Source: Ewingella sp. CoE-038-23
GTDB taxonomy: Bacteria > Pseudomonadota > Gammaproteobacteria > Enterobacterales > Enterobacteriaceae
Direction: 5' to 3'
NCBI RefSeq assembly: GCF_040419245.1
Contig: NZ_JAZHOH010000001.1
Span: forward strand, 1,612,001-1,676,000
Length of the DNA: 64,000 nucleotides
Numbering within the stretch: position 1 is the first letter of the stretch; each line of letters begins with the position of its first letter. The notes below the pieces were generated by a model, which was not told the DNA's origin, searched no databases, and saw nothing but the letters and a program-made list of their open reading frames with translations. The position numbers and the translations under genes were made by a program. This document shows, in pieces, positions 1 to 64,000 of this stretch.

Positions 1-2
1 AC

Positions 3-383
3 CGTTCGACGGTGATTGTACCGAACTCACAGTTCATCTCGCAAAACGTACGTAACGCCACCATGGGCAATGCGCAGGGTGTAGCAACTATCGCACTGAC
101 CTTCCCGCTGGACATCGACCCAGAGCAGGTGCGTTCGCTGCTGTTAGAGTGCTATGAGTTGCACGAGTCGATTCTCGAGACGCCTGCGCCTTCTGTCAGT
201 TTCAAAGAGTTAGGCCCAAATGGCATTGTGCTGAGCGTCACCGGCTATGTCGCCAGCCCGCGCATGGTCAGCGGAACTAAGAGCGATTTGCTGTATGAGA
301 TCCTCAAGGCACTGCGCAATGCGGATATTAGTCTGAGTCAGACGCAGACCATGGTGTTGGAGCAACCGGTCGAAAAACGGTGA
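3..383 (+). CDS. MscS-family mechanosensitive channel, C-terminal part (partial)
   Basis: Open from the left edge of the window to a TGA at 381-383, so only about the last 126 codons are present and the start lies outside. The opening residues (VIVPNSQF) match the end of the MscS beta domain, the strand that lines the cytoplasmic vestibule. The rest, with an LxLTFPLDIDPEQVRSLL-like stretch, fits the alpha/beta C-terminal domain of small-conductance mechanosensitive channels. These are inner-membrane channels that open under hypo-osmotic shock. The transmembrane part is not visible, so the subfamily cannot be named. Confidence 0.75.
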   Translation, partial: RSTVIVPNSQFISQNVRNATMGNAQGVATIALTFPLDIDPEQVRSLLLECYELHESILETPAPSVSFKELGPNGIVLSVTGYVASPRMVSGTKSDLLYEILKALRNADISLSQTQTMVLEQPVEKR

Positions 384-439
384 TGTTTTTGCCTCGGCGG
401 CAGGCCTGGACCTTGGGCCTGCCGCCCAAACCGGCTAAC

Positions 440-463
440 TTCAAATTCAAATTCAAATTCAAA
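440..463. repeat. Hexanucleotide tandem repeat, TTCAAA x4
   Basis: Four perfect copies of TTCAAA in tandem, just downstream of the MscS gene. A short simple-sequence tract, possibly variable in copy number by slippage; nothing suggests it is coding. Confidence 0.8.
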
Positions 464-487
464 ACCGTGGGCGTCGGCCCACACCGA

Positions 488-517
488 CCAAGGGAGGCGT
501 AAACGCGCCTCCCTTGG
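488..517 (+). terminator. Strong hairpin downstream of the MscS gene
   Basis: CCAAGGGAGGCG (488-499) pairs perfectly with CGCCTCCCTTGG (506-517) around a 6-nt loop. A GC-rich 12-bp stem 105 bp after the MscS stop could end that transcript, but no good T-run follows (AACCCTGCGTTTTTTATT comes a few bases later), so this may instead be a dispersed palindrome. Confidence 0.45.
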
Positions 518-559
518 AACCCTGCGTTTTTTATTGCTGTGAGATCGAGGCTTCGCAGG

Positions 560-1073
560 GTTGGAATGGACGTGTTCCAGCGGCCACGGTGTTCGCCGCG
601 AAGTGCCGCCGCTTAGGCGGTTCCCTCAGTTCGGGATTACTCGGCCTCTGGCCTCGCCCTTCGGGTCGTTGCTTTGCAACGCTGTCTCGCTTCGCTCGGC
701 TCGAGCCTTGGGTCTCGAACCACTCCCTCGGCGTCACTTCTGAACGCGGCCTACTGGCATTTACACCGAACCGTTCCATTGGGTTTTGGGTTTGTTTTAC
801 TCCTCCCCCTGGTAAGGGGGAGGCTGGGAGGGGGTATTGCAGAAAACTCAGTGGCTTATGTGAGAAATACCCCACCCCAACCCTCCCCTAAATAGGGGAG
901 GGAGCAGGTCAAAAACCATGAAACGGCACGGTTTAGATGCCTCAAAACCGCAGTCAAAAATGGCGCTGAGCGAATGGTTCGAGACCAAAGGCTCGAAGCC
1001 TGAAGCGAAGGCACCGCCTAAGCGGCGACATTTTGCGGTGAGGAACAGGTGTACCTGAAACACGTCCGCCCAA
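560..1073. repeat. Long imperfect inverted repeat (~500 bp) centred near 852
   Basis: The left arm reads ...GACGTGTTCCAG... CCGCCGCTTAGGCGG... GGGTCTCGAACCACT... CTCCCCCTGGTAAGGGGGAG. The right arm is its degenerate reverse complement, in mirrored order: CCCTCCCCTAAATAGGGGAGGG... GAATGGTTCGAGACC... CCGCCTAAGCGGCG... CCTGAAACACGTC. The left arm carries an extra 60 bp or so (around 630-695) absent from the right. The mirrored order of at least five blocks shows one structure, likely a non-autonomous element or a pair of head-to-head extragenic repeats. Confidence 0.65.
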
Positions 1074-1105
1074 CGAGCGAAGCGCGCAGTAAAGAGCCGG
1101 GGATT

Positions 1106-1137
1106 CTCAAGGGGTGCGGCGATAGGCGCCCCTTGAG
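1106..1137. repeat. Hairpin downstream of the corA-type gene
   Basis: CTCAAGGGGTGC pairs with GCGCCCCTTGAG (one G-U pair) over a short loop. It lies about 75 bp past the corA stop on the minus strand. No U-tract is visible on that strand, so a terminator role is uncertain. Confidence 0.4.
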
Positions 1138-1211
1138 GCCGGTGTGGCGGCAGCGCACGGTTTGGACCTTAAGGCCAGTTTGGGTGGCAACCCAATGTTT
1201 TAAAGCTGCCC

Positions 1212-2219
1212 TTAAAGCCAGCCCGCTTTCTTCAACCGCCAGTAAAGCAACCCACATCCCACCACGGTTATTCCCAGCGTCAGCGGATACCCCCACCAGT
1301 CTTCCAGTTCGGGCATGTTTTTGAAGTTCATGCCGTACAGGCTAAAGACCACGGTGGGAATGGCGAGGATCGCACCCCAGCCAGCGAGGCGTTGGACCAC
1401 TTCGTTTTGATGCACGGACACCAGTGCGAGGTTGACGTGCATGGCGTTGGCCAGCATCTCGCGCATGTCGTCGGTGACGGTGATCACCTGATGGGCGTGG
1501 TCCTGCACGTCACGGATATAGGCGCGCAGGCCCTTAGGGATCAGATCTTCGAAATGGTGGCTGAGCTGATTACAAATATCTTCGGCAGGGACGGCGGCGT
1601 TGCGCAGCGAGAGCAGCTCGCGGCGCAGTTTATACACGTCCTGCACTGCGTTCTGGTCAAAGTCCGACTTAAACATCTTCTGCTCAATGTGGTCGAACTG
1701 CTTGGTGTACTCGCTGACAATCGCCAAATAGTTATCCACCACCATGTCGAGCACGCAGTACAGCGCGTAGCCTGGGCCTTTGGCCAGCATGTCCGGGCAC
1801 TCTTCGGCGTGGGCGCGGATCTGCTTATAGCTCGACGACGCGCCGTGGCGCACGGTGATCAAAAAGTTTTTGCCCAGAAACAGGTGCGTTTCGCCATATT
1901 CAATCTTGCCATCGACCAACTGGGCGGTGTGAATGACGATAAACAGCGACTCGCCGTACTGCTCGATTTTCGGGCGCTGATGGGCGGTGAGGGCATCTTC
2001 AATGGCCAAATCGTGCAGGCCGAACTCCTCCTGAATGGTGCGCATCAGGCTGTCTTCGGGCTGCCACAAGCCCAGCCAGACGAAGGTGTCCGGCTCTTTC
2101 AGCACCTCGCTGATATCTTCGGTGGTCACATCTTGCAGCCGCTTACCTTCACGATAAGCCACGCTGTTAACGACGGAATCACAACTCGGCTTCTTCTCTT
2201 CTTTGGTGATGGCATTCAT
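1212..2219 (-). CDS. corA: CorA-family magnesium/cobalt transport protein
   Basis: 335 residues. CorA proteins are pentameric inner-membrane channels for Mg2+ (also Co2+ and Ni2+) with a large cytoplasmic funnel and two C-terminal membrane helices. The signature YGMNF occurs near residue 297 at the end of the first helix, followed by a second hydrophobic helix and a basic tail (WRLKKAGWL), as the family requires. The sequence differs from the classical E. coli CorA and is probably a second, paralogous member. It is the last gene of the efflux operon: its ATG overlaps the preceding stop as ATGA (2216-2219), so translation is probably coupled. The link of an ion channel to a drug-efflux operon is unusual. 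Confidence 0.9.
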   Translation of the reverse strand: MNAITKEEKKPSCDSVVNSVAYREGKRLQDVTTEDISEVLKEPDTFVWLGLWQPEDSLMRTIQEEFGLHDLAIEDALTAHQRPKIEQYGESLFIVIHTAQLVDGKIEYGETHLFLGKNFLITVRHGASSSYKQIRAHAEECPDMLAKGPGYALYCVLDMVVDNYLAIVSEYTKQFDHIEQKMFKSDFDQNAVQDVYKLRRELLSLRNAAVPAEDICNQLSHHFEDLIPKGLRAYIRDVQDHAHQVITVTDDMREMLANAMHVNLALVSVHQNEVVQRLAGWGAILAIPTVVFSLYGMNFKNMPELEDWWGYPLTLGITVVGCGLLYWRLKKAGWL

Positions 2220-3787
2220 TTCGCTGCTTCCTCAGACGTGGTCTGGACGCGTACATCGGTGGTTTCGGCCGGGCCGAAAACGGTGTAGGTCGGGAGTTTC
2301 ACATTCTGATACGGCTCCCAGCCGCCGCCAAGGGCTTTATATAAAGAGACTAAGTCGGTACTGGTCTGCACGCGCGCGGCGGCAGACTGCTGCTTAGCCT
2401 GCGCCAGTTGGCGTTGGGCGTCGAGCACGTTGATGAAGGAGGATAGCCCTTTGCTGTAGCTGTCGGTCGCCAGTTCGAATGAGGTTTGCAGCGCCTCGGT
2501 GGTTTGATCCAGCCCGGTGACCCGGTCCTGATCGGTGCGATAGTTGACCAGCGCGTTGTCGACATCTTGCAGCGCGGTGAGCACCGTCTGGCGATAGTTC
2601 AGCGCGGCGTTAGCCTGCTGCGCACGCGACAAGTGCACACTGGAAACCAGACGGCCGCCCTGGAAAATAGGCAGGGTGACGGACGGGCCGAAGGAGTAGA
2701 AGTTGCTACTCCAGTTGTCCAGATAGCTGGCGTCGCTGTTACGCATGCCGAACTGGCCGGTCAGGGAGATGCTTGGGAACATCTGGGCGACGGACACGCC
2801 GATGTTGGCCGTCGCGGCGTGCAGGTCGGCCTCGGCTTTACGCACGTCCGGGCGGCGACGCGCCAGCTGTGACGGCACGCCCACCGGCACGGCGGCGGGC
2901 AGGGCGGGCATAGGTTTCACATTGGTCAGCTCGCCGTCGAGGGTGCCCGGCGCCTGTCCAAGCAGCACAGCCAGCCCGTTCATCGCCTGACGCTCCTGTG
3001 CCTGATATTGCGGCAGCTGGGCGCGCAGCGAGCCAAGTTGGGCGCGGGCGTTTTCCACATCCAGCTGTGGCGCAAGGCCGTTCTTCTGCTGGCTCTGGGT
3101 CAGTTCTAAGGTTTGCTGGGCGACGTCTATCTGGGTTTGAATCGCCGCCGTGATGCTCTGCGCGCCGCGCAGCTGTAGGTAGGCGCGAGCCACTTCGGCT
3201 TGCAGAGAGACTAATGCGTCATTGCGCTGCTCGATAGAAGACTGTTTCTGCGCATTGGCGGCTTCCACCTGCCGACGGGTGCCGCCGAACAAGTCCAGCT
3301 CCCAACTGGCATCAAAGCTGCCTTGGTATAGGTTCACTGGGCCGGTAGCGGCGTCGATGGCGCTGGACGCCTCAGGGCTGAGATTCTGCGCCTGATCGGC
3401 AAGTCCAGAAGACTCGAGCTCACCCTTCAACCCAAGCTGCTGGCGAGTAAATTTGGTGTTGGCCTGCACCGACGGCATCCACGCGCCGCGCGCCTGCGTC
3501 ACCTGCTCGCGGGCGCCGGCGATGCGCAGCACCGCCTGCTGGAGGGAAATATTCCCGGCAATGGCGCGGTCAATCAGGCTATCAAGCTGCGGATCTTTGA
3601 AGGCTTTCCACCACACCGGATTTGGCTCCGAAGGCAAGGCGATAGAGGCTCCCTCTTTGGCCTGCGGGCGGCTCATGTCGTTGTAAGCCGCAGGGGTTTT
3701 AGGCTTAGGCTGCTGGTAGTCCGGCCCGACAGAACAGCCAGTCAGAGCCAAAGCCAGCGCGGAAAGCGTAAATGTCAGAGTTTTCAT
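2216..3787 (-). CDS. NodT/TolC-type outer-membrane efflux lipoprotein
   Basis: 523 residues. The N-terminus is a lipoprotein signal with lipobox LTGC (mature Cys near residue 18), so the protein is expected to be acylated and anchored in the outer membrane. Two repeats of the outer-membrane efflux fold follow, with typical phrases such as ASWELDLFG and RRPDVRKAEADLHAATA. Such proteins form trimeric beta-barrel and alpha-helical tunnels that complete tripartite pumps. It starts 5 bp after the DHA2 pump gene and overlaps corA, so it is the third gene of a four-gene operon. A GGAG lies 12 nt before the ATG. The substrate is unknown. Confidence 0.92.
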   Translation of the reverse strand: MKTLTFTLSALALALTGCSVGPDYQQPKPKTPAAYNDMSRPQAKEGASIALPSEPNPVWWKAFKDPQLDSLIDRAIAGNISLQQAVLRIAGAREQVTQARGAWMPSVQANTKFTRQQLGLKGELESSGLADQAQNLSPEASSAIDAATGPVNLYQGSFDASWELDLFGGTRRQVEAANAQKQSSIEQRNDALVSLQAEVARAYLQLRGAQSITAAIQTQIDVAQQTLELTQSQQKNGLAPQLDVENARAQLGSLRAQLPQYQAQERQAMNGLAVLLGQAPGTLDGELTNVKPMPALPAAVPVGVPSQLARRRPDVRKAEADLHAATANIGVSVAQMFPSISLTGQFGMRNSDASYLDNWSSNFYSFGPSVTLPIFQGGRLVSSVHLSRAQQANAALNYRQTVLTALQDVDNALVNYRTDQDRVTGLDQTTEALQTSFELATDSYSKGLSSFINVLDAQRQLAQAKQQSAAARVQTSTDLVSLYKALGGGWEPYQNVKLPTYTVFGPAETTDVRVQTTSEEAAK

Positions 3788-3792
3788 TTTTA

Positions 3793-5361
3793 TCAGTGTG
3801 CTCCGGCATTGCCTTCGCTCTTAACTGGCGAAAGCAGAAAACAGAAGGGGATCAAAATAGCGGCAACAATGGCGCAATAGCTGAACACGTCGATGTAAGC
3901 CAGAATGCGCGACTGGGAAATCATCTCCTGATACATGCGCGCGCTGGCGAGCTGCATCGGGTCGCCAACCACGTGAGCGAAGTCGCGAATGGCGGCGGCA
4001 CTGCGGCTCACGGCCTGATTGAACTGCTCATTCAGCGGCGTCATGTTATGCACCATATGGGCGCTGTGCGCCTGAGTTCGCTCGGTCACGCCCGCGGTCG
4101 CCAGTGAAATACCAATCGACCCTGCCACGTTACGGAACATGGTGAACAGCGCCGAGGCGTCGGCGTTCAGGCGCTGCGGTATGGTCACAAAGGCGATGGT
4201 GGTCAGCGGCACAAACAGGAAACCGAGGCCGAGAGACTGGGCGCTGCGGTACATCACCAGCGTTTCGAAATCGACGTTTGGCGTCAGGCTGCCGGAATAG
4301 AGGAAGGAAGCTCCCAGCAGGAAGAAGCCAAAGGCGATGATGTAGCGCGTCTGCACAATCGGCATCAGCTTCAGTACCAGCGGGATCGACAGTACAATCA
4401 GAATCGCCCCCGGCGACATCACCAGCCCGGATAAGGTCGCGGTATAGCCCAACTGCTGCTGGGCCAGCTGAGGAATCACCACCGAGCTGCCATAAAGAAT
4501 CATCGCCATCCCGGCCATCAGCAGGCTGGAGACGGCAAAGTTGCGATCTTTCAGGCAGCGCAGGTTAACCACCGGCTTCTTGGCGTAGAGCAGCCAGTAG
4601 ATTGCGCCGACAATGCCAATTGCCGCCAGAACCGCAAAGGTGACGATAAAGGCCGAGTTGAACCAGTTGTCGTCCTCGCCTCGGTCCATCATTACCTGCA
4701 AACAGCCCAGCCCAAGGGCAATCAGCCCGATACCGATATAGTCGATACTCAACTTGCCTTTGGCTTTGCGCTCCCACGGCGGGTCTTCCAACAGCTGGTA
4801 AATAGCCAGCAGGGCGATGATCCCCACCGGAATGTTGATGAAGAAAATCCAGCGCCAGCTGACGTTATCGGTGATATAGCCACCTAGCGTTGGGCCGACT
4901 ACCGGGGCCACGATAATGGCGATGGATGACAGGCCAAAAGCTTTGCCGCGATCTTTCGGCGCGAAGTAGTCGAGCAGCACGGATTGCTGAATCGGCTGGA
5001 GGCCGCCGCCAAAGAAGCCCTGCAAAATGCGGAACAGGATCATCTGCCACAGCTCGGTGGCGATGCCGCACAGGAAGGAGCAGACGGTGAACATCGCGAT
5101 ACAGATCAGGAAATAGTTTTTGCGCCCCAACACCCGGCTAAGGAACGCCGAGATTGGCAGCACGATGCCGTTCGCCACCAGATACGAGGTGAGCACCCAG
5201 GTGGACTCGTCGTAACTGGAGGAGAGGGAGCCGGCGACGTGGGGCAGTGCCACGTTGACAATCGTGGTGTCCAGAATTTCCATGAACACCGCGATGGTCA
5301 CGACGGCGGCAACCGCCCACGGGTTACTGGAGGGTCTCCAGCCGCTGCGATCGTCACTCAT
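3793..5361 (-). CDS. DHA2-family MFS drug efflux pump (EmrB type)
   Basis: 522 residues with about 14 hydrophobic segments. The first segment contains LDTTIVNVALP, the motif D1 of the 14-helix drug:H+ antiporters, and motif C occurs as GPTLGGYI near residue 150 (WRWIFFINIPVG follows). The protein would export hydrophobic compounds using the proton gradient, working with the fusion protein encoded just upstream and the outer-membrane lipoprotein downstream. Its start overlaps the stop of the upstream gene by 4 bp (5358-5361). EmrB is the closest familiar model, but the pump is a paralogue and the substrate cannot be read from the sequence. Confidence 0.92.
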   Translation of the reverse strand: MSDDRSGWRPSSNPWAVAAVVTIAVFMEILDTTIVNVALPHVAGSLSSSYDESTWVLTSYLVANGIVLPISAFLSRVLGRKNYFLICIAMFTVCSFLCGIATELWQMILFRILQGFFGGGLQPIQQSVLLDYFAPKDRGKAFGLSSIAIIVAPVVGPTLGGYITDNVSWRWIFFINIPVGIIALLAIYQLLEDPPWERKAKGKLSIDYIGIGLIALGLGCLQVMMDRGEDDNWFNSAFIVTFAVLAAIGIVGAIYWLLYAKKPVVNLRCLKDRNFAVSSLLMAGMAMILYGSSVVIPQLAQQQLGYTATLSGLVMSPGAILIVLSIPLVLKLMPIVQTRYIIAFGFFLLGASFLYSGSLTPNVDFETLVMYRSAQSLGLGFLFVPLTTIAFVTIPQRLNADASALFTMFRNVAGSIGISLATAGVTERTQAHSAHMVHNMTPLNEQFNQAVSRSAAAIRDFAHVVGDPMQLASARMYQEMISQSRILAYIDVFSYCAIVAAILIPFCFLLSPVKSEGNAGAH

Positions 5362-6596
5362 TCCACAGTTACCGTTGGGTCAACTGACAGGCCAAGTGGC
5401 AATGGCTGTTTTGGATCTAAACCACTGTCGATGACGATTTTCACCGGCACGCGCTGGACAATTTTCACATAGTTGCCGGTGGCGTTTTCCGCCGGGAAGG
5501 CCGAGAAGCGCGAGCCGGTGCCTTGCTGCACGCTGTCTACGTGGCCGTGCAGTTCGATATCCGGATAGGCATCAATCTTGATAACCACTTTGTTGCCGGG
5601 GCGCATGCGCTCAAGCTGGGACTCTTTGAAGTTGGCGGCGATCCAGATATTTGGAGAAACAATCGAGAACAGCGAAGAACCGGCCTGAACCAGAGTGCCT
5701 AACTGCACATTACGCATGGTGACGTAACCGTCATAAGGCGCGCGCACGTCGGCGTAGGAGAGGTTGAGGTTGGCGGTTTCCAGCTGGGCTTTCGCCTGTT
5801 CGACCTGCTGTTGACGGGCTTCGACGTTGGTTTCGGCCTGACGTATTTGCAACTCAACCTGCGCCGCGACTTGCACCTGCGCCTTGGCATTTTCTAAATC
5901 AGCCTTAGCGGAGCGCAATTGCGCACTGGCGGTATCAATGTTCTGTTGCGAGGTGGCTCTTGGGTCGACGCCGCGCTGACGACGGAAGTCGGCGGTGGCA
6001 TTGAGCAAGTTGGCTTCGGCGCGGGCCTGCTGCGCCTGAGCCTGCGCCAGCTGGGCCGGATACTGCACTTTGGACAAGTCATATTGCACCTGAGCCTGAT
6101 GCAGTTGCGAGACGGCAACGCCCAACTGGGCCTGTGCCTGATCGCGCTGCGCCGTGGCGTCTCGTGGGTCAATCTGCACTAACAGCTGGCCTTTTTTCAC
6201 CAACTGGTTGTCTTTGACCGCCAGATTGGTCACGTAACCGGAGATTTTTGGGGCGATTGTGACAGCGTCACCTTCGGTAAAAGCGTCATCGGTGTTGATT
6301 TGGTCCTTGGTCATGAACCACCACACCAGCGCCACAATCACCATGATGATCACCACCAGGCCGAGAATAATTAGCGGCTTTTTGCCCGGGCCTTTGCGCT
6401 TTTCGCCTTCTTCATCTTCGCCCTTATCTTCTTCATCTGACGACTTTTTATCCTGCTTTTTACCCTCGTCGGAAGAGGGTGAGCGGTAACCTTCGCCTGA
6501 TTTAACTTGGCTGGAGTCGAGTTCGTTGGAGGTGTCTGGAGACGATGATTCGTCAGGACGGTTGGCGTCATTTTTATTCGTTGTCATAATACTCAT
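5358..6596 (-). CDS. HlyD/EmrA-type membrane fusion protein with acidic cytoplasmic tail
   Basis: 412 residues and first gene of the efflux operon. After one membrane helix (about residues 75-95) come the biotinyl-lipoyl half-motifs, a long alanine/glutamine-rich coiled-coil hairpin (about 150-280) and the beta-barrel region with the typical VRAPYDGYV and IAANFKESQL phrases. The protein bridges the inner-membrane pump to the outer-membrane channel. The N-terminal ~70 residues are unusual: a low-complexity cytoplasmic tail rich in Asp, Glu, Ser and Lys (for example DEEDKGEDEEGEKRK), much longer than in E. coli EmrA. A second Met at codon 4 is an equally plausible start; neither has a clear ribosome site. 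Confidence 0.9.
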   Translation of the reverse strand: MSIMTTNKNDANRPDESSSPDTSNELDSSQVKSGEGYRSPSSDEGKKQDKKSSDEEDKGEDEEGEKRKGPGKKPLIILGLVVIIMVIVALVWWFMTKDQINTDDAFTEGDAVTIAPKISGYVTNLAVKDNQLVKKGQLLVQIDPRDATAQRDQAQAQLGVAVSQLHQAQVQYDLSKVQYPAQLAQAQAQQARAEANLLNATADFRRQRGVDPRATSQQNIDTASAQLRSAKADLENAKAQVQVAAQVELQIRQAETNVEARQQQVEQAKAQLETANLNLSYADVRAPYDGYVTMRNVQLGTLVQAGSSLFSIVSPNIWIAANFKESQLERMRPGNKVVIKIDAYPDIELHGHVDSVQQGTGSRFSAFPAENATGNYVKIVQRVPVKIVIDSGLDPKQPLPLGLSVDPTVTVE

Positions 6597-6694
6597 CTGG
6601 TTATCGGCGCTAGGCCGAACGTTAAATGAAACAATTCTCGTTTTACCCTAGATTGTATTGATGTAAAAGCAAGTAAATAACCGTCAACTTACCT

Positions 6695-6871
6695 ATGTTA
6701 GAGCACGAAGATCCACACTATAGGTATGCTCCGAAAAAGCGCGTGAAGATGTATAATGCGTGGCTTGGCTTTAATTTTATCTGTGCGTATTTTCACTTTA
6801 TGGAATCGCCGTATCAGGAACAGCGCGTGACTAATTCTTCCTATTTAATGAACTTGCGGGGCGCTCAATGA
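6695..6871 (+). CDS. Possible 58-codon small ORF before the CDF exporter
   Basis: An ATG at 6695 opens a 58-residue frame (begins MLEHEDPHYRYAPKKRV, Tyr/Phe-rich middle) whose TGA overlaps the start of the CDF gene as ATGA (6868-6871). That overlap hints at translational coupling. Against it: no ribosome binding site precedes the ATG, and a good -10 element (TATAAT, near 6753) lies within the frame and may simply be the promoter of the CDF gene. I do not recognise the protein. Confidence 0.25.
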   Translation: MLEHEDPHYRYAPKKRVKMYNAWLGFNFICAYFHFMESPYQEQRVTNSSYLMNLRGAQ

Positions 6872-7788
6872 GCCGTCCAATCCCTTACCGTGGCCTAACG
6901 CGCGTGGCCTCGCTGATCTCCGTGTGCGTCGCACTGGTGCTGGTGTTTATCAAAGTGTGGGCGTGGGCCGCCACCGGCTCGATTGCCCTGTTAACCTCGG
7001 CGGCGGATGGCTTAGTTGACGTGTTGGCCTCGCTGGTGACGCTGATTGGCGTGCGCTACGCCGGGCGACCGGCGGACAAAGGCCATCGCTACGGCCATGG
7101 CAAAGCCGAGGCGGTTGCCGCCTTCGTGCAGGCTCTGCTGCTCGGCGCGGCGGGTCTGGTGCTCGGCGGTGAGTCTATCGGCCGCATCATTAATCCACTG
7201 CCGCTGGCACAGCTGGGGCTGGGTATTTGGGTGATTATCGGCAGCTGCTGCGCGGCCGTCGGGCTGGTATTGATGCAAACCTACGTGGTGAAGCGTACTG
7301 GCTCCACCGCCATCGCCGCCGACCGCGCGCACTACGTCACCGACGTGGCGGTTAACCTCGCGGTGCTGATTGCCTTAGTGCTCGAAAGGCACCTTGGCTG
7401 GACGCGTTCTGACTCCATCGGCGCGCTGCTTATCTCTTTCTATATGATTTGGAATGCGCGCGGCATGGCCGGGGACGCGCTGAAACAGCTGCTGGACCGC
7501 GAGTTAGATATTGAAGACCGCAAGCGCGTGAAGGCCGCGGTGCTCAGCGTGGCGGGCGTGCGCGGGGTGCATGATATTCGCACCCGTAACGGCGGCGACC
7601 GGGTTTTCGTCGAGTTTCATGTGGAAGTGGATGGGTCGCTGTCCGTGGACGTCGGCCATGATATTGGCGACGCCGCGGAAATCGCCGTCAGCAAGTTGTT
7701 CACCGCCGCCGACGTCACCGCCCACCTCGAGCCCGAGGGCATTGATGACGATCGTCTGGACAACCTGTTGAATAATATTACTAAGTGA
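6868..7788 (+). CDS. Cation diffusion facilitator (CDF) metal exporter
   Basis: 306 residues. Six hydrophobic helices are followed by a C-terminal cytoplasmic domain of the metallochaperone-like fold. The transport-site aspartates are visible as D47-x3-D51 in helix 2 (SAADGLVD) and as HYVTD in helix 5, the HxxxD partner typical of zinc, iron or cadmium transporters. The loop motif RYGHGKAEA is diagnostic of the family. It would exchange cytoplasmic divalent metal (Zn2+, Fe2+, Co2+ or Cd2+) for protons. It resembles FieF/YiiP in layout but is divergent, so no symbol is given. Transcribed divergently from the efflux operon. Confidence 0.92.
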   Translation: MSRPIPYRGLTRVASLISVCVALVLVFIKVWAWAATGSIALLTSAADGLVDVLASLVTLIGVRYAGRPADKGHRYGHGKAEAVAAFVQALLLGAAGLVLGGESIGRIINPLPLAQLGLGIWVIIGSCCAAVGLVLMQTYVVKRTGSTAIAADRAHYVTDVAVNLAVLIALVLERHLGWTRSDSIGALLISFYMIWNARGMAGDALKQLLDRELDIEDRKRVKAAVLSVAGVRGVHDIRTRNGGDRVFVEFHVEVDGSLSVDVGHDIGDAAEIAVSKLFTAADVTAHLEPEGIDDDRLDNLLNNITK

Positions 7789-7808
7789 TTTGAAGTCCGG
7801 CGGGGTTA

Positions 7809-7837
7809 GCTCCTTCTCCTCTGAGAGGAGAAGGAGC
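7809..7837. terminator. 13-bp perfect hairpin between convergent genes
   Basis: GCTCCTTCTCCTC (7809-7821), a TGA loop, then GAGGAGAAGGAGC (7825-7837). It sits between the CDF gene and the convergent oxidase operon and may end transcription from both sides. No long T-run follows. Its purine/pyrimidine composition resembles the palindromes near 801-822 and 29201-29227, so it may be one of a dispersed family. Confidence 0.5.
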
Positions 7838-7845
7838 AAATGCGA

Positions 7846-8013
7846 CTAATGACTCCTCATCCCCGCCGCTGTCATCAGCAACCTAAACACCGACGCCACG
7901 GCAAACAGGGCTAACACGCTGCCTAGCCAGATAATTGCCAGCCAGCCTACGCGCTTCCACCAAGGCTGACGGATAACCTTCTCATCATCCATTTCTCTGA
8001 TCAGTTTCTTCAT
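7846..8013 (-). CDS. DUF2474 small membrane protein of the bd-oxidase operon
   Basis: 55 residues, read directly from the minus strand. The protein begins MKKLIREMDDEKVIRQPWW, then KRVGW and a single hydrophobic helix of about 20 residues. The WWKRVGWLxxIW pattern is that of DUF2474, small proteins encoded right after cyanide-insensitive-type cydAB. GAGGTG lies 5 nt before the ATG, and only 8 bp separate it from the cydB stop, so it is the third gene of the operon. By analogy with CydX it probably stabilises or helps assemble the oxidase; that function is inference. Confidence 0.85.
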   Translation of the reverse strand: MKKLIREMDDEKVIRQPWWKRVGWLAIIWLGSVLALFAVASVFRLLMTAAGMRSH

Positions 8014-8021
8014 ATTTCACC

Positions 8022-9018
8022 TCAATGATAACCCTGATCCGGGGTGACTTTGCCGCGGAACACGTAGTAGCTCCAGAAGGTGTAAACCAAAATTATCGGG
8101 ATGATCACCAGCGCGCCAACCAGCATAAAGCCAAGGCTTTGCGGCGGGGCGGCGGCCTGCCAGAAGGTGATGGAGGGCGGTATGATGTTCGGCCAAATAC
8201 TGATGCCTAAGCCACTGTAGCCAAGGAAAATCAGCGCCAACGTCAGCAAGAAAGGCGCATGGTGCGACTTACGGTTTACCGCGCGCAGCATCCAGATGGA
8301 GACCAGCACCACTAGCACCGGCACTGGCAAGAACCAGAGGATATTCGGCATGGTGAACCATCGGTCGGCAATCGCGCTGTGGGCGAGGGGCGTCCAAAGA
8401 CTAATAATGGCGGTCACCAGCAGGAACACTAATAGCAGAGGTTTTGCGCGGCGCTGCATGTTTTCCTGCAACGGGCCTTCGGTTTTCATAATCAGCCAGG
8501 TACAGCCGAGCAGGGCGTAAGCCACCACGAGACCCACACCGCAGAACAGCGTAAAGGGGGAAAGCCAGTCCAGCGGGCCGCCCGCGTAGGCGCGATTCAC
8601 CACCGGAATGCCGTTAATCACCGCCCCGAGCACTACGCCCTGACTGAAGGTGGCGAACAGCGAACCCCAGATAAAGGCTTTGTCCCAGATATGGCGCTTC
8701 TCCGCCGTGGCTTTGAAACGAAACTCAAAGGCCACGCCGCGAAAAATCAGGCCAAACAGCATCAAGGTTAGCGGAATAGCCAGTGCGTCCAAGATCACGG
8801 CGTAGGCCAGCGGGAAGGCACCAAACAGCGCCGCGCCGCCAAGCACCAGCCAGGTCTCATTGCCGTCCCACACCGGCGCGACGGTGTTCATCATTACGTC
8901 GCGTTCATGCTCCGCCTTAACCAGCGGGAAGAGGATGCCGATACCGAGATCAAATCCGTCCATGACCACGTACATCATCACGCCAAAGACGATGATTAAA
9001 AACCAGATTAGCGGAAGA

Positions 9019-9029
<11 letters not shown>
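8022..9029 (-). CDS. cydB: Cytochrome bd-type quinol oxidase subunit II (CioB/CydB)
   Basis: 335 residues from the ATG at 9029, giving MGIDLPLIWFLIIVFGVMMY. A longer reading frame exists upstream, but its extra residues are a shadow of the cydA end. The chosen start overlaps cydA by 11 bp and has AAGGGT before it. Nine or so membrane helices and the phrases DGFDLGIG, NGNETWLVLGG-like and GAVINGIP mark subunit II of bd oxidases. With subunit I it oxidises ubiquinol and reduces O2 to water in the inner membrane without pumping protons. Confidence 0.93.
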
Positions 9030-10455
<1,426 letters not shown>

Positions 10456-10689
10456 AACAACCTCTTTTTTGCGTGGTAACCCTTTCAGCTTAGGCGTCAT
10501 AAGCCATTTTGGCGCAACAACATTTGCAAATGAGGTTTCAGTGAAAGGGGCGGTACAACAGTAAAGCTTAGCGAGGAGGGGATTTAACCACAGGGCGGGT
10601 GAGATATAACAGTAACAGAAAAGTGAAATAGAGCTATAACAGTTCAGATTTACGCGTTGGCGTGAAAATCAAAACTCACTGCGTGAAAA

Positions 10690-10734
10690 AGCGATGACGT
10701 CAAGTTAGAAGCCGAAGCTCCTGCCTTCATCGCT
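10690..10734 (-). terminator. Intrinsic terminator downstream of the SfsB-type gene
   Basis: On the minus strand AGCGATGA ... TCATCGCT forms an 8-bp stem enclosing a smaller GAAG-based hairpin, followed directly by TTTTTC. It begins about 15 bp after the stop of the regulator gene at 10749 and lies between it and the oxidase operon. Confidence 0.65.
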
Positions 10735-10748
10735 TGGGTTAGCTCAGG

Positions 10749-11069
10749 TTATTTGGCTTTTTTCCGATTTTTGACAATCAGCGTGCCATCGGGGTGGAAA
10801 TAGCGCGTTGGCCAAATTTCAGCTGGCGTCATACCCAGCGCATTGGCGATCAGCATCTCTCCCCGAGGCCAGCGGCGGCAAAGCGCGTTTGACAGGGTTG
10901 AAGAGCAGAGGCCGGATTGGCGGGATAGGGCAGCCAGAGTAGTCCCTCGTTTGTGCAGCTCGGCAATGATATCTGCCGGATGCCAATTCTGAAAACGATG
11001 GGAACCCGCTGTTACCTGAGATGTATTGCGAGGTGGAGCGATATCTTGAGTTTTTTTATTGGTCGTCAT
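10749..11069 (-). CDS. sfsB: SfsB/Nlp (Ner-like) DNA-binding regulator
   Basis: 106 residues. The core FQNWHPADIIAELHKRGTT followed by LAALSRQSGLCSSTLSNAL and WPRGEMLIANALGMTPAEIWPTRY is the helix-turn-helix fold of the phage Mu Ner family, to which E. coli SfsB (Nlp) belongs. Such proteins bind DNA as repressors or activators; E. coli SfsB was linked to sugar fermentation. The N-terminal ~25 residues are an extra polar extension. The ribosome site is weak (GGAT). It lies upstream of the bd-oxidase operon on the same strand, but a terminator separates them, so regulation of the oxidase is only a possibility. Confidence 0.85.
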   Translation of the reverse strand: MTTNKKTQDIAPPRNTSQVTAGSHRFQNWHPADIIAELHKRGTTLAALSRQSGLCSSTLSNALCRRWPRGEMLIANALGMTPAEIWPTRYFHPDGTLIVKNRKKAK

Positions 11070-11103
11070 TTCGCATGATCCGTTGCAAAGTGATGATTAC
11101 TAA

Positions 11104-11338
11104 CACCCTAAGAGGTGCAAATCCCTTGGGTGATAGCCCAGACGGAGTTTGCACTACCGGCCACAACGGATCACCGGCCAGCCCGAAGGCTGCCCCGCCT
11201 GAGCCACCATAGAGACATTATTTATTACGTGAACGAGTAATAAGCAATAGGTGTGCAAAGGCTGACGTATAAATATTATATATACGTCAACGTTGTGATA
11301 TTCAGGGTGCAAATCCCGGCTGCGGATTTTGCCGCAGC
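11104..11338 (+). ncRNA. Structured RNA element, copy 1 (C4-antisense-like); strand inferred
   Basis: About 235 nt in a non-coding gap, related over its whole length to 59007-59239. Visible pairings: CACCC (11104-11108) with GGGTG (11128-11132); the same GGTG with CACC at 11205-11208 as an alternative; CAGCC-CGAA-GGCTG (11179-11192); TTATTAC with GTAATAA and TGACGTATA with TATACGTCA in the middle; GCTGCGG (11319-11325) with CCGCAGC (11332-11338). The 11-mer GTGCAAATCCC occurs twice (11115-11125 and 11307-11317), and the element GGAGTTTGCAC (11144-11154) is complementary to both. Copy 2 keeps each pairing with different bases. The layout recalls the C4 antisense RNAs of P1-like phages; that family assignment is tentative. 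Confidence 0.55.
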
Positions 11339-11484
11339 GCAAGAACTATACTCTAATCACTTAGTTGATACCAAGTGAGAAAGGGGCGTTTCATTTAGTT
11401 ATCTAAGTAAAAATTCAAAACTCAATAGAATAGTCGTCTAAAAGAGGGGGAGGTCTGCCAAACGAGATTCTTCATACTTCAAGG

Positions 11485-12429
11485 CTACGCGCTAAAATGA
11501 TGATTGATTTTTTCCACGATGATACCTAAAGCTTTATTTTGCAATGAGGTTTTATTGTGCACCATATAGATACTGATGGGCGATAAAGGAAATTCAGTGC
11601 TCAAGCTTTTTATATTAAACGCATGTTCGACTTTTATGAAAAGCCAGGTTGGCACAATAGCAATGGTGTCCGAGTTTTCAACGACGGATAGAATTGAAAA
11701 GAGTGAACTGCTGCGGAAAGAAAAGACTCTTTCGCCAATATTTTCATTGATACTTTGCTGAGCAAGTTTGATCGCCGGGCCGTCCGATTCAAAAATAGAA
11801 AATTGCTCTAATGCCGCCTGCTCTTTGTTGATTGAATGACGTAATCTTGGATGTTCTTTGCGGCAAATAAATGTTAGTTGTTCATTTAAAATAGGGTAGG
11901 TGACAGAAGAAGAACTGTAATGAGGGTCGCAGTCAAAGACTAAGTCTGCTTTACGATATTGCAATGCTTCGCTTGAGAGCATGACCGAACTGCCATTATC
12001 GGCATGAACCACTTTGGTATTGGGCATGATTTCTTTGACCAATTCCATCAATACGGGAAGTACGCGCATTGAGATATAAGGCGGGCAGCTAACAATTAAT
12101 CTATTTCGCGCCGTGGAGTTCATATAAACCGAGACATTTCTGGTTAATGTCTCAAAACTTTCCTGTGTGGCCGAAAACAGATTCACCGCCGTGACGGTTG
12201 CTGAAAGGTTACTCCCTTCACGGACAAAGAGGGGGTCTGAAAAGTAACCGCGCAACTTATTTAATGACTGGCTGACAGCAGAAGGGCTGATATTCAACAA
12301 TACTGAGGCTTTAGTGACGCTTTTCTGCGAGTAGATCGCGTGAAAAGTGGTAAGAAGGTTGTAGTCAAAGCTTTTATCCCTCTTTAAGTCATCTTTCTTA
12401 AAATCATCTTTTTGTATGTCAGGGTTCAC
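11485..12429 (-). CDS. LysR-family transcriptional regulator
   Basis: 314 residues, GTG start with GGGGAGG 6 nt upstream. After a charged Lys/Asp-rich N-terminal tail (DDFKKDDLKRDK) comes the winged helix-turn-helix (about residues 25-85: TKASVLLNISPSAVSQSLNKLR), then a substrate-binding domain of the periplasmic-binding-protein fold. The general type is that of YbeF/LeuO-like enterobacterial regulators, but I cannot name it. The gene is AT-rich compared with its neighbours and is followed upstream by about 600 bp of AT-rich non-coding DNA, which fits horizontally acquired DNA. The target is unknown. Confidence 0.85.
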   Translation of the reverse strand: MNPDIQKDDFKKDDLKRDKSFDYNLLTTFHAIYSQKSVTKASVLLNISPSAVSQSLNKLRGYFSDPLFVREGSNLSATVTAVNLFSATQESFETLTRNVSVYMNSTARNRLIVSCPPYISMRVLPVLMELVKEIMPNTKVVHADNGSSVMLSSEALQYRKADLVFDCDPHYSSSSVTYPILNEQLTFICRKEHPRLRHSINKEQAALEQFSIFESDGPAIKLAQQSINENIGERVFSFRSSSLFSILSVVENSDTIAIVPTWLFIKVEHAFNIKSLSTEFPLSPISIYMVHNKTSLQNKALGIIVEKINHHFSA

Positions 12430-13028
12430 AATTACCTCCCCGTAAATGTAAATAAACTTTGTTATATATAAATGCTACAAATGATTTAAGTTACAATCAG
12501 TTGGTGCATGAATGATTTTTGTATTGCGCCAAAAATACTAAGAAAATAAAGCTCAATAAGATAGAGGGCAACACTTTAATTTTTAATTGTTACTTTGTTA
12601 ATAGTTTCAAATTCCTTTTGAAATAGTGGGATGGTTTTACTGTTAATATGCTAATTAATAAAAATAGTATCTAGAAAAAATGAAACTGCATAGATAAAAT
12701 ATATTATAGATTTAGTGAATGCTAGTATCATGACGGCATGGTTTTTAGTATGACTTCAATATTACTTTGCTTTTAGGTAGTGATGAATTTTAGCAGAAAA
12801 GGTAAGAATATTCTCGCATTGAAGAGTTGCACGATGCATTAATTATTTTAATAAATAAATTAACTTCGTCAGGAAGCGAATGTTAACGACTAAGGGACTA
12901 TGATGAAAATGACTTCTTAATTTAAAATGAGGGTATTGGCAGCGGAGACGAAAGGGGCTGGAGGGGATCTTAAAAACGTCAATTGGGATTGTTATGCAGA
13001 GAAATGCAGGCAGATGACCGGAACGTAA
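12430..13028. other. AT-rich spacer, no gene seen
   Basis: About 600 bp of strongly AT-rich DNA upstream of the LysR gene. It must contain that gene's promoter, but I cannot place it. Near 12950-13028 the base composition becomes richer in G, leading into the fimbrial remnant. No small ORF with a convincing ribosome site is visible. Confidence 0.5.
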
Positions 13029-13124
13029 AGTATCCCGTTAACGGCTGCTTATATGCAGATTGGGGACAAAATCACCCCGGGGGATGCTAACGCTGTCGCT
13101 AATTTCACCATTACTTACGAGTGA
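13029..13124 (+). pseudogene. 3' remnant of a type 1-like fimbrial subunit gene
   Basis: The frame ending in TGA at 13122-13124 reads SIPLTAAYMQIGDK then ITPGDANAVANFTITYE. This is the conserved C-terminal beta-strand of chaperone/usher pilins (xxPGxANAxATFTIxYx), with the penultimate Tyr used by the chaperone. The frame is closed by a TAA at 13026-13028, and no upstream pilin sequence is present in any frame, so only the tip of a former gene survives. No usher or chaperone gene is nearby. Confidence 0.6.
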
Positions 13125-13133
13125 TTCAGGTTG

Positions 13134-13171
13134 AAAAAAAAGGCCGGAAAGTCTGCACTTTCCGGCCTTTT
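13134..13171 (-). terminator. Intrinsic terminator of phoA
   Basis: AGGCCGGAAA (13141-13150) pairs with TTTCCGGCCT (13159-13168) over an 8-nt loop. On the minus strand it is followed by eight T (13141-13134), and the stem lies about 45 bp beyond the phoA stop. T residues on the other side make it potentially bidirectional. Confidence 0.9.
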
Positions 13172-13215
13172 GCTTATTGATTAAATGACTGATTTACATC
13201 TTGCGGCATGATGAC

Positions 13216-14634
13216 TTATTTAATCGCCATGGCCTCTTTCATGGTGAAGAACAGGTCAGTTTGATCCGTCAGTCCCACCACGTTGGCCGCAAACGGGCCG
13301 TAGGCCGCGACGCGCAGCTGAGTGCCGGTATGGCCTTGCGAATCCTCTTCCGAGTTGCCGTAGCTGATGGTCATTGGCGCACCGTCTTTGGTGGTCAGGG
13401 TCTGCGTCAGCCCCGGCGCTTTGGCATCTTTCTCCACAATCTGGCTGGAGTGCGCGTGGTCGGCGGTCACAATAACCAGCGTATTGCCGTCTTTACGAGC
13501 AAATTCCAGCGCTTTCTGCACGGCTTCGTCCAAATCAACGGTTTCGCCAAACTGGCCGCACGGGTTTGCCGCGTGGTCTTGTTTATCGATGGACGCCCCT
13601 TCAACTTGCAGGAAGAAGCCTTTCTCCTGCGTTTTCAGCAGATCGATGGCTTTCTCGGTCATTGCGGCAAGCGTTGGAATGTCGCTGGTGCGCTGTGGAT
13701 TGGCTTCGCAGGTGACGGCCGGCTTGTCGATATTGCCGTGATAGCTGGCTTTCGGACCATTCCAGCGCACGGGCATATTGCCCGGCGAGAACAGGCCTAG
13801 CAGCGGTTTTTGCTGGTCGGCGAGGGTGATTTTTGTCAGTTCATCGGCGTTTTCCACCCACTGATAGCCCTGTGCGGTCGCCTGATCCTTCAGGGATTTC
13901 CCCGCGAAATCACCGCTTTTGGCTAACTGATTGAATGATTTCGCGCCGCCGCCCAGGGTCACGTCAGCCCGTGCTTTGATCAACTGCTCGGTGATTGAAC
14001 CTTTGCCGCCGTTTTCCAGCGCATTGGTCGGGCATTTCTCACTGGTTTCTTCCGGGCCGTAGCACTTACGGGAGGTCACGTGAGAGATCTGCGCGGCAGG
14101 CGTCGCATCTTGCAATTCGGCTGTGGAGACGTTGCCGGTGGCTTTACCCGCGGCTTTCGCCAGTTCCAGAATGGTGACGTGGTCTTTGCCGTTGACATCC
14201 ACACCCAGCGCGCCGTTATAGGTTTTCACGCCGCTAGACCATGCCGTGGCAGAGGCCGCCGAGTCAGTCACGTAGTCCGGCTTATGGCTTTTCTTATCCA
14301 AAGAGTAGTGAGTGTATTGGCCCGTTAACGGCAGGGCATCGATGCCCTTAAAGTAGCCGCCCGCGCCTTCGGCATAGTTACGCGCCGAGGTGATTTCTGA
14401 ATCGCCCATACCATCGCCAATCAGCAGGATGACGTTTTTTACCGTCTTATTGGTCAATGACGCTTTCAGGGCTTCGGTCTGATCGCCGGTCAAACGGCGC
14501 GCGCCGCCTTGTTCGGTGATGTCGCCTTTGGCGGCGCGGGAGGTTAGGGCGTCATCGGCAATCGCGCTGCTGGCAGAAGTCAGAAGCAGGGCGGTAACCA
14601 CAGAACGAGCAACAAAAGAGAGAGGCAGGTGCAT
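13216..14634 (-). CDS. phoA: Alkaline phosphatase PhoA
   Basis: 472 residues, the length of enterobacterial PhoA. A signal peptide ending ASSAIA targets it to the periplasm, where the homodimer hydrolyses phosphate monoesters. The nucleophile Ser lies in [13 protein letters not shown] (about residues 119-131). Metal ligands are visible in IGDGMGD, TADHAH, the ASIDKQDHA stretch and GHTGTQLR. Cysteines able to form the two known disulfides are present ([14 protein letters not shown] and TCE...PCG). A Pho box with properly spaced -10 lies upstream and a strong terminator downstream, so this is a single-gene unit induced by phosphate starvation through PhoB. Confidence 0.97.
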
Positions 14635-14700
14635 AACAAAACTCCGTGTAATGAAGACCAGAAAACAAGAGATACATTTTGTCGTACTTTGTTACACGGG

Positions 14701-14734
14701 AGCATAAATCAGCGGCGTGACGCTTTTATGACAT
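14701..14734 (-). promoter_or_regulatory. Pho box and -10 element of phoA
   Basis: On the minus strand ATGTCATAAAAGCGTCAC (14734-14717) matches the PhoB consensus CTGTCATAAA-CTGTCAC with two 7-bp TGTCA-type half sites. Ten bases later comes TATGCT (14706-14701) as -10. This spacing is the same as in the E. coli phoA promoter. It lies about 67-100 bp before the ATG. Confidence 0.85.
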
Positions 14735-14756
14735 GAAGGATTTTTAGCGAGGAAAA

Positions 14757-14782
14757 TAAAAAAGCCCCTCATGGAGGGGCTT
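14757..14782 (-). terminator. Intrinsic terminator of ldtB
   Basis: AAGCCCCTC (14762-14770), loop ATG, GAGGGGCTT (14774-14782); on the minus strand the stem runs into TTTTTTATTTT. It lies about 20 bp after the ldtB stop and just upstream of the phoA promoter. Confidence 0.9.
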
Positions 14783-14803
14783 CAAGTCAGTCTGCAATCA
14801 GAC

Positions 14804-15724
14804 TTAGTTAACCTGAGTTGGCATACCGGAACGCAGCTCGATAGCGCGTTGTACGATGTTCTGGTTAACGCTTGGGTCCATGGCAACGGCGCCCACTTTG
14901 CCAGTCAGAGAAACAGGCAGTGGCTCTTGCGAGTCAAACTCTTCCTGGTTAGCAGACAGCGGGTTGTGGATCTCAATGTAACGCTTACCGTTTGGTTCAA
15001 CAGTGGCTTTCAACGGCTCATTGATGAACTGAACGCGAGTGTCCTGCGGCACATTGTCGAACAGCCATTTGATGTCAGCATCGCGCAGACGAACACAGCC
15101 GTGGCTCACGCGCAGGCCGATACCAAAGTTGGCATTAGTCCCGTGAATCGCATACAGGCGGCCAACGTACAGCGCGTACAGACCCATTGGGTTGTCCGGA
15201 CCTGCTGGGAATACGGCTGGCAGATATTCGCCGCGAGACGCGTACTCTTCGTGCATTTTCGCCGTTGGTGTCCAGGTTGGACCGGCTTTCTTACGCTGGA
15301 TGGTGGTTGTCCAGTTCAGTGGGGTATCTTTGCCTAATTCACCGATACCGATTGGCAATACCACCACGGTGTTGCTGCCCTTCGGATAGTAGTAAAGACG
15401 CATTTCAGCACTGTTTACTACGATACCTTCATGCGGGGTATCTGGCAGGATCAGCTGCTGAGGAATAGTCAACACGGTGCCCGGCGTAGGCAGGAACGGG
15501 TCCACGCCCGGGTTGGCTTCGAGCATGTTGCTCAGGCCCATTTGATACTGTGCGGCAAAACTCTCAAGAGGTAATTTGCTGTTTTCTGGAACGGTAACGG
15601 TGATGTTTTCCCCGACTAACCGCCCGCCATTGGCAGGAAGAGGGTACACCACGGCCGAAGCTGACTGGCTGTACGCAGCAACTGCCAAAACCATAGTAAG
15701 GATAGCGCGAATGCTCATTTTCAT
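14804..15724 (-). CDS. ldtB: L,D-transpeptidase LdtB (YbiS/ErfK family)
   Basis: 306 residues, the same length as E. coli YbiS and alike throughout. A signal peptide (to about residue 24, SQSASA) leads to a periplasmic protein. A LysM-like peptidoglycan-binding segment (about 40-92, ending VLTIPQQL) precedes the YkuD catalytic domain (about 98-235) with the motif HGTN...SHGCVRL, where the Cys is the nucleophile. The enzyme attaches Braun lipoprotein to meso-diaminopimelate of peptidoglycan. It is monocistronic: its own terminator follows, and 268 bp of non-coding DNA precede it. Which of the paralogues (ErfK, YbiS, YcfS) it matches is judged from length and local phrases such as [14 protein letters not shown]. 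Confidence 0.93.
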
Positions 15725-15992
15725 ATTTGTCGTTGGTTCTTAATGCCACACAGGCAGTTGTTGTCGAAGTGTTCCCCCGGTGTTAACAGAAACTACCGGA
15801 TGACTATTGTAGGTACACACTTGACCTGAACGAGAATCTTTATGTGTAACCAATCACATTTCTGGGCCGCCAATTATAAGGATTTATTTCAAACAGGCCA
15901 AAGCTTTTACAGGATGTCGGAAAAGTTCCCTAAACAATCGCATTTTTTGGAAGTAGGATCACAGACGTTTTACATTTCATGACACTAAACCG

Positions 15993-17555
15993 TTATTTCC
16001 GACAAAACGGCACCATCAATAAAGCCGCCAAAAACATCCACGCCATCAGCATAAAGACATCATTGAAAGCCAGCGTGAAGGCTTCATTGGCGACCTTGAT
16101 GCCAAACAGGTTTTTCGCCATCAGCAAGGCATGAGCCGAATCCGGCGTCAGTTGCCCAATGCGCGTCGCCAGGCCGCCGATCACCGTCTGCGCCTCTTGC
16201 CCGTAACGGCCTAATACGTCGCCAAAGTGCGCGGTGTGTTCGCGAGTCCAGTCCTGCAACCAGGTGTTCACCGTGGCGATACCAATAGCGCCGCCAAGAT
16301 TGCGCATCAGATTGAATAAGCCCGACGCGTAGCGCAGCTCCGGTCCCTGAAAGGCGGTGAGCGCCATATTCACACTTGGCACAATGCACAGCATGATAAA
16401 CAGTCCGCGAATGATTTGCGGCCATAAGAACTGGTCTGCACCCCATTGTGGCGTGACTTGGGTAGTCAGCCACATACTGGTGGAGAACCCCAACAGCCCG
16501 GCGGTGATCAGAATACGGCGATCCACTTTGCCAATCAGTCTGGCGGCCAAAATGGTGCTGAAGAACTGCCCAATCCCCACCACAAACACGGTGGTACCAA
16601 TCTGTAAGCTGTTGAAATCACGAATGCGTCCAAGAAAAACTGGCGTCAGGTAGGTCGAGGCGTATAACCCAAAACCAATCACCAGATTAAATACGCAGGC
16701 AAAGGTAAAGGTCGGGTCGCGGAAGGGCGTCAGGCGCACAATCGGGTTTTTCGAATAGAAAGAACGCTCCAAAAACAGCACAAACGCCACCAGTGAAAAC
16801 CAGGCTGAGATCTGAATGTCCGGGTCGCTAAACCAGTTCTGGCGCGGCCCCTCTTCCAGCACGTACTCCAGACAGCCCAGCGCAATTGCCATTGAGAACA
16901 GATGCACCCAGTCGATGCGTTTGAGCATCGGGAAATCGGCTTGGTCGACATGAATGAACATCACCGCGCCAATGGCCACCAGCACCCCCGGCACAATATT
17001 GATGAAGAATATCCAGCGCCAGTCGAGCCATTCGGTGACTACGCCGCCGACGGTCGGGCCGAGAGTCGGGGCCAGCACGCTGACCATGCCCAAAATCGCC
17101 GGGATCAGCGCCTGCTGCTTGCCTTTGAACAGCGCAAAGCCGGTAGAGAACACCGTCGGCACCATCGCCCCCCCGGTAAAGCCTTGCAGCGCGCGGAAGA
17201 AGATCATCGACTCGATATTCCACGCCAGCCCGCAGCCAATGCTGCTGAGGGTAAACAGCGCCGCCGAGGCGCTAAAGAGCCAGCGAGTGGAGAGCGCCTG
17301 AGTCAAAAAGGCCGAGAAGGGGATCATTACCAGTTCGGCAATCAGGTAAGAGGTCTGCACCCAGCTGATTTCATCCGGGCCGGCGGAGAGTCCGGCCTGC
17401 ACGTCATTGAGCGAGGCGGCGACGATCTGAATGTCGATCAGAGCCAAAAACATGCCGAAAGCCATGACGCTGAAGATTAAAAATTTGCGCGCAGTGGGCA
17501 GGTCGCTGGGGGCGATCGCCGGGGCGGCAGAAGAGGGAGCGGTCGCTTCTGACAT
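15993..17555 (-). CDS. DHA2-family MFS multidrug exporter
   Basis: 520 residues from the ATG at 17555, which has AAGGTG 6 nt upstream; a GTG three codons earlier is less well placed. About 14 membrane segments are visible. Helix 1 contains FLALIDIQIVAASL (motif D1 in divergent form) and GPTVGGVVTEW corresponds to motif C. The protein should expel hydrophobic or aromatic compounds by proton antiport. It is transcribed divergently from its HlyD-type partner at 17636, with two palindromic operators in between. It is only distantly related to the DHA2 pump at 3793-5361. Confidence 0.9.
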   Translation of the reverse strand: MSEATAPSSAAPAIAPSDLPTARKFLIFSVMAFGMFLALIDIQIVAASLNDVQAGLSAGPDEISWVQTSYLIAELVMIPFSAFLTQALSTRWLFSASAALFTLSSIGCGLAWNIESMIFFRALQGFTGGAMVPTVFSTGFALFKGKQQALIPAILGMVSVLAPTLGPTVGGVVTEWLDWRWIFFINIVPGVLVAIGAVMFIHVDQADFPMLKRIDWVHLFSMAIALGCLEYVLEEGPRQNWFSDPDIQISAWFSLVAFVLFLERSFYSKNPIVRLTPFRDPTFTFACVFNLVIGFGLYASTYLTPVFLGRIRDFNSLQIGTTVFVVGIGQFFSTILAARLIGKVDRRILITAGLLGFSTSMWLTTQVTPQWGADQFLWPQIIRGLFIMLCIVPSVNMALTAFQGPELRYASGLFNLMRNLGGAIGIATVNTWLQDWTREHTAHFGDVLGRYGQEAQTVIGGLATRIGQLTPDSAHALLMAKNLFGIKVANEAFTLAFNDVFMLMAWMFLAALLMVPFCRK

Positions 17556-17580
17556 ATCAAACACCTTTTTGAACTTGTTT

Positions 17581-17618
17581 ATATGATGCGCATCATATTA
17601 ATATGATCACCATCATGC
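17581..17618. promoter_or_regulatory. Two palindromic operators between divergent efflux genes
   Basis: ATATGATGCGCATCATAT (17581-17598) is a perfect 18-bp palindrome. It is followed, 20 bp centre to centre, by ATATGATCACCATCATGC (17601-17618). Both share the core ATGAT-N4-ATCAT. They lie between the starts of the pump (17555) and the fusion protein (17636), the expected place for the TetR-type repressor encoded at 18814. The same core occurs before another TetR gene at 58371. Confidence 0.7.
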
Positions 17619-17635
17619 AATGAGTGAGAAGAAAA

Positions 17636-18751
17636 ATGAGTGAAGCAACAGTTAACGGGGCGTCGGACATTCAGGGGAAAGAGAAATCGCGCCGTTCGCC
17701 GCGCATTTGGGTGGTGAGCGGTATTGCGCTGGCGGTGGCATTGGGCGGTGCTGCGTGGCTACTGGCCGCGCCGTCGTCAGAATCAACCGACGACGCTTAC
17801 GTCAGTGCTGACGCCACCACCGTCGCGCCGAGGGTCAAAGGCTTTATCTCCAACGTGCTGGTGAAACATAACCAGTGGGTGAAGGCGGGGCAGCCGCTGG
17901 TGGTGATCGACAGTGAAGAGTTCAACGCGCGCGTCGCGGCGGCGGAGGGTGACGTGGCCGATGCCAGGGCGCAGGTTGAGGCCCAACAGGCCGCGCTGGT
18001 CAGCCAGCAGGCGCAGGAGCAGCTGGCGCAAACGCAAATTCAGGCCGCGCGCACCGCCATCCGTTCTTCCCTCGCCGAGCAGCAACACGCTCAAGACGAG
18101 CAGCGGCGTTATCAGTCGCTGGTCAACAGCGGCGCGACTTCACGCAATGACGCCGAACGCTTCAAAACCACCGCCGTGACCGCCGAGCAGAATGCCGCCC
18201 ATGCCAGCGCGATGCTGGACGTGGCGCAGAATCAGGCGCAGGTGACTCATGCCCAGCGTGCTGAGATCCAGGCATCGCTGGCACTGGCGCAGGCCGCGTT
18301 GCAGAAGGCGCAGGCGGCATTAGATTTAGCCCAGCAGGATCAGCGCCATACCACCATCACGGCGGCGATTGACGGCGTGGTCGGCAACCGACAGGTGCAA
18401 ATTGGTGACTACGTGACGCCGGGACAGCGCCTGATGACGCTGGTGCCGCTCAATGATCTGTACGTGGTGGCGAACTTTAAAGAGACGCAAACCGCGCATA
18501 TTCAGCCGGGGCAGAAAGTATCCGTTAGCGTCGATGCGCTGCCCGATGTGAAATTACACGGCGTGGTGGACAGTCTGGCGCCGGGGTCGGGTTCCACCTT
18601 CGCGCTGTTGCCATTTGAGCCGGGCACGGGGAACTTCACCAAAATCGTTCAGCGCGTGCCGGTGCGCATTCATCTCGATAGTGATCAGCAGGGGCTGGCT
18701 GCGCTGCGACCGGGCTTGTCCGTTGATGCCAAGGTTAGCCTGCATGAGTGA
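17636..18751 (+). CDS. HlyD/EmrA-type membrane fusion protein
   Basis: 371 residues from the ATG at 17636. A short cytoplasmic tail, one membrane helix (about 27-46, ending AAWLLAAPSS), two lipoyl half-motifs (TTVAPRVKGFISNVLVKHNQ and the later GVVGNRQVQIGDYV), an alanine/glutamine-rich coiled coil (about 105-225) and a beta-barrel region (VVANFKETQT) give the standard periplasmic adaptor plan. It pairs with the divergent DHA2 pump. No outer-membrane component is encoded here, so TolC or the lipoprotein at 2216-3787 would have to serve. The regulator gene follows 62 bp later on the same strand. Confidence 0.9.
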   Translation: MSEATVNGASDIQGKEKSRRSPRIWVVSGIALAVALGGAAWLLAAPSSESTDDAYVSADATTVAPRVKGFISNVLVKHNQWVKAGQPLVVIDSEEFNARVAAAEGDVADARAQVEAQQAALVSQQAQEQLAQTQIQAARTAIRSSLAEQQHAQDEQRRYQSLVNSGATSRNDAERFKTTAVTAEQNAAHASAMLDVAQNQAQVTHAQRAEIQASLALAQAALQKAQAALDLAQQDQRHTTITAAIDGVVGNRQVQIGDYVTPGQRLMTLVPLNDLYVVANFKETQTAHIQPGQKVSVSVDALPDVKLHGVVDSLAPGSGSTFALLPFEPGTGNFTKIVQRVPVRIHLDSDQQGLAALRPGLSVDAKVSLHE

Positions 18752-18813
18752 ATGTCACGGCGCGCTGCGGTAGACTAGCGGGGCGAGAGGTCTCACCAAT
18801 CAGGGAGTTAATC

Positions 18814-19404
18814 ATGCGTTACGAAAGTGAACATAAGGCGAAAATTCGCGAGCAGATCCTCAAAGAGGCGGCTAAGGCAATTCGCATTAATGGTCCGGAA
18901 AAGGTCAGCGTAGCCGGAGTAATGAGCCAGGCTGGGTTAACCCATGGCGGATTTTATGCTCACTTCGCTTCGAAAGAGGCTCTGATTGAGGCCGCCATCG
19001 GCCAAATGTTTGACCAAAGCATGGCGCGCTGGGATAGAGACAACCAAGATCTGGCCCCGCGCGAACAGTTGGCGGGATATATCGACTTCTACTTATCGCC
19101 GTGGCATCGGGACAACCCGTCGCAGGGCTGCCCGGTGGCGGTACTGCTGACCGAAGCCCCGCGCATGACGCCGCCGTGCCGCACCGCCTTCTCCCAAGGT
19201 ATCGGCAGGCTGCGTGGCATGGTAGTCGGTCAGTTGCGAGATATTGGCGTGGAGGAGCCTGAAGCGGCGGCAGTGGCGCTGAGCGCCGAGCTGATGGGCA
19301 CGCTGTCATTGGCGCGCTGTGAGCCGGACATTGCCAAGTCGGATGCCCTCTTAGCCGCTGCCAAAAAACGCATCATGGCCCGGCTGTCGCTTATTAATCA
19401 CTGA
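18814..19404 (+). CDS. TetR/AcrR-family repressor of the efflux pair
   Basis: 196 residues from the ATG at 18814, where GGGAG lies 7 nt upstream; upstream in-frame codons have no ribosome site. The N-terminal helix-turn-helix (about residues 13-58) ends in AGLTHGGFYAHFASKEALI, the recognition helix of this subgroup. The C-terminal ligand domain has a Cys/Pro-rich loop (GCPVAVL, MTPPCRT). Placed as the second gene after the fusion protein, it most likely represses both divergent units by binding the ATGAT-N4-ATCAT palindromes at 17581-17618. The inducer is unknown. Confidence 0.88.
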   Translation: MRYESEHKAKIREQILKEAAKAIRINGPEKVSVAGVMSQAGLTHGGFYAHFASKEALIEAAIGQMFDQSMARWDRDNQDLAPREQLAGYIDFYLSPWHRDNPSQGCPVAVLLTEAPRMTPPCRTAFSQGIGRLRGMVVGQLRDIGVEEPEAAAVALSAELMGTLSLARCEPDIAKSDALLAAAKKRIMARLSLINH

Positions 19405-19426
19405 TCCGGCCTGATTCGTAGTAATA

Positions 19427-19458
19427 AAAAAGCCCTGAATATTCAGGGCTTTGTTTTT
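19427..19458. terminator. Bidirectional terminator between TetR gene and foxA
   Basis: AGCCCTGAAT (19431-19440) pairs perfectly with ATTCAGGGCT (19441-19450), flanked by AAAAAA on the left and TTGTTTTTT on the right, so it can stop transcripts from both convergent genes. Confidence 0.9.
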
Positions 19459-19504
19459 TGTACTCAAGGGCAACGTGTGAAGGTTTTCCCTTTTAAGTCA
19501 GCAA

Positions 19505-21622
19505 TTAGAAGTCGTAACCCACGGTAGCGACCACGGTGCGCTCCTGACCCCAATAGCAGTAGCTGGTGCCGTAACAGGCCGCGACATATTTCTTGTCGAA
19601 CAGGTTGTTAGCATTCAACTGCACGTACGCGCCTTTCAGCTGCGGGTTGAACTGCGCCAGGTTCATACGAACGGAAGCATCAACCAGCGTGGCAGACGGC
19701 ATGTGCACGGTGTTTTCGTTATCCGCCCACTGAGTGCCGATGTAACGCACGCCCGCGCCCAGATCAACACCGACCGGCGTATTGTACTGGCCCCAGATAG
19801 AAGCCATCTGTTTTGGCGTCACGTAAGGGGTGTTGCCGTCGTTAGTGGTTGAATCGTCAAAGCGCACTTTGTTGTAGGTGTAACCTGCCATCACGTTAAA
19901 GCGATCGGTAACTTGCTTCTTCGCTTCCAGCTCAAGGCCCTGTGAACGGATTTTACCCGCTGGCTCATAGTAGCTGCCGACCACCACGCGGTTGCCCACG
20001 TCGTCCTGCGTCAGATCATAAATCGCCGCGGTATACATGTCGGAAGTGCCGACCGGCTGGTACTTGATACCGGCTTCGTATTGCTCACTCTGCATCGGTT
20101 TCAGCAGGGTGTTGTTTGGACCCGGCAGAGCAGAAGGGGTCATCGCCTGACTGTAGCTGACGTATGGAGAGATGCCATTTTCAAACGCGTAAAGCAGGGA
20201 AGCGCGGCTGTTGAAGTGGCTGTCAGTACGCTCAGTGGTCACGTCGGTCAGGCCGATGGTGTCCACGGCGGCCGTTTTAGTTTTCAGACGGTCATAGCGG
20301 CCGGACAGGGTCAGGTGCCACTGGTTCCACGCCATATCATCCTGAATGTAAGTGCCATTCTGCTCATAACGGTTTTTGCCGGTTTTATCACTGTAGAACG
20401 CCAGATTTGGACCACCGGTGTAGCCGGTGTACGGGTTCAATTGGCTGGCCGTTGCGCCCAGAGATTTCAGGTCATTCATAAAGTAGGAGTAGTCGAAACC
20501 AACTACCACTTTATGTTCCAGCTCGCCGGTCGCGAAGTCCGCTTCCAACTGGTTATCCACGGCCACGCTGTCCAGGGAGGAGGTTTCGCCACTGTAATAG
20601 CGATTCATCAAGGTGCGATCGGCATTCCAGCCAGCCTGATAAACCTGATCCAACTCGGTGTTGGAGTGGGTGTAGCTGGTGTTTTGGCGGAAAGACCATA
20701 CGTCGTTAAACGCGTGGCGGAATTCGTAGCTGTAAATCTGCTCCCAGCGTTTGAACTGGTTCAGCGAAGATTCGCCGTCGAAGAAGCCACGGCTCAGGCG
20801 ATCGCCGTACAGGCTGCCGTCGGCTGGCACGGCGGCGTGATAGCCACCGGACGGATCTTTTTGCAGATAAGCGCGCAGTAACAGGGAGGTGTTTTCATCC
20901 GGTTGCCACATCAGCTGTGGAGAGATCGCATAACGCTCTTCACGCTGGTGGTCGTACTGAGTATCGCTGCTGCGGGTCATGCCGGTCAGGCGGAAAGCCC
21001 ACTGATCATTAATGGCGTTGGTGTAATCGAACGCGCCGCCCTTGGTGTTTTGCGTGCCGCCTGACAGGCGGAAGTGGCCTTCTTCAGTGAATTGCGGGCG
21101 CTTGGAGGTTTCCATCACGATGCCGCCCGGAATGCTCTGACCGTAGAGAGCAGAAGATGGCCCTTTCAGCACGTCGATGCGCTCGAGGAACCAAGGGTCA
21201 ACCTGAATGGAGTTGTAGCTGCCGCCGTCGCTCAGAATACGCAGGCCGTCGAGGAAGGTGTTGTTGACGTCACCGCCGTGGAAACCGCGCAGAGAAATGG
21301 TGTCGTAACGCGTTGCGCCACCGGCGAAGTTGGTGAACACGCCCGGCGTATAGTTCAGCGCGGCGTTAACGGTGGTGGCGTTCTGGTCGTCCATCTGCTG
21401 ACGAGTCACTACTGACACAGCCTGACCGGTGGTGATGATCGGCTGATCGGTTTTGGTTGCTGTACGACTGGTTTTCGCGTTGTAACCCTGAGTCGGGGTA
21501 TCGGCAGTTTGTGGCGGAGCTGCGGTCACGACAACGGTGTCTTCAGCGAACGAGGCAGCAGGTAGCGTCAGCGCCACGGCGCACAATAGCACCGAGCGTT
21601 TTAGAGGGAAGGCCAACAACAT
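19505..21622 (-). CDS. foxA: TonB-dependent siderophore receptor, FoxA-like (ferrioxamine)
   Basis: 705 residues from the ATG at 21622 (AGGGA 8 nt upstream). A signal peptide ends ASFA; a TonB box follows (EDTVVVTA). The plug domain (about 55-165) contains the GQAVSVVTRQQM and LKGPSSALYGQSIPGG phrases, and a 22-strand beta-barrel ends in the aromatic residue F (VGYDF). The C-terminal ACYGTSYCYWG loop with two Cys is characteristic of FhuA/FoxA-type hydroxamate receptors. It takes up ferric ferrioxamine or related siderophores across the outer membrane using TonB-ExbBD. A Fur box lies 180 bp upstream, with two terminator-like hairpins in the leader between them. Confidence 0.88.
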   Translation of the reverse strand: MLLAFPLKRSVLLCAVALTLPAASFAEDTVVVTAAPPQTADTPTQGYNAKTSRTATKTDQPIITTGQAVSVVTRQQMDDQNATTVNAALNYTPGVFTNFAGGATRYDTISLRGFHGGDVNNTFLDGLRILSDGGSYNSIQVDPWFLERIDVLKGPSSALYGQSIPGGIVMETSKRPQFTEEGHFRLSGGTQNTKGGAFDYTNAINDQWAFRLTGMTRSSDTQYDHQREERYAISPQLMWQPDENTSLLLRAYLQKDPSGGYHAAVPADGSLYGDRLSRGFFDGESSLNQFKRWEQIYSYEFRHAFNDVWSFRQNTSYTHSNTELDQVYQAGWNADRTLMNRYYSGETSSLDSVAVDNQLEADFATGELEHKVVVGFDYSYFMNDLKSLGATASQLNPYTGYTGGPNLAFYSDKTGKNRYEQNGTYIQDDMAWNQWHLTLSGRYDRLKTKTAAVDTIGLTDVTTERTDSHFNSRASLLYAFENGISPYVSYSQAMTPSALPGPNNTLLKPMQSEQYEAGIKYQPVGTSDMYTAAIYDLTQDDVGNRVVVGSYYEPAGKIRSQGLELEAKKQVTDRFNVMAGYTYNKVRFDDSTTNDGNTPYVTPKQMASIWGQYNTPVGVDLGAGVRYIGTQWADNENTVHMPSATLVDASVRMNLAQFNPQLKGAYVQLNANNLFDKKYVAACYGTSYCYWGQERTVVATVGYDF

Positions 21623-21677
21623 ATTCAAAGTCCCTATAGATATCGAGATGAAATATCGAGTTATAAAAAGTGTGTGT

Positions 21678-21708
21678 AAAAAAAGCCCATGACGGTGTCA
21701 TCTGAGCT
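21678..21708 (-). terminator. Intrinsic terminator inside the foxA leader (proximal)
   Basis: On the minus strand AGCTC-AG-ATGAC-ACC-GTCAT-GGGCT forms a 10-bp stem with a 2-nt bulge, then six T. It lies downstream of the Fur box and 56 bp before the foxA ATG. No leftward gene exists upstream within 1.8 kb, so it can only act on foxA's own transcript, or on antisense readthrough. Confidence 0.7.
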
Positions 21709-21742
21709 TAAAAGCCGGGCATTCGCGGGGAGTTATTCCCAC

Positions 21743-21772
21743 AACAAAAACACCCGCTCAAAGTGGGTGTTT
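21743..21772 (-). terminator. Second terminator-like hairpin inside the foxA leader (distal)
   Basis: On the minus strand AAACACCC (21772-21765), a 9-nt loop, GGGTGTTT (21755-21748), then TTG and TTG. A short frame ATG-AAT-AAA-CAC-CCA-CTT-TGA (21778-21758, MNKHPL) runs through its 5' arm but lacks a clear ribosome site. Confidence 0.6.
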
Positions 21773-21800
21773 ATTCATAACTTACGTGAATGCTAAACTT

Positions 21801-21819
21801 AATGATAATTGTTATCATT
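21801..21819 (-). promoter_or_regulatory. Fur box upstream of foxA
   Basis: AATGATAATTGTTATCATT is a near-perfect inverted repeat and matches the ferric uptake regulator consensus GATAATGATAATCATTATC. It implies iron repression of foxA. Confidence 0.85.
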
Positions 21820-21996
21820 ATTGTTTTTAAATTTCAAGGGAACTTTTAATAAAAATTTAAAATGAGGTTATTTTTTATCCTCATATTTATCATGGAATTG
21901 GCCGCATTTTGTTCGGTTACGGCTTAAGTCAATATTGCTTGTTAATAAAATGTTAAGTAAATTTTTGGCAATGATTCAACATGTGCGGAGAAGCTA

Positions 21997-22653
21997 ATGA
22001 GTGAAAAATGGCAGCAAGTTGATAGCTATATCGTGGATAAATTGGTGGACAGTGACGATACGCTGAACGCGATTTTGCAAAATAATGCGCGAGCCGGGCT
22101 GCCCGCACACGACGTGGCACCTAATCAGGGGAAACTTCTGGCGCTGTTTGCCCAAATGGTCGGAGCAAAACGCATTCTGGAGATCGGCACATTGGGCGCA
22201 TATAGCACGGTGTGGCTGGCCCGCGCTTTGCCGGAGGGCGGGGAGGTGGTGACGCTGGAGGCCGACCAACACCATGCACAGGTGGCGCGGCAAAATATAG
22301 AACTGGCGGGTTTGCAATCGCGCATCAAACTGCACCAAGGCCCGGCGCTGGACACTTTACCGAGGCTAATTGATTCAGGCCCGTTCGATATGATTTTCAT
22401 CGACGCCGACAAACCGAATAATCCTCATTACCTGCAATGGGCGCTCAAGCTCTCACGGCCCGGTACATTGATCATCGGTGACAACGTGGTGCGCGACGGC
22501 GAAGTGGTTAATCCCGCCAGCGACGACGATCGCGTGCAGGGCGTTAGAAGCTTCTTCGACCTGATTGCCGAAGAGCCGCGCTTGAGTGCCACCGCGCTGC
22601 AAACCGTCGGCAGTAAAGGCTGGGATGGCTTCTTGCTGGCCCGTGTTTTGTAA
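21997..22653 (+). CDS. SAM-dependent O-methyltransferase (class I, COMT-like)
   Basis: 218 residues. The S-adenosylmethionine site is seen as ILEIGTLGAYSTVWLARAL (motif I), with the acidic VVTLEADQHHA (motif II) and FDMIFIDADKPNN, the metal-binding aspartate region of cation-dependent O-methyltransferases. The length and order fit the bacterial family related to catechol and caffeoyl-CoA O-methyltransferases. It methylates small hydroxylated, often catechol-like, molecules, but its substrate here is unknown. It is divergent from foxA across the Fur-box region; a link with iron or catechols is only a guess. Confidence 0.88.
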   Translation: MSEKWQQVDSYIVDKLVDSDDTLNAILQNNARAGLPAHDVAPNQGKLLALFAQMVGAKRILEIGTLGAYSTVWLARALPEGGEVVTLEADQHHAQVARQNIELAGLQSRIKLHQGPALDTLPRLIDSGPFDMIFIDADKPNNPHYLQWALKLSRPGTLIIGDNVVRDGEVVNPASDDDRVQGVRSFFDLIAEEPRLSATALQTVGSKGWDGFLLARVL

Positions 22654-22762
22654 TAAATTAAGTAATTACTCACCTATCCCTAAACCTTTGCCCTAAATTT
22701 CCGATAAGAATTCAGTTCTTGGTCGTTCTATTTTAATTTTTAGGGTTAATAAGGGATTTTTG

Positions 22763-23050
22763 ATGAAAAAAGTATTACTTACCGCTGCTTTTGCCGTGCT
22801 GCTGTCCGGTTGTGCACAACAGACATTCAACCTGGGTCAGGGCGTGGCCACGAAGCCGAAAGAAGTGACCACGCATCACTTCTTCGTTAGCGGTATTGGT
22901 CAGCATAAAATGGTTGATGCGGCGAAAGTCTGCGGCGGCGCAGATAAAGTTTCTCGCGTAGAAGTTCAGGAAACTTTCCCTAACGTTCTGCTGAGCATCG
23001 TGACCTTTGGTATCTACACCCCACGTGAAGCGCGCGTTTATTGCGCATAA
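22763..23050 (+). CDS. Bor/Iss-family lipoprotein, copy 1
   Basis: 95 residues from the ATG at 22763 (AAGGGA upstream). The lipoprotein signal MKKVLLTAAFAVLLSGC has lipobox LSGC. The mature part, with THHFFVSGIGQ, DAAKVCGGADKV and LVTFGIYTPREARVYC-type residues, is that of lambda Bor and plasmid Iss, outer-membrane lipoproteins linked to serum resistance. Two Cys in the mature part may form a disulfide. A rho-independent terminator follows. A paralogue lies 260 bp downstream. In other genomes such genes are often prophage cargo, but no phage genes surround these. Confidence 0.9.
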   Translation: MKKVLLTAAFAVLLSGCAQQTFNLGQGVATKPKEVTTHHFFVSGIGQHKMVDAAKVCGGADKVSRVEVQETFPNVLLSIVTFGIYTPREARVYCA

Positions 23051-23069
23051 TAGGAAATTTTTCCTAGCT

Positions 23070-23096
23070 AAACGGGCGCCTGGTGCGCCCGTTTTC
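23070..23096 (+). terminator. Terminator after Bor copy 1
   Basis: ACGGGCGC (23072-23079) pairs with GCGCCCGT (23085-23092), followed by TTTTC. The stem is the same as that after copy 2. Confidence 0.85.
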
Positions 23097-23310
23097 ACAT
23101 CTGAACTCAGGCGGAAAAAGGCTTAGAAGCAGTAAGTTTAAAAGCTACATAACTCATTCACGATCCCTACAGGCAAAAGCCGGAACTTCACATTTTCACC
23201 AGAGTCTTATTGGCAAGTTTCACATGGATGAAACTGAAGGTCAGTTAAGGGCTGGGAAGGGCAATTTTGCCCTCCTGCAACAATGTTGGAATTTTTAAGG
23301 GATTAATGAA

Positions 23311-23598
23311 ATGAAAAAAGTTTTACTTACCGCGTTTTTTGCCGTGCTGCTAACCGGTTGTGCTCAGCAGACGTTTAATATGGATCAGGGCATCTCTTCT
23401 GAGCCTAAAAAAGAGGTCACGCACCACTTCTTCCTGAACGGTATCGGCCAGACTAAGACCATTGATGCGGCGAAAGTCTGCGGCGGTGCGGATAAAGTCG
23501 TGCGTGTTGAAGTTCAGGAAACCTTCCCTGATGTGGTCTTGCGCGTGCTGACGTTTGGCATTTACGCGCCGCGTGATGCTCGCGTCTTCTGCTCTTAA
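23311..23598 (+). CDS. Bor/Iss-family lipoprotein, copy 2
   Basis: 95 residues, paralogue of the gene at 22763 with the same signal and lipobox (VLLTGC), the same THHFF...GIGQ and DAAKVCGGADKVVRVEVQETFPDV phrases and a final Cys (RVFCS). AAGGGA lies before the ATG. Just upstream, GGGCAATTTTGCCC (near 23260) is a small hairpin that may be an attenuator or processing site. Expected in the outer membrane, perhaps protecting against complement or phage. The pair is a tandem duplication that has diverged. Confidence 0.9.
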   Translation: MKKVLLTAFFAVLLTGCAQQTFNMDQGISSEPKKEVTHHFFLNGIGQTKTIDAAKVCGGADKVVRVEVQETFPDVVLRVLTFGIYAPRDARVFCS

Positions 23599-23618
23599 TG
23601 AGTCGACGTTAGAAATAA

Positions 23619-23652
23619 AAACGGGCGCTCATCGGCGCCCGTTTCTTGTTTT
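23619..23652 (+). terminator. Terminator after Bor copy 2
   Basis: ACGGGCGC (23621-23628), loop, GCGCCCGT (23635-23642), then TTCTTGTTTT. An A-run precedes it, so it may also stop the convergent chromate transporter transcript. Confidence 0.85.
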
Positions 23653-23662
23653 AAACTGTGGC

Positions 23663-24184
23663 TTAACCTAGCGCCAGTCCCAGCACCGCGCCCACCGCCA
23701 GCACCCACAGCGGATGAAAACGCTTGCTCACCGCCAGCAGCGTGCAGATAGCAATTACCGCCGCCATGCTCAGATTCGGCGCCGTGGCCTTGGCTATCAA
23801 CAAGCCGCTGGAGACTACCAAGCCGACAGTCACCGGCACCAGTCCGCGCTGAACGATTTTCCGCCATGGCCGGTCTTTGTAGCGCTTCCAGCCTCCCATT
23901 ACGATAAGCGTAATGATGGAAGAGGGCCCGAACTTCGCCAGAGACGACACCAGCAGCCCCGCCCAGCCAGCCACCTGCCAGCCAACCAGCGGCACTATCA
24001 TCATATTCGGGCCGGGGGCCGCCTGCGCCAAGGCGAACAGGGCGCTGAACTCCTGAGCACTCATCCAATGATGCACTTGCACCACTTCGCGCTGCATCTC
24101 CGGCAGAATGGTATTACCGCCGCCGAAAGCCAAAACGGAAAGCTGGGTAAAGAGTAAAGCGAGAGAAATCAGCACCGCGCTCAT
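23663..24184 (-). CDS. Chromate transporter, short-chain CHR subunit (second gene)
   Basis: 173 residues from the ATG at 24184, which overlaps the upstream stop as ATGA. It is a single CHR domain with about five or six membrane helices and the conserved FGGGNTILPEMQREVV stretch and APGPNMM motif. Short CHR proteins work as pairs encoded next to each other, each equal to half of a full ChrA. They are proposed to expel chromate by a proton-linked or sulfate-like exchange. The pair with 24181-24759 is complete, and a divergent LysR gene lies upstream. Confidence 0.88.
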   Translation of the reverse strand: MSAVLISLALLFTQLSVLAFGGGNTILPEMQREVVQVHHWMSAQEFSALFALAQAAPGPNMMIVPLVGWQVAGWAGLLVSSLAKFGPSSIITLIVMGGWKRYKDRPWRKIVQRGLVPVTVGLVVSSGLLIAKATAPNLSMAAVIAICTLLAVSKRFHPLWVLAVGAVLGLALG

Positions 24185-24759
24185 GCTTTGCTCCTTGCAC
24201 AAATGAAAATACTAATGGGTGCCAGTACCAGCATTACCGGGAGCATCGGCATTCGCAATCCGGCTATCGCAATAACGCCAATCGCCACCAGCGCTAGCTG
24301 TAACCATTTGCCCCACAGCGGCGCCAGCATCTTGATGCCGGTGGAGAGCAACAGGCCACCCGCCGCGGCCGCCAGCCCGGCAAACAGATGCTCGATCACC
24401 ACGTCGTTTTGATAACGGGCATACACCAATCCGAGCAGCACCACGCACATGGTTGGCGCCAGAATCAGCCCCATCAGGGCCGACAGCGCGCCACGCAGCC
24501 CACGAAACTCCATCCCCAGCGCCACGGATAAATTAATAATATTGCCGCCTGGCAGAAATTGGCACAGCCCTAACAATTCGGTGAATTGCTCAGCGCTCAG
24601 CCAACGGCGCTTCTCGACCAGCATGTGTCTCGCCATTGGCAGCACGCCGCCAAATCCGGTCAGCCCGAGAATGAAAAAGCCCATAAACAGTTGTCGACAG
24701 TCGGGTGAGTGCAGGTCGCTTTCATGGTGAGAACGAGTCTCTATAGAGTGTTGAGTCAT
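24181..24759 (-). CDS. Chromate transporter, short-chain CHR subunit (first gene)
   Basis: 192 residues from the ATG at 24759 (GGGA 10 nt upstream); earlier in-frame starts would run into the promoter and coding region of the divergent LysR gene. The CHR signature FGGVLPMARHMLVEKR and the FLPGGNIINLSVALG segment replace the FGGG and APGP motifs of its partner, as expected for the two non-equivalent halves. Translationally coupled to the second subunit. The N-terminal ~25 residues are polar and His-rich. Confidence 0.87.
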   Translation of the reverse strand: MTQHSIETRSHHESDLHSPDCRQLFMGFFILGLTGFGGVLPMARHMLVEKRRWLSAEQFTELLGLCQFLPGGNIINLSVALGMEFRGLRGALSALMGLILAPTMCVVLLGLVYARYQNDVVIEHLFAGLAAAAGGLLLSTGIKMLAPLWGKWLQLALVAIGVIAIAGLRMPMLPVMLVLAPISIFICARSKA

Positions 24760-24871
24760 AATGGCAATTCCCTGAACAGCGTGCTTTACGCTCTGGTTTT
24801 TTTGCCATAATGCGCGGCGGCGTGCCATGATGTCTAATGCATTTAATGACCACAAAGGATACCTAAAAGGT

Positions 24872-25789
24872 ATGTCAAAATTGGATCTGCGAAAACTCCG
24901 CGCGTTTGTTACCGTGGTTGAAGAAGGCAGTATTTCCCGCGCAGCCGAGCGTCTTTTTATTCAGCAGCCGCCGTTAAGTCGCTTATTGCAGGGGCTGGAG
25001 CAGGATTTTGGCGTTCCACTGCTGGTTCGCCAGCCGCGCGGCGTGGTGGCGACCGATGCCGGAAGCGTGCTGCTGCAAGAGGCGCGGGCGCTGCTTTCAC
25101 GCGCCGACCAGCTGGAAGCGGCGATGCAGCGCGCGGCGCAGGGCAAGCAGGGAAGTATTACCGTCGGCTTTACCAGCTCTTCCGCGCTGCACTCTTTTGT
25201 GCCGGAAGTGCTGCGCCGCTATCGGGAAATTTACCCTACGGTGAGCACCCAGTTGGAGGAGGCGGGAAGCACCGAGCTATTGCAGGGCGTGCTGGCGCAG
25301 CGCATTGACCTCGCGTTCGTCAGGATGCCGGTTCACGGTATGCCCGAGTTGAAGGTGGAGCGCGTGTTGCAGGAGCCGATGCTGGTGGCGCTCCCGGCGG
25401 GGCATCGGCTGGCAACGCTGCCGCGCGACGAGCCGATTTCACTCAAGCTCTTGGCGAACGAGCCTTTTGTACTTTACCGACGCCCGGCGGGACAGGGGCT
25501 GTATGACGCCATTTTAGCCGCCTGTTTCCGTGCCGGGTTTAGCCCGCAAATAGTGCAGGAGGCACCGCGTCTGACCTCATGCCTGAGCCTGGTGGGCGCT
25601 GGGCTTGGCGTGTCTATCGTGCCGGAGTCAATCACCCGGCTGGGTGGTGAGGGGATGGTGTTTCTGCCGCTGGTGCCGCAGGCGCAGCTCAGCGCGCCAC
25701 TCTATTTGGCTCGCCGCGAAGACAGCGGCTCATCGGCAATCATCAATACTTTCTGTGAGTTGCTGCGCACTCAGCTGGTGGATAGTTAA
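24872..25789 (+). CDS. LysR-family regulator next to the chromate transporter
   Basis: 305 residues from the ATG at 24872 (MSKLDLRKLRAFVTVVEEGS). An AAAGG directly precedes it and an AAAGGAT lies further up; starts upstream are possible. The helix-turn-helix (SISRAAERLFIQQPPLSRLLQGLE) and the later GLGVSIVPES phrase are typical LysR. It belongs to the CatR/BenM-CbbR-like subgroup by appearance. Being divergent from the CHR pair it probably controls it, with the shared region 24760-24871 as target. Its stop overlaps the convergent ArsR gene by 4 bp. Confidence 0.87.
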   Translation: MSKLDLRKLRAFVTVVEEGSISRAAERLFIQQPPLSRLLQGLEQDFGVPLLVRQPRGVVATDAGSVLLQEARALLSRADQLEAAMQRAAQGKQGSITVGFTSSSALHSFVPEVLRRYREIYPTVSTQLEEAGSTELLQGVLAQRIDLAFVRMPVHGMPELKVERVLQEPMLVALPAGHRLATLPRDEPISLKLLANEPFVLYRRPAGQGLYDAILAACFRAGFSPQIVQEAPRLTSCLSLVGAGLGVSIVPESITRLGGEGMVFLPLVPQAQLSAPLYLARREDSGSSAIINTFCELLRTQLVDS

Positions 25790-26139
25790 AGATGTTCTTC
25801 GGAGATATGGCGCACCGTGGCTTCCAGCGTGCTGGAGTCGGATTCAATGGCGCTCAGCAGGGAGTCGAGTAAACCGGGGAAGCGGGCGTCGAGATCTTCG
25901 CGACGCAAAGATAACAAGTTGGCGCGGCCGTCCGGGCGCTGCCAGATAACGCCGCTGTCGCGCAGCACGCGCCAGTGGTGGGTTAGGGTCGATTTCGACA
26001 AGCCCTGCAACAGGGTTCCGCAAGGGTGTTCGCCGCCTTTGGCTAGCGTGCGTACAACGGCTAAACGCAGCGGATTGCCCAGTGCTGTCAGTACATTCTC
26101 TAAGCGAATCTGCTCGCGCTCGGGGTGGTTCGCTATCAT
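25786..26139 (-). CDS. ArsR-family winged-helix regulator
   Basis: 117 residues. The domain starts ENVLTALGNPLRLAVVRTLA and has the recognition helix SKSTLTHHWRVLRDSGVIWQRPDGRANLLSLR. A single Cys (EHPCGTLL) lies where metal-sensing ArsR proteins have two, so it may not be a metalloregulator. It is divergent from the stand-alone EF-G gene across a 221-bp region with two palindromes (26253-26272, 26301-26330), which are candidate operators. The target could be itself or the EF-G gene. Confidence 0.87.
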   Translation of the reverse strand: MIANHPEREQIRLENVLTALGNPLRLAVVRTLAKGGEHPCGTLLQGLSKSTLTHHWRVLRDSGVIWQRPDGRANLLSLRREDLDARFPGLLDSLLSAIESDSSTLEATVRHISEEHL

Positions 26140-26252
26140 TGGAATGATCCTCTTTCTTTCACGCCGATATGCGTGGGACGCGCAATATAGCTCATACAGC
26201 TACACTCTTTAAAGCACACATCACAACGATTTCACTAATAGAATAAATTTAT

Positions 26253-26272
26253 TGTACGAATATACTCGTACA
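26253..26272. promoter_or_regulatory. Palindrome in the ArsR / EF-G promoter region
   Basis: TGTACGA-ATATAC-TCGTACA: perfect 7-bp arms separated by 6 bp. Its place between two divergent genes, one encoding a winged-helix repressor, makes it a likely operator. Confidence 0.5.
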
Positions 26273-26300
26273 GTTGTATTATGCCTCTCGTTAAATGAAA

Positions 26301-26330
26301 TGACGCAAAACTGCACTAGGCAGTGCGTCA
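26301..26330 (+). promoter_or_regulatory. Stem-loop or operator just before the EF-G gene
   Basis: TGACGCA (26301-26307) and TGCGTCA (26324-26330) are perfect inverted repeats around a loop that itself contains CTGC-ACTAG-GCAG. It ends 30 bp before the ATG of the EF-G gene and could be a protein-binding site or a 5' UTR hairpin. Confidence 0.45.
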
Positions 26331-26360
26331 ACTTTGCCATCCATCACGTAAGGACGTTAT

Positions 26361-28463
26361 ATGGCTCGCCAAACCCCCATTGAGCGCTACCGCAATATTG
26401 GTATCTCAGCACACATCGACGCCGGTAAAACCACCACCACCGAGCGCATCCTGTTTTACACCGGCATGAATCATAAGCTGGGTGAAGTGCATGATGGCGG
26501 TGCGACGACGGACTGGATGGCGCAAGAACAAGAACGCGGGATCACCATCACTTCTGCGGCAGTGACCTGTTTCTGGCAGGGGATGGATCACTCGTTTGAA
26601 TCGCACCGCATTAATATCATCGACACCCCAGGGCACGTCGATTTCACCATTGAAGTTGAGCGCTCAATGCGCGTGCTCGACGGCGCGGTGATGGTCTATG
26701 ACTCGGTCGGCGGCGTGCAGCCACAGTCGGAAACCGTATGGCGTCAGGCCAACAAATATAAAGTGCCGCGCCTGGCGTTCGTGAACAAAATGGACCGCCC
26801 TGGCGCTAACTTCTTCCGCGTTCGCCAGATGATGGTTGACCGGCTGAAGGCCAATCCGGTGCCGATTGTCATCCCGATTGGCAGCGAAGAGAACTTCGTC
26901 GGCGTGGTCGATTTACGCAAAATGCGCGCCATCCTGTGGGATGACGAAACGCAGGGCATGACCTTCCGCTATGAGCCGATCCCCGCCGAGTTGCAGGCTT
27001 TGGCCGAAGAGTGGCGTGAAAAAATGGTTTCTGCGGCGGCCGAGGCCAATGATGCGTTGATGGATAAGTACCTTGAAGAAGGGGACCTGTCCGAAGACGA
27101 AATCACCCAAGGTCTGCGTATTCGCACTATTGCCGGTGAAATTCAGCCAATGCTGTGCGGCAGCGCCTTTAAGAACAAAGGCGTGCAGCGCATGCTCGAC
27201 GCAGTGATCGAACTGATGCCTTCTCCGCTGGACATCCCGCCGGTCGCGGGTACCGACGAGAAGGATCAGGAAGTGTTCCGCCATTCTGACGACAACGAAA
27301 AGTTCTCGGCGCTGGCGTTCAAACTGATGACCGACCCCTATGTGGGGCAATTGACCTTCGTACGCGTCTATTCCGGCGTGCTGAAGAAAGGCGATAGCGT
27401 CTACAACCCGGTGCGCGGCAAGAAAGAGCGAATCGGCCGTATTGTGCAGATGCATGCTAACGATCGTATTGAGATTGATGAGATCCGCGCGGGTGATATT
27501 GCGGCCTGCGTCGGCCTGAAAGATGTGACCACCGGGGAAACCCTGTGCGACCCATCTGACATTATCACTCTGGTGCGCATGGAGTTCCCTGAGCCGGTGA
27601 TTTCACAGGCCATCGAGCCGAAAACCAAGGCCGATCAGGAGAAAATGGGCATTGCGCTGTCAAGGTTGGCGTCGGAGGACCCGTCGTTCCGTATTCGCAC
27701 TGACGAAGAGTCCGGGCAGACGATCATTTCCGGCATGGGCGAGTTACATCTGGAGATCATCGTTGACCGTATGAAACGCGAGTTTGGCGTCGAAGCCAAT
27801 ATCGGTAAGCCGCAGGTGACTTATCGTGAAACCGTGCGTAAAACGGTGACTGACGTTGACGGCAAATTTGTGCGCCAGTCCGGCGGTAAAGGCCAGTACG
27901 GCCACGTGGTATTCACCCTCGAGCCGCAGGAAGCGGGCAAAGGTTTTGCCTTTGTTGATGCCACCAAAGGTGGGGTGGTGCCGCGTGAATTTATTCCGGC
28001 GGTGGAAAAAGGCGTAGTAGAAGCGCTGAACAACGGCATTTTGGCGGGATACCCGGTGGTTGATGTCAAAGTGACCCTGACCTTCGGTTCCTCCCACGAG
28101 GTGGATTCTTCGGAAATGGCCTTCAAGATGGCGGCTATCTTTGGTTTCAAAGAGGCGGCGCGTCAGGCCAGCCCGGTGATCCTCGAACCGATGATGCGCG
28201 TTGAAGTGGAAACGCCGGAAGACTACGCCGGTAGCGTGATGGGCGATTTGTCTTCTCGTCGCGGTACGGTGCAGGGTATGGAAGAGATTGCGGGCGGCGG
28301 CGGTAAAATTATTAAAGCCGAAGTGCCGCTCTCCGAGATGTTTGGTTACTCGACTACGCTGCGATCTATGTCGCAAGGCCGTGCAACTTACACCATGGAG
28401 TTCAACCATTACGCCGAGGCACCGCGCAACGTCGCAGAAAGTATCATCGCCGCGCGTGGCTAA
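26361..28463 (+). CDS. fusA: Stand-alone second elongation factor G
   Basis: 700 residues, full length. GTP-binding motifs are intact: [12 protein letters not shown] (P-loop), DTPGHVDF (G3), NKMDR (G4) and GSAFKNKG (G5). Domains II-V follow, with the GQYGHVVF and [15 protein letters not shown] phrases of domains IV and V. EF-G drives translocation and, with RRF, ribosome recycling. The gene is not in a str operon: no rpsL, rpsG or tuf is adjacent. It clearly differs from E. coli FusA in many positions (for example [13 protein letters not shown]), so it is probably a paralogue of the main fusA elsewhere. Its own terminator follows. It may be specialised or confer altered antibiotic response; that is inference. 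Confidence 0.92.
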
Positions 28464-28485
28464 TCAGTAGGAATGGAGTAAAACG

Positions 28486-28511
28486 AAACGGCCTGAAAGG
28501 GCCGTTTTTTA
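28486..28511 (+). terminator. Terminator of the EF-G gene
   Basis: AAACGGCC (28486-28493) pairs with GGCCGTTT (28500-28507) and runs into TTTTTT. Confidence 0.9.
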
Positions 28512-28629
28512 TTGGGCGCAGGAAATAGGACTCAGAACACCGCGAAATAAGGAGGTTAAGATGTATTGGCATGAGCGCCTGAAGTGTGTAAGTATTGTGC
28601 GCATTGTTGATGTGTACAAGGAGTGTGTA

Positions 28630-28869
28630 ATGCCAGTTAATTCGTCCACGGCGAAGCGAAGAACCAACGTCACGTTAAACGCTGAGCTGCTGGAGCAAGC
28701 CAAAGCGTTGGGCATTAATTTATCCGCGACTTTTGATAAAGCGTTGAAAGAAGCCGTCAGGGAACAGCAGAGGAAACAGTTCATGGAAGACAATCAGCAA
28801 GCCATCGATTCATGCAATGCCTTCACCGAAGAGGCCGGGTTATTTTCACAAGGAAGGGGCGTGTTGTAA
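28630..28869 (+). CDS. ccdA: CcdA-type antitoxin
   Basis: 79 residues from the ATG at 28630, which has AAGGAG 8 nt upstream. The N-terminal ribbon-helix-helix (RRTNVTLNAELLEQAKALGINLSA) binds operator DNA as a dimer. The acidic, flexible C-terminus (EDNQQAIDSCNAFTEEAGLFS) matches the CcdA tail that wraps CcdB. It ends in the sequence TAATG shared with ccdB. CcdA neutralises CcdB and with it represses the operon. This is a chromosomal copy; no plasmid genes are around it. Confidence 0.92.
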   Translation: MPVNSSTAKRRTNVTLNAELLEQAKALGINLSATFDKALKEAVREQQRKQFMEDNQQAIDSCNAFTEEAGLFSQGRGVL

Positions 28870-29180
28870 TGGCGCAATTCGATATTTATGAAAACCTTGG
28901 CGCGGGAAAGAGCAAGTATCCCTTCTTTATGGATATCCAAAATCCGCTATTTGAACGGCTCAACGAGCGCGTGGTTATCCCTTTAACCTCAATTAACAAC
29001 CTCAAGGCTATCAAGCAATTACATCCTTCCATCGAGGTTTCGGGCCAGTATTACCTCATCATGACCAATCTACTGACCAGTATTCGCTTGCAGGAGTTAC
29101 GGCATCAGCCGGTGATGAATGCGAGCAGTGCGAGAGATGAGGTGGTGGCTGCCATGGATCTACTGGTGTTGGGAATTTAG
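28869..29180 (+). CDS. ccdB: CcdB-type gyrase toxin
   Basis: 103 residues from the ATG at 28869, overlapping the ccdA stop by one base, so the pair is translationally coupled. The sequence MAQFDIYENLG, FFMDIQNPL and RVVIPLTS follow the CcdB pattern (F plasmid CcdB is 101 residues). CcdB poisons DNA gyrase by trapping GyrA. In F CcdB the last three residues Trp-Gly-Ile contact GyrA; here the end reads LVLGI, so the Trp is replaced by Leu. This chromosomal toxin may be weaker or have another target. Confidence 0.9.
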   Translation: MAQFDIYENLGAGKSKYPFFMDIQNPLFERLNERVVIPLTSINNLKAIKQLHPSIEVSGQYYLIMTNLLTSIRLQELRHQPVMNASSARDEVVAAMDLLVLGI

Positions 29181-29200
29181 CTGCCATAGCGCGAAGGGAT

Positions 29201-29227
29201 TTCCCTCCCCGAGTCAGGGGAGGGGAA
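29201..29227. terminator. Hairpin between ccdB and the convergent esterase gene
   Basis: TTCCCTCCCC (29201-29210), loop GAGTCA, GGGGAGGGGAA (29217-29227). A strong GC stem without a T-run, lying between convergent genes; similar in make-up to the palindromes near 801-822 and 885-903. Confidence 0.5.
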
Positions 29228-29240
29228 GATGCGGCACAGC

Positions 29241-30248
29241 TTATTTCAAGCTTTCACTCAGGAAGGTCGTCGCCTCGCTGATGGCCGCGCGGGTTGCTGG
29301 CGTTTGTGACAGCGCGTTAAGCAGCACGAAGTCGTGGATGGTTCCGGCGTAGCGGGTTGCGGTGACGCGTACTCCGGCCTGAGTCAGTTTGCGGGCGTAG
29401 GCTTCGCCTTCATCACGCAGCACGTCATTTTCGTCAGTGATCACCATTGCCTGCGGTAGGCCTTTCAGCTGTTCAATCGTGGCATTCAGCGGCGAATGGT
29501 AGATATCTTCGCGTTTGGCGACATTAGGTTCGTATTGATCCCAGAACCACTTCATGCCATCGCGGGTTAACCACGGCCCTTGGGCGAATTCGTGGTAAGA
29601 GCCGTTATCGAAATTGGCTGAGGTCACCGGGTAGAACAGCAGCTGGGACTTAATCGCCGGCGTTTTGCGCTCTTTTGCCAGCAGCGTGACCACGGCCGCC
29701 ATATTGCCACCGACGCTATCCCCGGCCACGGCCAGCCGCGAGGCATCGACGTTGAACTCATCGGCGTGGTCGGCAATATATTTCGTCACTGCGTAATCTT
29801 CTTCAATCGCGACCGGATAGTGGTTTTCCGGCGAGCGGCTGTAATCCACGAACACTAGCGTGGCTTTGCTGCCTACTGCCAATTCGCGAACCAGACGGTC
29901 ATGGGTATTTTGGTCGCCCATTACCCAACCTGCGCCGTGGAAATAGACAATCACCGGCAGTTTCTGGCTAAAGCCCTGTGGGCGAATAACACGGATATTG
30001 GTTTTTCCTTTCGGGCCAATGGGTAGCACTTTGTCTTCGATGTCTATATTCAGCAGATGGTCGGGCTTGGCCTGCGCGCCTTCAAGCACTTTGCGGGCAT
30101 TGGCCGGTGTCATTTTATAAATCGGGGTAGAACCGGCCAGGGAGTCGAGAAAAGCCTGAGTGGTTGGTTCAAGGACCGGCGCGGCGAAGGCGCTGGCAGA
30201 TAACATGGATAACGCTAAGGTGCTGGCGGCAGTGATTTTACGTTTCAT
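29241..30248 (-). CDS. Secreted alpha/beta-hydrolase (HSL-type esterase)
   Basis: 335 residues from the ATG at 30248; a signal peptide (KITAASTLALSMLSASAFA) suggests export to the periplasm or beyond. The oxyanion motif appears as YFHGAGWV (HGGG-like, with Ala for one Gly), the nucleophile elbow as GDSVGGNMAA (Ser), and near the end come DENDVLRDEGEAYA (acid) and GTIHDF (His). These define the hormone-sensitive-lipase family IV of carboxylesterases. The substrate is unknown. A second, cytoplasmic member of this family lies at 54988-55917. Confidence 0.9.
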   Translation of the reverse strand: MKRKITAASTLALSMLSASAFAAPVLEPTTQAFLDSLAGSTPIYKMTPANARKVLEGAQAKPDHLLNIDIEDKVLPIGPKGKTNIRVIRPQGFSQKLPVIVYFHGAGWVMGDQNTHDRLVRELAVGSKATLVFVDYSRSPENHYPVAIEEDYAVTKYIADHADEFNVDASRLAVAGDSVGGNMAAVVTLLAKERKTPAIKSQLLFYPVTSANFDNGSYHEFAQGPWLTRDGMKWFWDQYEPNVAKREDIYHSPLNATIEQLKGLPQAMVITDENDVLRDEGEAYARKLTQAGVRVTATRYAGTIHDFVLLNALSQTPATRAAISEATTFLSESLK

Positions 30249-30622
30249 TATTTTTCTCTCTGATGTTGTGAACGCTATGTTGTGGTGATGGGAAGTTTTA
30301 TATCTCGCAATTAAATAGTGCACAAGTTAATTGTTCTTGCTTAAGTAGCGCGATAGTTAAATTTTTATTGAAACCTGTGGTTTAACTCTTAAAAATCAAT
30401 GGGATAACACTTTGTGCTTTTTTTGTAGCAACAATAGCTTTCAGCTGTGGGAGAAAAGTTAGGTGAGTGTGGTGATAAGGCGAGCTATTTAACTGAAAAT
30501 TAATAAAAATTCGGGGTAATGCATACAGAAGGTAATGTCCTGTAAAGAGCAAAACCAACTTAGTGGAAGACGTGCTAAGCTCCTGCAACATTTTGAAATA
30601 TCACGCTCAGGATAGACAGGGA

Positions 30623-30784
30623 ATGGACGTGTTTTTGGCTTATATTATTGAAAACCCTTCGCGGGTTTTGGTGTCCATAGCGTCAATTGGCATGGTAATT
30701 TTCGCCGCGCTATTACGCGGTGCCCATGCCGTGTTTGCCAGCTTATTGGCGATATTCGGCTCATTTTTGGCGATGTTGTTATAG
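30623..30784 (+). CDS. Possible 53-residue membrane peptide
   Basis: ATG at 30623, reading MDVFLAYIIENPSRVLVSI then a hydrophobic segment up to LLAIFGSFLAMLL. The hydrophobic pattern could be one or two membrane helices. AGGGA precedes the ATG but is too close to be a good ribosome site. It lies between the esterase and the truncated nagA gene, opposite in strand to both. I do not recognise it; weak support. Confidence 0.3.
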   Translation: MDVFLAYIIENPSRVLVSIASIGMVIFAALLRGAHAVFASLLAIFGSFLAMLL

Positions 30785-30815
30785 CGGGTCCGGCAAGGGG
30801 CGTGCGGGAAACAGC

Positions 30816-31781
30816 CTATCGCACTTCCACCAATCTCCCTTCAATGACCACCTGCTGGACCTTCAGCTGTTTGTCCAATATCACGTAGTCAGCCCAGGCT
30901 CCCGGCTCGATTCTCCCGCGGTCGTGTAAACCCAGGAAATCTGCCGGGTAGCCAGACAGGCGAGTAGAAGCCTCTTCCAGCGGTAACCCTAAACTCACCA
31001 GATTACGCAGAGCCTGATCCATGGTCAGCGTACTGGCCGCCAGAGTGCCATCTTTCAGCCGTGCTGCACTGGCGCTGGCGGTTTTATGAATGCAGTGCGA
31101 ACCCAACTTATACACACCTTCTGGCATTCCTACGGCGGAGCAGGAATCCGTGACGCCGTACAGTTTGGGAATATTACGCCGCGCCGCCAAAATTGCCCCT
31201 GAATGTACATGCTCCAGATCCGGGATAATTTCCGCAAACTCGCTGTGTGCCAGCGCCGCCGCCAGTGCGCCGGGCGATCGATGATCCAGCCCGCTCATGG
31301 CATTATATAAATGCGCGAAACCGCTGGCACCGGCCCGGATGGCGGCACTACTTTGGTGATAACTGGCAAGCGTATGGCCTTGCTGAACGCGAATGCCGTG
31401 CGCCACCAGTATCGGGATCATTGCCATATTCTCAGGGATTTCAGCAGCGAGGGTGATAACCCGGACCTTGGTGATTGACAGCAAACGCTCGATTTCCAAC
31501 AGGCTTGCAGGCCTTGCTTCATCCGGTTGTGCGCCTAACTTGCCTGAATTGATAAACGGCCCTTCAAGATGAACACCCAGCACGCGAGCGGCGTTTTGCG
31601 GTCTGGGTGAACTTACATAATGCTCAATATCTTTTAATGCGGATTCCAGCGCCAGTGAGGTAGCGGTCATGGTGGTTGCAAGAAGACTGGTGGTGCCGAA
31701 GCGGGCATGGGTTTTAGCCACAACGTCCAGCGCATCACCACCTTGCATGATGTCTTTGCCGCCGCCGCCGTGAATGTGCAT
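30816..31781 (-). pseudogene. nagA: N-terminally truncated N-acetylglucosamine-6-phosphate deacetylase
   Basis: 321 codons against about 380 in NagA. From MHIHGGGGKD on, the amidohydrolase barrel is complete: metal-binding HxH, the GVHLEGPFI glutamate, QGHTLAS and GFAHLYNAM histidines, the GVTDSCSA aspartate, and the C-terminal PGAWADYVILD strand. What is missing is the ~50-residue N-terminal beta-domain that should precede HxH. A TGA lies right before the ATG, no ribosome site is present, and the upstream DNA shows no nagA-like residues in any frame. No nagB, nagE or nagC is adjacent. Probably a decayed gene, though a catalytic barrel alone could be made. Confidence 0.7.
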
Positions 31782-31915
31782 TCAGAAGATGCTGATAAAG
31801 ATAAAAAAAGAGGCCAATGCATATTCAAGGTCTGCTGATGCTATTCTTTTTTGCAAGCAAACGGCGGGGAAGCGCCACCCTTAATCGGCAAGGGGCCAAC
31901 TAAAGAATATCTTAT

Positions 31916-31937
31916 GAGCGCGGCACTTACCGCGCTC
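31916..31937 (-). terminator. Hairpin after ampC
   Basis: GAGCGCGG (31916-31923) pairs with CCGCGCTC (31930-31937), 13 bp past the ampC stop on the minus strand. No T-run, so efficiency is uncertain. Confidence 0.5.
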
Positions 31938-31949
31938 TCTCAGTCCAGC

Positions 31950-33089
31950 TTATTTTTCCAGTGTTTGAATGATGTTGTAAGTCGCGTTGACCCGGTCATC
32001 ATTCGGGAACCATTTGTTTGCCAGCATCACGACGGCAATTTTGCGCGACGGGATAAACACCGCATAGGTGGAGAACCCGCCGGTGGAGCCGGTTTTGTTA
32101 TACCAGTTCTCAGGCGTGCCCGGTTTTGGCGGCGTGATGGCGGTGGCTGGCATACCCTCCATAATCATCCCCGCTGCATTGCCGGTCACCAGTTGCTTGA
32201 GTTCTGGCGGGTAGGCGTAGCTTTCCCACATCATATCTTGGGTGAATTCGCTCGCTTTGAAATAGCCGGTATGGGTATCGTTAATGGCTTTCTGCCATGA
32301 GTCGTCGATTTTCTTCACTTGCATATTGGCATCAAGGAAGCGAATTAAATCCAGCGAGTTGGATTTCAAGCCATAAGACTCGGCATCCAGCGGGCCGGGA
32401 TTCACCCGAACCGGCTTATCAGCCTTGTTATAACCTTGCGCATAGTCGTGCATCTGATCTTCTGGCACGTTGACATAAGTACGGGTCATGCCCACGGCTG
32501 GGAGCAGTTGCTTCTCCATCGCGTCGCTGAATTTCATATTCAGGCTTTGCGCGGTGATCATCCCTAGCATGCCGATACCCAAGTTGGAATAAACCCGATA
32601 AGTGCCAATCGCATGCTTTGGCTGCCAGTTTTTGTAGTAAGTCATCAACTGGGTGTTATTGGTCACGTCGTCCGGTACGAATAGCGGCAGACCGGAGGTG
32701 TGGGTTGCCAGATTCAGCAGACTGACATGGTCGAAGGCAGAACCTTTCAGCGACGGCAGGTATTTACTTGCCGGATCGTTGAAGTCTATTTTGCCCTGAT
32801 TATTGGCATAGGCCGCCAGCGTCGCGGTAAAGGTTTTGCTCAGCGAGCCAATTTCAAACAGCGTGGTGTTAGTAATTGGGGCCTTGGTCTGTTTCGAGGC
32901 CACGCCGTAGTTGTAGAATGTGTGCTTGCCGTTTTCAGAGACGGCGATGGTCATGCCCGGCACATGGTATTTCTGCATCAAGGGCTGGATTATTTTATCG
33001 ATCTCGGCTTTGTCGGTGGCCGCGCTGACGGATGCACTTAATAGCGTCAGTGGGAACAGAGCCAGAACTAACATCTGGTTTTTTTTCAT
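31950..33089 (-). CDS. ampC: Class C beta-lactamase AmpC
   Basis: 379 residues. A signal peptide ends SASVSA, exporting the enzyme to the periplasm. The three class C motifs are intact: SLSK (catalytic Ser, about residue 82), YSN (about 168) and KTG (about 333). Flanking phrases such as [16 protein letters not shown] and [15 protein letters not shown] are typical of chromosomal AmpC enzymes. It hydrolyses penicillins and cephalosporins. It is divergent from ampR, so expression is expected to be inducible through muropeptide sensing. The sequence itself shows no changes that would predict constitutive expression. Confidence 0.95.
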
Positions 33090-33215
33090 GGTGAATTCTC
33101 AGGTATTGAAAAAATAAATGGATTTAGATGAATCGTTTGACGTCGCGAATAAGTTTTATCCATTCGCCATCTTCTCACAAGCGACAAGAATTTCAGGGAG
33201 CCTAAAGGAAAACTT

Positions 33216-34097
33216 ATGCCACACGCCATGCGCAATCGACTACCATTAAACGCCTTACGAGCCTTCGAGTCTTCTGCCCGTCATTTAAGTTTCACCCGCG
33301 CCGGGTTGGAACTGTGCGTGACACAGGCCGCCATCAGCCAGCAGGTCAGAAGTCTCGAGGAGCAGCTGGGTATCGTGCTGTTCCGCCGTCTGCCACGGGG
33401 ATTAGATTTGACTGAGGAAGGTCAGGCGCTGTTTCCCGTTCTCAGTGACGCCTTTGAGCGCATCAGCGCGGTGCTGCATCAGTTTGAGGACGGCCATTTT
33501 CACGAGGTGCTCACCGTGGCGGTGGTCGGTACCTTTGCCGTGGGCTGGCTAATGCCCCGGCTGGCCTCATTCCGCGAAGCTCATCCGTTTATCGATCTGC
33601 GCATTCTGACTAACAATAACGTCGTGAATCTGGCCTCTGACGGCATGGATTTAGCCATCCGTTTCGGCAATGGCCAGTGGCCGATGACGCAAAACCTTAA
33701 GTTGCTGGACGCGCCTCTGACCGTGCTCTGTACCCCTGAGATTGCCCGCCAATTGCAGACGCCAGAGGACCTGAAACGCCATCCGCTGATGCGCACTTAT
33801 CGCAAGGATGAGTGGGATCAGTGGCTCAGCGCCGCGCAAATCACGCCGTGGCGCATTGGCGGCCCGGTGTTTGACTCCTCGCGGCTAATGGTGGAAAGCG
33901 CCATTCACTGCGGCGGCGCGGTGCTGGTCCCAGCCAACATGTTTAGCCGCGAAGTGCAGAGCGGCCAGCTGGTGCAGCCATTCCCGATAGAAGTAGATCT
34001 TGGCAGTTATTGGCTGACCCAGCTTAAATCGCGCGCCAAAACCCCGGCGATTAAAAGCTTTGAGAACTGGCTGATACAGCAGGTGGCGGCGGGCTAA
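33216..34097 (+). CDS. ampR: LysR-type regulator of ampC (AmpR)
   Basis: 293 residues; AAAGGA lies 8 nt before the ATG. The helix-turn-helix HLSFTRAGLELCVTQAAISQQVRSLEEQ and later phrases VVGTFAVGWLMPRL, LLRTYR-like MRTYRKDEWDQW, FDSSRLMVESA and ELGSYWL-like DLGSYWLTQLKSRAKTP match AmpR. AmpR binds the ampC-ampR intergenic region (33090-33215): UDP-MurNAc-pentapeptide keeps it a repressor, while 1,6-anhydro-muropeptides turn it into an activator. The divergent arrangement with ampC is the classical one. Confidence 0.92.
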   Translation: MPHAMRNRLPLNALRAFESSARHLSFTRAGLELCVTQAAISQQVRSLEEQLGIVLFRRLPRGLDLTEEGQALFPVLSDAFERISAVLHQFEDGHFHEVLTVAVVGTFAVGWLMPRLASFREAHPFIDLRILTNNNVVNLASDGMDLAIRFGNGQWPMTQNLKLLDAPLTVLCTPEIARQLQTPEDLKRHPLMRTYRKDEWDQWLSAAQITPWRIGGPVFDSSRLMVESAIHCGGAVLVPANMFSREVQSGQLVQPFPIEVDLGSYWLTQLKSRAKTPAIKSFENWLIQQVAAG

Positions 34098-34183
34098 GCC
34101 ACGATTAGCCACTCACAACGCACCTGAGATCTCAGTATGCTGGGCCATCATCGCCATATCGGCGACATTAAGGACATCGCGTA

Positions 34184-34861
34184 ATGAAAATTATCATCTT
34201 TGGAGCTTCAGGCATGGTCGGGCAGGGCGTATTGCGCGAATGCCTGCTGGCGGCGGATGTCGAGCAAGTCACCACCGTCGGGCGCAGCCGCTTAAAAGAA
34301 ACAAACCCCAAGCTGCGCCAGGTGGTGCTGCCAGACCTGCTGCAACCTGAAACGCTGGATGAAAGCGAATGGCAAGGCTTTGATGCCTGCTTCTTCTGCC
34401 TCGGGATCTCCGCCTCGGGCCTGAGCGAAGTGCAGTATCGCCGCCAAACTTATGACCTGACGCTGGGTATCGCCAAAAAGCTGGCGCAGCACTCGCCAAA
34501 TCTGACCTTTACTTATGTCTCGGGCACTGGGACCGACAGCAGCGAGAAGGGCCGTGTAATGTGGGCACGGGTGAAAGGCAAAACCGAGAATGACCTGCAA
34601 AAGCTGCCGTTCGCTAGCGTCTATTTATTCCGCCCTGGGGTGATTGTGCCGCTGCACGGTATTGAGTCGAAAACCTCCAGTTATCGGGCGTTTTATCGCT
34701 GGACCAAGCCCGTCTTGGCGCTGTTCCGCCAGTTATTCCCCAATCGCTTAGTGACCACGGAGAGCCTCGGGAACGCCATGCTGAACGCGGCGCGGGGAGC
34801 TAAAGGCCGCTATGTGATTGAAGCCAAACAGATTAACGCGCTAGCCAAGGCTCCGCGCTGA
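34184..34861 (+). CDS. NAD(P)-binding Rossmann protein (atypical SDR, HTATIP2-like)
   Basis: 225 residues. The N-terminus MKIIIFGASGMVGQGVLREC contains the GxxGxxG dinucleotide motif of atypical short-chain dehydrogenases. Downstream, TYVSGTGTDSSEKGRVMWARVKGKTENDL holds a Ser and a Lys where catalytic residues would be, but the usual YxxxK is absent. The general type is the NAD-dependent epimerase/dehydratase family close to HTATIP2/YbjT. A redox role is likely but the substrate is unknown. It follows ampR by 86 bp on the same strand and may be co-transcribed. Confidence 0.8.
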   Translation: MKIIIFGASGMVGQGVLRECLLAADVEQVTTVGRSRLKETNPKLRQVVLPDLLQPETLDESEWQGFDACFFCLGISASGLSEVQYRRQTYDLTLGIAKKLAQHSPNLTFTYVSGTGTDSSEKGRVMWARVKGKTENDLQKLPFASVYLFRPGVIVPLHGIESKTSSYRAFYRWTKPVLALFRQLFPNRLVTTESLGNAMLNAARGAKGRYVIEAKQINALAKAPR

Positions 34862-35088
34862 TAGTCTGTTTTCTCTGCCTAACACTCGCGCGGGAACATA
34901 AGCGCGCGGGTAAACGCCGGATCGATAGGAAGGGGATGACGCTCGCGACGAGGGAAATAGCCTTGGCTAATAATCTTCTGAGTGAAATGTAATGTAATAA
35001 CCTTTCTATTTGAGTTTAATGTTTTCCAGCAATGAGGTCGCGAATATCACCAGAATATAAACAAACCTATTTATTATTACTTTGCGGG

Positions 35089-35117
35089 TTGACAATATTA
35101 TGGCTCATGGGTAGATT
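35089..35117 (+). promoter_or_regulatory. Sigma-70 promoter of the mgtA leader
   Basis: TTGACA (35089-35094), 17-bp spacer, TAGATT (35112-35117): a consensus -35 and a good -10. Transcription would begin near 35124, about 780 nt before the mgtA ATG, giving an unusually long leader. I could not find a convincing PhoP box next to it. Confidence 0.6.
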
Positions 35118-35164
35118 GCACGGGCCGGAAGTTGAGGCCTTTCCTAACTTAACATAAGAGAATA

Positions 35165-35278
35165 ATGGACACTGTATCTAGTCACTTGCCGAATGACGCT
35201 TTCTTAGCGGTTCGGAATAATAAACATGAAATTGATTGTGATCATTTCATCGTTCGGGTGTGCCTCGCCAGAGCTTAG
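35165..35278 (+). CDS. Possible 37-residue leader peptide
   Basis: ATG at 35165 with AAGAG about 7 nt upstream, reading MDTVSSHLPNDAFLAVRNN and then KHEIDCDHFIVRVCLARA, TAG stop. It has no membrane helix and is not the Pro-rich MgtL peptide of E. coli and Salmonella. The KHEIDCDH cluster has residues able to bind a metal. It would be the first ORF on the transcript from 35089. I do not recognise it; it could be a sensing uORF or chance. Confidence 0.35.
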   Translation: MDTVSSHLPNDAFLAVRNNKHEIDCDHFIVRVCLARA

Positions 35279-35293
35279 TCTCTTGTGTCTTAG

Positions 35294-35326
35294 CACCTCA
35301 ACCTGAAGTATCACGGTCCCGAGGTG
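35294..35326 (+). promoter_or_regulatory. Hairpin hiding the ribosome site of the next ORF
   Basis: CACCTC (35294-35299) is the exact complement of GAGGTG (35321-35326), and GAGGTG is the Shine-Dalgarno sequence 4 nt before the ATG at 35331. Folding would block translation of that ORF; opening, for example by a stalled ribosome on the upstream 37-codon ORF, would release it. Confidence 0.5.
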
Positions 35327-35330
35327 TGTT

Positions 35331-35576
35331 ATGAACTTCAAAATGACCCTTTTCCCTGATGTCAAAGCACTGACATCCACTTTGCGCGTTCGCCCGTCCC
35401 GCGATCGGACTTTGGCTGCGCGTAAAAAACATTCCAATTCGATTTTTTCAACTAAAATCAATGAATTGAATCAGCGTGTTACTAACTGGCGTGTCAGTCC
35501 TGTCACCGGCCAGCTGGAGCAACGCTGCACCTTTTCTGATACCGAAGACCCACAAAGTCGGACCTTCTCTGCCTGA
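35331..35576 (+). CDS. Small protein encoded in the mgtA leader (81 residues), unknown
   Basis: 81 residues, starting MNFKMTLFPDVKALTSTLRV; basic in the middle (RPSRDRTLAARKKHS) and polar at the end (QSRTFSA). No membrane helix or signal peptide. A strong SD (GAGGTG) precedes it but can be sequestered by the hairpin at 35294-35326. It lies 330 bp upstream of mgtA on the same strand and presumably shares its transcript. It is not MgtC, MgtR, MgtS or MgtL by sequence. A regulatory or accessory role in Mg2+ homeostasis is inference from position. Confidence 0.5.
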   Translation: MNFKMTLFPDVKALTSTLRVRPSRDRTLAARKKHSNSIFSTKINELNQRVTNWRVSPVTGQLEQRCTFSDTEDPQSRTFSA

Positions 35577-35906
35577 TATCACCCCTGGCGGTGTTGCGGC
35601 GTCGTGGCGTTAATCCCTGAGTGGATTAAGGCTAAACGCGTCACGCAATCTGTCACCGAGGTGCCATCAGTTATTATTTGCGTATTTTTTGATTGCCTGA
35701 ATTTATTTAAATATTCAGGACGGCGAAGCTATGCGTAAATAAATAAAACCAAAATGTTTTACTCCGTTCATTAATTGAATGGCGGGAACGCTTGCGCAAA
35801 ATTAATTAAAAACCGATCGCATAAACGATACGGACTATTTCCGGCTGCCTGCAACTCTGCTTATGCCGTGAAGAGTTCCCTATTGTCTGGCGACAGGAGC
35901 ACTACC
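35577..35906. other. 330-bp mgtA-proximal leader
   Basis: Between the 81-residue ORF and mgtA. It contains an inverted repeat CCTGAAT...ATTCAGG (35696-35719) in AT-rich DNA, and a weak PhoP-like site (GTTTT-ACTCC-GTTCA near 35756). Whether a second mgtA promoter lies here cannot be decided. An in-frame upstream extension of mgtA exists but lacks a ribosome site. Confidence 0.45.
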
Positions 35907-38612
35907 ATGACTGTAGAACACAAAACCCGGGATAAAAAAAATCCGAAGGCCAACGCGCTGTCAATGCGTGCCGCCCAGGAAGCCAAAAATGGCGTGGCGA
36001 CCACGCTGATTAACATGGGAGCCACCAAAGAAGGGCTGCTGCACGCCAACGCGGCGTCGCGACTGGAAAAAGATGGCTATAACGAAGTGGCGCACGATAA
36101 GCCGCCTCACGCGCTAGTGCAGTTGATCAAGGCGTTTAACAACCCGTTTATTTACATCCTGTTAGCCCTTGCCAGCATCAGCTTCTTTACCGACTACTGG
36201 CTGCCAACCCACAGCGGCGATGAGGGGGATTTGACTACCGTTATCATCATCGGCGCGATGGTTAGCCTTAGCGGATTACTGCGTTTTTGGCAGGAGCATC
36301 GCTCGGCAAAATCCGCCGAAGCGTTGAAAGCGATGGTCAGAACCACCGCCACCGTGTTGCGCCGCGACAGCGTGAGCAAGCCTGGCAAGCTGTGTGAAAT
36401 CCCAATGCGCGAGCTGGTGGTCGGAGACATCGTGCAGCTCTATGCCGGGGACATGATCCCAGCCGACGTGCGGCTAATTGAGTCTCGCGACCTGTTTATC
36501 AGCCAGGCGGTGTTAACCGGCGAAGCCTTGCCGGTTGAGAAATACGACACGCTGGGCGACGTGGCGCAGAAGTCAGCCAGCGAAGTGGCAATGGACAATG
36601 ACAACCTGCTGGATATGCCGAACATCTGCTTTATGGGCACCAACGTGGTCAGCGGCACGGCGCAGGCGGTGGTGGTAGCGACCGGGCCGCGAACCTACTT
36701 TGGTTCACTGGCGAAAGCCATCGTCGGCACCCGCGTGCAAACCGCCTTTGACCGTGGCGTGAACAGCGTGAGCTGGCTGCTGATCCGCTTCATGCTGGTG
36801 ATGGTGCCAGTGGTGTTCATGATTAACGGCGTGATGAAGGGAGAGTGGTGGGACGCGCTGCTGTTCGCGCTGGCGGTGGCGGTCGGCCTGACGCCAGAAA
36901 TGCTGCCGATGATTGTCAGTGCCAACCTCGCCAAAGGCGCGGTGGCGATGGCGAAACGCAAAGTGGTGGTTAAGCGTCTGAATTCCATTCAGAACTTAGG
37001 CGCAATGGACGTGCTTTGCACCGACAAAACCGGCACGCTGACTCAGGATAAAATCATTCTCGAGCACCACATTGATACCGCCGGGCAGAAGAATGAGTCA
37101 GTGCTGTCACTGGCGTGGCTGAACAGCCATCACCAGAGCGGCATTAAGAACCTGATGGATCAGGCGGTGATCTACTTCTCCGAAAACGAGGCGAACTTCG
37201 TCAAACCGGAGGGGTATAGCAAGGTTGACGAGATGCCGTTCGACTTTATCCGCCGCCGCCTGTCGATCGTGGTGAAGGATAAACAGGCTAATCACCTGCT
37301 GGTGTGCAAAGGCGCGGTGGAAGAGATGTTGAGCATTTCGACCCACATGCATGAAAACGGCAAAGTCGTGGAGCTGGATCAGACGCGTCGCGATGAGCTG
37401 CTGGCGATGGCCAACGACTACAACAAAGACGGTTTCCGCGTGCTGGTGGTAGCCACTCGCGACATTAAAAAGGGTGATACCAAGCCTCAGTACAGCACGG
37501 CAGATGAGCACGACCTGATTATTCGCGGGTTCCTGACCTTCCTGGATCCGCCGAAAGAGACCGCAGGCCCGGCCATTGCCGCACTGCAAAATATCGGCGT
37601 GGCGGTGAAAGTGCTAACCGGGGATAACGCAATTGTCACTACGCGCATCTGCCGTCAGGTGGGGCTGGAGCCGGGCGAACCGGTGCTCGGTCCGCAGTTG
37701 GAGCATCTGGATGACGCCACGCTGCAAATTTTAGTGGAAGAGCGCACGGTGTTCGCCAAACTGACGCCGCTGCAAAAATCACGGGTACTCAAAGCCTTGC
37801 AAGTTAACGGCCACACCGTCGGCTTCCTCGGCGATGGGATTAACGATGCCCCGGCGTTGCGCGACGCCGACGTGGGGATTTCCGTCGACAGCGGCACGGA
37901 TATCGCCAAAGAGTCTGCCGATATCATCCTGTTGGAAAAGAGCCTGATGGTGCTGGAGGAGGGGGTACTCAAGGGGCGCGAGACCTTCGGCAACATCATG
38001 AAGTACCTGAACATGACCGCCAGCTCCAACTTCGGCAACGTGTTTTCGGTGCTGGTGGCCAGTGCGTTTATTCCGTTCCTGCCGATGATGGCGATTCAGT
38101 TGCTGCTGCAAAACCTTATGTACGATATTTCACAACTTGCTCTGCCTTGGGACAAAATTGATAAGGAGTTCCTGAAAAAACCCCGTAAGTGGGACGCGAA
38201 AAACATTGGCCGCTTTATGGTGTGGATTGGTCCAACCTCGTCGATTTTCGACATGACCACCTTCGCGCTGATGTGGTTTGTGTTTAGCGCCAATAGTGAA
38301 CATATGCAGACGCTGTTCCAGTCCGGCTGGTTTGTCGAAGGGCTGCTGTCACAGACCCTGGTGGTGCATATGCTGCGTACCCAGAAGATCCCGTTCATTC
38401 AGAGCACGGCGGCGCTGCCGGTACTGTTAATGACCGGCATGGTGATGGCGATTGGTATCTATGTGCCGTTCTCGCCGTTGGGGCCATTGGTCGGGCTGCA
38501 GGCACTGCCGTGGCAGTACTTCCCATGGTTGGCAGGCACCTTACTGGCCTACTGCTGCGTGGCGCAGGGCATGAAAACCATTTATATCCGTCGCTTCAAA
38601 CAGTGGCATTAA
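35907..38612 (+). CDS. mgtA: Magnesium-translocating P-type ATPase MgtA
   Basis: 901 residues from the ATG at 35907 (GGAG 8 nt upstream), the usual length for MgtA/MgtB. P-type ATPase motifs: TGEALPVEK in the actuator domain (A domain TGE), phosphorylation site DKTGTLT, and hinge GDGINDAPALRDADVGI. Ten membrane helices, including a C-terminal set of six, with VGLTPEMLPMIVSANLAKGAV in helix 4. It imports Mg2+ across the inner membrane under Mg2+ limitation. In related bacteria mgtA is PhoP-PhoQ regulated with riboswitch/uORF leader control; a long leader is present here too. A 35-nt hairpin follows, then a small gene and a Na/Pi transporter. Confidence 0.95.
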   Translation: MTVEHKTRDKKNPKANALSMRAAQEAKNGVATTLINMGATKEGLLHANAASRLEKDGYNEVAHDKPPHALVQLIKAFNNPFIYILLALASISFFTDYWLPTHSGDEGDLTTVIIIGAMVSLSGLLRFWQEHRSAKSAEALKAMVRTTATVLRRDSVSKPGKLCEIPMRELVVGDIVQLYAGDMIPADVRLIESRDLFISQAVLTGEALPVEKYDTLGDVAQKSASEVAMDNDNLLDMPNICFMGTNVVSGTAQAVVVATGPRTYFGSLAKAIVGTRVQTAFDRGVNSVSWLLIRFMLVMVPVVFMINGVMKGEWWDALLFALAVAVGLTPEMLPMIVSANLAKGAVAMAKRKVVVKRLNSIQNLGAMDVLCTDKTGTLTQDKIILEHHIDTAGQKNESVLSLAWLNSHHQSGIKNLMDQAVIYFSENEANFVKPEGYSKVDEMPFDFIRRRLSIVVKDKQANHLLVCKGAVEEMLSISTHMHENGKVVELDQTRRDELLAMANDYNKDGFRVLVVATRDIKKGDTKPQYSTADEHDLIIRGFLTFLDPPKETAGPAIAALQNIGVAVKVLTGDNAIVTTRICRQVGLEPGEPVLGPQLEHLDDATLQILVEERTVFAKLTPLQKSRVLKALQVNGHTVGFLGDGINDAPALRDADVGISVDSGTDIAKESADIILLEKSLMVLEEGVLKGRETFGNIMKYLNMTASSNFGNVFSVLVASAFIPFLPMMAIQLLLQNLMYDISQLALPWDKIDKEFLKKPRKWDAKNIGRFMVWIGPTSSIFDMTTFALMWFVFSANSEHMQTLFQSGWFVEGLLSQTLVVHMLRTQKIPFIQSTAALPVLLMTGMVMAIGIYVPFSPLGPLVGLQALPWQYFPWLAGTLLAYCCVAQGMKTIYIRRFKQWH

Positions 38613-38646
38613 GATTGAACAGAAATAATCTTTATTGATGTGACCT

Positions 38647-38680
38647 CAAACGGGTGCCGTCTAATCGCGGCACTCGTTTG
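38647..38680 (+). terminator. Hairpin between mgtA and the following small gene
   Basis: CAAACGGGTGCCG (38647-38659) pairs with CGGCACTCGTTTG (38668-38680), 13 bp with one G-U pair. No T-run follows (AATAAAGG), so it is more likely a partial terminator or RNA-processing site that sets the ratio of mgtA to the downstream genes. Confidence 0.5.
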
Positions 38681-38710
38681 AATAAAGGAAAAGAGTTATA
38701 GGAAGTCACC

Positions 38711-38965
38711 ATGAAACACGCTTATTTAATTAGACCTAAGCGTGGCGTTATTTTGCTGATTAAAAATAAGATCATCATTTTGGTGGTGTTATTTTTAATG
38801 AAAATAACCCGCATCCTGCGCGTTAATTCTCTGAAGTGGTACAGCAAGGAGAAAATAAGTTATACCCAAACTAAAACTGTTTTAGATTTCGCCAGCGCTA
38901 TTAATCGAATTTCGATCAGGTTACTGCGTTTTACCAAAGCACCATCCCTGAATAAGGGGGAATAA
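38711..38965 (+). CDS. Small basic membrane protein (84 residues) of the mgtA block, unknown
   Basis: 84 residues: basic start MKHAYLIRPKRG, one hydrophobic helix (VILLIKNKIIILVVLFLM), then a basic soluble tail with many Lys and Arg. GGAAG precedes the ATG, and only 2 bp separate the stop from the next ATG, so it is translationally coupled to the Na/Pi cotransporter gene. I do not recognise it. Its size and position invite comparison with small regulators of transporters such as MgtS or MgtR, but there is no clear sequence similarity. Confidence 0.6.
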   Translation: MKHAYLIRPKRGVILLIKNKIIILVVLFLMKITRILRVNSLKWYSKEKISYTQTKTVLDFASAINRISIRLLRFTKAPSLNKGE

Positions 38966-38967
38966 TT

Positions 38968-40635
38968 ATGTTCGGAACTACTCTGTCTGGAACCACCCTG
39001 TTAATTAACCTGGCTGGCGCCATTGCCCTACTGTTGTGGGGCAGCCATATGATTTCCACCGCGCTACAGCGCGGATTCGGCACCCAACTGCGTCACTGGA
39101 TGGGCCGCCATTTGAGCAACCGCTGGATGGCGCTGCTGTCCGGCATCGGCATCACCGGCATTCTGCAAAGCAGCACCGCCGTGAGCCTGATGGCAACCTC
39201 CTTTACCGCCGCCGGGACGCTCAGCCTTTCCCCCGCGCTGGCGGTGATGCTTGGTGCCAATATTGGCTCCACGCTGGTGGTGCAATTGATGAGCTTTAAC
39301 ACCGCGATTGCTATCCCGCTGCTGATGCTGGGGGGCTTTGTGGTGTTCAAAATGCGCGACCACTCCAGCTTTGAAAGTGCGGGCTGCGCCATGATCGGGC
39401 TGGGTTTGATGCTGCTGGCGCTCAGCCTGTTGGGCAGCACGCTTGAGCATATTGAGTCGACTCCGGTGTTTCACGCCGTGATGCAAGGGCTACAGGGCGA
39501 CACCCTGATTGCCCTGATGGTCGCCATCATTTTGACTCTGATTTGCCACTCCAGCGTGGCGGTGATTTTGCTGATTGCCTCGCTAGCCACTACCGGAGTG
39601 ATGAATCAAGAAACCGCGCTGGTGCTGGTGTTGGGTGCCAATATCGGCGGCGCCTTGCCACCGGTGTTGAGCGCCGGAACGCCGGTAGCTCGCCGCCTGC
39701 CGATTGGCAATCTGCTGGTTCGGGTATTGGGCAGTCTGGTGGCATTACTGCTGTTGCCGCTGCTGGCCGACGGCGCGAGAAGTCTGGCGCTCACCACGCC
39801 GCAGCTGGTGGTGTGGTTCCACACGGCATTTAGCGTGGTGCTGGCGCTGGTGTTTATCGGGCTGATTTCCCCACTGGCGCAGGTACTGGAGGCGCTGTTC
39901 CCGGAAGAAGAGCGCGTTGGCGACCCCGGTCTGCCGATGTATCTCGACGAAGCCGGGCTGGACGTCGCCTACCTCGGGCTGTCTAACTCGGTGCGGGAAT
40001 CACTGCGGGTGGCGGACATGCTGACCATTATGCTCGACCGGCTGTTCGTGCTGTTCCAGCATCTTGAGCAGGGCGTCGCCGACGAAATTCGTCAAGTCGA
40101 TCAGTCGCTTGATCTGCTCAGCGCGGCGGTTCGCGCCTATCTGGCGGATCTCGGGCAGGACGGTTTGAGTGACTCGGATGCCGACCGCGCGCAGGAGATC
40201 TTGATGTTTGTGATCAACTTCGAGCACGCTGGCGACATTCTTTCCAGCAATCTGACCCAGCTGGCGACCCGCCGTTCGCGCCGTGGCGAGCAGTTCAGTG
40301 AGTTCGAGCTGAACAACATTCGGCTGCTGCACTGGGAAGTGCTCACCAGTTTGCGTCTGGCGGTGACGGCATTCTTGGGGGAAGACCTCTCGGCGGCGCA
40401 CCAGCTGGTGGCGCGCAAAGAGTCGATTCGCCAGTTGGAGGCATCGGCCAGCCGTGAGCATTTTAAAAAATTGCGGGAGGATAAAAATGCCTGGGCGGAA
40501 TCTGGAGATATATTCCAGCGCGTATTACGTGATTATCGTCGCGTGCATCATCATATCGCCGCAATTGCTTATCCCGTTATTGAACGTTTAGGCAATGACA
40601 ATATTCTGATCAGTGAAAACAGACCTGAAATTTAA
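38968..40635 (+). CDS. Na+/phosphate cotransporter with PhoU-like C-terminal domain (YjbB type)
   Basis: 555 residues. The N-terminal half has about eight membrane helices with two inverted QSST/HSSV-type repeats: GILQSSTAVSLMATS and ICHSSVAVILLIAS, as in the NptA/SLC34 fold. The C-terminal ~200 residues are helical and PhoU-like (SVRESLRVADMLTIMLDRL). YjbB of E. coli is reported to export phosphate. Its place right after mgtA and the small membrane gene suggests that phosphate and Mg2+ levels are adjusted together, as cytoplasmic phosphate and ATP bind Mg2+. That link is inference. Confidence 0.9.
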   Translation: MFGTTLSGTTLLINLAGAIALLLWGSHMISTALQRGFGTQLRHWMGRHLSNRWMALLSGIGITGILQSSTAVSLMATSFTAAGTLSLSPALAVMLGANIGSTLVVQLMSFNTAIAIPLLMLGGFVVFKMRDHSSFESAGCAMIGLGLMLLALSLLGSTLEHIESTPVFHAVMQGLQGDTLIALMVAIILTLICHSSVAVILLIASLATTGVMNQETALVLVLGANIGGALPPVLSAGTPVARRLPIGNLLVRVLGSLVALLLLPLLADGARSLALTTPQLVVWFHTAFSVVLALVFIGLISPLAQVLEALFPEEERVGDPGLPMYLDEAGLDVAYLGLSNSVRESLRVADMLTIMLDRLFVLFQHLEQGVADEIRQVDQSLDLLSAAVRAYLADLGQDGLSDSDADRAQEILMFVINFEHAGDILSSNLTQLATRRSRRGEQFSEFELNNIRLLHWEVLTSLRLAVTAFLGEDLSAAHQLVARKESIRQLEASASREHFKKLREDKNAWAESGDIFQRVLRDYRRVHHHIAAIAYPVIERLGNDNILISENRPEI

Positions 40636-40678
40636 CCAAGATAATAACAACAACCTATTTATACAAAGGTGAAGAAGG

Positions 40679-41026
40679 ATGAGAGTATTAATTTGCGCCG
40701 GTCGGTTTTATGCCGATATGCATTCTGTCACGCGGGTGCTGGATTTATATCATCAGTCGATAGCGATTTCGGTGGTTATTCACGGCGGCCACCAATCGCT
40801 GGGCGGGGTAATAGAGGGCTGGGCGAGGGAAAACAGTGCTCACGTGGTGCGTTACCCGGCCAACTGGTCACTGTATGGAAAATATGCCGAAATCCGCCGC
40901 AACCTCTTTATGCTCGAGGATAGCCAGCCGGAGTTGCTGCTGGCTTTCCCCGGCGGAGAGGACACGGCGGAGTGCATCAAACTGGCGAGGAACGCCGGAA
41001 TTAAAGTGATTGAGGTGGAGATTTAG
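40679..41026 (+). CDS. DUF2493 / YspA cpYpsA-related SLOG-family protein
   Basis: 115 residues. The pattern MRVLICAGRFYADM, VVIHGGHQSLGGVIEGWA, YPANWSLYGKYAEIRRN and LLLAFPGGEDTAECIKLA is that of DUF2493 proteins, Rossmann-like SLOG domains that probably bind a nucleotide or nucleotide-derived ligand. The canonical GGARGAD glycine loop is here GGHQSLGG. It follows the Na/Pi gene by 43 bp and likely belongs to the same operon. Its 3' end overlaps the convergent arsC by 26 bp. Function unknown. Confidence 0.8.
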   Translation: MRVLICAGRFYADMHSVTRVLDLYHQSIAISVVIHGGHQSLGGVIEGWARENSAHVVRYPANWSLYGKYAEIRRNLFMLEDSQPELLLAFPGGEDTAECIKLARNAGIKVIEVEI

Positions 41027-41432
41027 GGGCGACCACCTCGCCATCTTCTTTAATAAATGGCTCCGGCAGCGGGTGGGGCAAAATAGCCAGCACCTGCTCC
41101 GACGGCCTGCACAACCCTGTGCCCAGAGGCGTGACCACAATAGGGCGATTAATTAAAATCGGCGCGGCCAGCATGAAATCAATCAACTGGTCGTCGCTGA
41201 ACTTATCTTCGGCCAGCCCTAACTCGGCATAAGGCTCAACATTCTTACGCAGCAGCGCGCGGGGAGTAATGCCCATCGCGGCGATCAGCTGTACCAGTTC
41301 ATTGCGCGACGGCGGGGTGTCGAGATATAAAATCACCTCGGGTTCTGTGCCGGTGGCGCGGATCATCGCCAGCGTGTTGCGCGAGGTGCCGCAGGCCGGG
41401 TTGTGATAAATCTTTACAGTCGATTTCGTCAT
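41001..41432 (-). CDS. arsC: Glutaredoxin-linked arsenate reductase ArsC
   Basis: 143 residues. The active-site loop HNPACGTSRNTL contains the catalytic Cys (about residue 14), and the arsenate-binding arginines can be placed in ALLRKNVEPY, ILINRPIVVTPLGTGLCRPSE. It reduces As(V) to As(III) with glutathione and glutaredoxin so that ArsB can expel it. Third gene of an arsRBC operon, 11 bp after arsB. The last 26 bp overlap the end of the convergent SLOG gene. Confidence 0.95.
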   Translation of the reverse strand: MTKSTVKIYHNPACGTSRNTLAMIRATGTEPEVILYLDTPPSRNELVQLIAAMGITPRALLRKNVEPYAELGLAEDKFSDDQLIDFMLAAPILINRPIVVTPLGTGLCRPSEQVLAILPHPLPEPFIKEDGEVVAPKSPPQSL

Positions 41433-41443
41433 AACATTTTTCC

Positions 41444-42727
41444 TTAGAAAGAGAGGCGTAAGGCCAATGCGGAGAGTGTCACCAGTAATACCGGCAGGGT
41501 CATAACGATGCCGACGCGGAAGTAGTATCCCCAGCCGATCTTGATGCCTTTTTGACTCAAAACGTGCAGCCAGAGCAGAGTTGCCAGGCTGCCAATCGGG
41601 GTGATTTTCGGCCCTAAATCGCTGCCAATCACGTTGGCGTAAATCATGGCCTGTTTGATCACGCCGCTGGCGGTGCTGGCGTCAATGGACAGCGCGCCGA
41701 CCAGCACCGTCGGCATGTTATTCATTACCGAAGAGATCAAGGCGGTGAGGAAACCGGTGCCCAGCGTGGCGGCCCACAGACCGTGTTCGGCAAAGCGATT
41801 GAGCAGGGCAGAAAGCATGTCGGTCAGCCCCGCGTTGCGCAGCCCATAGACCACCAGATACATGCCGAGCGAAAACACCACTATCTGCCACGGCGCGCCG
41901 CGCAGCACTTTGCCGGTATCAATAACGCGTTGTTGTTTAGCCACCGCCCACAGTAACAGTGCGCCAACCGCCGCCACGGCGCTGACCGGCACGCCCAGCG
42001 GTTCCAGCCCAAAGAAGCCGATTAACAACAGAATGAGCACCAGCCAGCCGGTTTTAAAGGTCAGAGGATCGCGAATAGCCTGATGCGGCTCGCGCAGTTT
42101 GCCAAGATCATAATTGGCAGGGATATCGCGGCGAAAGAACAGGTGTAGCATCACCAGCGTGGCGACTATTGAGGCGATATTCACCGGCACCATCACCGCC
42201 GCGTACTCGTTAAAGCCGAGTTTGAAGAAGTCGGCGGAGACGATATTCACCAGATTGGAGACAATCAGCGGCAGGCTGGCGGTATCGGCAATAAAGCCCG
42301 CCGCCATCACAAAGGCCAGCGTGGCTCCCCGGCTGAAGCCCAGCGCCAGCAGCATGGCAATCACGATGGGGGTTAAGATCAGCGCCGCGCCGTCGTTGGC
42401 AAACAGCGCCGCCACCACCGCGCCGAGCAGCAGAATATAGGTGAACAACCAGCGGCCTTTGCCGCCTCCCCAGCGCGCCACGTGTAGCGCCGCCCATTCA
42501 AAAAAGCCCGACTCATCAAGCAGCAGGCTGATGATGATCACCGCGATAAACGTCGCGGTGGCGTTCCACACGATATTCCACACCACCGGCACATCGCTGA
42601 GATGCACCGCCCCGGACGCCAGCGCCAACACCGCGCCGAGCAGGGCGCTCCAGCCGATACCCAAGCCTTTGGGTTGCCAAATCACCAAGACTAGGGTGAA
42701 TACAAAAATTGCCACCGCCAAAATCAT
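41444..42727 (-). CDS. arsB: Arsenite efflux antiporter ArsB
   Basis: 427 residues, the usual length, with about 12 membrane helices. Conserved segments include [36 protein letters not shown] and [17 protein letters not shown], which are typical of ArsB in the ion-transporter superfamily. It expels arsenite (and antimonite) from the cytoplasm using the proton gradient. It lies between arsR and arsC on the same strand. Confidence 0.95.
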
Positions 42728-42811
42728 ACTGCCTCCATCATGCTTAATATATGGAAATTCATATGTGTTTAGATGAGATTTTCCTAATCACTCTTAGGGC
42801 AAAAAAATCAG

Positions 42812-43150
42812 TTATTCCGTCGTGACGGCGCAGTTCTGCGCGGCGCGCAGGGCCAGTTGGGCAATGTGCTGCTGTTGGCTCATCAGGGCCTGATCGATAA
42901 TGGCGGCGGCCCACACCGGGATGTGTGGCGACAGGCGATAATGCACCCATTTCCCACTGCGCCGGTCTTGCAACAGGCCGCTTTCGCGCAGCATCGCCAG
43001 ATGGCGGGAGATTTTGGGTTGAGAAAGTTCGAGGGCGGTGGTCAGTTCACATACGCAGAGTTCGCCCGCCTGTTTCAGCAATAAAATAATGGTCAAACGG
43101 GTGTCATCTGACATATTTTTAAACAGTTGCAGTGCGGTAAGTGATGACAT
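42812..43150 (-). CDS. arsR: Arsenic-responsive repressor ArsR
   Basis: 112 residues from the ATG at 43150, with AAAGG 7 nt upstream; a start two codons earlier has the SD too close. The winged helix contains ELCVCELTTALELSQPKISRHLAMLRESG, where the two Cys of CVC plus a nearby Cys or residue bind As(III). Binding releases the repressor from the operator of the arsRBC operon. AT-rich palindromic DNA with ACATATG lies upstream (about 43200-43220), which resembles ars operators, but I cannot define it exactly. Confidence 0.93.
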   Translation of the reverse strand: MSSLTALQLFKNMSDDTRLTIILLLKQAGELCVCELTTALELSQPKISRHLAMLRESGLLQDRRSGKWVHYRLSPHIPVWAAAIIDQALMSQQQHIAQLALRAAQNCAVTTE

Positions 43151-43340
43151 GCTCATGCCTTTAGTTGTAAACCATAACGGCAGCATAGCGCTGAAAACAC
43201 ATTCAGTAAAGCATATGTATTTATGGCTGAGGAGGTTCACCCCCAACGGGAACTTTTTTCCTTTTGCCGTCACAAAGCTTAATTAGACTCTATTTCGAGC
43301 TTAACTCACATTTCGACAGGTTGAATTTCAGGGGGTGAAC

Positions 43341-43793
43341 ATGGTGTTGTCCGACGATTTAGAAAATCTAAAAAAAATCGATACATGCTACAAACAGCTG
43401 ACGGGGCAGGGATTGTTCTGTACGGAAGAGGTGGAAGATCGCTACCAGTGGCTGCATAACGAAGCGCCTTACAGCATTCTGGCCCACGGCCGCGGGCCGG
43501 ACCCGGTGTTCTTCTATGCCAACCAGTGCGCGCTGAACTGCTTCAAATACAGCCCCGAAGAGATGGTGCAACTGCCGTCTCGCCTGAGCGCGGGGCCAAC
43601 GGACCGCGCCGAGCGTCAGGTGCTGTTGGACACCGTAACTCGCGACGGTATCGCCAAAAATTATACCGGTCCGCGAGTGGATAAATTCGGCGAGACGTTC
43701 ATCATTTATGACGGAGAAGTGTGGCAGTTAGGCTTCAACACGGACGATGTGTGGGGGCAGGCCGCGCTGTTTTGGCCATTTCCCCGCCAGTAA
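43341..43793 (+). CDS. MEKHLA-domain protein
   Basis: 150 residues from the ATG at 43341 (AGGGGG 6 nt upstream). The domain pattern PVFFYANQCALNCFKYSPEEMVQLPSRLSA, then the ERQVLLDTV, GIAKNYTGPRVDKFGETFIIYDGEVWQL and the end AALFWPF matches the MEKHLA family, PAS-like modules found alone in bacteria and in plant HD-ZIP proteins. The biochemical role is unknown; a small ligand or redox cofactor is plausible. It is divergent from arsR and is followed by its own terminator. Confidence 0.8.
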   Translation: MVLSDDLENLKKIDTCYKQLTGQGLFCTEEVEDRYQWLHNEAPYSILAHGRGPDPVFFYANQCALNCFKYSPEEMVQLPSRLSAGPTDRAERQVLLDTVTRDGIAKNYTGPRVDKFGETFIIYDGEVWQLGFNTDDVWGQAALFWPFPRQ

Positions 43794-43834
43794 TATCGTC
43801 AAAGTGGCCCCATTTTTGCGCCAAGGCTGAGTTT

Positions 43835-43882
43835 AAGCCGCAATGATTAAAGCTTCGTAATGGTTTAGCGGGGCTTTTTTTT
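43835..43882 (+). terminator. Terminator of the MEKHLA gene
   Basis: AAGCCGC (43835-43841) pairs with GCGGGGCTT-type residues (43868-43875) around a long loop, followed by an eight-T run. Confidence 0.65.
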
Positions 43883-43941
43883 ATGGCTCATTAAACACGT
43901 CACCATCGGGCTTGATGTTAGGCGCATAACCAATTGTTATT

Positions 43942-44255
43942 TTATAAATAATCAATAGACAATGTTGCATTGCCGTCGATGTTTTCCACATCGGTAAAGC
44001 TGGATGCTGCAGATGACAGGCCCACCCGTGTCATGATGTTCATAGATAAACTTGAGATAGCTTTTGGCGATAAAGAGCCTACATCTGAAACCGTTACATA
44101 ATTTCTATCCCCATCAATGCCTACAGGCATTATAGCGATGGCGTAATTCACATGAATCCAGTTTGATTTATCTTCGCTTTGCCGCATATTCAGATCGCCC
44201 TCTGGTACGCCCTCACCTGCTTACCGGTATTCGAAGTTAATGGTGGCGTTGCAGA
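43942..44255 (-). pseudogene. Recombined DUF1120 gene remnants
   Basis: 43942-44187 reads 81 codons whose last ~77 equal the C-terminal part of the DUF1120 gene at 47734 (DVENIDGNATLSIDYL end). Its first codons MRQSE come instead from the B-A junction found at 45131 and 46863. The switch point falls in TTCGCTTT, present in both parents. Next, 44220-44255 carries the last few codons of a B-type gene (compare 45182-45215) and then breaks off. These are the leftovers of at least two array members joined by an 8-bp microhomology. Confidence 0.75.
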
Positions 44256-44305
44256 GCAGAGGTACCGGCCCGCTTCCGGGCCAGTACCTAATAAAAATAT
44301 TAAGC

Positions 44306-44368
44306 AAGCGTAAGTTCTCTTGGCGAAAAGATACCTCGGATGGCGCTTCACCAACCTGATCTACGCTT
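44306..44368. repeat. Degenerate copy of a dispersed palindromic repeat
   Basis: Bounded by AAGCGTA (44306-44312) and TACGCTT (44362-44368), with CGGATGGCGCT inside. It shares AGCAAGCGTA and GGATGGCGCT with the better copy at 46044-46136. It lies downstream of a DUF1120 gene, like the other. Confidence 0.5.
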
Positions 44369-44401
44369 TTTTATATTGTGTAACTTCTAGGAAAATAAAA
44401 T

Positions 44402-45109
44402 TTAAAGATAGTTAACTACCAGAGAGATATTTCCATCAAGATTATTCACGCCTGCATAGGTTACAGGGCCAACAAGAGCAGCGTTAATCCTGAGTGGCAA
44501 TGTGAGATTTTTAAATGCCTTTGGAGTGATAGTTCCCGGCTCGGCAAGCGTAAATTCCCTGATGGACGCAGCAGTAATACCATTAGAATTTCTTTGCCAT
44601 GCCCCGCCGTTAGTTCGCGCAATGAAATCGGCGCTTTCGTCTGTAACCATATCAGGATATTCAATCGTTAGAACAATAGAACCCAACTGACGATTATATC
44701 CGCCTGGATATTGTGCAAAACCGAAACCATAGGCCTCTTCATAACCACGGTGATTTGTGACATCCTCATTAATACCTGTACCTTCCACAGTGAAATTCGT
44801 CGTTGTATTAATTTCAGTGCCAGGACGATTATCAATCGTAGACAGAGAAATTAATGTGTTAGCCGTACAATTAATTGATAGTTGGGTTCTTTTACTGGGT
44901 AATTGCATGACTCCCTGAGATAATAGCGTGGAAGATATATTCCCATAATCAATAACACTATTACTCAACGTAGGCGTACAGGCCCCCTGCGTCACGGTGC
45001 CTTTAACCTGCACATTAGCACTCGGCCCAGCTACCGCATTTGACGCCGCGGCCATCAGGCAGGCCAGCGCGGTGACTTTAAAGATATTTTTCATCATTTT
45101 GTTTTCCAT
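44402..45109 (-). CDS. DUF1120 exported protein, array member A2
   Basis: 235 residues from the ATG at 45109. Signal peptide cleaved after NAVA. The mature start GPSANVQVKGTVTQGACTPTLSN, the second Cys in INCTA, STIDNRPGT and the C-terminal NLDGNISLVVNYL fit DUF1120, a pilin-like secreted family with a probable disulfide. The first ~48 residues are nearly identical to member A1 (46157-46840); the remainder is divergent and AT-rich. It starts 72 bp after member B2, with the repeated junction sequence between. No chaperone or usher is adjacent, so the export or assembly route is unclear. Confidence 0.8.
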   Translation of the reverse strand: MENKMMKNIFKVTALACLMAAASNAVAGPSANVQVKGTVTQGACTPTLSNSVIDYGNISSTLLSQGVMQLPSKRTQLSINCTANTLISLSTIDNRPGTEINTTTNFTVEGTGINEDVTNHRGYEEAYGFGFAQYPGGYNRQLGSIVLTIEYPDMVTDESADFIARTNGGAWQRNSNGITAASIREFTLAEPGTITPKAFKNLTLPLRINAALVGPVTYAGVNNLDGNISLVVNYL

Positions 45110-45181
45110 TCAGTGATTTCCTTTTTTGTCGTTTCGCTTTGTCGCATATTCAGGGCGCCCGCTGGGACGCCCTCGTCCTGC

Positions 45182-45838
45182 TTACAGATATTCGAAGTTA
45201 ATGGTGGCGTTGCCGTCCAGGTTTGCCGTTTCCGTAATTCCGGTTAGCGCCGAGCTCAGCGCAGGCGTCGCTTTAAGGTCGAAAGTGAACACCGTCGCTT
45301 CTTTTGGCGTGGTGGTGCCGGTAGCCGCAAAGGTCAGGTACTGCTGCGCGGTATTGTTGTTAGCGAAGGTGTCCAGCGTCATTTTGCTCCACGCGGTTTT
45401 GTCGCTGCTCATCAACAGGTCACCGGCGGTGCCGTCGCCGTTGATGCTGACAATGCTCAGGCCGTAAGAACCAATTTTGATATCGCCTGACTTGCCCAGG
45501 CCAAATGCGCTGGAAGCAGTGGTGGCCTCATTGCTGTGCGCTGGCACGGAGTCTGCGCGGTTATCGACAAAGCTCATGGCCACCTTGGTCGCACCGGTAC
45601 AGGTCACGGTGGCGGTCACCGATTTGCCGGCCAGCGCCAGCGTGCCGGTTGACGGCAGTGAGTCGACTGACGTTGCGCCGAAGTCGATAATGCCGCCGTT
45701 GGCCAGCACCGGGGTACAGGCACCCGGGGTGATGGTGCCGGTGATGCGCAGGGTGGCGGTCGGGCCCGCAAAGGCGGAGGTCGCGGACGCCAGCAGGGCG
45801 GCGATAGCGGTGGCTTTAAACAGTGATTTCATTTCCAT
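45182..45838 (-). CDS. DUF1120 exported protein, array member B2
   Basis: 218 residues from the ATG at 45838 (GGAG 9 nt upstream). Signal peptide to AFA, mature start GPTATLRITGTITPGACTPVL, second Cys in VTCTGATKVAMSFVDNRADS, and C-terminus NLDGNATINFEYL. The protein is identical, residue for residue, to member B1 (46914-47570), and the DNA differs only at scattered positions. The gene is G+C-rich, unlike the A members. Such identity implies recent duplication or gene conversion. Probably a secreted or surface beta-structured subunit; role unknown. Confidence 0.82.
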   Translation of the reverse strand: MEMKSLFKATAIAALLASATSAFAGPTATLRITGTITPGACTPVLANGGIIDFGATSVDSLPSTGTLALAGKSVTATVTCTGATKVAMSFVDNRADSVPAHSNEATTASSAFGLGKSGDIKIGSYGLSIVSINGDGTAGDLLMSSDKTAWSKMTLDTFANNNTAQQYLTFAATGTTTPKEATVFTFDLKATPALSSALTGITETANLDGNATINFEYL

Positions 45839-46043
45839 TGTGTATTTCTCCATGTATTTCTTACATTATTGAGTTCATTAATCTTTATTGCTCCATGAAC
45901 CCACTTCAACTGCCGACTTAATAACTTCTGATGCTATTTAGAATATTTTATAGGCCCAAAAAAAGCCGCAATGCTATTTTATGAGCAGGCGTACAGGTGC
46001 ATAACCAAGCCTGTGCGTAATAGAAAATAAAAAACGTGAGTTT

Positions 46044-46136
46044 GTAGGGCAGGTGAACTCTTACCATCCGCCAAAACACAAATCATTGGAATCTCAAAAA
46101 GAATACGGCGGATGGCGCTGCGATTATCCGCCCTAC
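46044..46136. repeat. Dispersed palindromic repeat within the DUF1120 array
   Basis: GTAGGGC (46044-46050) and GCCCTAC (46130-46136) are inverted ends; inside, CCATCCGCC (46064-46072) mirrors GGCGGATGG (46107-46115). The 93-bp element looks like the extragenic palindromic repeats of enterobacteria. It fills the 318-bp gap between members A1 and B2, in which no gene is seen. Confidence 0.7.
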
Positions 46137-46156
46137 GCTTGCTTTCTTTTAAGGAA

Positions 46157-46840
46157 TTATAAATAATTAATATTAAAGGTTAAATTGCCATCGATATTCA
46201 GAGCTTCCACAACATTCTTTATTTCTGGAGATAAATAAGGTAATACACCAAATTTAAAAGTTGCATTCTGAATAGGTGTTGGTACCACACTACCGGATTC
46301 GGCTATAGAAAGAGTAAAACTGCTAGCCGCAAGAGTTGACCATCCACCAGCCGGTACATTAGACCAATTTGACGGCCCTCCTTGATTATAAATTAGTGGT
46401 TTATTTTCGCCGTCAGCAACAAGCGTGCCATCGGTTTTATAAAATGCAAGTGTATACGCTCCAATTTTCACACCATCAGCTGTTTTACCTAATCCATTAT
46501 TAACAGCCCCCCCTGCTATATTAGGATATGCTCGTCGATCAGCCGTATCCGCACGGTTATCTATGGTTGAAATTTGAACTTTAGTTGCAGAGCTGCAATT
46601 TATATTTAAATCGAAGCTCTGTCGTGAAAAACCAAAACCTGAGGAAGTTATCTGATTAACTCCAATTTCCCCTAAATCAATACTCCCACCATTACTTAAT
46701 GTTGGCGTACAGGCCCCCTGTGTCACCGTGCCTTTAACCTGCAGATTCGCACTCGGGCCAGCTACTGCATTTGACGCCGCCGCCATCAGGCAGGCCAGCG
46801 CGGTGACTTTAAAGATATTTTTCATCATTTTGTTTTCCAT
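46157..46840 (-). CDS. DUF1120 exported protein, array member A1
   Basis: 227 residues from the ATG at 46840, preceded by AAGGAAAT; an upstream frame (13 codons, MRQSE...) belongs to the junction repeat and is not needed. Signal peptide and mature start GPSANLQVKGTVTQGACTPTLSNGG are almost the same as in A2; the centre is unrelated in detail. The DNRADT motif after the second Cys and the end NIDGNLTFNINYL are conserved. It lies 73 bp downstream of member B1 and probably shares its transcript. Confidence 0.8.
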   Translation of the reverse strand: MENKMMKNIFKVTALACLMAAASNAVAGPSANLQVKGTVTQGACTPTLSNGGSIDLGEIGVNQITSSGFGFSRQSFDLNINCSSATKVQISTIDNRADTADRRAYPNIAGGAVNNGLGKTADGVKIGAYTLAFYKTDGTLVADGENKPLIYNQGGPSNWSNVPAGGWSTLAASSFTLSIAESGSVVPTPIQNATFKFGVLPYLSPEIKNVVEALNIDGNLTFNINYL

Positions 46841-46913
46841 TTCAGTGATTTCCTTTTTTGTCGTTTCGCTTTGTCGCATATTCAGGGCGCCCGCTGGGAC
46901 GCCCTCGTCCTGC

Positions 46914-47570
46914 TTACAGATATTCGAAGTTAATGGTGGCGTTGCCGTCCAGGTTTGCCGTTTCGGTAATTCCGGTTAGCGCCGAGCTCAGGGCAGGCGT
47001 CGCTTTCAGGTCGAAAGTGAACACCGTCGCTTCTTTTGGCGTGGTGGTGCCGGTAGCCGCAAAGGTCAGGTACTGCTGCGCGGTATTGTTGTTAGCGAAG
47101 GTGTCCAGCGTCATTTTGCTCCACGCGGTTTTATCGCTGCTCATCAACAGGTCACCGGCGGTGCCGTCGCCGTTGATGCTGACAATGCTCAGGCCGTACG
47201 AACCAATTTTGATATCGCCTGACTTGCCCAGACCAAATGCGCTGGAAGCGGTGGTGGCCTCATTGCTGTGCGCTGGCACGGAGTCTGCGCGGTTATCGAC
47301 AAAGCTCATGGCCACTTTGGTCGCACCGGTACAGGTCACGGTGGCGGTCACCGATTTGCCGGCCAGTGCCAGGGTGCCGGTAGAGGGCAGAGAGTCGACT
47401 GACGTTGCGCCGAAGTCGATAATGCCGCCGTTGGCCAGCACCGGGGTACAGGCACCCGGGGTGATGGTGCCGGTGATGCGCAGGGTGGCGGTCGGGCCCG
47501 CAAAGGCGGAGGTCGCGGACGCCAGCAGGGCGGCGATAGCGGTGGCTTTAAACAGTGATTTCATTTCCAT
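46914..47570 (-). CDS. DUF1120 exported protein, array member B1
   Basis: 218 residues from the ATG at 47570 (GGAG 9 nt upstream). Same mature protein as member B2, including signal peptide. Third-position differences between the two genes are few and scattered, for example in the ALAGKS and SSDKTAW codons. The flanks, including the 3' junction with the GGGCG...CGCCC hairpin, are also duplicated. The B-A unit (46157-47570) is therefore a tandem repeat of 44402-45838. Confidence 0.82.
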   Translation of the reverse strand: MEMKSLFKATAIAALLASATSAFAGPTATLRITGTITPGACTPVLANGGIIDFGATSVDSLPSTGTLALAGKSVTATVTCTGATKVAMSFVDNRADSVPAHSNEATTASSAFGLGKSGDIKIGSYGLSIVSINGDGTAGDLLMSSDKTAWSKMTLDTFANNNTAQQYLTFAATGTTTPKEATVFTFDLKATPALSSALTGITETANLDGNATINFEYL

Positions 47571-47733
47571 TGTGTGTTTCTCCATGTATTTCTTACATTA
47601 TTGAGTTCATTTTTTTTAATGACTCGTTCTTAATCACGATATTTATAATTTAAATATCATTTAAAAATTTTCAGCCAAAAACTCGTCGTAACACTACTTT
47701 ATAAGCAGACGTACAGGCCGATTGTCAGGCCCT

Positions 47734-48411
47734 TTATAAATAATCAATAGACAATGTTGCATTGCCGTCAATGTTTTCCACATCGTTAATGCTGGATACT
47801 GCAGATGATAGGCCCACCCGTGTATAGATATTCATAGATAAACTTGTGATAGCTTTTGGCGTTAAAGAGCCTACATCAGAAACCGTTAGATGATCAGGAC
47901 TCCCCTCCGTGACAGTCATTATAGCGTAGTCGTAATCAAATTTTTCCCAGTTTGATTTATCTTCGCTTTCAAGGACATCATAGGGGCCGCTGGCTCTTAA
48001 ACTGTTCAAATCCCATTTTGGGTACCACTTACCAATATTTTTGCCCGATGAGGTTTTTCCTAACCCCAACATCATCCCTGGATAATTTTCTGAATCAAAT
48101 AATTCATTCGATACGGAATCAGAACGGTTATCTGATAAACTCATGGCGACCTTTGTTGGGCTAGAACATACAATTCGGAATACGTTTGTTTTTACCGGGG
48201 CTTCAAACATATTTTGTCCAGCGGGCTTTAATTGATCAACGCTGATATTTCCCACGTCGTAAACACCGTTATTAGTTAATGTTGGCGTACAGGCCCCCTG
48301 TGTCACCGTGCCTTTAACCTGCACATTGGCACTCGGCCCAGCTACCGCATTTGCAGCCGCCGCCATCAGGCAGGCCAGCGCGGTGACTTTAAGCAGTGAT
48401 TTCATTTCCAT
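47734..48411 (-). CDS. DUF1120 exported protein, array member C (first gene)
   Basis: 225 residues; GGGAG lies 8 nt before the ATG. Signal peptide MEMKSLLKVTALACLMAAA...NAVA; mature start GPSANVQVKGTVTQGACTPTLTN; second Cys in RIVCSSPTKVAMSLSDNRSDS; end NIDGNATLSIDYL. Its N-terminus is a hybrid: the first codons resemble the B type (MEMKSL) and the following ones the A type (LKVTALACLMAA). It is the promoter-proximal gene; the region 48412-48700 upstream should hold the promoter of the array. Its C-terminal third survives a second time as the remnant at 43942. Confidence 0.8.
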   Translation of the reverse strand: MEMKSLLKVTALACLMAAAANAVAGPSANVQVKGTVTQGACTPTLTNNGVYDVGNISVDQLKPAGQNMFEAPVKTNVFRIVCSSPTKVAMSLSDNRSDSVSNELFDSENYPGMMLGLGKTSSGKNIGKWYPKWDLNSLRASGPYDVLESEDKSNWEKFDYDYAIMTVTEGSPDHLTVSDVGSLTPKAITSLSMNIYTRVGLSSAVSSINDVENIDGNATLSIDYL

Positions 48412-49120
48412 ATTGCAAAACTCCCTTTGTTAAACGTCTAAAAATCAGATTATAAGGACGTAATAGACTATGAGGCGCTGTCCTGCTTCCGTGCAATTAA
48501 TGAAAGCATGTTCGATGTAGATAATATTTTTATTATTTCAGGTTCCTTTTGTTCTAATAATTATCTTATAAGTCGAGAGGGAAGTGAAGACGGGTTTTAC
48601 TATAAAACTTATTAGGTAAATTGTAATAAGTTGGGGTTTTATATGGGAATTATAATTTTAAGGGTATTTAATCATTTAAAAACATAAGGTTAAAAATGTT
48701 ATCTCATTAACATAAGCATAACAAACCAAGGGGAGAGAAAGATCTGAAGGCTATAGTAACATAATGTGTGTGGCATTTATGTTCATATTATCGGTATTAT
48801 TTGTAGAGCTAAGATGAATCCTGCATTAGTATCATCCTTTGAATTATTGAAGATCGTATTTTTTATATCTAATGATTTCATAATCTCCTACCCGCTGTTT
48901 GTCTGCAACGGTATGATATTGATGGCGTCAACCAGGGCGGATGCCATCCCCATCCCCATCCCCAACATTAACGGTTATGGTTCTTGGCATCAGACCCCCT
49001 GTAAGATTATGTCTTACATAAGTCTAGGTCTTTTTAAAGCCTGTCGCTAGTGGATATTCAGGTCCTTGTTGGGGTTAGGATTTTTAGTATGTTTAAATGA
49101 TTTACTGATCAAAACGCAAT
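48412..49120. other. AT-rich spacer between the DUF1120 array and fhuE
   Basis: About 700 bp without a convincing gene. The left part should contain the promoter of the array, the right part that of fhuE. A small tandem repeat CATCCC x3 occurs at 48945-48962. A 94-codon frame (48766-49050) runs through here but has no ribosome site and no recognisable domain. Confidence 0.5.
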
Positions 49121-49139
49121 GCGTATGATTCTCATTCTT
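49121..49139 (+). promoter_or_regulatory. Fur box upstream of fhuE
   Basis: GCGTATGATTCTCATTCTT; its reverse complement AAGAATGAGAATCATACGC matches the Fur core ATGATAATCAT in 10 of 11 positions. It lies 23 bp before the chosen fhuE start, so Fe-Fur would block transcription or initiation there. Confidence 0.75.
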
Positions 49140-49161
49140 TTTATTGTTTGGGGTTTGCGCA

Positions 49162-51327
49162 GTGAATATAAAAAATACAAAGGTAGGAATAAAGACCTCT
49201 GGCGGACGCTTTTCTCTCTCCGTGATGGCGGTTTTTGTGGCTTCATCATACCAAGGGGTGATGGCAGAACAGGTAGCGCCGACGAAGGCGGCGGATGACA
49301 CTGTGGTGGTTAGCGCCACCGCCCCCGCGCAGGGTGAGGCGGGCATGCAGGATTACAGCGTGCCGGTGACTACCGCAGGCACCAAGATGCTACTGGTGCC
49401 GCGCGATATTCCTCAGTCGGTGAGCATTATCAGCAAGCAGCGCATGGCGGATCAGAACCTGCAAACCGTGGGTGACGTGCTCAACAACACCGTCGGCATT
49501 ACCGCCAGCAACATCGACTCAGACCGTTCGACCTACTACTCTCGCGGCTTCTTCATTAATAACTTCCTGTTTGACGATATCCCAACCACCCTCAGCCCGG
49601 TGTGGAACTTCGGTGACGGCGGCTCAGATACGGCAATCTATGACCGAATCGAAGTGGTGCGCGGCGCGACTGGCCTGCTGACCGGCGCGGGCAATCCGTC
49701 GGCGGCGGTGAACATGGTGCGTAGGCATGCTGACAGTAAGGAGTTTCAAGGCTCAGTGACCGGCAGCTACGGCAGCTGGGACAAGCAGCGCATCGTTGGC
49801 GATTTCTCCGCGCCACTGACTGAATCGGGCAGGGTTCGCGGCCGCGTCATTGCCGGTTATCAGGATAATGACACCTGGCTGGACCGATATCACTACCGGA
49901 AAAAATTCCTCTACGCCGTGGTGGATGCCGACCTGACGGACTCCACCCAGCTCTCTCTCGGCTACGACTACCAGCAAAACGACACCACCAACCCAACTTG
50001 GGGCGGTATTCCAACCTGGTATAGCGACGGCAGCCGCACCCATTTTGACCGCAGCTTTAACGCCGCGCCGGACTGGGCTTATTCCGATATCGAGTCAAAA
50101 AAGGTCTTCGCCAACCTGACGCAAAAGTTTGATAACGGCTGGCAGGCGCGCCTTAATGGCACTCATGCTGAAACCGATTTCGATACCAAAATGATGTACG
50201 GCTCAGGCTACCCAGATAAGCAGACGGGCGCGGGCGTGATGGGCTACGGTGGCTGGAACATCGGTACCCGTAAAGTGGATTCGGTGGATGCCTTCGCCAA
50301 CGGGCCGTTCGAGCTTCTGGGGCGTGAGCACCAGCTGATGGTCGGCACCAGTTACAGCCGCCAGCGCAATCAGTATCGCAATACTCAGGCGACGCTGAGT
50401 GAAGCAGATATTGGCAATTACAACAACTGGAATGGTCACACCGCCGATCCGCAGTGGAGTGACTGGGCCGATCTTTCCAATGATACTATTCGCCAGAAGT
50501 CGGCCTATACCGCCGCGCGCTTCTCGCTGGCTGACCCGCTGTCGCTAATTGTTGGCGCACGTTACACCGACTGGCGCGCCGACGGCACCACGGCCACCAG
50601 CTATAAAACCGACGTCACTCCATACGCGGGCGTGGTGTATGACATTGACGATACTTGGTCGGCCTACGCCAGCTACACCTCGATTTTCCAGCCGCAGACC
50701 CAGCGTGACAGCAATAAAAACTACCTCGATCCGATTCAAGGCAAAAACTACGAAGCAGGCGTGAAAGGTGACTGGAACAACAGCCGCCTGACGGCGTCCA
50801 TCGCGGTGTTCCGCATCGAGCAGGATAATCTGGCGCAGGAAGACGGCACTTATATTCCGGGCACCACCGAATCGGCTTATCACGCGGTTAACGGCACGGT
50901 GAGTAAAGGCGTGGAGTTTGAGGTCAACGGCGCAATGACTGACAACCTGCAAATGACCTTCGGCGGCTCGCGCTTTGTTGCCAGCGATAGCAATGGTAAT
51001 GCGATTAACTCAGACTTGCCGCGCACCACCCTTAAGCTATTTACCCGCTATCAACTGCCGATGCTGCCGGACCTGAGCGTCGGCGGTGGCGTGAACTGGC
51101 AAAACACCACCTTCCAGTATGCTGATGGCCCGCAGGGCAATATGCGCGCCGAGCAGGGGAGTTATGCGCTGGTCAACCTGTTTAGCCGTTATCAGGTAAC
51201 GCGCCAGCTCTCCGTGCAGGCCAACGTCAATAACCTGTTCGACAAAGAGTATTACGACTACCTCTCGTCTTACGCGGTTTACGGCGCGCCGCGCAGTGTC
51301 TCCGTTACGCTCGGATATACTTTCTAA
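49162..51327 (+). CDS. fhuE: TonB-dependent receptor FhuE (coprogen / rhodotorulic acid)
   Basis: 721 residues from the GTG at 49162 (GGGG 9 nt upstream); a TTG six codons earlier is possible. Signal peptide up to QGVMA, TonB box DTVVVSA, plug with RDIPQSVSIISKQRM and GATGLLTGAGNPSAAVNMVRR, then a beta-barrel ending VTLGYTF. Long stretches equal E. coli FhuE in order and wording (YTSIFQPQ, GTVSKGVEFE, GGGVNWQN, EQGSYALV). It imports ferric coprogen, ferrioxamine or rhodotorulate, energised by TonB. Single-gene unit with a Fur box before and terminators after. Confidence 0.94.
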   Translation: MNIKNTKVGIKTSGGRFSLSVMAVFVASSYQGVMAEQVAPTKAADDTVVVSATAPAQGEAGMQDYSVPVTTAGTKMLLVPRDIPQSVSIISKQRMADQNLQTVGDVLNNTVGITASNIDSDRSTYYSRGFFINNFLFDDIPTTLSPVWNFGDGGSDTAIYDRIEVVRGATGLLTGAGNPSAAVNMVRRHADSKEFQGSVTGSYGSWDKQRIVGDFSAPLTESGRVRGRVIAGYQDNDTWLDRYHYRKKFLYAVVDADLTDSTQLSLGYDYQQNDTTNPTWGGIPTWYSDGSRTHFDRSFNAAPDWAYSDIESKKVFANLTQKFDNGWQARLNGTHAETDFDTKMMYGSGYPDKQTGAGVMGYGGWNIGTRKVDSVDAFANGPFELLGREHQLMVGTSYSRQRNQYRNTQATLSEADIGNYNNWNGHTADPQWSDWADLSNDTIRQKSAYTAARFSLADPLSLIVGARYTDWRADGTTATSYKTDVTPYAGVVYDIDDTWSAYASYTSIFQPQTQRDSNKNYLDPIQGKNYEAGVKGDWNNSRLTASIAVFRIEQDNLAQEDGTYIPGTTESAYHAVNGTVSKGVEFEVNGAMTDNLQMTFGGSRFVASDSNGNAINSDLPRTTLKLFTRYQLPMLPDLSVGGGVNWQNTTFQYADGPQGNMRAEQGSYALVNLFSRYQVTRQLSVQANVNNLFDKEYYDYLSSYAVYGAPRSVSVTLGYTF

Positions 51328-51362
51328 CCTATTAATATTGAGAATTAATCTCAGTGAGTAAA

Positions 51363-51399
51363 CTAGCGATATATAATTTAATATATATCGCTAGGTTTT
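51363..51399 (+). terminator. First hairpin after fhuE
   Basis: CTAGCGATATATA (51363-51375) and TATATATCGCTAG (51382-51394) form a perfect 13-bp stem followed by GTTTTA. A Fur-like sequence (reverse strand GAGAATGAGAAT) overlaps the next bases, 51402-51414. Confidence 0.6.
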
Positions 51400-51433
51400 A
51401 ATTCTCATTCTCATGTTTAGTCTGGTAAATATG

Positions 51434-51466
51434 AAGGCGGGCTTAGGTGATTGCCTGCTTTTTTAA
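51434..51466 (+). terminator. Second terminator after fhuE
   Basis: GCGGGC pairs with GCCTGC (one G-U) and is followed by TTTTTT. Together with the first hairpin it isolates fhuE from the oxalate decarboxylase gene. The rest of the 317-bp gap to 51644 is AT-rich and should hold that gene's promoter. Confidence 0.65.
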
Positions 51467-51982
51467 TGTGATATAAATCCAAAAAAATAGTTGCCACCCG
51501 AAACTGATAGTTATTATTTGATCGCTATTTATCAACGGTTTATCGTTGTAACTTTTTAGTCATAAAACAACAAAATGTAATAAACAAAATACCAATAAAT
51601 AATTAAATTCTGTTTATGCTTTGTATTCTTTAAGGAGAATATAAATGCTTACACGTCGTGATATGTTGAAAATGTCTGCCGCGGGTGCAGCGACAGTCAG
51701 CCTAGCCAGTGCCATGATTAACACGGCCTCTGCCGATGAAAACCGTAATATAGTCCCGCCAACCTCCTTTGTGCCGAAAAAAGATGCCAAAGGGTTATAT
51801 AAATATAAATTTTCCGACAGTGAAAAACGCTCTCTGCCCGGTGGCTGGGCGCGGGAAGCGACAGTCAAACAATTCCCTATTTCCGAAGGTATTGCCGGGG
51901 TTGATATGACCCTCGAAGCGGGCGCGGTGCGTGAATTGCACTGGCACGCCATTGCCGCTGAATGGGCTTATATGATCTCCGG

Positions 51983-53044
51983 GGCTTTGTTGAATAAATC
52001 AGATTTCGGGTAAGTCTCCCCCGTAGCGGGTTGTGTTTTCAGGCAATACGCACGCTTTCAGGCATACCTGCTTTCGTCATTTTGTTCAGCGCTCGTACCA
52101 GGGCCATAGCCTCCGCAACCTGACCATCGTAGTCACGCAGCGTCAGTGAACCCCCGAACAGCTGTTTTACCCGGTACATCGCCGTTTCCGCTATCGAGCG
52201 ACGATTGTAATCTGTTGTCCATTTCCACCGCGCATTACTCCCGGTCATTCGCTGATTAGCCACTGCACGGTTACGGTCTGCATATTCACCGGGCCAGTAA
52301 CCCGCACCTTTTCGGGGAGGGATAAGCGCGCTGATTTTCTTACGCCGCAGTTCATCGTGACATAGCCGGGTATCGTAAGCGCCATCGGCGGCGGCTGACC
52401 TGATTTTCCGGTGGGTTTGCCGGATTAACCCGGGGAAGGCCTCTGAGTCCGTAACGTTGTTCAGCGACAGGTCAGCGCAGATGATTTCATGTGTTTTACT
52501 GTCAACGGCGAGATGCAGCTTACGCCAGATACGGCGGCGTTCCTGGCCATGCTTTTTGACTTTCCACTCGCCTTCACCGAAGACCTTCAGCCCGGTGGAA
52601 TCAATTACCAGGTGTGCGATTTCACCCCGGGTGGGCGTTTTGAAACTGACATTAACCGACTTTGCCCGCCTGCTGACACAGCTGTAATCCGGGCAGCGTA
52701 GCGGAACGTTCATCAGAGAAAAAATGGAATCAATAAAGCCCTGCGCAGCGCGCAGGGTCAGCCTGAATACGCGTTTAATGACCAGCACAGTCGTGATGGC
52801 AAGGTCAGAATAGCGCTGAGGTCTGCCTCGTGAAGAAGGTGTTGCTGACTCATACCAGGCCTGAATAGCTTCATCATCCAGCCAGAAAGTTATGGAGCCA
52901 CGGTTGATGAGGGCTTTATTGTAGGTGGGCCAGTTGGTGATTTTGAACTTTTGCTTTGCCACGGAACGGAACGGTCTGCGTTGTCGGGAAGATGCGTGAT
53001 CTGATCCTTCAACTCAGCAAAAGTTCGATTTATTCAACAAAGCC
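51983..53044 (-). mobile_element. IS903-type insertion sequence (IS5 family)
   Basis: 1062 bp with perfect 18-bp inverted ends: GGCTTTGTTGAATAAATC (51983-52000) and its reverse complement (53027-53044). It is flanked by a perfect 9-bp direct repeat GATCTCCGG (51974-51982 and 53045-53053). Ends, size and target duplication length are those of the IS903 group. The intact ends and transposase suggest a recent and possibly active copy. Confidence 0.97.
52039..52962 (-). CDS. IS903-group transposase
   Basis: 307 residues, the standard length of IS903/IS102 transposase. DDE residues can be placed at HLVIDSTGLKVFGEGEW (first Asp), AAADGAYDT (second Asp) and RRSIAETAMYRVKQLFG (the Y-R-K/E region with Glu). 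The protein cuts and joins the 18-bp ends of its own element. The frame is uninterrupted. Transcribed opposite to the oxalate decarboxylase gene it disrupts. Confidence 0.96.
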   Translation of the reverse strand: MAKQKFKITNWPTYNKALINRGSITFWLDDEAIQAWYESATPSSRGRPQRYSDLAITTVLVIKRVFRLTLRAAQGFIDSIFSLMNVPLRCPDYSCVSRRAKSVNVSFKTPTRGEIAHLVIDSTGLKVFGEGEWKVKKHGQERRRIWRKLHLAVDSKTHEIICADLSLNNVTDSEAFPGLIRQTHRKIRSAAADGAYDTRLCHDELRRKKISALIPPRKGAGYWPGEYADRNRAVANQRMTGSNARWKWTTDYNRRSIAETAMYRVKQLFGGSLTLRDYDGQVAEAMALVRALNKMTKAGMPESVRIA

Positions 53045-53906
53045 GATCTCCGGCAAAGCGCGGATCACTATTATTGACCCGGAAGGCACCTCTGAAGTCG
53101 CTGACTTCGGCGAAGGCGATGTGTGGTATTTCCCGAAAGGCTACGGTCATTCCATTCAAGCATTGGAAGGCGGCGCGCACTTTATTCTGACTTTCGATAA
53201 CGGCCACTTCTCCGAGTTCGGTACTTTCAGTATTACCGACTGGATTGCCCATATGCCGAAAGAAGTCTTGGCGAAAAGCACCAATATGCCGTCGTCTATT
53301 TTCTCTAAAGCCAAGCAGGGCGAAGCCTATATTGTCGCTGGCCGTGTTCCACCGGCACTGCCACTGCCGCACGACAACGGCGGCAGAGATGACTCCAAGC
53401 TGAAGCACCACTACCCGTTGTTGAGCGAGCCACCGTTCTTTGAAAGTGAGGACGGCAGCGTTCACATCGTCTCTTCCAAAGAGTTCCCAGTTTCGACCAC
53501 CATGACCGGCGTGATTGAAATCATGAAGCCGGGCGCGGTGCGCGAACTGCACTGGCACCCGAACGCCAACGAGTGGCAATACTACATTTCTGGCAAAGGC
53601 CGCATGACGGTCTTCGGTTCACACGGCCATGCGCAAACCGAAGAGTTTGTCGCCACCGACGTCGGCTATGTGCCACAGGGCTTTGGTCACTACATTGAGA
53701 ACACCGGCGACGAAGACCTGAAAGTGCTGGTGGTGCTGGATAACGGCATCTATCAGGACATCTCCCTGTCCGACTGGCTGGCGAAAACCCCGTCTTACGT
53801 GCTGGCGCAGAACTTCGACACCACCGAAGAAGAGTGGAATTCACGCCCGGCGGAGAAGTTGGTTATCTCCAAAGGCGCGAAATAATCCGCCGACTCGCCA
53901 TCTCCC

Positions 53907-53932
53907 ACTGCCGCCTCGTGCGGCAGTTTTCT
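53907..53932 (+). terminator. Terminator after the oxalate decarboxylase gene
   Basis: ACTGCCGC (53907-53914), loop CTCGT, GCGGCAGT (53920-53927), then TTTCTTAT. Confidence 0.85.
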
Positions 53933-53942
53933 TATACAAAGT

Positions 53943-54863
53943 TTATGAATTCGGAAGATGCCAAGGCACGCCGTCGGCCCAGCGTTCCACCAGTAAATCA
54001 ATAAAGCCGCGAATGCGCGGCGAGAGGTGCTGCTTGCTCGGGTAGAGCAGGCGGATAGGCTCCGGCTCCATATTGAAGGCCGTCAGCACGGGCACCAGTC
54101 GGCCCGCTTTAATGTCTTCAGCAGTCAGATAAGTCGGCAGATTAATAATGCCGAATCCCGCCAACGCCGACTCGCGCATCGCCTCCGAGCTATCAATATT
54201 CAACCTTCCGGGGCAGTCAAAACTGTAAATTCCCTCTGGCGTTTTAAACTTCCAGTCGCGGCGACGCATCACGCCCGACAGAAACAGATTGTCGTGGTTG
54301 AACAGGTCTTCCGGGCGCTGTGGAATGCCTTTGCGTTGCAGGTACTCCGGCGAGGCGCAGGTCACCACCTGCAGCCAGCCGATGGTGCGCGACAGCAGCC
54401 GCGAGTCGTCGCGCTCATCACCAATGCGAATGGCAATGTCGTAACCTTCCTCAATAATATCGACATAGCGGTCGGAGAAGGAGACATCAGCCTGCAGCTC
54501 GGGCCACTGGTGCAGGTATTCGCCGACCAGCGGCAGAATGTGGCGCTGACCAAACGACAGCGAGGAGGTGAGCTTTAACCTGCCGGTCGGCACCACCCGG
54601 CGCAGCGCCATGGTGCTGTCCACTTCCTCCAGATCTTCTAAAATCTGCCGGCAGCGCTCATACATAATCCGGCCTTCGTCGGTCAGGCTCAGGCTGCGCG
54701 TGGTGCGATTCAACAGCCGCACGCCGAGCCGGGTTTCTAAACGCACGATGCTCTTGCCGACGGCGGAACGGGTCAGCCCCAGAGTGACCGCCGCGCGGGT
54801 ATAACTTCCTGCTCTGACCGCGGCCACAAAGGCGGCGATATCATTGATACTGTTCAGCTCCAC
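53943..54863 (-). CDS. LysR-family regulator (divergent from an esterase gene)
   Basis: 306 residues from the GTG at 54863, with GGGAG 7 nt upstream; longer frames run into the divergent promoter. The helix-turn-helix is SYTRAAVTLGLTRSAVGKSIVRLETRLGVRLLNRTTRSL, typical of the large CrgA/DsdC-like LysR subgroup. The effector domain is intact. It faces the alpha/beta hydrolase gene at 54988 and probably regulates it. It ends close to the terminator of the oxalate decarboxylase gene. Confidence 0.88.
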   Translation of the reverse strand: MELNSINDIAAFVAAVRAGSYTRAAVTLGLTRSAVGKSIVRLETRLGVRLLNRTTRSLSLTDEGRIMYERCRQILEDLEEVDSTMALRRVVPTGRLKLTSSLSFGQRHILPLVGEYLHQWPELQADVSFSDRYVDIIEEGYDIAIRIGDERDDSRLLSRTIGWLQVVTCASPEYLQRKGIPQRPEDLFNHDNLFLSGVMRRRDWKFKTPEGIYSFDCPGRLNIDSSEAMRESALAGFGIINLPTYLTAEDIKAGRLVPVLTAFNMEPEPIRLLYPSKQHLSPRIRGFIDLLVERWADGVPWHLPNS

Positions 54864-54987
54864 GCCGTTCTCCCAGCCGCGATTTGTGGCTATTTGCTTC
54901 CCCAAGTGGGGAAACACATTCCCCAATGTTTTCTATAGCATTCCTTTCTGTCGTGAATCAACGCTAATCACATTAAGAGGAAAGATC

Positions 54988-55917
54988 ATGCTGAATCAAA
55001 AAACGCAGGCCGCGCTGGCGGAAAGTAACCAGATTTTATCGGCGCTGGGGCCAGTGCTTAGGGGCGACAACTCGGCGTCGGATATCCATCAGGTGCGCGC
55101 GGCTTATAATGCTATGCAGGCCAAACAGCCGCACCCCGAGGATGTCAGCCTGACGTCGGTAAATATGGGCGGCGTGCCGGGCTTGCTCATCACGCCGGAC
55201 GAACTGAAAACCGACGCGGTGGTGATGTATATCCACGGCGGCGGATATCTGGTCGGTTCCCCAGAAGGCTATGTGGGAATTGGTGGCAACTATGCCAAGC
55301 TGGTGGGGGCGAGGGTTTATCTGCCGGACTATCGGCTGGCGCCTGAACACCCATTCCCTGCGCCGATTCATGACGTGCTCCGCGCCTATGAATGGCTGCT
55401 AGAGCAGGGCATTGAGGGGAAAAGCATCGTGCTGGCCGGGGAGTCAGCGGGCGGCGCGATGGTGGTCAGCGTGATGGTGGCGGCGCGCAACAAGGGGCTG
55501 CCATTGCCCGCCGGAGGCGTGGCGATCTCCCCGTGGGCTAACCTTGAACATACCGGCGCGTCAATGTTCAACCGCGATGGCTATGACCCGGCCTGTAGCC
55601 GTGAAAGCCTGAACCTGCTGGCGCGCAGCTTCTTGGGAGACGCCTTGCCAAACCATCCGATGGCGTCGCCGGTTTTTGCCGACGTCACCGAGTTGCCGCC
55701 GATCATGATTCAGATTGGTGAAAACGAAGTGATGCTCAGTGACGCCATGCGTCTGGCGACGCACCTTGGCGACCATCGGGTGCGTGTCACGCTGGAGGTG
55801 TGGCCCGGCATGTTCCACGCCTGGCATTTTTACGCCACCATTTTGCCGGAAGCGATGCAGGCGATGACCAACTCCGCGCGCTTTATCGAGCAAGTGTTGC
55901 AAGACGCCGCGCACTAA
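54988..55917 (+). CDS. Cytoplasmic alpha/beta-hydrolase, HSL-type esterase
   Basis: 309 residues from the ATG at 54988 (AGAGG upstream). No signal peptide. Oxyanion motif YIHGGGYLVGSPEGY, nucleophile elbow LAGESAGGAM (Ser), acid in GENEVMLSDAMRLA, and His in GMFHAWHFY form the family IV esterase/lipase set. It should hydrolyse short acyl esters, perhaps detoxifying an acyl or aryl ester. Divergent from a LysR gene, a common arrangement for inducible catabolic or detoxifying enzymes. Different from the exported esterase at 29241-30248. Confidence 0.9.
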   Translation: MLNQKTQAALAESNQILSALGPVLRGDNSASDIHQVRAAYNAMQAKQPHPEDVSLTSVNMGGVPGLLITPDELKTDAVVMYIHGGGYLVGSPEGYVGIGGNYAKLVGARVYLPDYRLAPEHPFPAPIHDVLRAYEWLLEQGIEGKSIVLAGESAGGAMVVSVMVAARNKGLPLPAGGVAISPWANLEHTGASMFNRDGYDPACSRESLNLLARSFLGDALPNHPMASPVFADVTELPPIMIQIGENEVMLSDAMRLATHLGDHRVRVTLEVWPGMFHAWHFYATILPEAMQAMTNSARFIEQVLQDAAH

Positions 55918-55928
55918 ATCGCCCGCCT

Positions 55929-55955
55929 AACCAGTCAGCTTCGCTGGCTGGTTTT
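55929..55955 (+). terminator. Terminator after the esterase gene
   Basis: AACCAGTCAGC (55929-55939), loop TTC, GCTGGCTGGTT (55943-55953) with one G-U pair, then TT. It overlaps the last codon of the convergent DUF2461 gene. Confidence 0.75.
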
Positions 55956-56655
55956 ACTCATCAAACTGCATCTGATTCTTCTTCATGCCTTCAATCTTCA
56001 TCAACATGTCGTACAGCGGCGCCAGCTTGTGGAAGTCCTGACTGAGCTGACTCGCCAGCTTGCCGGAGAACAGCGGCTCCATATCCTGATGATGGCTGAT
56101 CAGCGCGAAAGACTTTTTGTTGTACCAGGTGGCGATTTCGGCTGGCTGATCCTTCACCAGCGGGCGCTTGTAGCTGTCACCTTCCACCGTGAAATGCGAC
56201 GGAATGCGGCGCGCCAGCTTGAGGAACTCCTCGGGTTTTTGATTCAACTGCTGGCGGAACAGGTCCATGGTGACGCGCGTCGCGCTGTAGTAGCCCAGCC
56301 CGTAGCGCCACCAGTCAGGCCCCAGTTCGAAGAAGTAAGTCGGCGCGTCGGTCCAGTTTTTGCGCGAACGCTTAAACGACAGCCACATATTGCTGCGGTA
56401 TATCGACTTATCGTTGGAGAAGCGCGTGTCGCGGTGCATTCTCGACAGGGTTTTACCAATGGACGGACGCACCTCGAACAGTTCGTCAATCACCAGCATG
56501 TCTTGGCTCAGGTCAGACACCAGATGGCGAAACGGGCTGAGCAGGTTCTCCTGATAAACCTCGCGATGCTCTTCGAACCACTCTTTATTGTTGTTCTGGC
56601 TGAGTTGCAGCAGGAAGGTCAAACCCTGCTGATTGAAACCGGAAAACGCGCCCAT
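55954..56655 (-). CDS. DUF2461 (TIGR02453) family protein
   Basis: 233 residues; GAGGGA lies 7 nt before the ATG. The N-terminal NNNKEWFEEHREVYQENLLSPF and central RMHRDTRFSNDKSIYRSNMW segments are the hallmark of DUF2461, also called the TIGR02453 family. A conserved set of Arg, Asp and Lys suggests an enzyme active site, but the function is unknown. The protein appears soluble. It is a single-gene unit. Confidence 0.88.
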   Translation of the reverse strand: MGAFSGFNQQGLTFLLQLSQNNNKEWFEEHREVYQENLLSPFRHLVSDLSQDMLVIDELFEVRPSIGKTLSRMHRDTRFSNDKSIYRSNMWLSFKRSRKNWTDAPTYFFELGPDWWRYGLGYYSATRVTMDLFRQQLNQKPEEFLKLARRIPSHFTVEGDSYKRPLVKDQPAEIATWYNKKSFALISHHQDMEPLFSGKLASQLSQDFHKLAPLYDMLMKIEGMKKNQMQFDE

Positions 56656-56879
56656 GATCGTCCCTCGTGGTTAACTGTCGCCGCCTGTGGGTTTACACAG
56701 GCTGTTCATGCACACAGTATTGCCGAAGATGGCGGCGGATTAAAGCAGCAATCAAAAGTGTCTCCCTATTAATTGTGCAAAGTGTGTCTATATTTGTGTC
56801 GCGCGGCGTGGAAAATGGTGGCCGGAGCATTTCAATCACCTTTTAAAATTTTAATAAAAATCAGCGGGGCAGTCTGGGA

Positions 56880-57797
56880 ATGGGTAGTCAAACGGCAGGG
56901 GTAGAGCATCGCGGCGGGGCCGAGGGCGCAGAGGGAAAACGCGCAACGCAGGGTTGGATTAACGGTTTCTTGGGCATGGTGATTTTTAGCGGATCGCTGC
57001 CCGCCACGCGGGTGGCGGTGCTGGAGTTCGATCCGCTGTTTTTAACCGCCGTGCGCGCCTTAATCGCTGGGTTGTTAGGGGCCGCCATGCTGCTGATGAC
57101 GGCGCAAAAACGCCCGCAGAAACAGGACATTATTCCGCTGATTCTGGTGGCACTCGGCGTGGTGATTGGCTTCCCGCTGCTCACCGCGCTCGCCTTGCAA
57201 CACACCACCTCGGCGCACTCGCTGGTGTATATCGGCCTGCTGCCTCTGGCGACCGCCTGCTTTGGCGTGTTGCGCGGCGGCGAGCGTCCGCGCCCGGCAT
57301 TTTGGGCTTTTTCAGTGTTGGGAAGCCTGCTGGTGGCGGCTTTCGCCCTCAGCCAAGGCTCGGGCAGTTCGTGGCTGGGTGACCTGTTTATGCTGGCCGC
57401 CGTGGTGTTGTGTGGGCTGGGCTATGCCGAAGGTGCTGTCCTGACGCGCAAGCTGGGCGGCTGGCAAGTGATCTGCTGGGCGCTGGTGATTTCTCTGCCG
57501 GTAGCTTTGGCGCTGGCGTGGTACGCCGCACCCGCAAGCTGGCCGGTCGCCAGCCCGCAGGCGTGGGCTTCCCTCGGCTATGTATCGATTTTCAGCATGC
57601 TGATTGGCTTTATCTTCTGGTATCGCGGCCTGTCGATGGGCGGGATCGCCGCCGTCGGCCAGCTCCAGCTGCTCCAGCCTTTCTTCGGGCTGGCGCTGGC
57701 AGGGTGGCTGCTGCAAGAGACCATTCAACCCTCAATGATCGCCGTCATGGCCGGGGTTCTGGCCTGCGTGTTTGGCGCGAAGCGCTTCTCACGTTAA
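56880..57797 (+). CDS. EamA/DMT-family transporter
   Basis: 305 residues with ten hydrophobic helices in two five-helix EamA repeats; PLLTALALQHTTSAHSLVYIGLLPL and IFWYRGLSMGGIAAVGQLQLLQPFF are typical phrases. The cytoplasmic N-terminus (~30 residues, GVEHRGGAEGAEGKRATQ) is polar and longer than usual, and the ribosome site is poor, so the start is uncertain. DMT proteins export amino acids, metabolites or drugs. The substrate is unknown. Confidence 0.85.
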   Translation: MGSQTAGVEHRGGAEGAEGKRATQGWINGFLGMVIFSGSLPATRVAVLEFDPLFLTAVRALIAGLLGAAMLLMTAQKRPQKQDIIPLILVALGVVIGFPLLTALALQHTTSAHSLVYIGLLPLATACFGVLRGGERPRPAFWAFSVLGSLLVAAFALSQGSGSSWLGDLFMLAAVVLCGLGYAEGAVLTRKLGGWQVICWALVISLPVALALAWYAAPASWPVASPQAWASLGYVSIFSMLIGFIFWYRGLSMGGIAAVGQLQLLQPFFGLALAGWLLQETIQPSMIAVMAGVLACVFGAKRFSR

Positions 57798-57808
57798 GCC
57801 TTTCACAC

Positions 57809-57839
57809 GCCATGACACAGCTGTCGTCATGGCGTTTTC
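57809..57839 (+). terminator. Terminator after the EamA gene
   Basis: CGCCATGAC (57809-57817) pairs perfectly with GTCATGGCG (57826-57834), followed by TTTTC. Confidence 0.8.
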
Positions 57840-57855
57840 ACTATTTCTTCCTCTG

Positions 57856-58239
57856 TTACTCGGCGTACTGTGCGATGCCGTTGCCGAACGACCAGTTCTC
57901 TTTCTTCACTTCAACCAGACTGATAAACACATCGCCTTTCGGGATGCTTAACTGCTGCGCAAGCTGGTCGGCAATGGTCTTATACAGCCCCTTTTTCTGA
58001 TCGACAGTTCGGCCTTCATTGAGGGTGATTTGAATGATCACCGTCTGGTCCGTGCGCTGAATGCCAAGATATTCCGGGTCATAGACGAAGTGATCCCGCG
58101 CGTGCTCGTTCAAGATTTGGAAGTTGTCCTTGTCCGGCACATTAATGGCGGTGCGCATCGCCTGATAGATTATCTTGCCAATTTTCCCGATATAGCTGCT
58201 ATCGGCGTTTTTGATGATATCAACGCGTACGATCGGCAT
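57856..58239 (-). CDS. Tautomerase-family protein (4-oxalocrotonate tautomerase-like)
   Basis: 127 residues; GGAG lies 7 nt before the ATG. Pro2 (MPIVRVDI) is the catalytic base of the tautomerase superfamily after Met removal. The protein is twice as long as the 62-residue 4-OT, as in fused or MSAD/cis-CaaD-like members, and contains NEGRTVDQKKGLYKTIADQLAQ. The substrate is unknown. A TetR gene with an adjacent palindrome is divergent from it and probably represses it. Confidence 0.88.
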   Translation of the reverse strand: MPIVRVDIIKNADSSYIGKIGKIIYQAMRTAINVPDKDNFQILNEHARDHFVYDPEYLGIQRTDQTVIIQITLNEGRTVDQKKGLYKTIADQLAQQLSIPKGDVFISLVEVKKENWSFGNGIAQYAE

Positions 58240-58370
58240 GGTCAGTCTCCAGTTTTATAGGGAAGGGTTAAGTGCTCTACTGCTTAAAAAATAAATTACG
58301 ACTATAATTTATTTTTGGCAAGGGATATTTAATCCGCCATCAGCCGTAGAGCAATGGCCTAAATTGTAAT

Positions 58371-58384
58371 ATGATACATATCAT
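58371..58384. promoter_or_regulatory. Palindromic operator, ATGAT-N4-ATCAT
   Basis: ATGATACATATCAT (58371-58384) lies between the divergent tautomerase and TetR genes, 30 bp before the TetR ATG. The core is the same as in both operators at 17581-17618, and the two TetR proteins have almost the same recognition helix. Confidence 0.65.
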
Positions 58385-58414
58385 CTATTGCCAAGTTTAG
58401 CAGGAGTCTGTCCT

Positions 58415-58996
58415 ATGCCACGGGTATCTAAAGCCGAAACCGAGCGCAACCGCGCCCTGATCGAGGAAGTCTCCTCAAAGCTGTTTCGCGAGCAGGGGCT
58501 GAAAGTCAGCGTTGCCGACGTGATGTCCGCCGCCGGGCTGACCCACGGCGGCTTTTACGGCCATTTCAAATCCAAAGATGAGCTGATCGCCATTGCCTGT
58601 GCCAACGCTTTCGACACGGCGGTACACAACTGGCAAGAAGAAGCGGCGTCCGGCGAGACGTTAGCCGAAAAACAAAAAGCGCTGGTGGAGCACTATCTCT
58701 CATCTTCCAATATCAAGAACATGGGCGACGGCTGCCCGCTGGCTTCGCTGGCGAGCGACGTGGCGCGGGAAGATGAAGATAAGCCGGTGCGCGAGGCGTT
58801 TCATCAGGGCACTGAGAAGCTAGTGGAGATCTTTGCCGCCGGGGAGAGCAACCACGCGAAGGCGCTGGCGGCGGTATCGACCATGGTCGGCGCGCTGATC
58901 CTGGCCCGTGCTAACAGCGGCTACTCGGTGGCGGATGATTTTATCTCGGTGGCGAAAGCGCAGCTGTTGGCGGAGATTAAAAACGCCGAGTCCTAA
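58415..58996 (+). CDS. TetR/AcrR-family regulator (divergent from the tautomerase)
   Basis: 193 residues from the ATG at 58415 (GGAG 10 nt upstream). The helix-turn-helix ends AAGLTHGGFYGHFKSKDELIA, the same subgroup as the regulator at 18814. The ligand domain contains a GDGCPLASLASDVAR loop comparable to GCPVAVL in that protein. Likely represses itself and the tautomerase through the palindrome at 58371. The stop codon is 10 bp before the second structured RNA element. Confidence 0.88.
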   Translation: MPRVSKAETERNRALIEEVSSKLFREQGLKVSVADVMSAAGLTHGGFYGHFKSKDELIAIACANAFDTAVHNWQEEAASGETLAEKQKALVEHYLSSSNIKNMGDGCPLASLASDVAREDEDKPVREAFHQGTEKLVEIFAAGESNHAKALAAVSTMVGALILARANSGYSVADDFISVAKAQLLAEIKNAES

Positions 58997-59006
58997 AATT
59001 TAGCTG

Positions 59007-59239
59007 CCACCTAAGCTGCGAAAGTTTTGGTGGTAGCCCAGACAGGGTTCGCAGTACCGGCCTACAAGGATACCGGCCAACCCGAAGGTTGCCCTGCCTG
59101 AGCCACCATAGATATTGTCGCAACATGGCGTGTTGCGAGAACAATAGGCGAACAAAAGCATTAACACTCAGTGTTATACCACTAAGTGATCCTCATAAGT
59201 TAACCGGGCTGCGAAACCCGACTGCGGATTTTGCCGCAG
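59007..59239 (+). ncRNA. Structured RNA element, copy 2 (C4-antisense-like); strand inferred
   Basis: 233 nt, aligned end to end with 11104-11338. CCACC (59007-59011) pairs with GGTGG (59029-59033), which can instead pair with CCACC at 59103-59107. CTGCGAA occurs at 59016-59022 and 59209-59215, and AGGGTTCGCAG (59044-59054) is complementary to both. Further: CAGGG (59043-59047) with CCCTG (59092-59096), CAACC-CGAA-GGTTG, CGCAAC with GTTGCG near 59119-59137, CGGG with CCCG around the second repeat, and CTGCGG (59222-59227) with CCGCAG (59234-59239). Most stems differ in sequence from copy 1 but stay paired, evidence for conserved RNA structure. No clear U-tract terminator follows. Confidence 0.55.
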
Positions 59240-59453
59240 CAAGGCAACTATAGTTAAGTCAGAAGCCTTAACCAAGCGGCTAAATTCTATTCTGCGGCAC
59301 ACTTTCCAAGAAAATTGTCTATATTGCAAAGGGTTACATTGAGCGGATGAATAATTAGGGCGGCGAGCCTCTACCCGTGGGGGATTATTGCCTGCGCCAG
59401 CCGCGAGTCTGCTACTCTTTGGCCATTACTTACGCGCCCTCAAAGGACGATTT
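59240..59453. other. Spacer between structured RNA copy 2 and the pyrophosphatase gene
   Basis: 214 bp. It should hold the promoter of the pyrophosphatase gene; no clear -35/-10 pair or operator is recognised. No ORF with a ribosome site. Confidence 0.4.
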
Positions 59454-60353
59454 ATGATTTCGGTTTTTGGTCATCTCAATCCCGACAGCGATACGATTTG
59501 CAGCGCCCTGGTGACGGCGGACTGGCTCAACGCCTTGGGGAAACCCGCGCAGGCTTTTCGCCTTGGCGAGCTAACACCGGAAACCCTCTATATTCTGAAG
59601 CAGGCCAACAGGGCCGCGCCGCCGCTGTTAGTCGATGATTTAACAGACAAACCCGTGTGGCTGGTGGACTTTACCGAGTTCGAGCAGGGGCCAGTGTCGC
59701 TGCCCGCCAGCAACATTCTTGGCATTATTGATCACCATCGCCTTGGCACGGTAATGACCAAGAACCCGCCAGATATCTGGGTTCGCGCGGTGGGCTGCTG
59801 TGGCACCATCATCTGGCAGATTATGACTCGAGAGTGTGAAATGGCCGTGAGCTCGAGCCAGGCGACGCTACTGTTGGGGGCGATTTTGAGTGATACCGTG
59901 GGGCTGACGTCGCCAACCACCACGGCGCAGGATAAGCAGGCGGTGAAAGCCCTGCTGGCAATTAACGGGTTGAATTATCAGGATTTCCTCGACGGCTTGC
60001 TGGCGGCGAAAACCGATATCAGCGGCAAAACGGCTGCGGAATTACTGCAAAAAGACGCCAAAAATTACACCATTAACGGTGTGTCACTGCTGTTGGCGCA
60101 AATTGAAGTGAGCGCCTTCGCCGCCGTGACGCCGCTCTTGCCGCAGCTGCTCGAAGAGATAGAGCGCGAGCGTCAGGCCAGGGGATTGGACATCGTGGTA
60201 CTGATCCTGACCGATATTTCCCTGCGCAACTCGACGCTCTACTTCTCTCACAACGCCATTTTGCCGCAGGGCGCGTGCTCGCTGCCGGGAGCAATTAGCC
60301 GCAAAAAAGAGATCCTGCCTTATATCAATGACTTACTGACTAAGGCCCGTTAG
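59454..60353 (+). CDS. ppaC: Family II (Mn-dependent) inorganic pyrophosphatase
   Basis: 299 residues from the ATG at 59454 (AAAGGA 9 nt upstream). DHH-family motifs: GHLNPDSDTICSAL (I), VWLVDFTEF (II), GIIDHHRLG (III, the DHH) and LLLGAILSDTVGL (IV). The C-terminal DHHA2 domain ends with SRKKEILPYI, the substrate-binding SRKK motif. It hydrolyses pyrophosphate to phosphate in the cytoplasm with Mn2+ or Co2+. E. coli uses the unrelated family I enzyme, so a family II enzyme in an enterobacterium is an accessory trait. It overlaps the convergent next gene by 4 bp. Confidence 0.9.
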   Translation: MISVFGHLNPDSDTICSALVTADWLNALGKPAQAFRLGELTPETLYILKQANRAAPPLLVDDLTDKPVWLVDFTEFEQGPVSLPASNILGIIDHHRLGTVMTKNPPDIWVRAVGCCGTIIWQIMTRECEMAVSSSQATLLLGAILSDTVGLTSPTTTAQDKQAVKALLAINGLNYQDFLDGLLAAKTDISGKTAAELLQKDAKNYTINGVSLLLAQIEVSAFAAVTPLLPQLLEEIERERQARGLDIVVLILTDISLRNSTLYFSHNAILPQGACSLPGAISRKKEILPYINDLLTKAR

Positions 60354-61216
60354 CCCGCCAGCTGGTTCAGTTTATCCATCGCGGCCTGTGGAATAACCAG
60401 CCCGGCGGCGGCGAGGTTGTGCTGCAAATGGCTCACCGACGAGGTGCCGGGGATCAGCAAAATGTTTGGCGAACGGCGCAACAGCCACGCCAGCGCCACT
60501 TGGATAGTTGAAGCATTCAGCTCATCCGCCACCTGCTGCAAACCCGCTGACTGCAAGGGGTTGAAGCCGCCGAGTGGGAAGAACGGCACGTAGGCGATGC
60601 CTTGCTCTGCCAGTTCGTCAATCAGCGCGTCGTCCTTGCGGTGAGCCAAATTGTACATATTCTGTACACAGACAATCGGCGCGATACTGCGCGCTTCGGC
60701 GACCTGTTTCGCGGTGACATTACTCACCCCAATGTGGCGTATCAGCCCCTGATGCTGCAGCTCGGCCAGCGCGTTAAGCTGTTCTTCTATCGATCCTTCC
60801 GTCGGTTTATGGGTATCAAACATGATGCGCAGGTTAACCACGTCGAGCACGTCCAGTTGCAGATTGCGTAAATTATCATGCACCGCCGAGGTCAACTCCT
60901 GCGCCGAATAGGCCTTCAGCCATGAGCCGTCGCTGCCACGCTTCGCGCCCACTTTAGTGACAATCGTCAGGTCATCGGAATAAGGATGCAGCGCCTCGCG
61001 CACCAGCTGATTGGTGATGTGCGGGCCATAAAAATCACTGGTATCAATGTGATTTACGCCAGATGCCGCGGCCTCACGCAGCACGGCCAGCGCTGCGTTT
61101 TTATCTTTTGGCGGGCCGAACACGCCCGGACCGGCGAGCTGCATGGTGCCGTAGCCCAGACGTTTTACACTGTGCGTGCCGAGGGTGAATGTGCCGCTGT
61201 TATCGATGCTCGTCAT
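60350..61216 (-). CDS. Aldo/keto reductase
   Basis: 288 residues from the ATG at 61216; longer in-frame starts enter the divergent promoter. The TIM-barrel features are RLGYGTMQLAG, GVNHIDTSDFYG (catalytic Asp and Tyr), TKVGAKRG (Lys) and the NADPH-binding end LIPGTSSVSHLQHNLAA. The usual His in the LxHxP strand is replaced, as the strand reads VVNLRIMFDTH. Resembles YdbC-type reductases using NADPH. The divergent TetR gene at 61292 probably controls it. Confidence 0.9.
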   Translation of the reverse strand: MTSIDNSGTFTLGTHSVKRLGYGTMQLAGPGVFGPPKDKNAALAVLREAAASGVNHIDTSDFYGPHITNQLVREALHPYSDDLTIVTKVGAKRGSDGSWLKAYSAQELTSAVHDNLRNLQLDVLDVVNLRIMFDTHKPTEGSIEEQLNALAELQHQGLIRHIGVSNVTAKQVAEARSIAPIVCVQNMYNLAHRKDDALIDELAEQGIAYVPFFPLGGFNPLQSAGLQQVADELNASTIQVALAWLLRRSPNILLIPGTSSVSHLQHNLAAAGLVIPQAAMDKLNQLAG

Positions 61217-61291
61217 AGTTGTCTTCTTGCCTTCGCTGAGTAGGGGAAGTACAAGTATATGAATCATCCTTCAGGTTTAGAATTCGCATTT

Positions 61292-61927
61292 ATGAACACA
61301 CCTCCTAAGACGCTCAAGCCCCGTAAATCGCCAGTACAGGCCCGATCGGCGGCCACCGTTGCGGCTTTACACACGGCAACCATTCAGGTTTTAACTCAAG
61401 AGGGTTTAGCGCGCTGCAACACCACGCGGGTTGCCGAGCGCGCGGGCATGTCGGTGGGCAGCGTTTACCAGTATTACCCCAACCGCGACGCGCTGCTGGC
61501 GACGGTGTTGGCCCATCATCTGGAGAGGGTGGCGATAGCGGTAGAAGAGGTGTGCGCCGCCTGTCAGGGCCAGCCGGTGGATGTGATGGCGGCAAGGCTG
61601 GTGAAGGAGTTTTTGGCGGCAAAACTGCATGACACCGAGGAGTCAAAGGCGCTGTATCGCGTGGCGGCGGAGCGCGACGGCGCGCGCGTGGTGGCTATTG
61701 TGCATCGGCGGATGTCGGCGGCGGTTTCAACCATGCTGGTGAGTGCGCCCGACGCCCAGTTTAAAGACCCGGATGTCACGGCGGCCATTGCCCTCGGCGC
61801 GCTGGCAGGCCCGGTGCGCGCCTTGCTGGAGGGGCTTTCCTCTCCCGAGTTCGACCAGCATCTGCCCGAGCAGCTGACTTTGCTGCTAGAGGGTTATTTT
61901 CGGCGCGGCGGGGGCGGTTCAGCCTGA
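61292..61927 (+). CDS. TetR/AcrR-family regulator
   Basis: 211 residues from the ATG at 61292, chosen since MNTPPKTLKPRKSPVQARS fits the usual N-terminus; an ATG at 61259 with GGGGAAG upstream is the alternative (222 residues). Helix-turn-helix RVAERAGMSVGSVYQYYPNRDALLATV. The ligand domain is Ala-rich and ends in RRGGGGSA. Divergent from the aldo/keto reductase gene, its likely target. Its end overlaps the convergent LysR gene by 9 bp. Confidence 0.86.
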   Translation: MNTPPKTLKPRKSPVQARSAATVAALHTATIQVLTQEGLARCNTTRVAERAGMSVGSVYQYYPNRDALLATVLAHHLERVAIAVEEVCAACQGQPVDVMAARLVKEFLAAKLHDTEESKALYRVAAERDGARVVAIVHRRMSAAVSTMLVSAPDAQFKDPDVTAAIALGALAGPVRALLEGLSSPEFDQHLPEQLTLLLEGYFRRGGGGSA

Positions 61928-62863
61928 CTTTTCTGCCAGCTCCTCCGCGCTGAGCACGTAGTCCGGCGCATCCAGCAGCCTTTCGATAGTCAGGTCGATA
62001 AAGGCCCGTACCCTTGATGGCTGGGCCGCGCGGCTGCCGTAATAGACGTGAACACTCATATGGTCGGTGACGTGCTGGGTGAGCAGCGGCACCAGCCGTC
62101 CGGCGCGGATTGGCGCGGCCGCCGACAGGCCGGAGAGCAGGCCAATCACGTGGCCTGAGAGCACTGCCTGAGTCTCGAGCTGCGCGTCGTTGCTCGACAG
62201 CGCCGGGCGCACGTCAACTGAAGTCACTTCGCCATCCACTTTTAGCAGCCAAGGCAGCACGCGCCCCGAGCCGGGGTGGCGGAAGGTGCTGCAACGGTGC
62301 GCGGCCAATTGCTCGATATTCTGCGGCGCGCCGTGGCGGGCGAGATAAGCCGGAGAGGCGCAGACAATCAGCTGCATGGCGAACAGGCGGCGAACCGAGA
62401 CACCGTCTTCCGGCGGCTGACCAATACGAAAGCCGACGTCGGTGCGATCTTCCACCCAACTGCCAATGCGATCGTCGAGTTTGATGTCCGGCTCGACGTC
62501 GGGATGGCGTCCGCAGAACTCATCAAGCAGCGGCCAAAGCACCGGCAAAAACGAATACTTTGGCGCGACGATGCGCAGCGGGCCCGCAATCGCGTCTTTC
62601 ACATTACGCACCCGATCTCCGGCTCGCTCCAATGCCGCCAACGCGGGCTGGGCGGCGTCAAGAAACTGCTGGCCTTCGGTAGTCAGCGCCAGACTGCGGG
62701 TGGTGCGATGCAGCAGGCGCACACCGAGCCGCTGCTCAAGGCCCGCCAGCGCCTGACTCGCCGCCTGTGGGCTGACTCCCTGAGCCGCCGCGGCTCGGCG
62801 AATACTGCCCAGTTCGATGGCTTTGATAAAGGTTTCGATGGCGCGCAGGTCGCTAACAGGCAT
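61919..62863 (-). CDS. LysR-family regulator (divergent from an SDR gene)
   Basis: 314 residues; AAGGAG is well placed before the ATG. Helix-turn-helix GSIRRAAAAQGVSPQAASQALAGLEQRLGVRLLHRTTRSL and effector domain with VGFRIGQPPEDGVSVRRLF are of the CrgA/DmlR-like subgroup. It is divergent from the SDR gene (62992) across a 128-bp region that should carry LysR sites, and likely controls it. Confidence 0.9.
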   Translation of the reverse strand: MPVSDLRAIETFIKAIELGSIRRAAAAQGVSPQAASQALAGLEQRLGVRLLHRTTRSLALTTEGQQFLDAAQPALAALERAGDRVRNVKDAIAGPLRIVAPKYSFLPVLWPLLDEFCGRHPDVEPDIKLDDRIGSWVEDRTDVGFRIGQPPEDGVSVRRLFAMQLIVCASPAYLARHGAPQNIEQLAAHRCSTFRHPGSGRVLPWLLKVDGEVTSVDVRPALSSNDAQLETQAVLSGHVIGLLSGLSAAAPIRAGRLVPLLTQHVTDHMSVHVYYGSRAAQPSRVRAFIDLTIERLLDAPDYVLSAEELAEKSG

Positions 62864-62991
62864 GGCTATTCCTCTCCTTATAGAATGTCGAGTATCAACC
62901 TCTACTTGTTACTGAGTCAATAACTGGCCTACTAGTGGCTTGCTACTCTTTTACCTACCATCGGCTCTGACATCATTTTTCGGAGCTTGTT

Positions 62992-63738
62992 ATGAACAAC
63001 AATATCAAAGATAAAGTCATTGTGATCACCGGCGCGAGCAGTGGTCTTGGGCTGGCCGCCGCACGCCGACTGGCACAGCAGGGGGCTTGTCTGGTACTGG
63101 GCGCGCGGCGTATCGACCGCCTGCAACAGCTGGCGGACGAGCTGAATGGCGAAGGGCATCGGGCGATTGCCGTCGAGGCCGACGTCACGCGTCGTGATGA
63201 TGTAAAACGGCTGGTGGACAGCGCGGTGCAGACCTTCGGGCGAGTTGACGTGATGGTTAACAATGCCGGGCTGATGCCCATTTCTGCGCTGGAAAGGCTA
63301 AAAGTTGAAGACTGGGAGCGCACTATCGATGTGAACATCAAGGGCGTGCTTTATGGCATCGCGGCGGCGCTGCCGCACATGCAGCGCCAGATGTCCGGCC
63401 ATTTTGTTAACGTGGCATCGGTGGCTGGGCACAAGAACATGCCTAACGGCACGGTCTATTCTGCCTCCAAATTTGCCGTGCGCGCCCTGTCGGAAGGGCT
63501 GCGGCAGGAGGTAAAACCTTGGAATATCCGCACCACTATTTTGTCGCCGGGGGCGGTGGACACTGAGCTTCCCGCCAGCATTACCGAGGCTGACGTCGCC
63601 AAGGGGATGCTGGGGTTCTACCAGTCTACGGCTATTTCGGCTGACTCATTCGCCCGCGCCATTATCTTCGCCATCGAGCAGCCCGAGGATATGGATGTGA
63701 ATGAAATCGTCTTCCGGCCAACTCGCCAGCAGGCTTAA
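62992..63738 (+). CDS. Short-chain dehydrogenase/reductase (SDR)
   Basis: 248 residues, GGAG 7 nt before the ATG. Classical SDR: cofactor motif TGASSGLG (residues about 13-20), NNAG, catalytic Ser in VNVASVAGH and YSASK (Tyr, Lys). After the active site comes SPGAVDTEL. The Arg-rich stretch [11 protein letters not shown] after strand 2 favours NADP(H). The substrate is unknown. It is paired with a divergent LysR gene and followed by a terminator. Confidence 0.92.
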
Positions 63739-63748
63739 CGCAGCCTCC

Positions 63749-63775
63749 CGTGTCGGCACTCTGCTTGCCGACACG
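63749..63775 (+). terminator. Terminator after the SDR gene
   Basis: CGTGTCGGCA (63749-63758) pairs perfectly with TGCCGACACG (63766-63775), followed by TCTTCCTTCTT. Confidence 0.75.
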
Positions 63776-63823
63776 TCTTCCTTCTTCATTGTTTTTCACG
63801 TATTTCAAAATAAATGTCATATA

Positions 63824-63857
63824 ACATCTATTGTATAAATGCTAAGTGACATCTATT
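63824..63857. promoter_or_regulatory. Direct repeat before the last gene
   Basis: ACATCTATT occurs at 63824-63832 and 63849-63857, 25 bp apart, each preceded by a TGTCA/GTGAC-like word. Repeats spaced by about two helical turns before a gene start suggest a regulator-binding site. Confidence 0.35.
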
Positions 63858-63891
63858 ATGACTGCGACTGAAACATACATTGGAGAAAATT

Positions 63892-64000
63892 ATGAGTTTA
63901 AAAGACAAGATCATCGGCCGCCTTGGCTTCGGCACCGCCCCTCTGGGGAATATGTTCCGCGCGCTGTCTGACGAAGAGGCCGCAGAAACGGTGGAAGCCG
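63892..64000 (+). CDS. Aldo/keto reductase, N-terminal part (cut by the window edge)
   Basis: ATG at 63892 with GGAG 7 nt upstream; 36 codons are visible, beginning MSLKDKIIGRLGFGTAPLG and then NMFRALSDEEAAETVEA. The LGFGTAPLGNMFR stretch is the first strand of the D-threo-aldose 1-dehydrogenase/pyridoxal dehydrogenase-like subgroup of aldo/keto reductases. The active site lies outside the window, so this rests on the N-terminus alone. Confidence 0.7.
   Translation, partial: MSLKDKIIGRLGFGTAPLGNMFRALSDEEAAETVEA

Follow-up and report, generated by a model that had tools for sequence, protein, structure and literature searches.

Two distant elements in the 64,000-nucleotide stretch of Ewingella DNA analysed here (the window) are very probably C4-type antisense RNA switches. 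Copy 1 would silence the gene next to it, which encodes a Ner/SfsB-like DNA-binding protein, and copy 2 would have lost its gene. Copy 1 is most likely a phage-immunity switch that was retained as a control of a chromosomal gene. The elements lie at 11104..11338 (copy 1) and 59007-59239 (copy 2), where a preliminary description had placed them, and they align from end to end as it had reported. That description had left open which gene they regulate; the adjoining ner-like gene is the likely answer for copy 1, and the gene of copy 2 is seemingly lost.

Identity and fold of the two elements

Both elements match the Rfam covariance model of C4 antisense RNA (RF01695, cut-off 45), copy 1 with 75.8 bits (E 5e-13 over the window) and copy 2 with 84.7 bits (E 3.1e-15 over the window), so that the likeness to phage C4 antisense RNA noticed earlier is real for both. 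According to this match and to the fold, the RNA strand is the minus strand in both copies. Minus-strand folds reach -46.8 kcal/mol (z -3.5) for copy 1 and -46.2 kcal/mol (z -4.8) for copy 2, and the plus-strand folds are unremarkable (z -1.0 and -1.8, respectively). In both copies the C4 fold leaves the specificity word unpaired and the second loop mostly or wholly unpaired. A GGT stands at the 5' side of the first C4 helix, like the published RNase P processing site. Processing by RNase P to about 77 nt is a feature of the C4 family (RF01695), and it is predicted for the window copies.

Further information about the structure was obtained from an alignment of 30 C4 sequences (29 distinct rows), made of the two window copies and 28 others that we selected. 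Standard pairs occupy 99.0% of its cells and 13 of the 27 pairs show changes on both sides, compared with 0 to 4 in slid structures. On four of five measures none of 500 shuffles reaches the real value; the number of further pair types is not above that of the shuffles, 77 of 500 being as high. Among the paired changes between the copies that the preliminary description pointed out, GTGCAAA/TTTGCAC belongs to the pairing of antisense RNA and target and not to a helix within the RNA. Its account of one word near both ends and a complementary word in the middle holds, the word being GTGCAAA in copy 1 and CTGCGAA in copy 2 (plus strand). Covariation, whose absence from further copies was to count against the RNA, is present in them, both in the 13 pairs and in the pairing of each C4 with its own targets described below.

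The leader upstream of the window C4s resembles IsrK of Gifsy-1 (RF01394) at 48 bits (48.1 in copy 1, 48.4 in copy 2); since both copies lie under the cut-off of 50, membership in isrK was rejected and is not claimed. A transposon-end reading was dropped because the sequence shared by 11 aligned C4-ner units runs mostly from the promoter through ner, without common ends. A purely coding reading was dropped because of the fold and pairing tests.

The C4 RNAs of P1 and P7 (RF01695, RF03163) likewise have a three-helix fold, an a' word, a b' loop, and upstream and downstream targets. The genes after C4 in P1 are icd-ant. P1 and N15 have an operon of the icd-ant type downstream, whereas copy 1 has a ner-like gene and copy 2 no gene; such an operon is a feature of the phage systems and not of the C4 RNA family. 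Unlike in P1/P7, the copy 1 unit sits among ordinary chromosomal genes, its neighbours in the window being those of a bd oxidase, a LysR protein and alkaline phosphatase. Satellite P4, whose CI RNA has seqA/seqC targets, shares 82.4% identity at its cI DNA with the C4 part of copy 1, and the C4 profile also finds P4 cI. In P4 a replication operon is under CI; there is no such operon at the window copies. The C4 part of copy 2 shows 81-82% identity to the C4-type immunity region of N15 and phiKO2. These are phage records with different downstream genes. In N15 an anti-repressor gene lies downstream of the C4-type region. The window also contains an RtT RNA (RF00391, 55.8 bits) at 634-721 on the minus strand.

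The two units in the window

Copy 1 has the following features:

11345..11374, minus strand: promoter-like TTGGTA-18-TATAGT, from a consensus scan
11299..11351, minus strand: a1b1 target with leading hairpin (RF03163 43.0 bits, under the cut-off of 46.7)
11307-11313 and 11291-11297, minus strand: a1 word and b1, complementary over 7 nt to the C4 word and over 7 nt to the loop
11126..11214, minus strand: C4 antisense RNA of copy 1 (RF01695 75.8 bits; fold)
11147-11154 and 11161-11172, minus strand: specificity word a' and second loop b'
11076..11121, minus strand: downstream target, with the a2 word at 11115-11121 and the b2/start region at 11076-11085
10749..11069, minus strand: Ner/SfsB-like DNA-binding protein, 106 aa (PF13693 113.4 bits, cut-off 25)

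Transcription would probably start near 11338. The promoter hexamers are largely common to the 11 aligned C4-ner units, four of which are the copy 1 locus in different genomes. Outside the stretch from promoter to ner, the sequence of these units is mostly unrelated, and the copy 1 orthologues among them share flanks. Immediately before the promoter, five units (L010, L018, L019, L023 and L024) also have a short common sequence that may be an operator. The exact complements of copy 1 measure 7 nt at a1, 7 nt at a2, 7 nt at b1 and 10 nt at b2, with duplex energies of -10.7 kcal/mol for the word on a2 and -17.7 kcal/mol for the loop on the start region. A six-codon leader frame starts at 11076, in the b2 region, and the ner ATG lies inside it; the Shine-Dalgarno sequence of this start region, as read by eye, is weak. 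A short leader frame likewise precedes the main gene in isrK/orf45/anrP, as described in PMC4825925.

The mechanism that we propose for copy 1 is well supported at the level of sequence. A promoter would drive a leader RNA carrying a1b1, the C4 RNA and a2b2, the last at the start region of the next gene. C4 would be released from this leader RNA and pair through a' with a2 and through the b' loop with the ribosome-binding region, leaving the downstream gene untranslated; pairing with a1b1 may also end transcription early. The gene silenced in this way at copy 1 would be that of the Ner/SfsB-like protein. Silencing by C4 is as reported elsewhere (PMC5320573, PMC4825925): in P1/P7, b' covers the ribosome-binding site and a' gives specificity (PMC5320573), and CI of P4 keeps the replication genes off by ending transcription (PMC4825925). 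The IsrK system differs in that its upstream leader RNA is an activator (PMC4825925).

The ner-like gene starts 34 nt past the copy 1 element, on the same strand as C4. The strand and this gene were overlooked in the preliminary description, and its statement that no phage gene is near is false for copy 1, where a Ner-like repressor gene comes next. The protein matches phrog_769 (transcriptional repressor), and its HTH_35 domain (PF13693) is that of phage Mu Ner and of SfsB/Nlp. The SfsB equivalog model NF007670 gives 100.3 bits, under its cut-off of 150; the protein is a relative of SfsB. One other HTH_35 match is found in the same genome (G000:C1:149792-150016). Matches in the phage collection all fall short of 80% coverage of the protein; the best are to short records without annotation and to an entry annotated sfsB in a Salmonella record. 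Among annotated phages, identity over the domain is 50% for Ner of Mu and 61% for Ner of D108 and SfMu. A scan of 10 proteins from the surroundings of the two copies gave no match to a structural phage protein family.

The whole copy 1 unit, about 0.65 kb, is kept in the chromosome of the genus. It is present in 6/6 genus genomes, as judged from the C4 search and common flanks; four orthologues have the alkaline phosphatase gene upstream and four have a cytochrome bd oxidase gene downstream, with L008 and L012 belonging to both sets. Its C4 is identical at 84-88 of 88 positions across the genus, and ner is an open frame in all six genomes. The Ner domain shows dS from 0.31 to beyond 2.5 and dN/dS of 0.076-0.212 (14 of 15 pairs, the 15th being not computable); the gene is under purifying selection in the genus. 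Among public sequences, the locus has its nearest relative in Ewingella americana (L028), where the ner-like protein is 87% identical. At 80% or more, the whole unit occurs in 0 of 5426 E. coli genomes.

Copy 2 lacks part of this layout:

59247..59275, minus strand: promoter-like TTGGTT-17-TATAGT, read by comparison with the aligned units; the consensus scan does not report it
59201..59253, minus strand: a1b1 target (RF03163 55.5 bits, cut-off 46.7), with the a1 word at 59209-59216
59026..59113, minus strand: C4 antisense RNA of copy 2, an orphan (RF01695 84.7 bits)
59047-59054 and 59061-59072, minus strand: a' and b' loop
59016-59023 (within 59007..59023), minus strand: remaining a2 target, a 7-nt word match
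59007-59012, minus strand: AGGTGG after a2, with no b2 beyond
58388-58996, plus strand: convergent TetR gene, its end adjoining the a2 side

The exact complements are 7 nt at a1, 7 nt at a2, 5 nt at b1 and 4 nt at b2, and no frame of 60 aa or more is found on the same strand within 1.5 kb downstream. Copy 2 would descend from a unit like copy 1, with its gene deleted; it may still make C4 RNA, which would then act in trans only. At the same locus of another genome of the genus (G001), promoter and a1b1 are followed by a short leader frame and a ner gene, and then by a 5'-damaged C4. This ner gene has no C4 of its own between a1b1 and the gene, and we infer that the locus lost the C4 between a1 and a2, which are direct repeats. 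The targets of a C4-ner unit in another genus (L042) are complementary to the copy 2 C4 over 7 and 9 nt, with -10.5 and -14.0 kcal/mol, which suggests that copy 2 was once a ner unit itself.

Judged by exact complements, neither window copy fits the other, each C4 reaching only 4-5 nt on the other's targets. By duplex energy alone the word is less specific. The copy 1 word on the copy 2 target gives -6.1 kcal/mol and does not fit, but the copy 2 word on a2 of copy 1 gives -10.4 kcal/mol, as good as on its own site (-10.5). The copy 2 loop pairs more weakly with the copy 1 start region (-8.6 kcal/mol, versus -17.7 for the copy 1 loop). Given the word energy, some action of copy 2 on the ner gene of copy 1 is possible in spite of this weaker loop pairing.

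Pairing, partner genes and islands

Each C4 fits its own targets better than those of other loci. The comparison covers 160 C4 units: 27 genus loci, 131 units from 149 family genomes (among the matches listed), and the public loci L028 and L029. About a dozen listed family C4 matches stand outside this set, at least three of them (G017:C92, G017:C77 and G142:C2:138012) with an adjoining HTH_35 match. The word was readable in 148 units (59 distinct words) and the loop in 142 (108 distinct loops), the other 12 and 18 having no CCGG anchor. On average, the word matches its own a2 over 7.05 nt and the a2 of other loci over 4.27 nt, and 58 of the 59 distinct words fit their own downstream target better than others; on the upstream region the values are 7.04 and 4.93 nt. 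For the loop they are 7.88 nt on the own start region against 4.38 nt on others, with 102 of 108 distinct loops fitting their own better, and 7.26 against 4.81 nt upstream. In a control stretch 300 nt further downstream, own and other loci give 3.9-4.1 nt alike. Both pairings reach at least 7 nt in 113 of 142 own pairs and in 131 of 20022 cross pairs. Mean duplex energies, own and others, are -10.1 and -7.1 kcal/mol for the word and -13.0 and -6.9 kcal/mol for the loop. Since the C4 loci are related to each other, permutation figures for the pairing are not to be taken as probabilities. The pairing is not universal, because among the 31 units of the ner class 6 have a loop match and 3 a word match shorter than 7 nt.

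A Ner-like gene on the same strand ends within 750 nt after C4 in 31 of the 160 units; these are 13 of the 27 genus units, 17 of the 131 family units and L028. Six of the 31, together with L028, represent the copy 1 locus, and these cases are therefore not independent. Most genomes have 1 to 5 HTH_35 matches, and the highest number is 15; from this we calculate that chance would produce well under one C4-ner case. Other genes take the same place. A Rha-type cluster follows C4 in 22 units (PF09669 in the representative scanned), and a family of 104-123 aa in 8, one member of which was scanned and has no Pfam or NCBIfam name. A SymE-like cluster follows in four units (L054, L122, L131 and L144) from genomes G008 and G147, and C4 pairs with its own targets in all four. 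The one SymE-like protein scanned has 66.7 bits with PF08845 and 57.6 with the SymE equivalog, under its cut-off of 132. Elsewhere SymE is associated with another antisense RNA. The class 'P4cI/153aa-type' (73 units) is a mixture produced by overlapping reading frames, and no claims are drawn from it. Two further C4 units lie in the same genome as the window (L003, G000:C1:387319-387408, and L004, G000:C1:1504072-1504156), followed by proteins of 106 and 78 aa without a Pfam or NCBIfam match. In L170 two C4 units (2994-3077 and 5002-5084), with a near-identical small protein, lie 2 kb apart, a possible tandem duplication. CRISPR-like arrays with 60-nt spacing stand beside C4-ner units in L022 (1795-3088) and L142 (600-2700); frames in L015, from the same genome as L022, contain the identical CRISPR-like repeat.

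In E. coli PE164, C4 (L433:3395-3479), a 153-aa protein of unknown function and a ner-like gene form an apparent operon, at least 80% of which occurs in 35 of 5426 E. coli genomes. Seven island loci were read (L433-L439: PE164, LF82, EC28, MS20657, JNEC-KY175, N3 and EA2). The operon match covers the C4 stretch in six of them, and in EA2 only the ner part. An 'integrase domain-containing protein' is encoded downstream in six of the seven; five of these six also have a tyrosine recombinase within the stretch shown, that of LF82 being broken, and a tRNA-Asn gene is visible in four. In N3 (L438) the ner-like gene is broken and the integrase, at tRNA-Thr, is partial. The upstream cargo varies: Avs3a, NACHT with LA2681 HEPN, type I restriction, a DEAD helicase, or large unknown proteins. 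The annotation of these islands reads 'hypothetical protein' and 'helix-turn-helix domain-containing protein', and the C4 RNA is unannotated. In the family genomes, at least 12 of 34 matches to PF12835 (Integrase_1) with 140 bits or more lie within 3 kb of a listed C4; the genome of the window has no PF12835 match.

Of 63 candidate nearest neighbours of the ner, SymE and small-family units, L001 and L029, 57 were run through PADLOC, the other six being five from the copy 1 locus elsewhere and a CRISPR frame. The 57 gave matches to 119 families, REase_I with three members. The baseline set, 47 of the window's 49 larger frames, gave matches to 3 families with one member each. Among neighbours scanned singly, and partly picked as defence-like, 8 of 20 match at 1e-10, one of them doubtful (TAP-like). 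The comparison of C4 neighbours with the window baseline, uncontrolled for island content, is a lead only.

Alternative readings and meaning

Both elements could be dead remnants of a decayed immunity region of a phage, satellite or island, functionless now. We think this improbable for the two together, and it is the most likely single reading for copy 2, which lacks a gene and a start-region target. Other units of the genus have decayed as well: L017 is 5'-damaged, the downstream region of L020 no longer matches the word, and L027 has 36.8 bits. Against it stands copy 1, whose C4 is near invariant while ner, still open throughout the genus, has taken many synonymous changes at low dN/dS. It also seems unlikely that the C4 RNAs, and orphan copy 2 in particular, owe their retention to silencing in trans of incoming phages, satellites or islands with matching target words. 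The same idea has been put forward for the C4-like RNAs of Acinetobacter, suggested to act on incoming phages or host RNAs, and C4 of P1/P7 acts against superinfection (both PMC5320573). The fit of the copy 2 C4 to ner-unit targets in another genus is in line with such a role, as is the presence of the copy 1 word in C4s before Rha-type phage genes (3 of 13 loci with the word). However, matches at both sites between loci are as rare as the cross pairs above indicate. Scans of viral contigs for both double targets returned at least 240 loci, and the C4 profile (E 0.01) matched none of those listed, so these matches look like chance and say little. In the genus, the double target of copy 2 occurs in 0 of 6 genomes, and that of copy 1 occurs in its own unit in all six and in six other places outside C4 matches, which look like chance matches.

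We consider it very improbable that the elements are riboswitch-like or repeat-driven cis elements and involve no antisense action of one RNA molecule on another. Segments of a single leader transcript could compete with each other, as is described for isrK (PMC4825925). In the fold, however, the word is free, as is the loop for the most part or entirely, and across loci word and loop change together with the target sites on either side. An antisense switch controlling the ner-like gene of copy 1 remains our preferred reading.

C4-like RNAs in a chromosome are already published: Acinetobacter baumannii Group 1 sRNAs are many in one chromosome, expressed and apparently processed, but the passages of PMC5320573 that concern them name no controlled gene, whereas the present analysis proposes a partner gene together with the two target sites. 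C4 is listed in Proteobacteria and phages (PMC2864571), and C4 with Ner is a variant setting of a known kind. Our searches of the open-licence literature turned up no paper connecting C4 with Ner, SymE or the islands described above.

The established role of C4 is that of a phage immunity RNA; in the present loci it stands, with its own specificity words, before a Ner-like regulator in bacterial chromosomes and in islands that carry defence systems. Tentatively, and at rather less than even confidence, we propose that C4 with Ner is a general switch module that left the phages: in enterobacteria it would control integrase islands with interchangeable anti-phage systems, and free copies would now sit in host chromosomes, serving as regulators or as a store of immunity RNAs, with many specificities that are silent towards one another. 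These specificities would be set by two short stretches, with 59 words and 108 loops in the loci read. Two words and their targets make up a simple and testable rule for predicting the gene that a given C4 silences, and they may offer a candidate answer to how defence islands stay silent.
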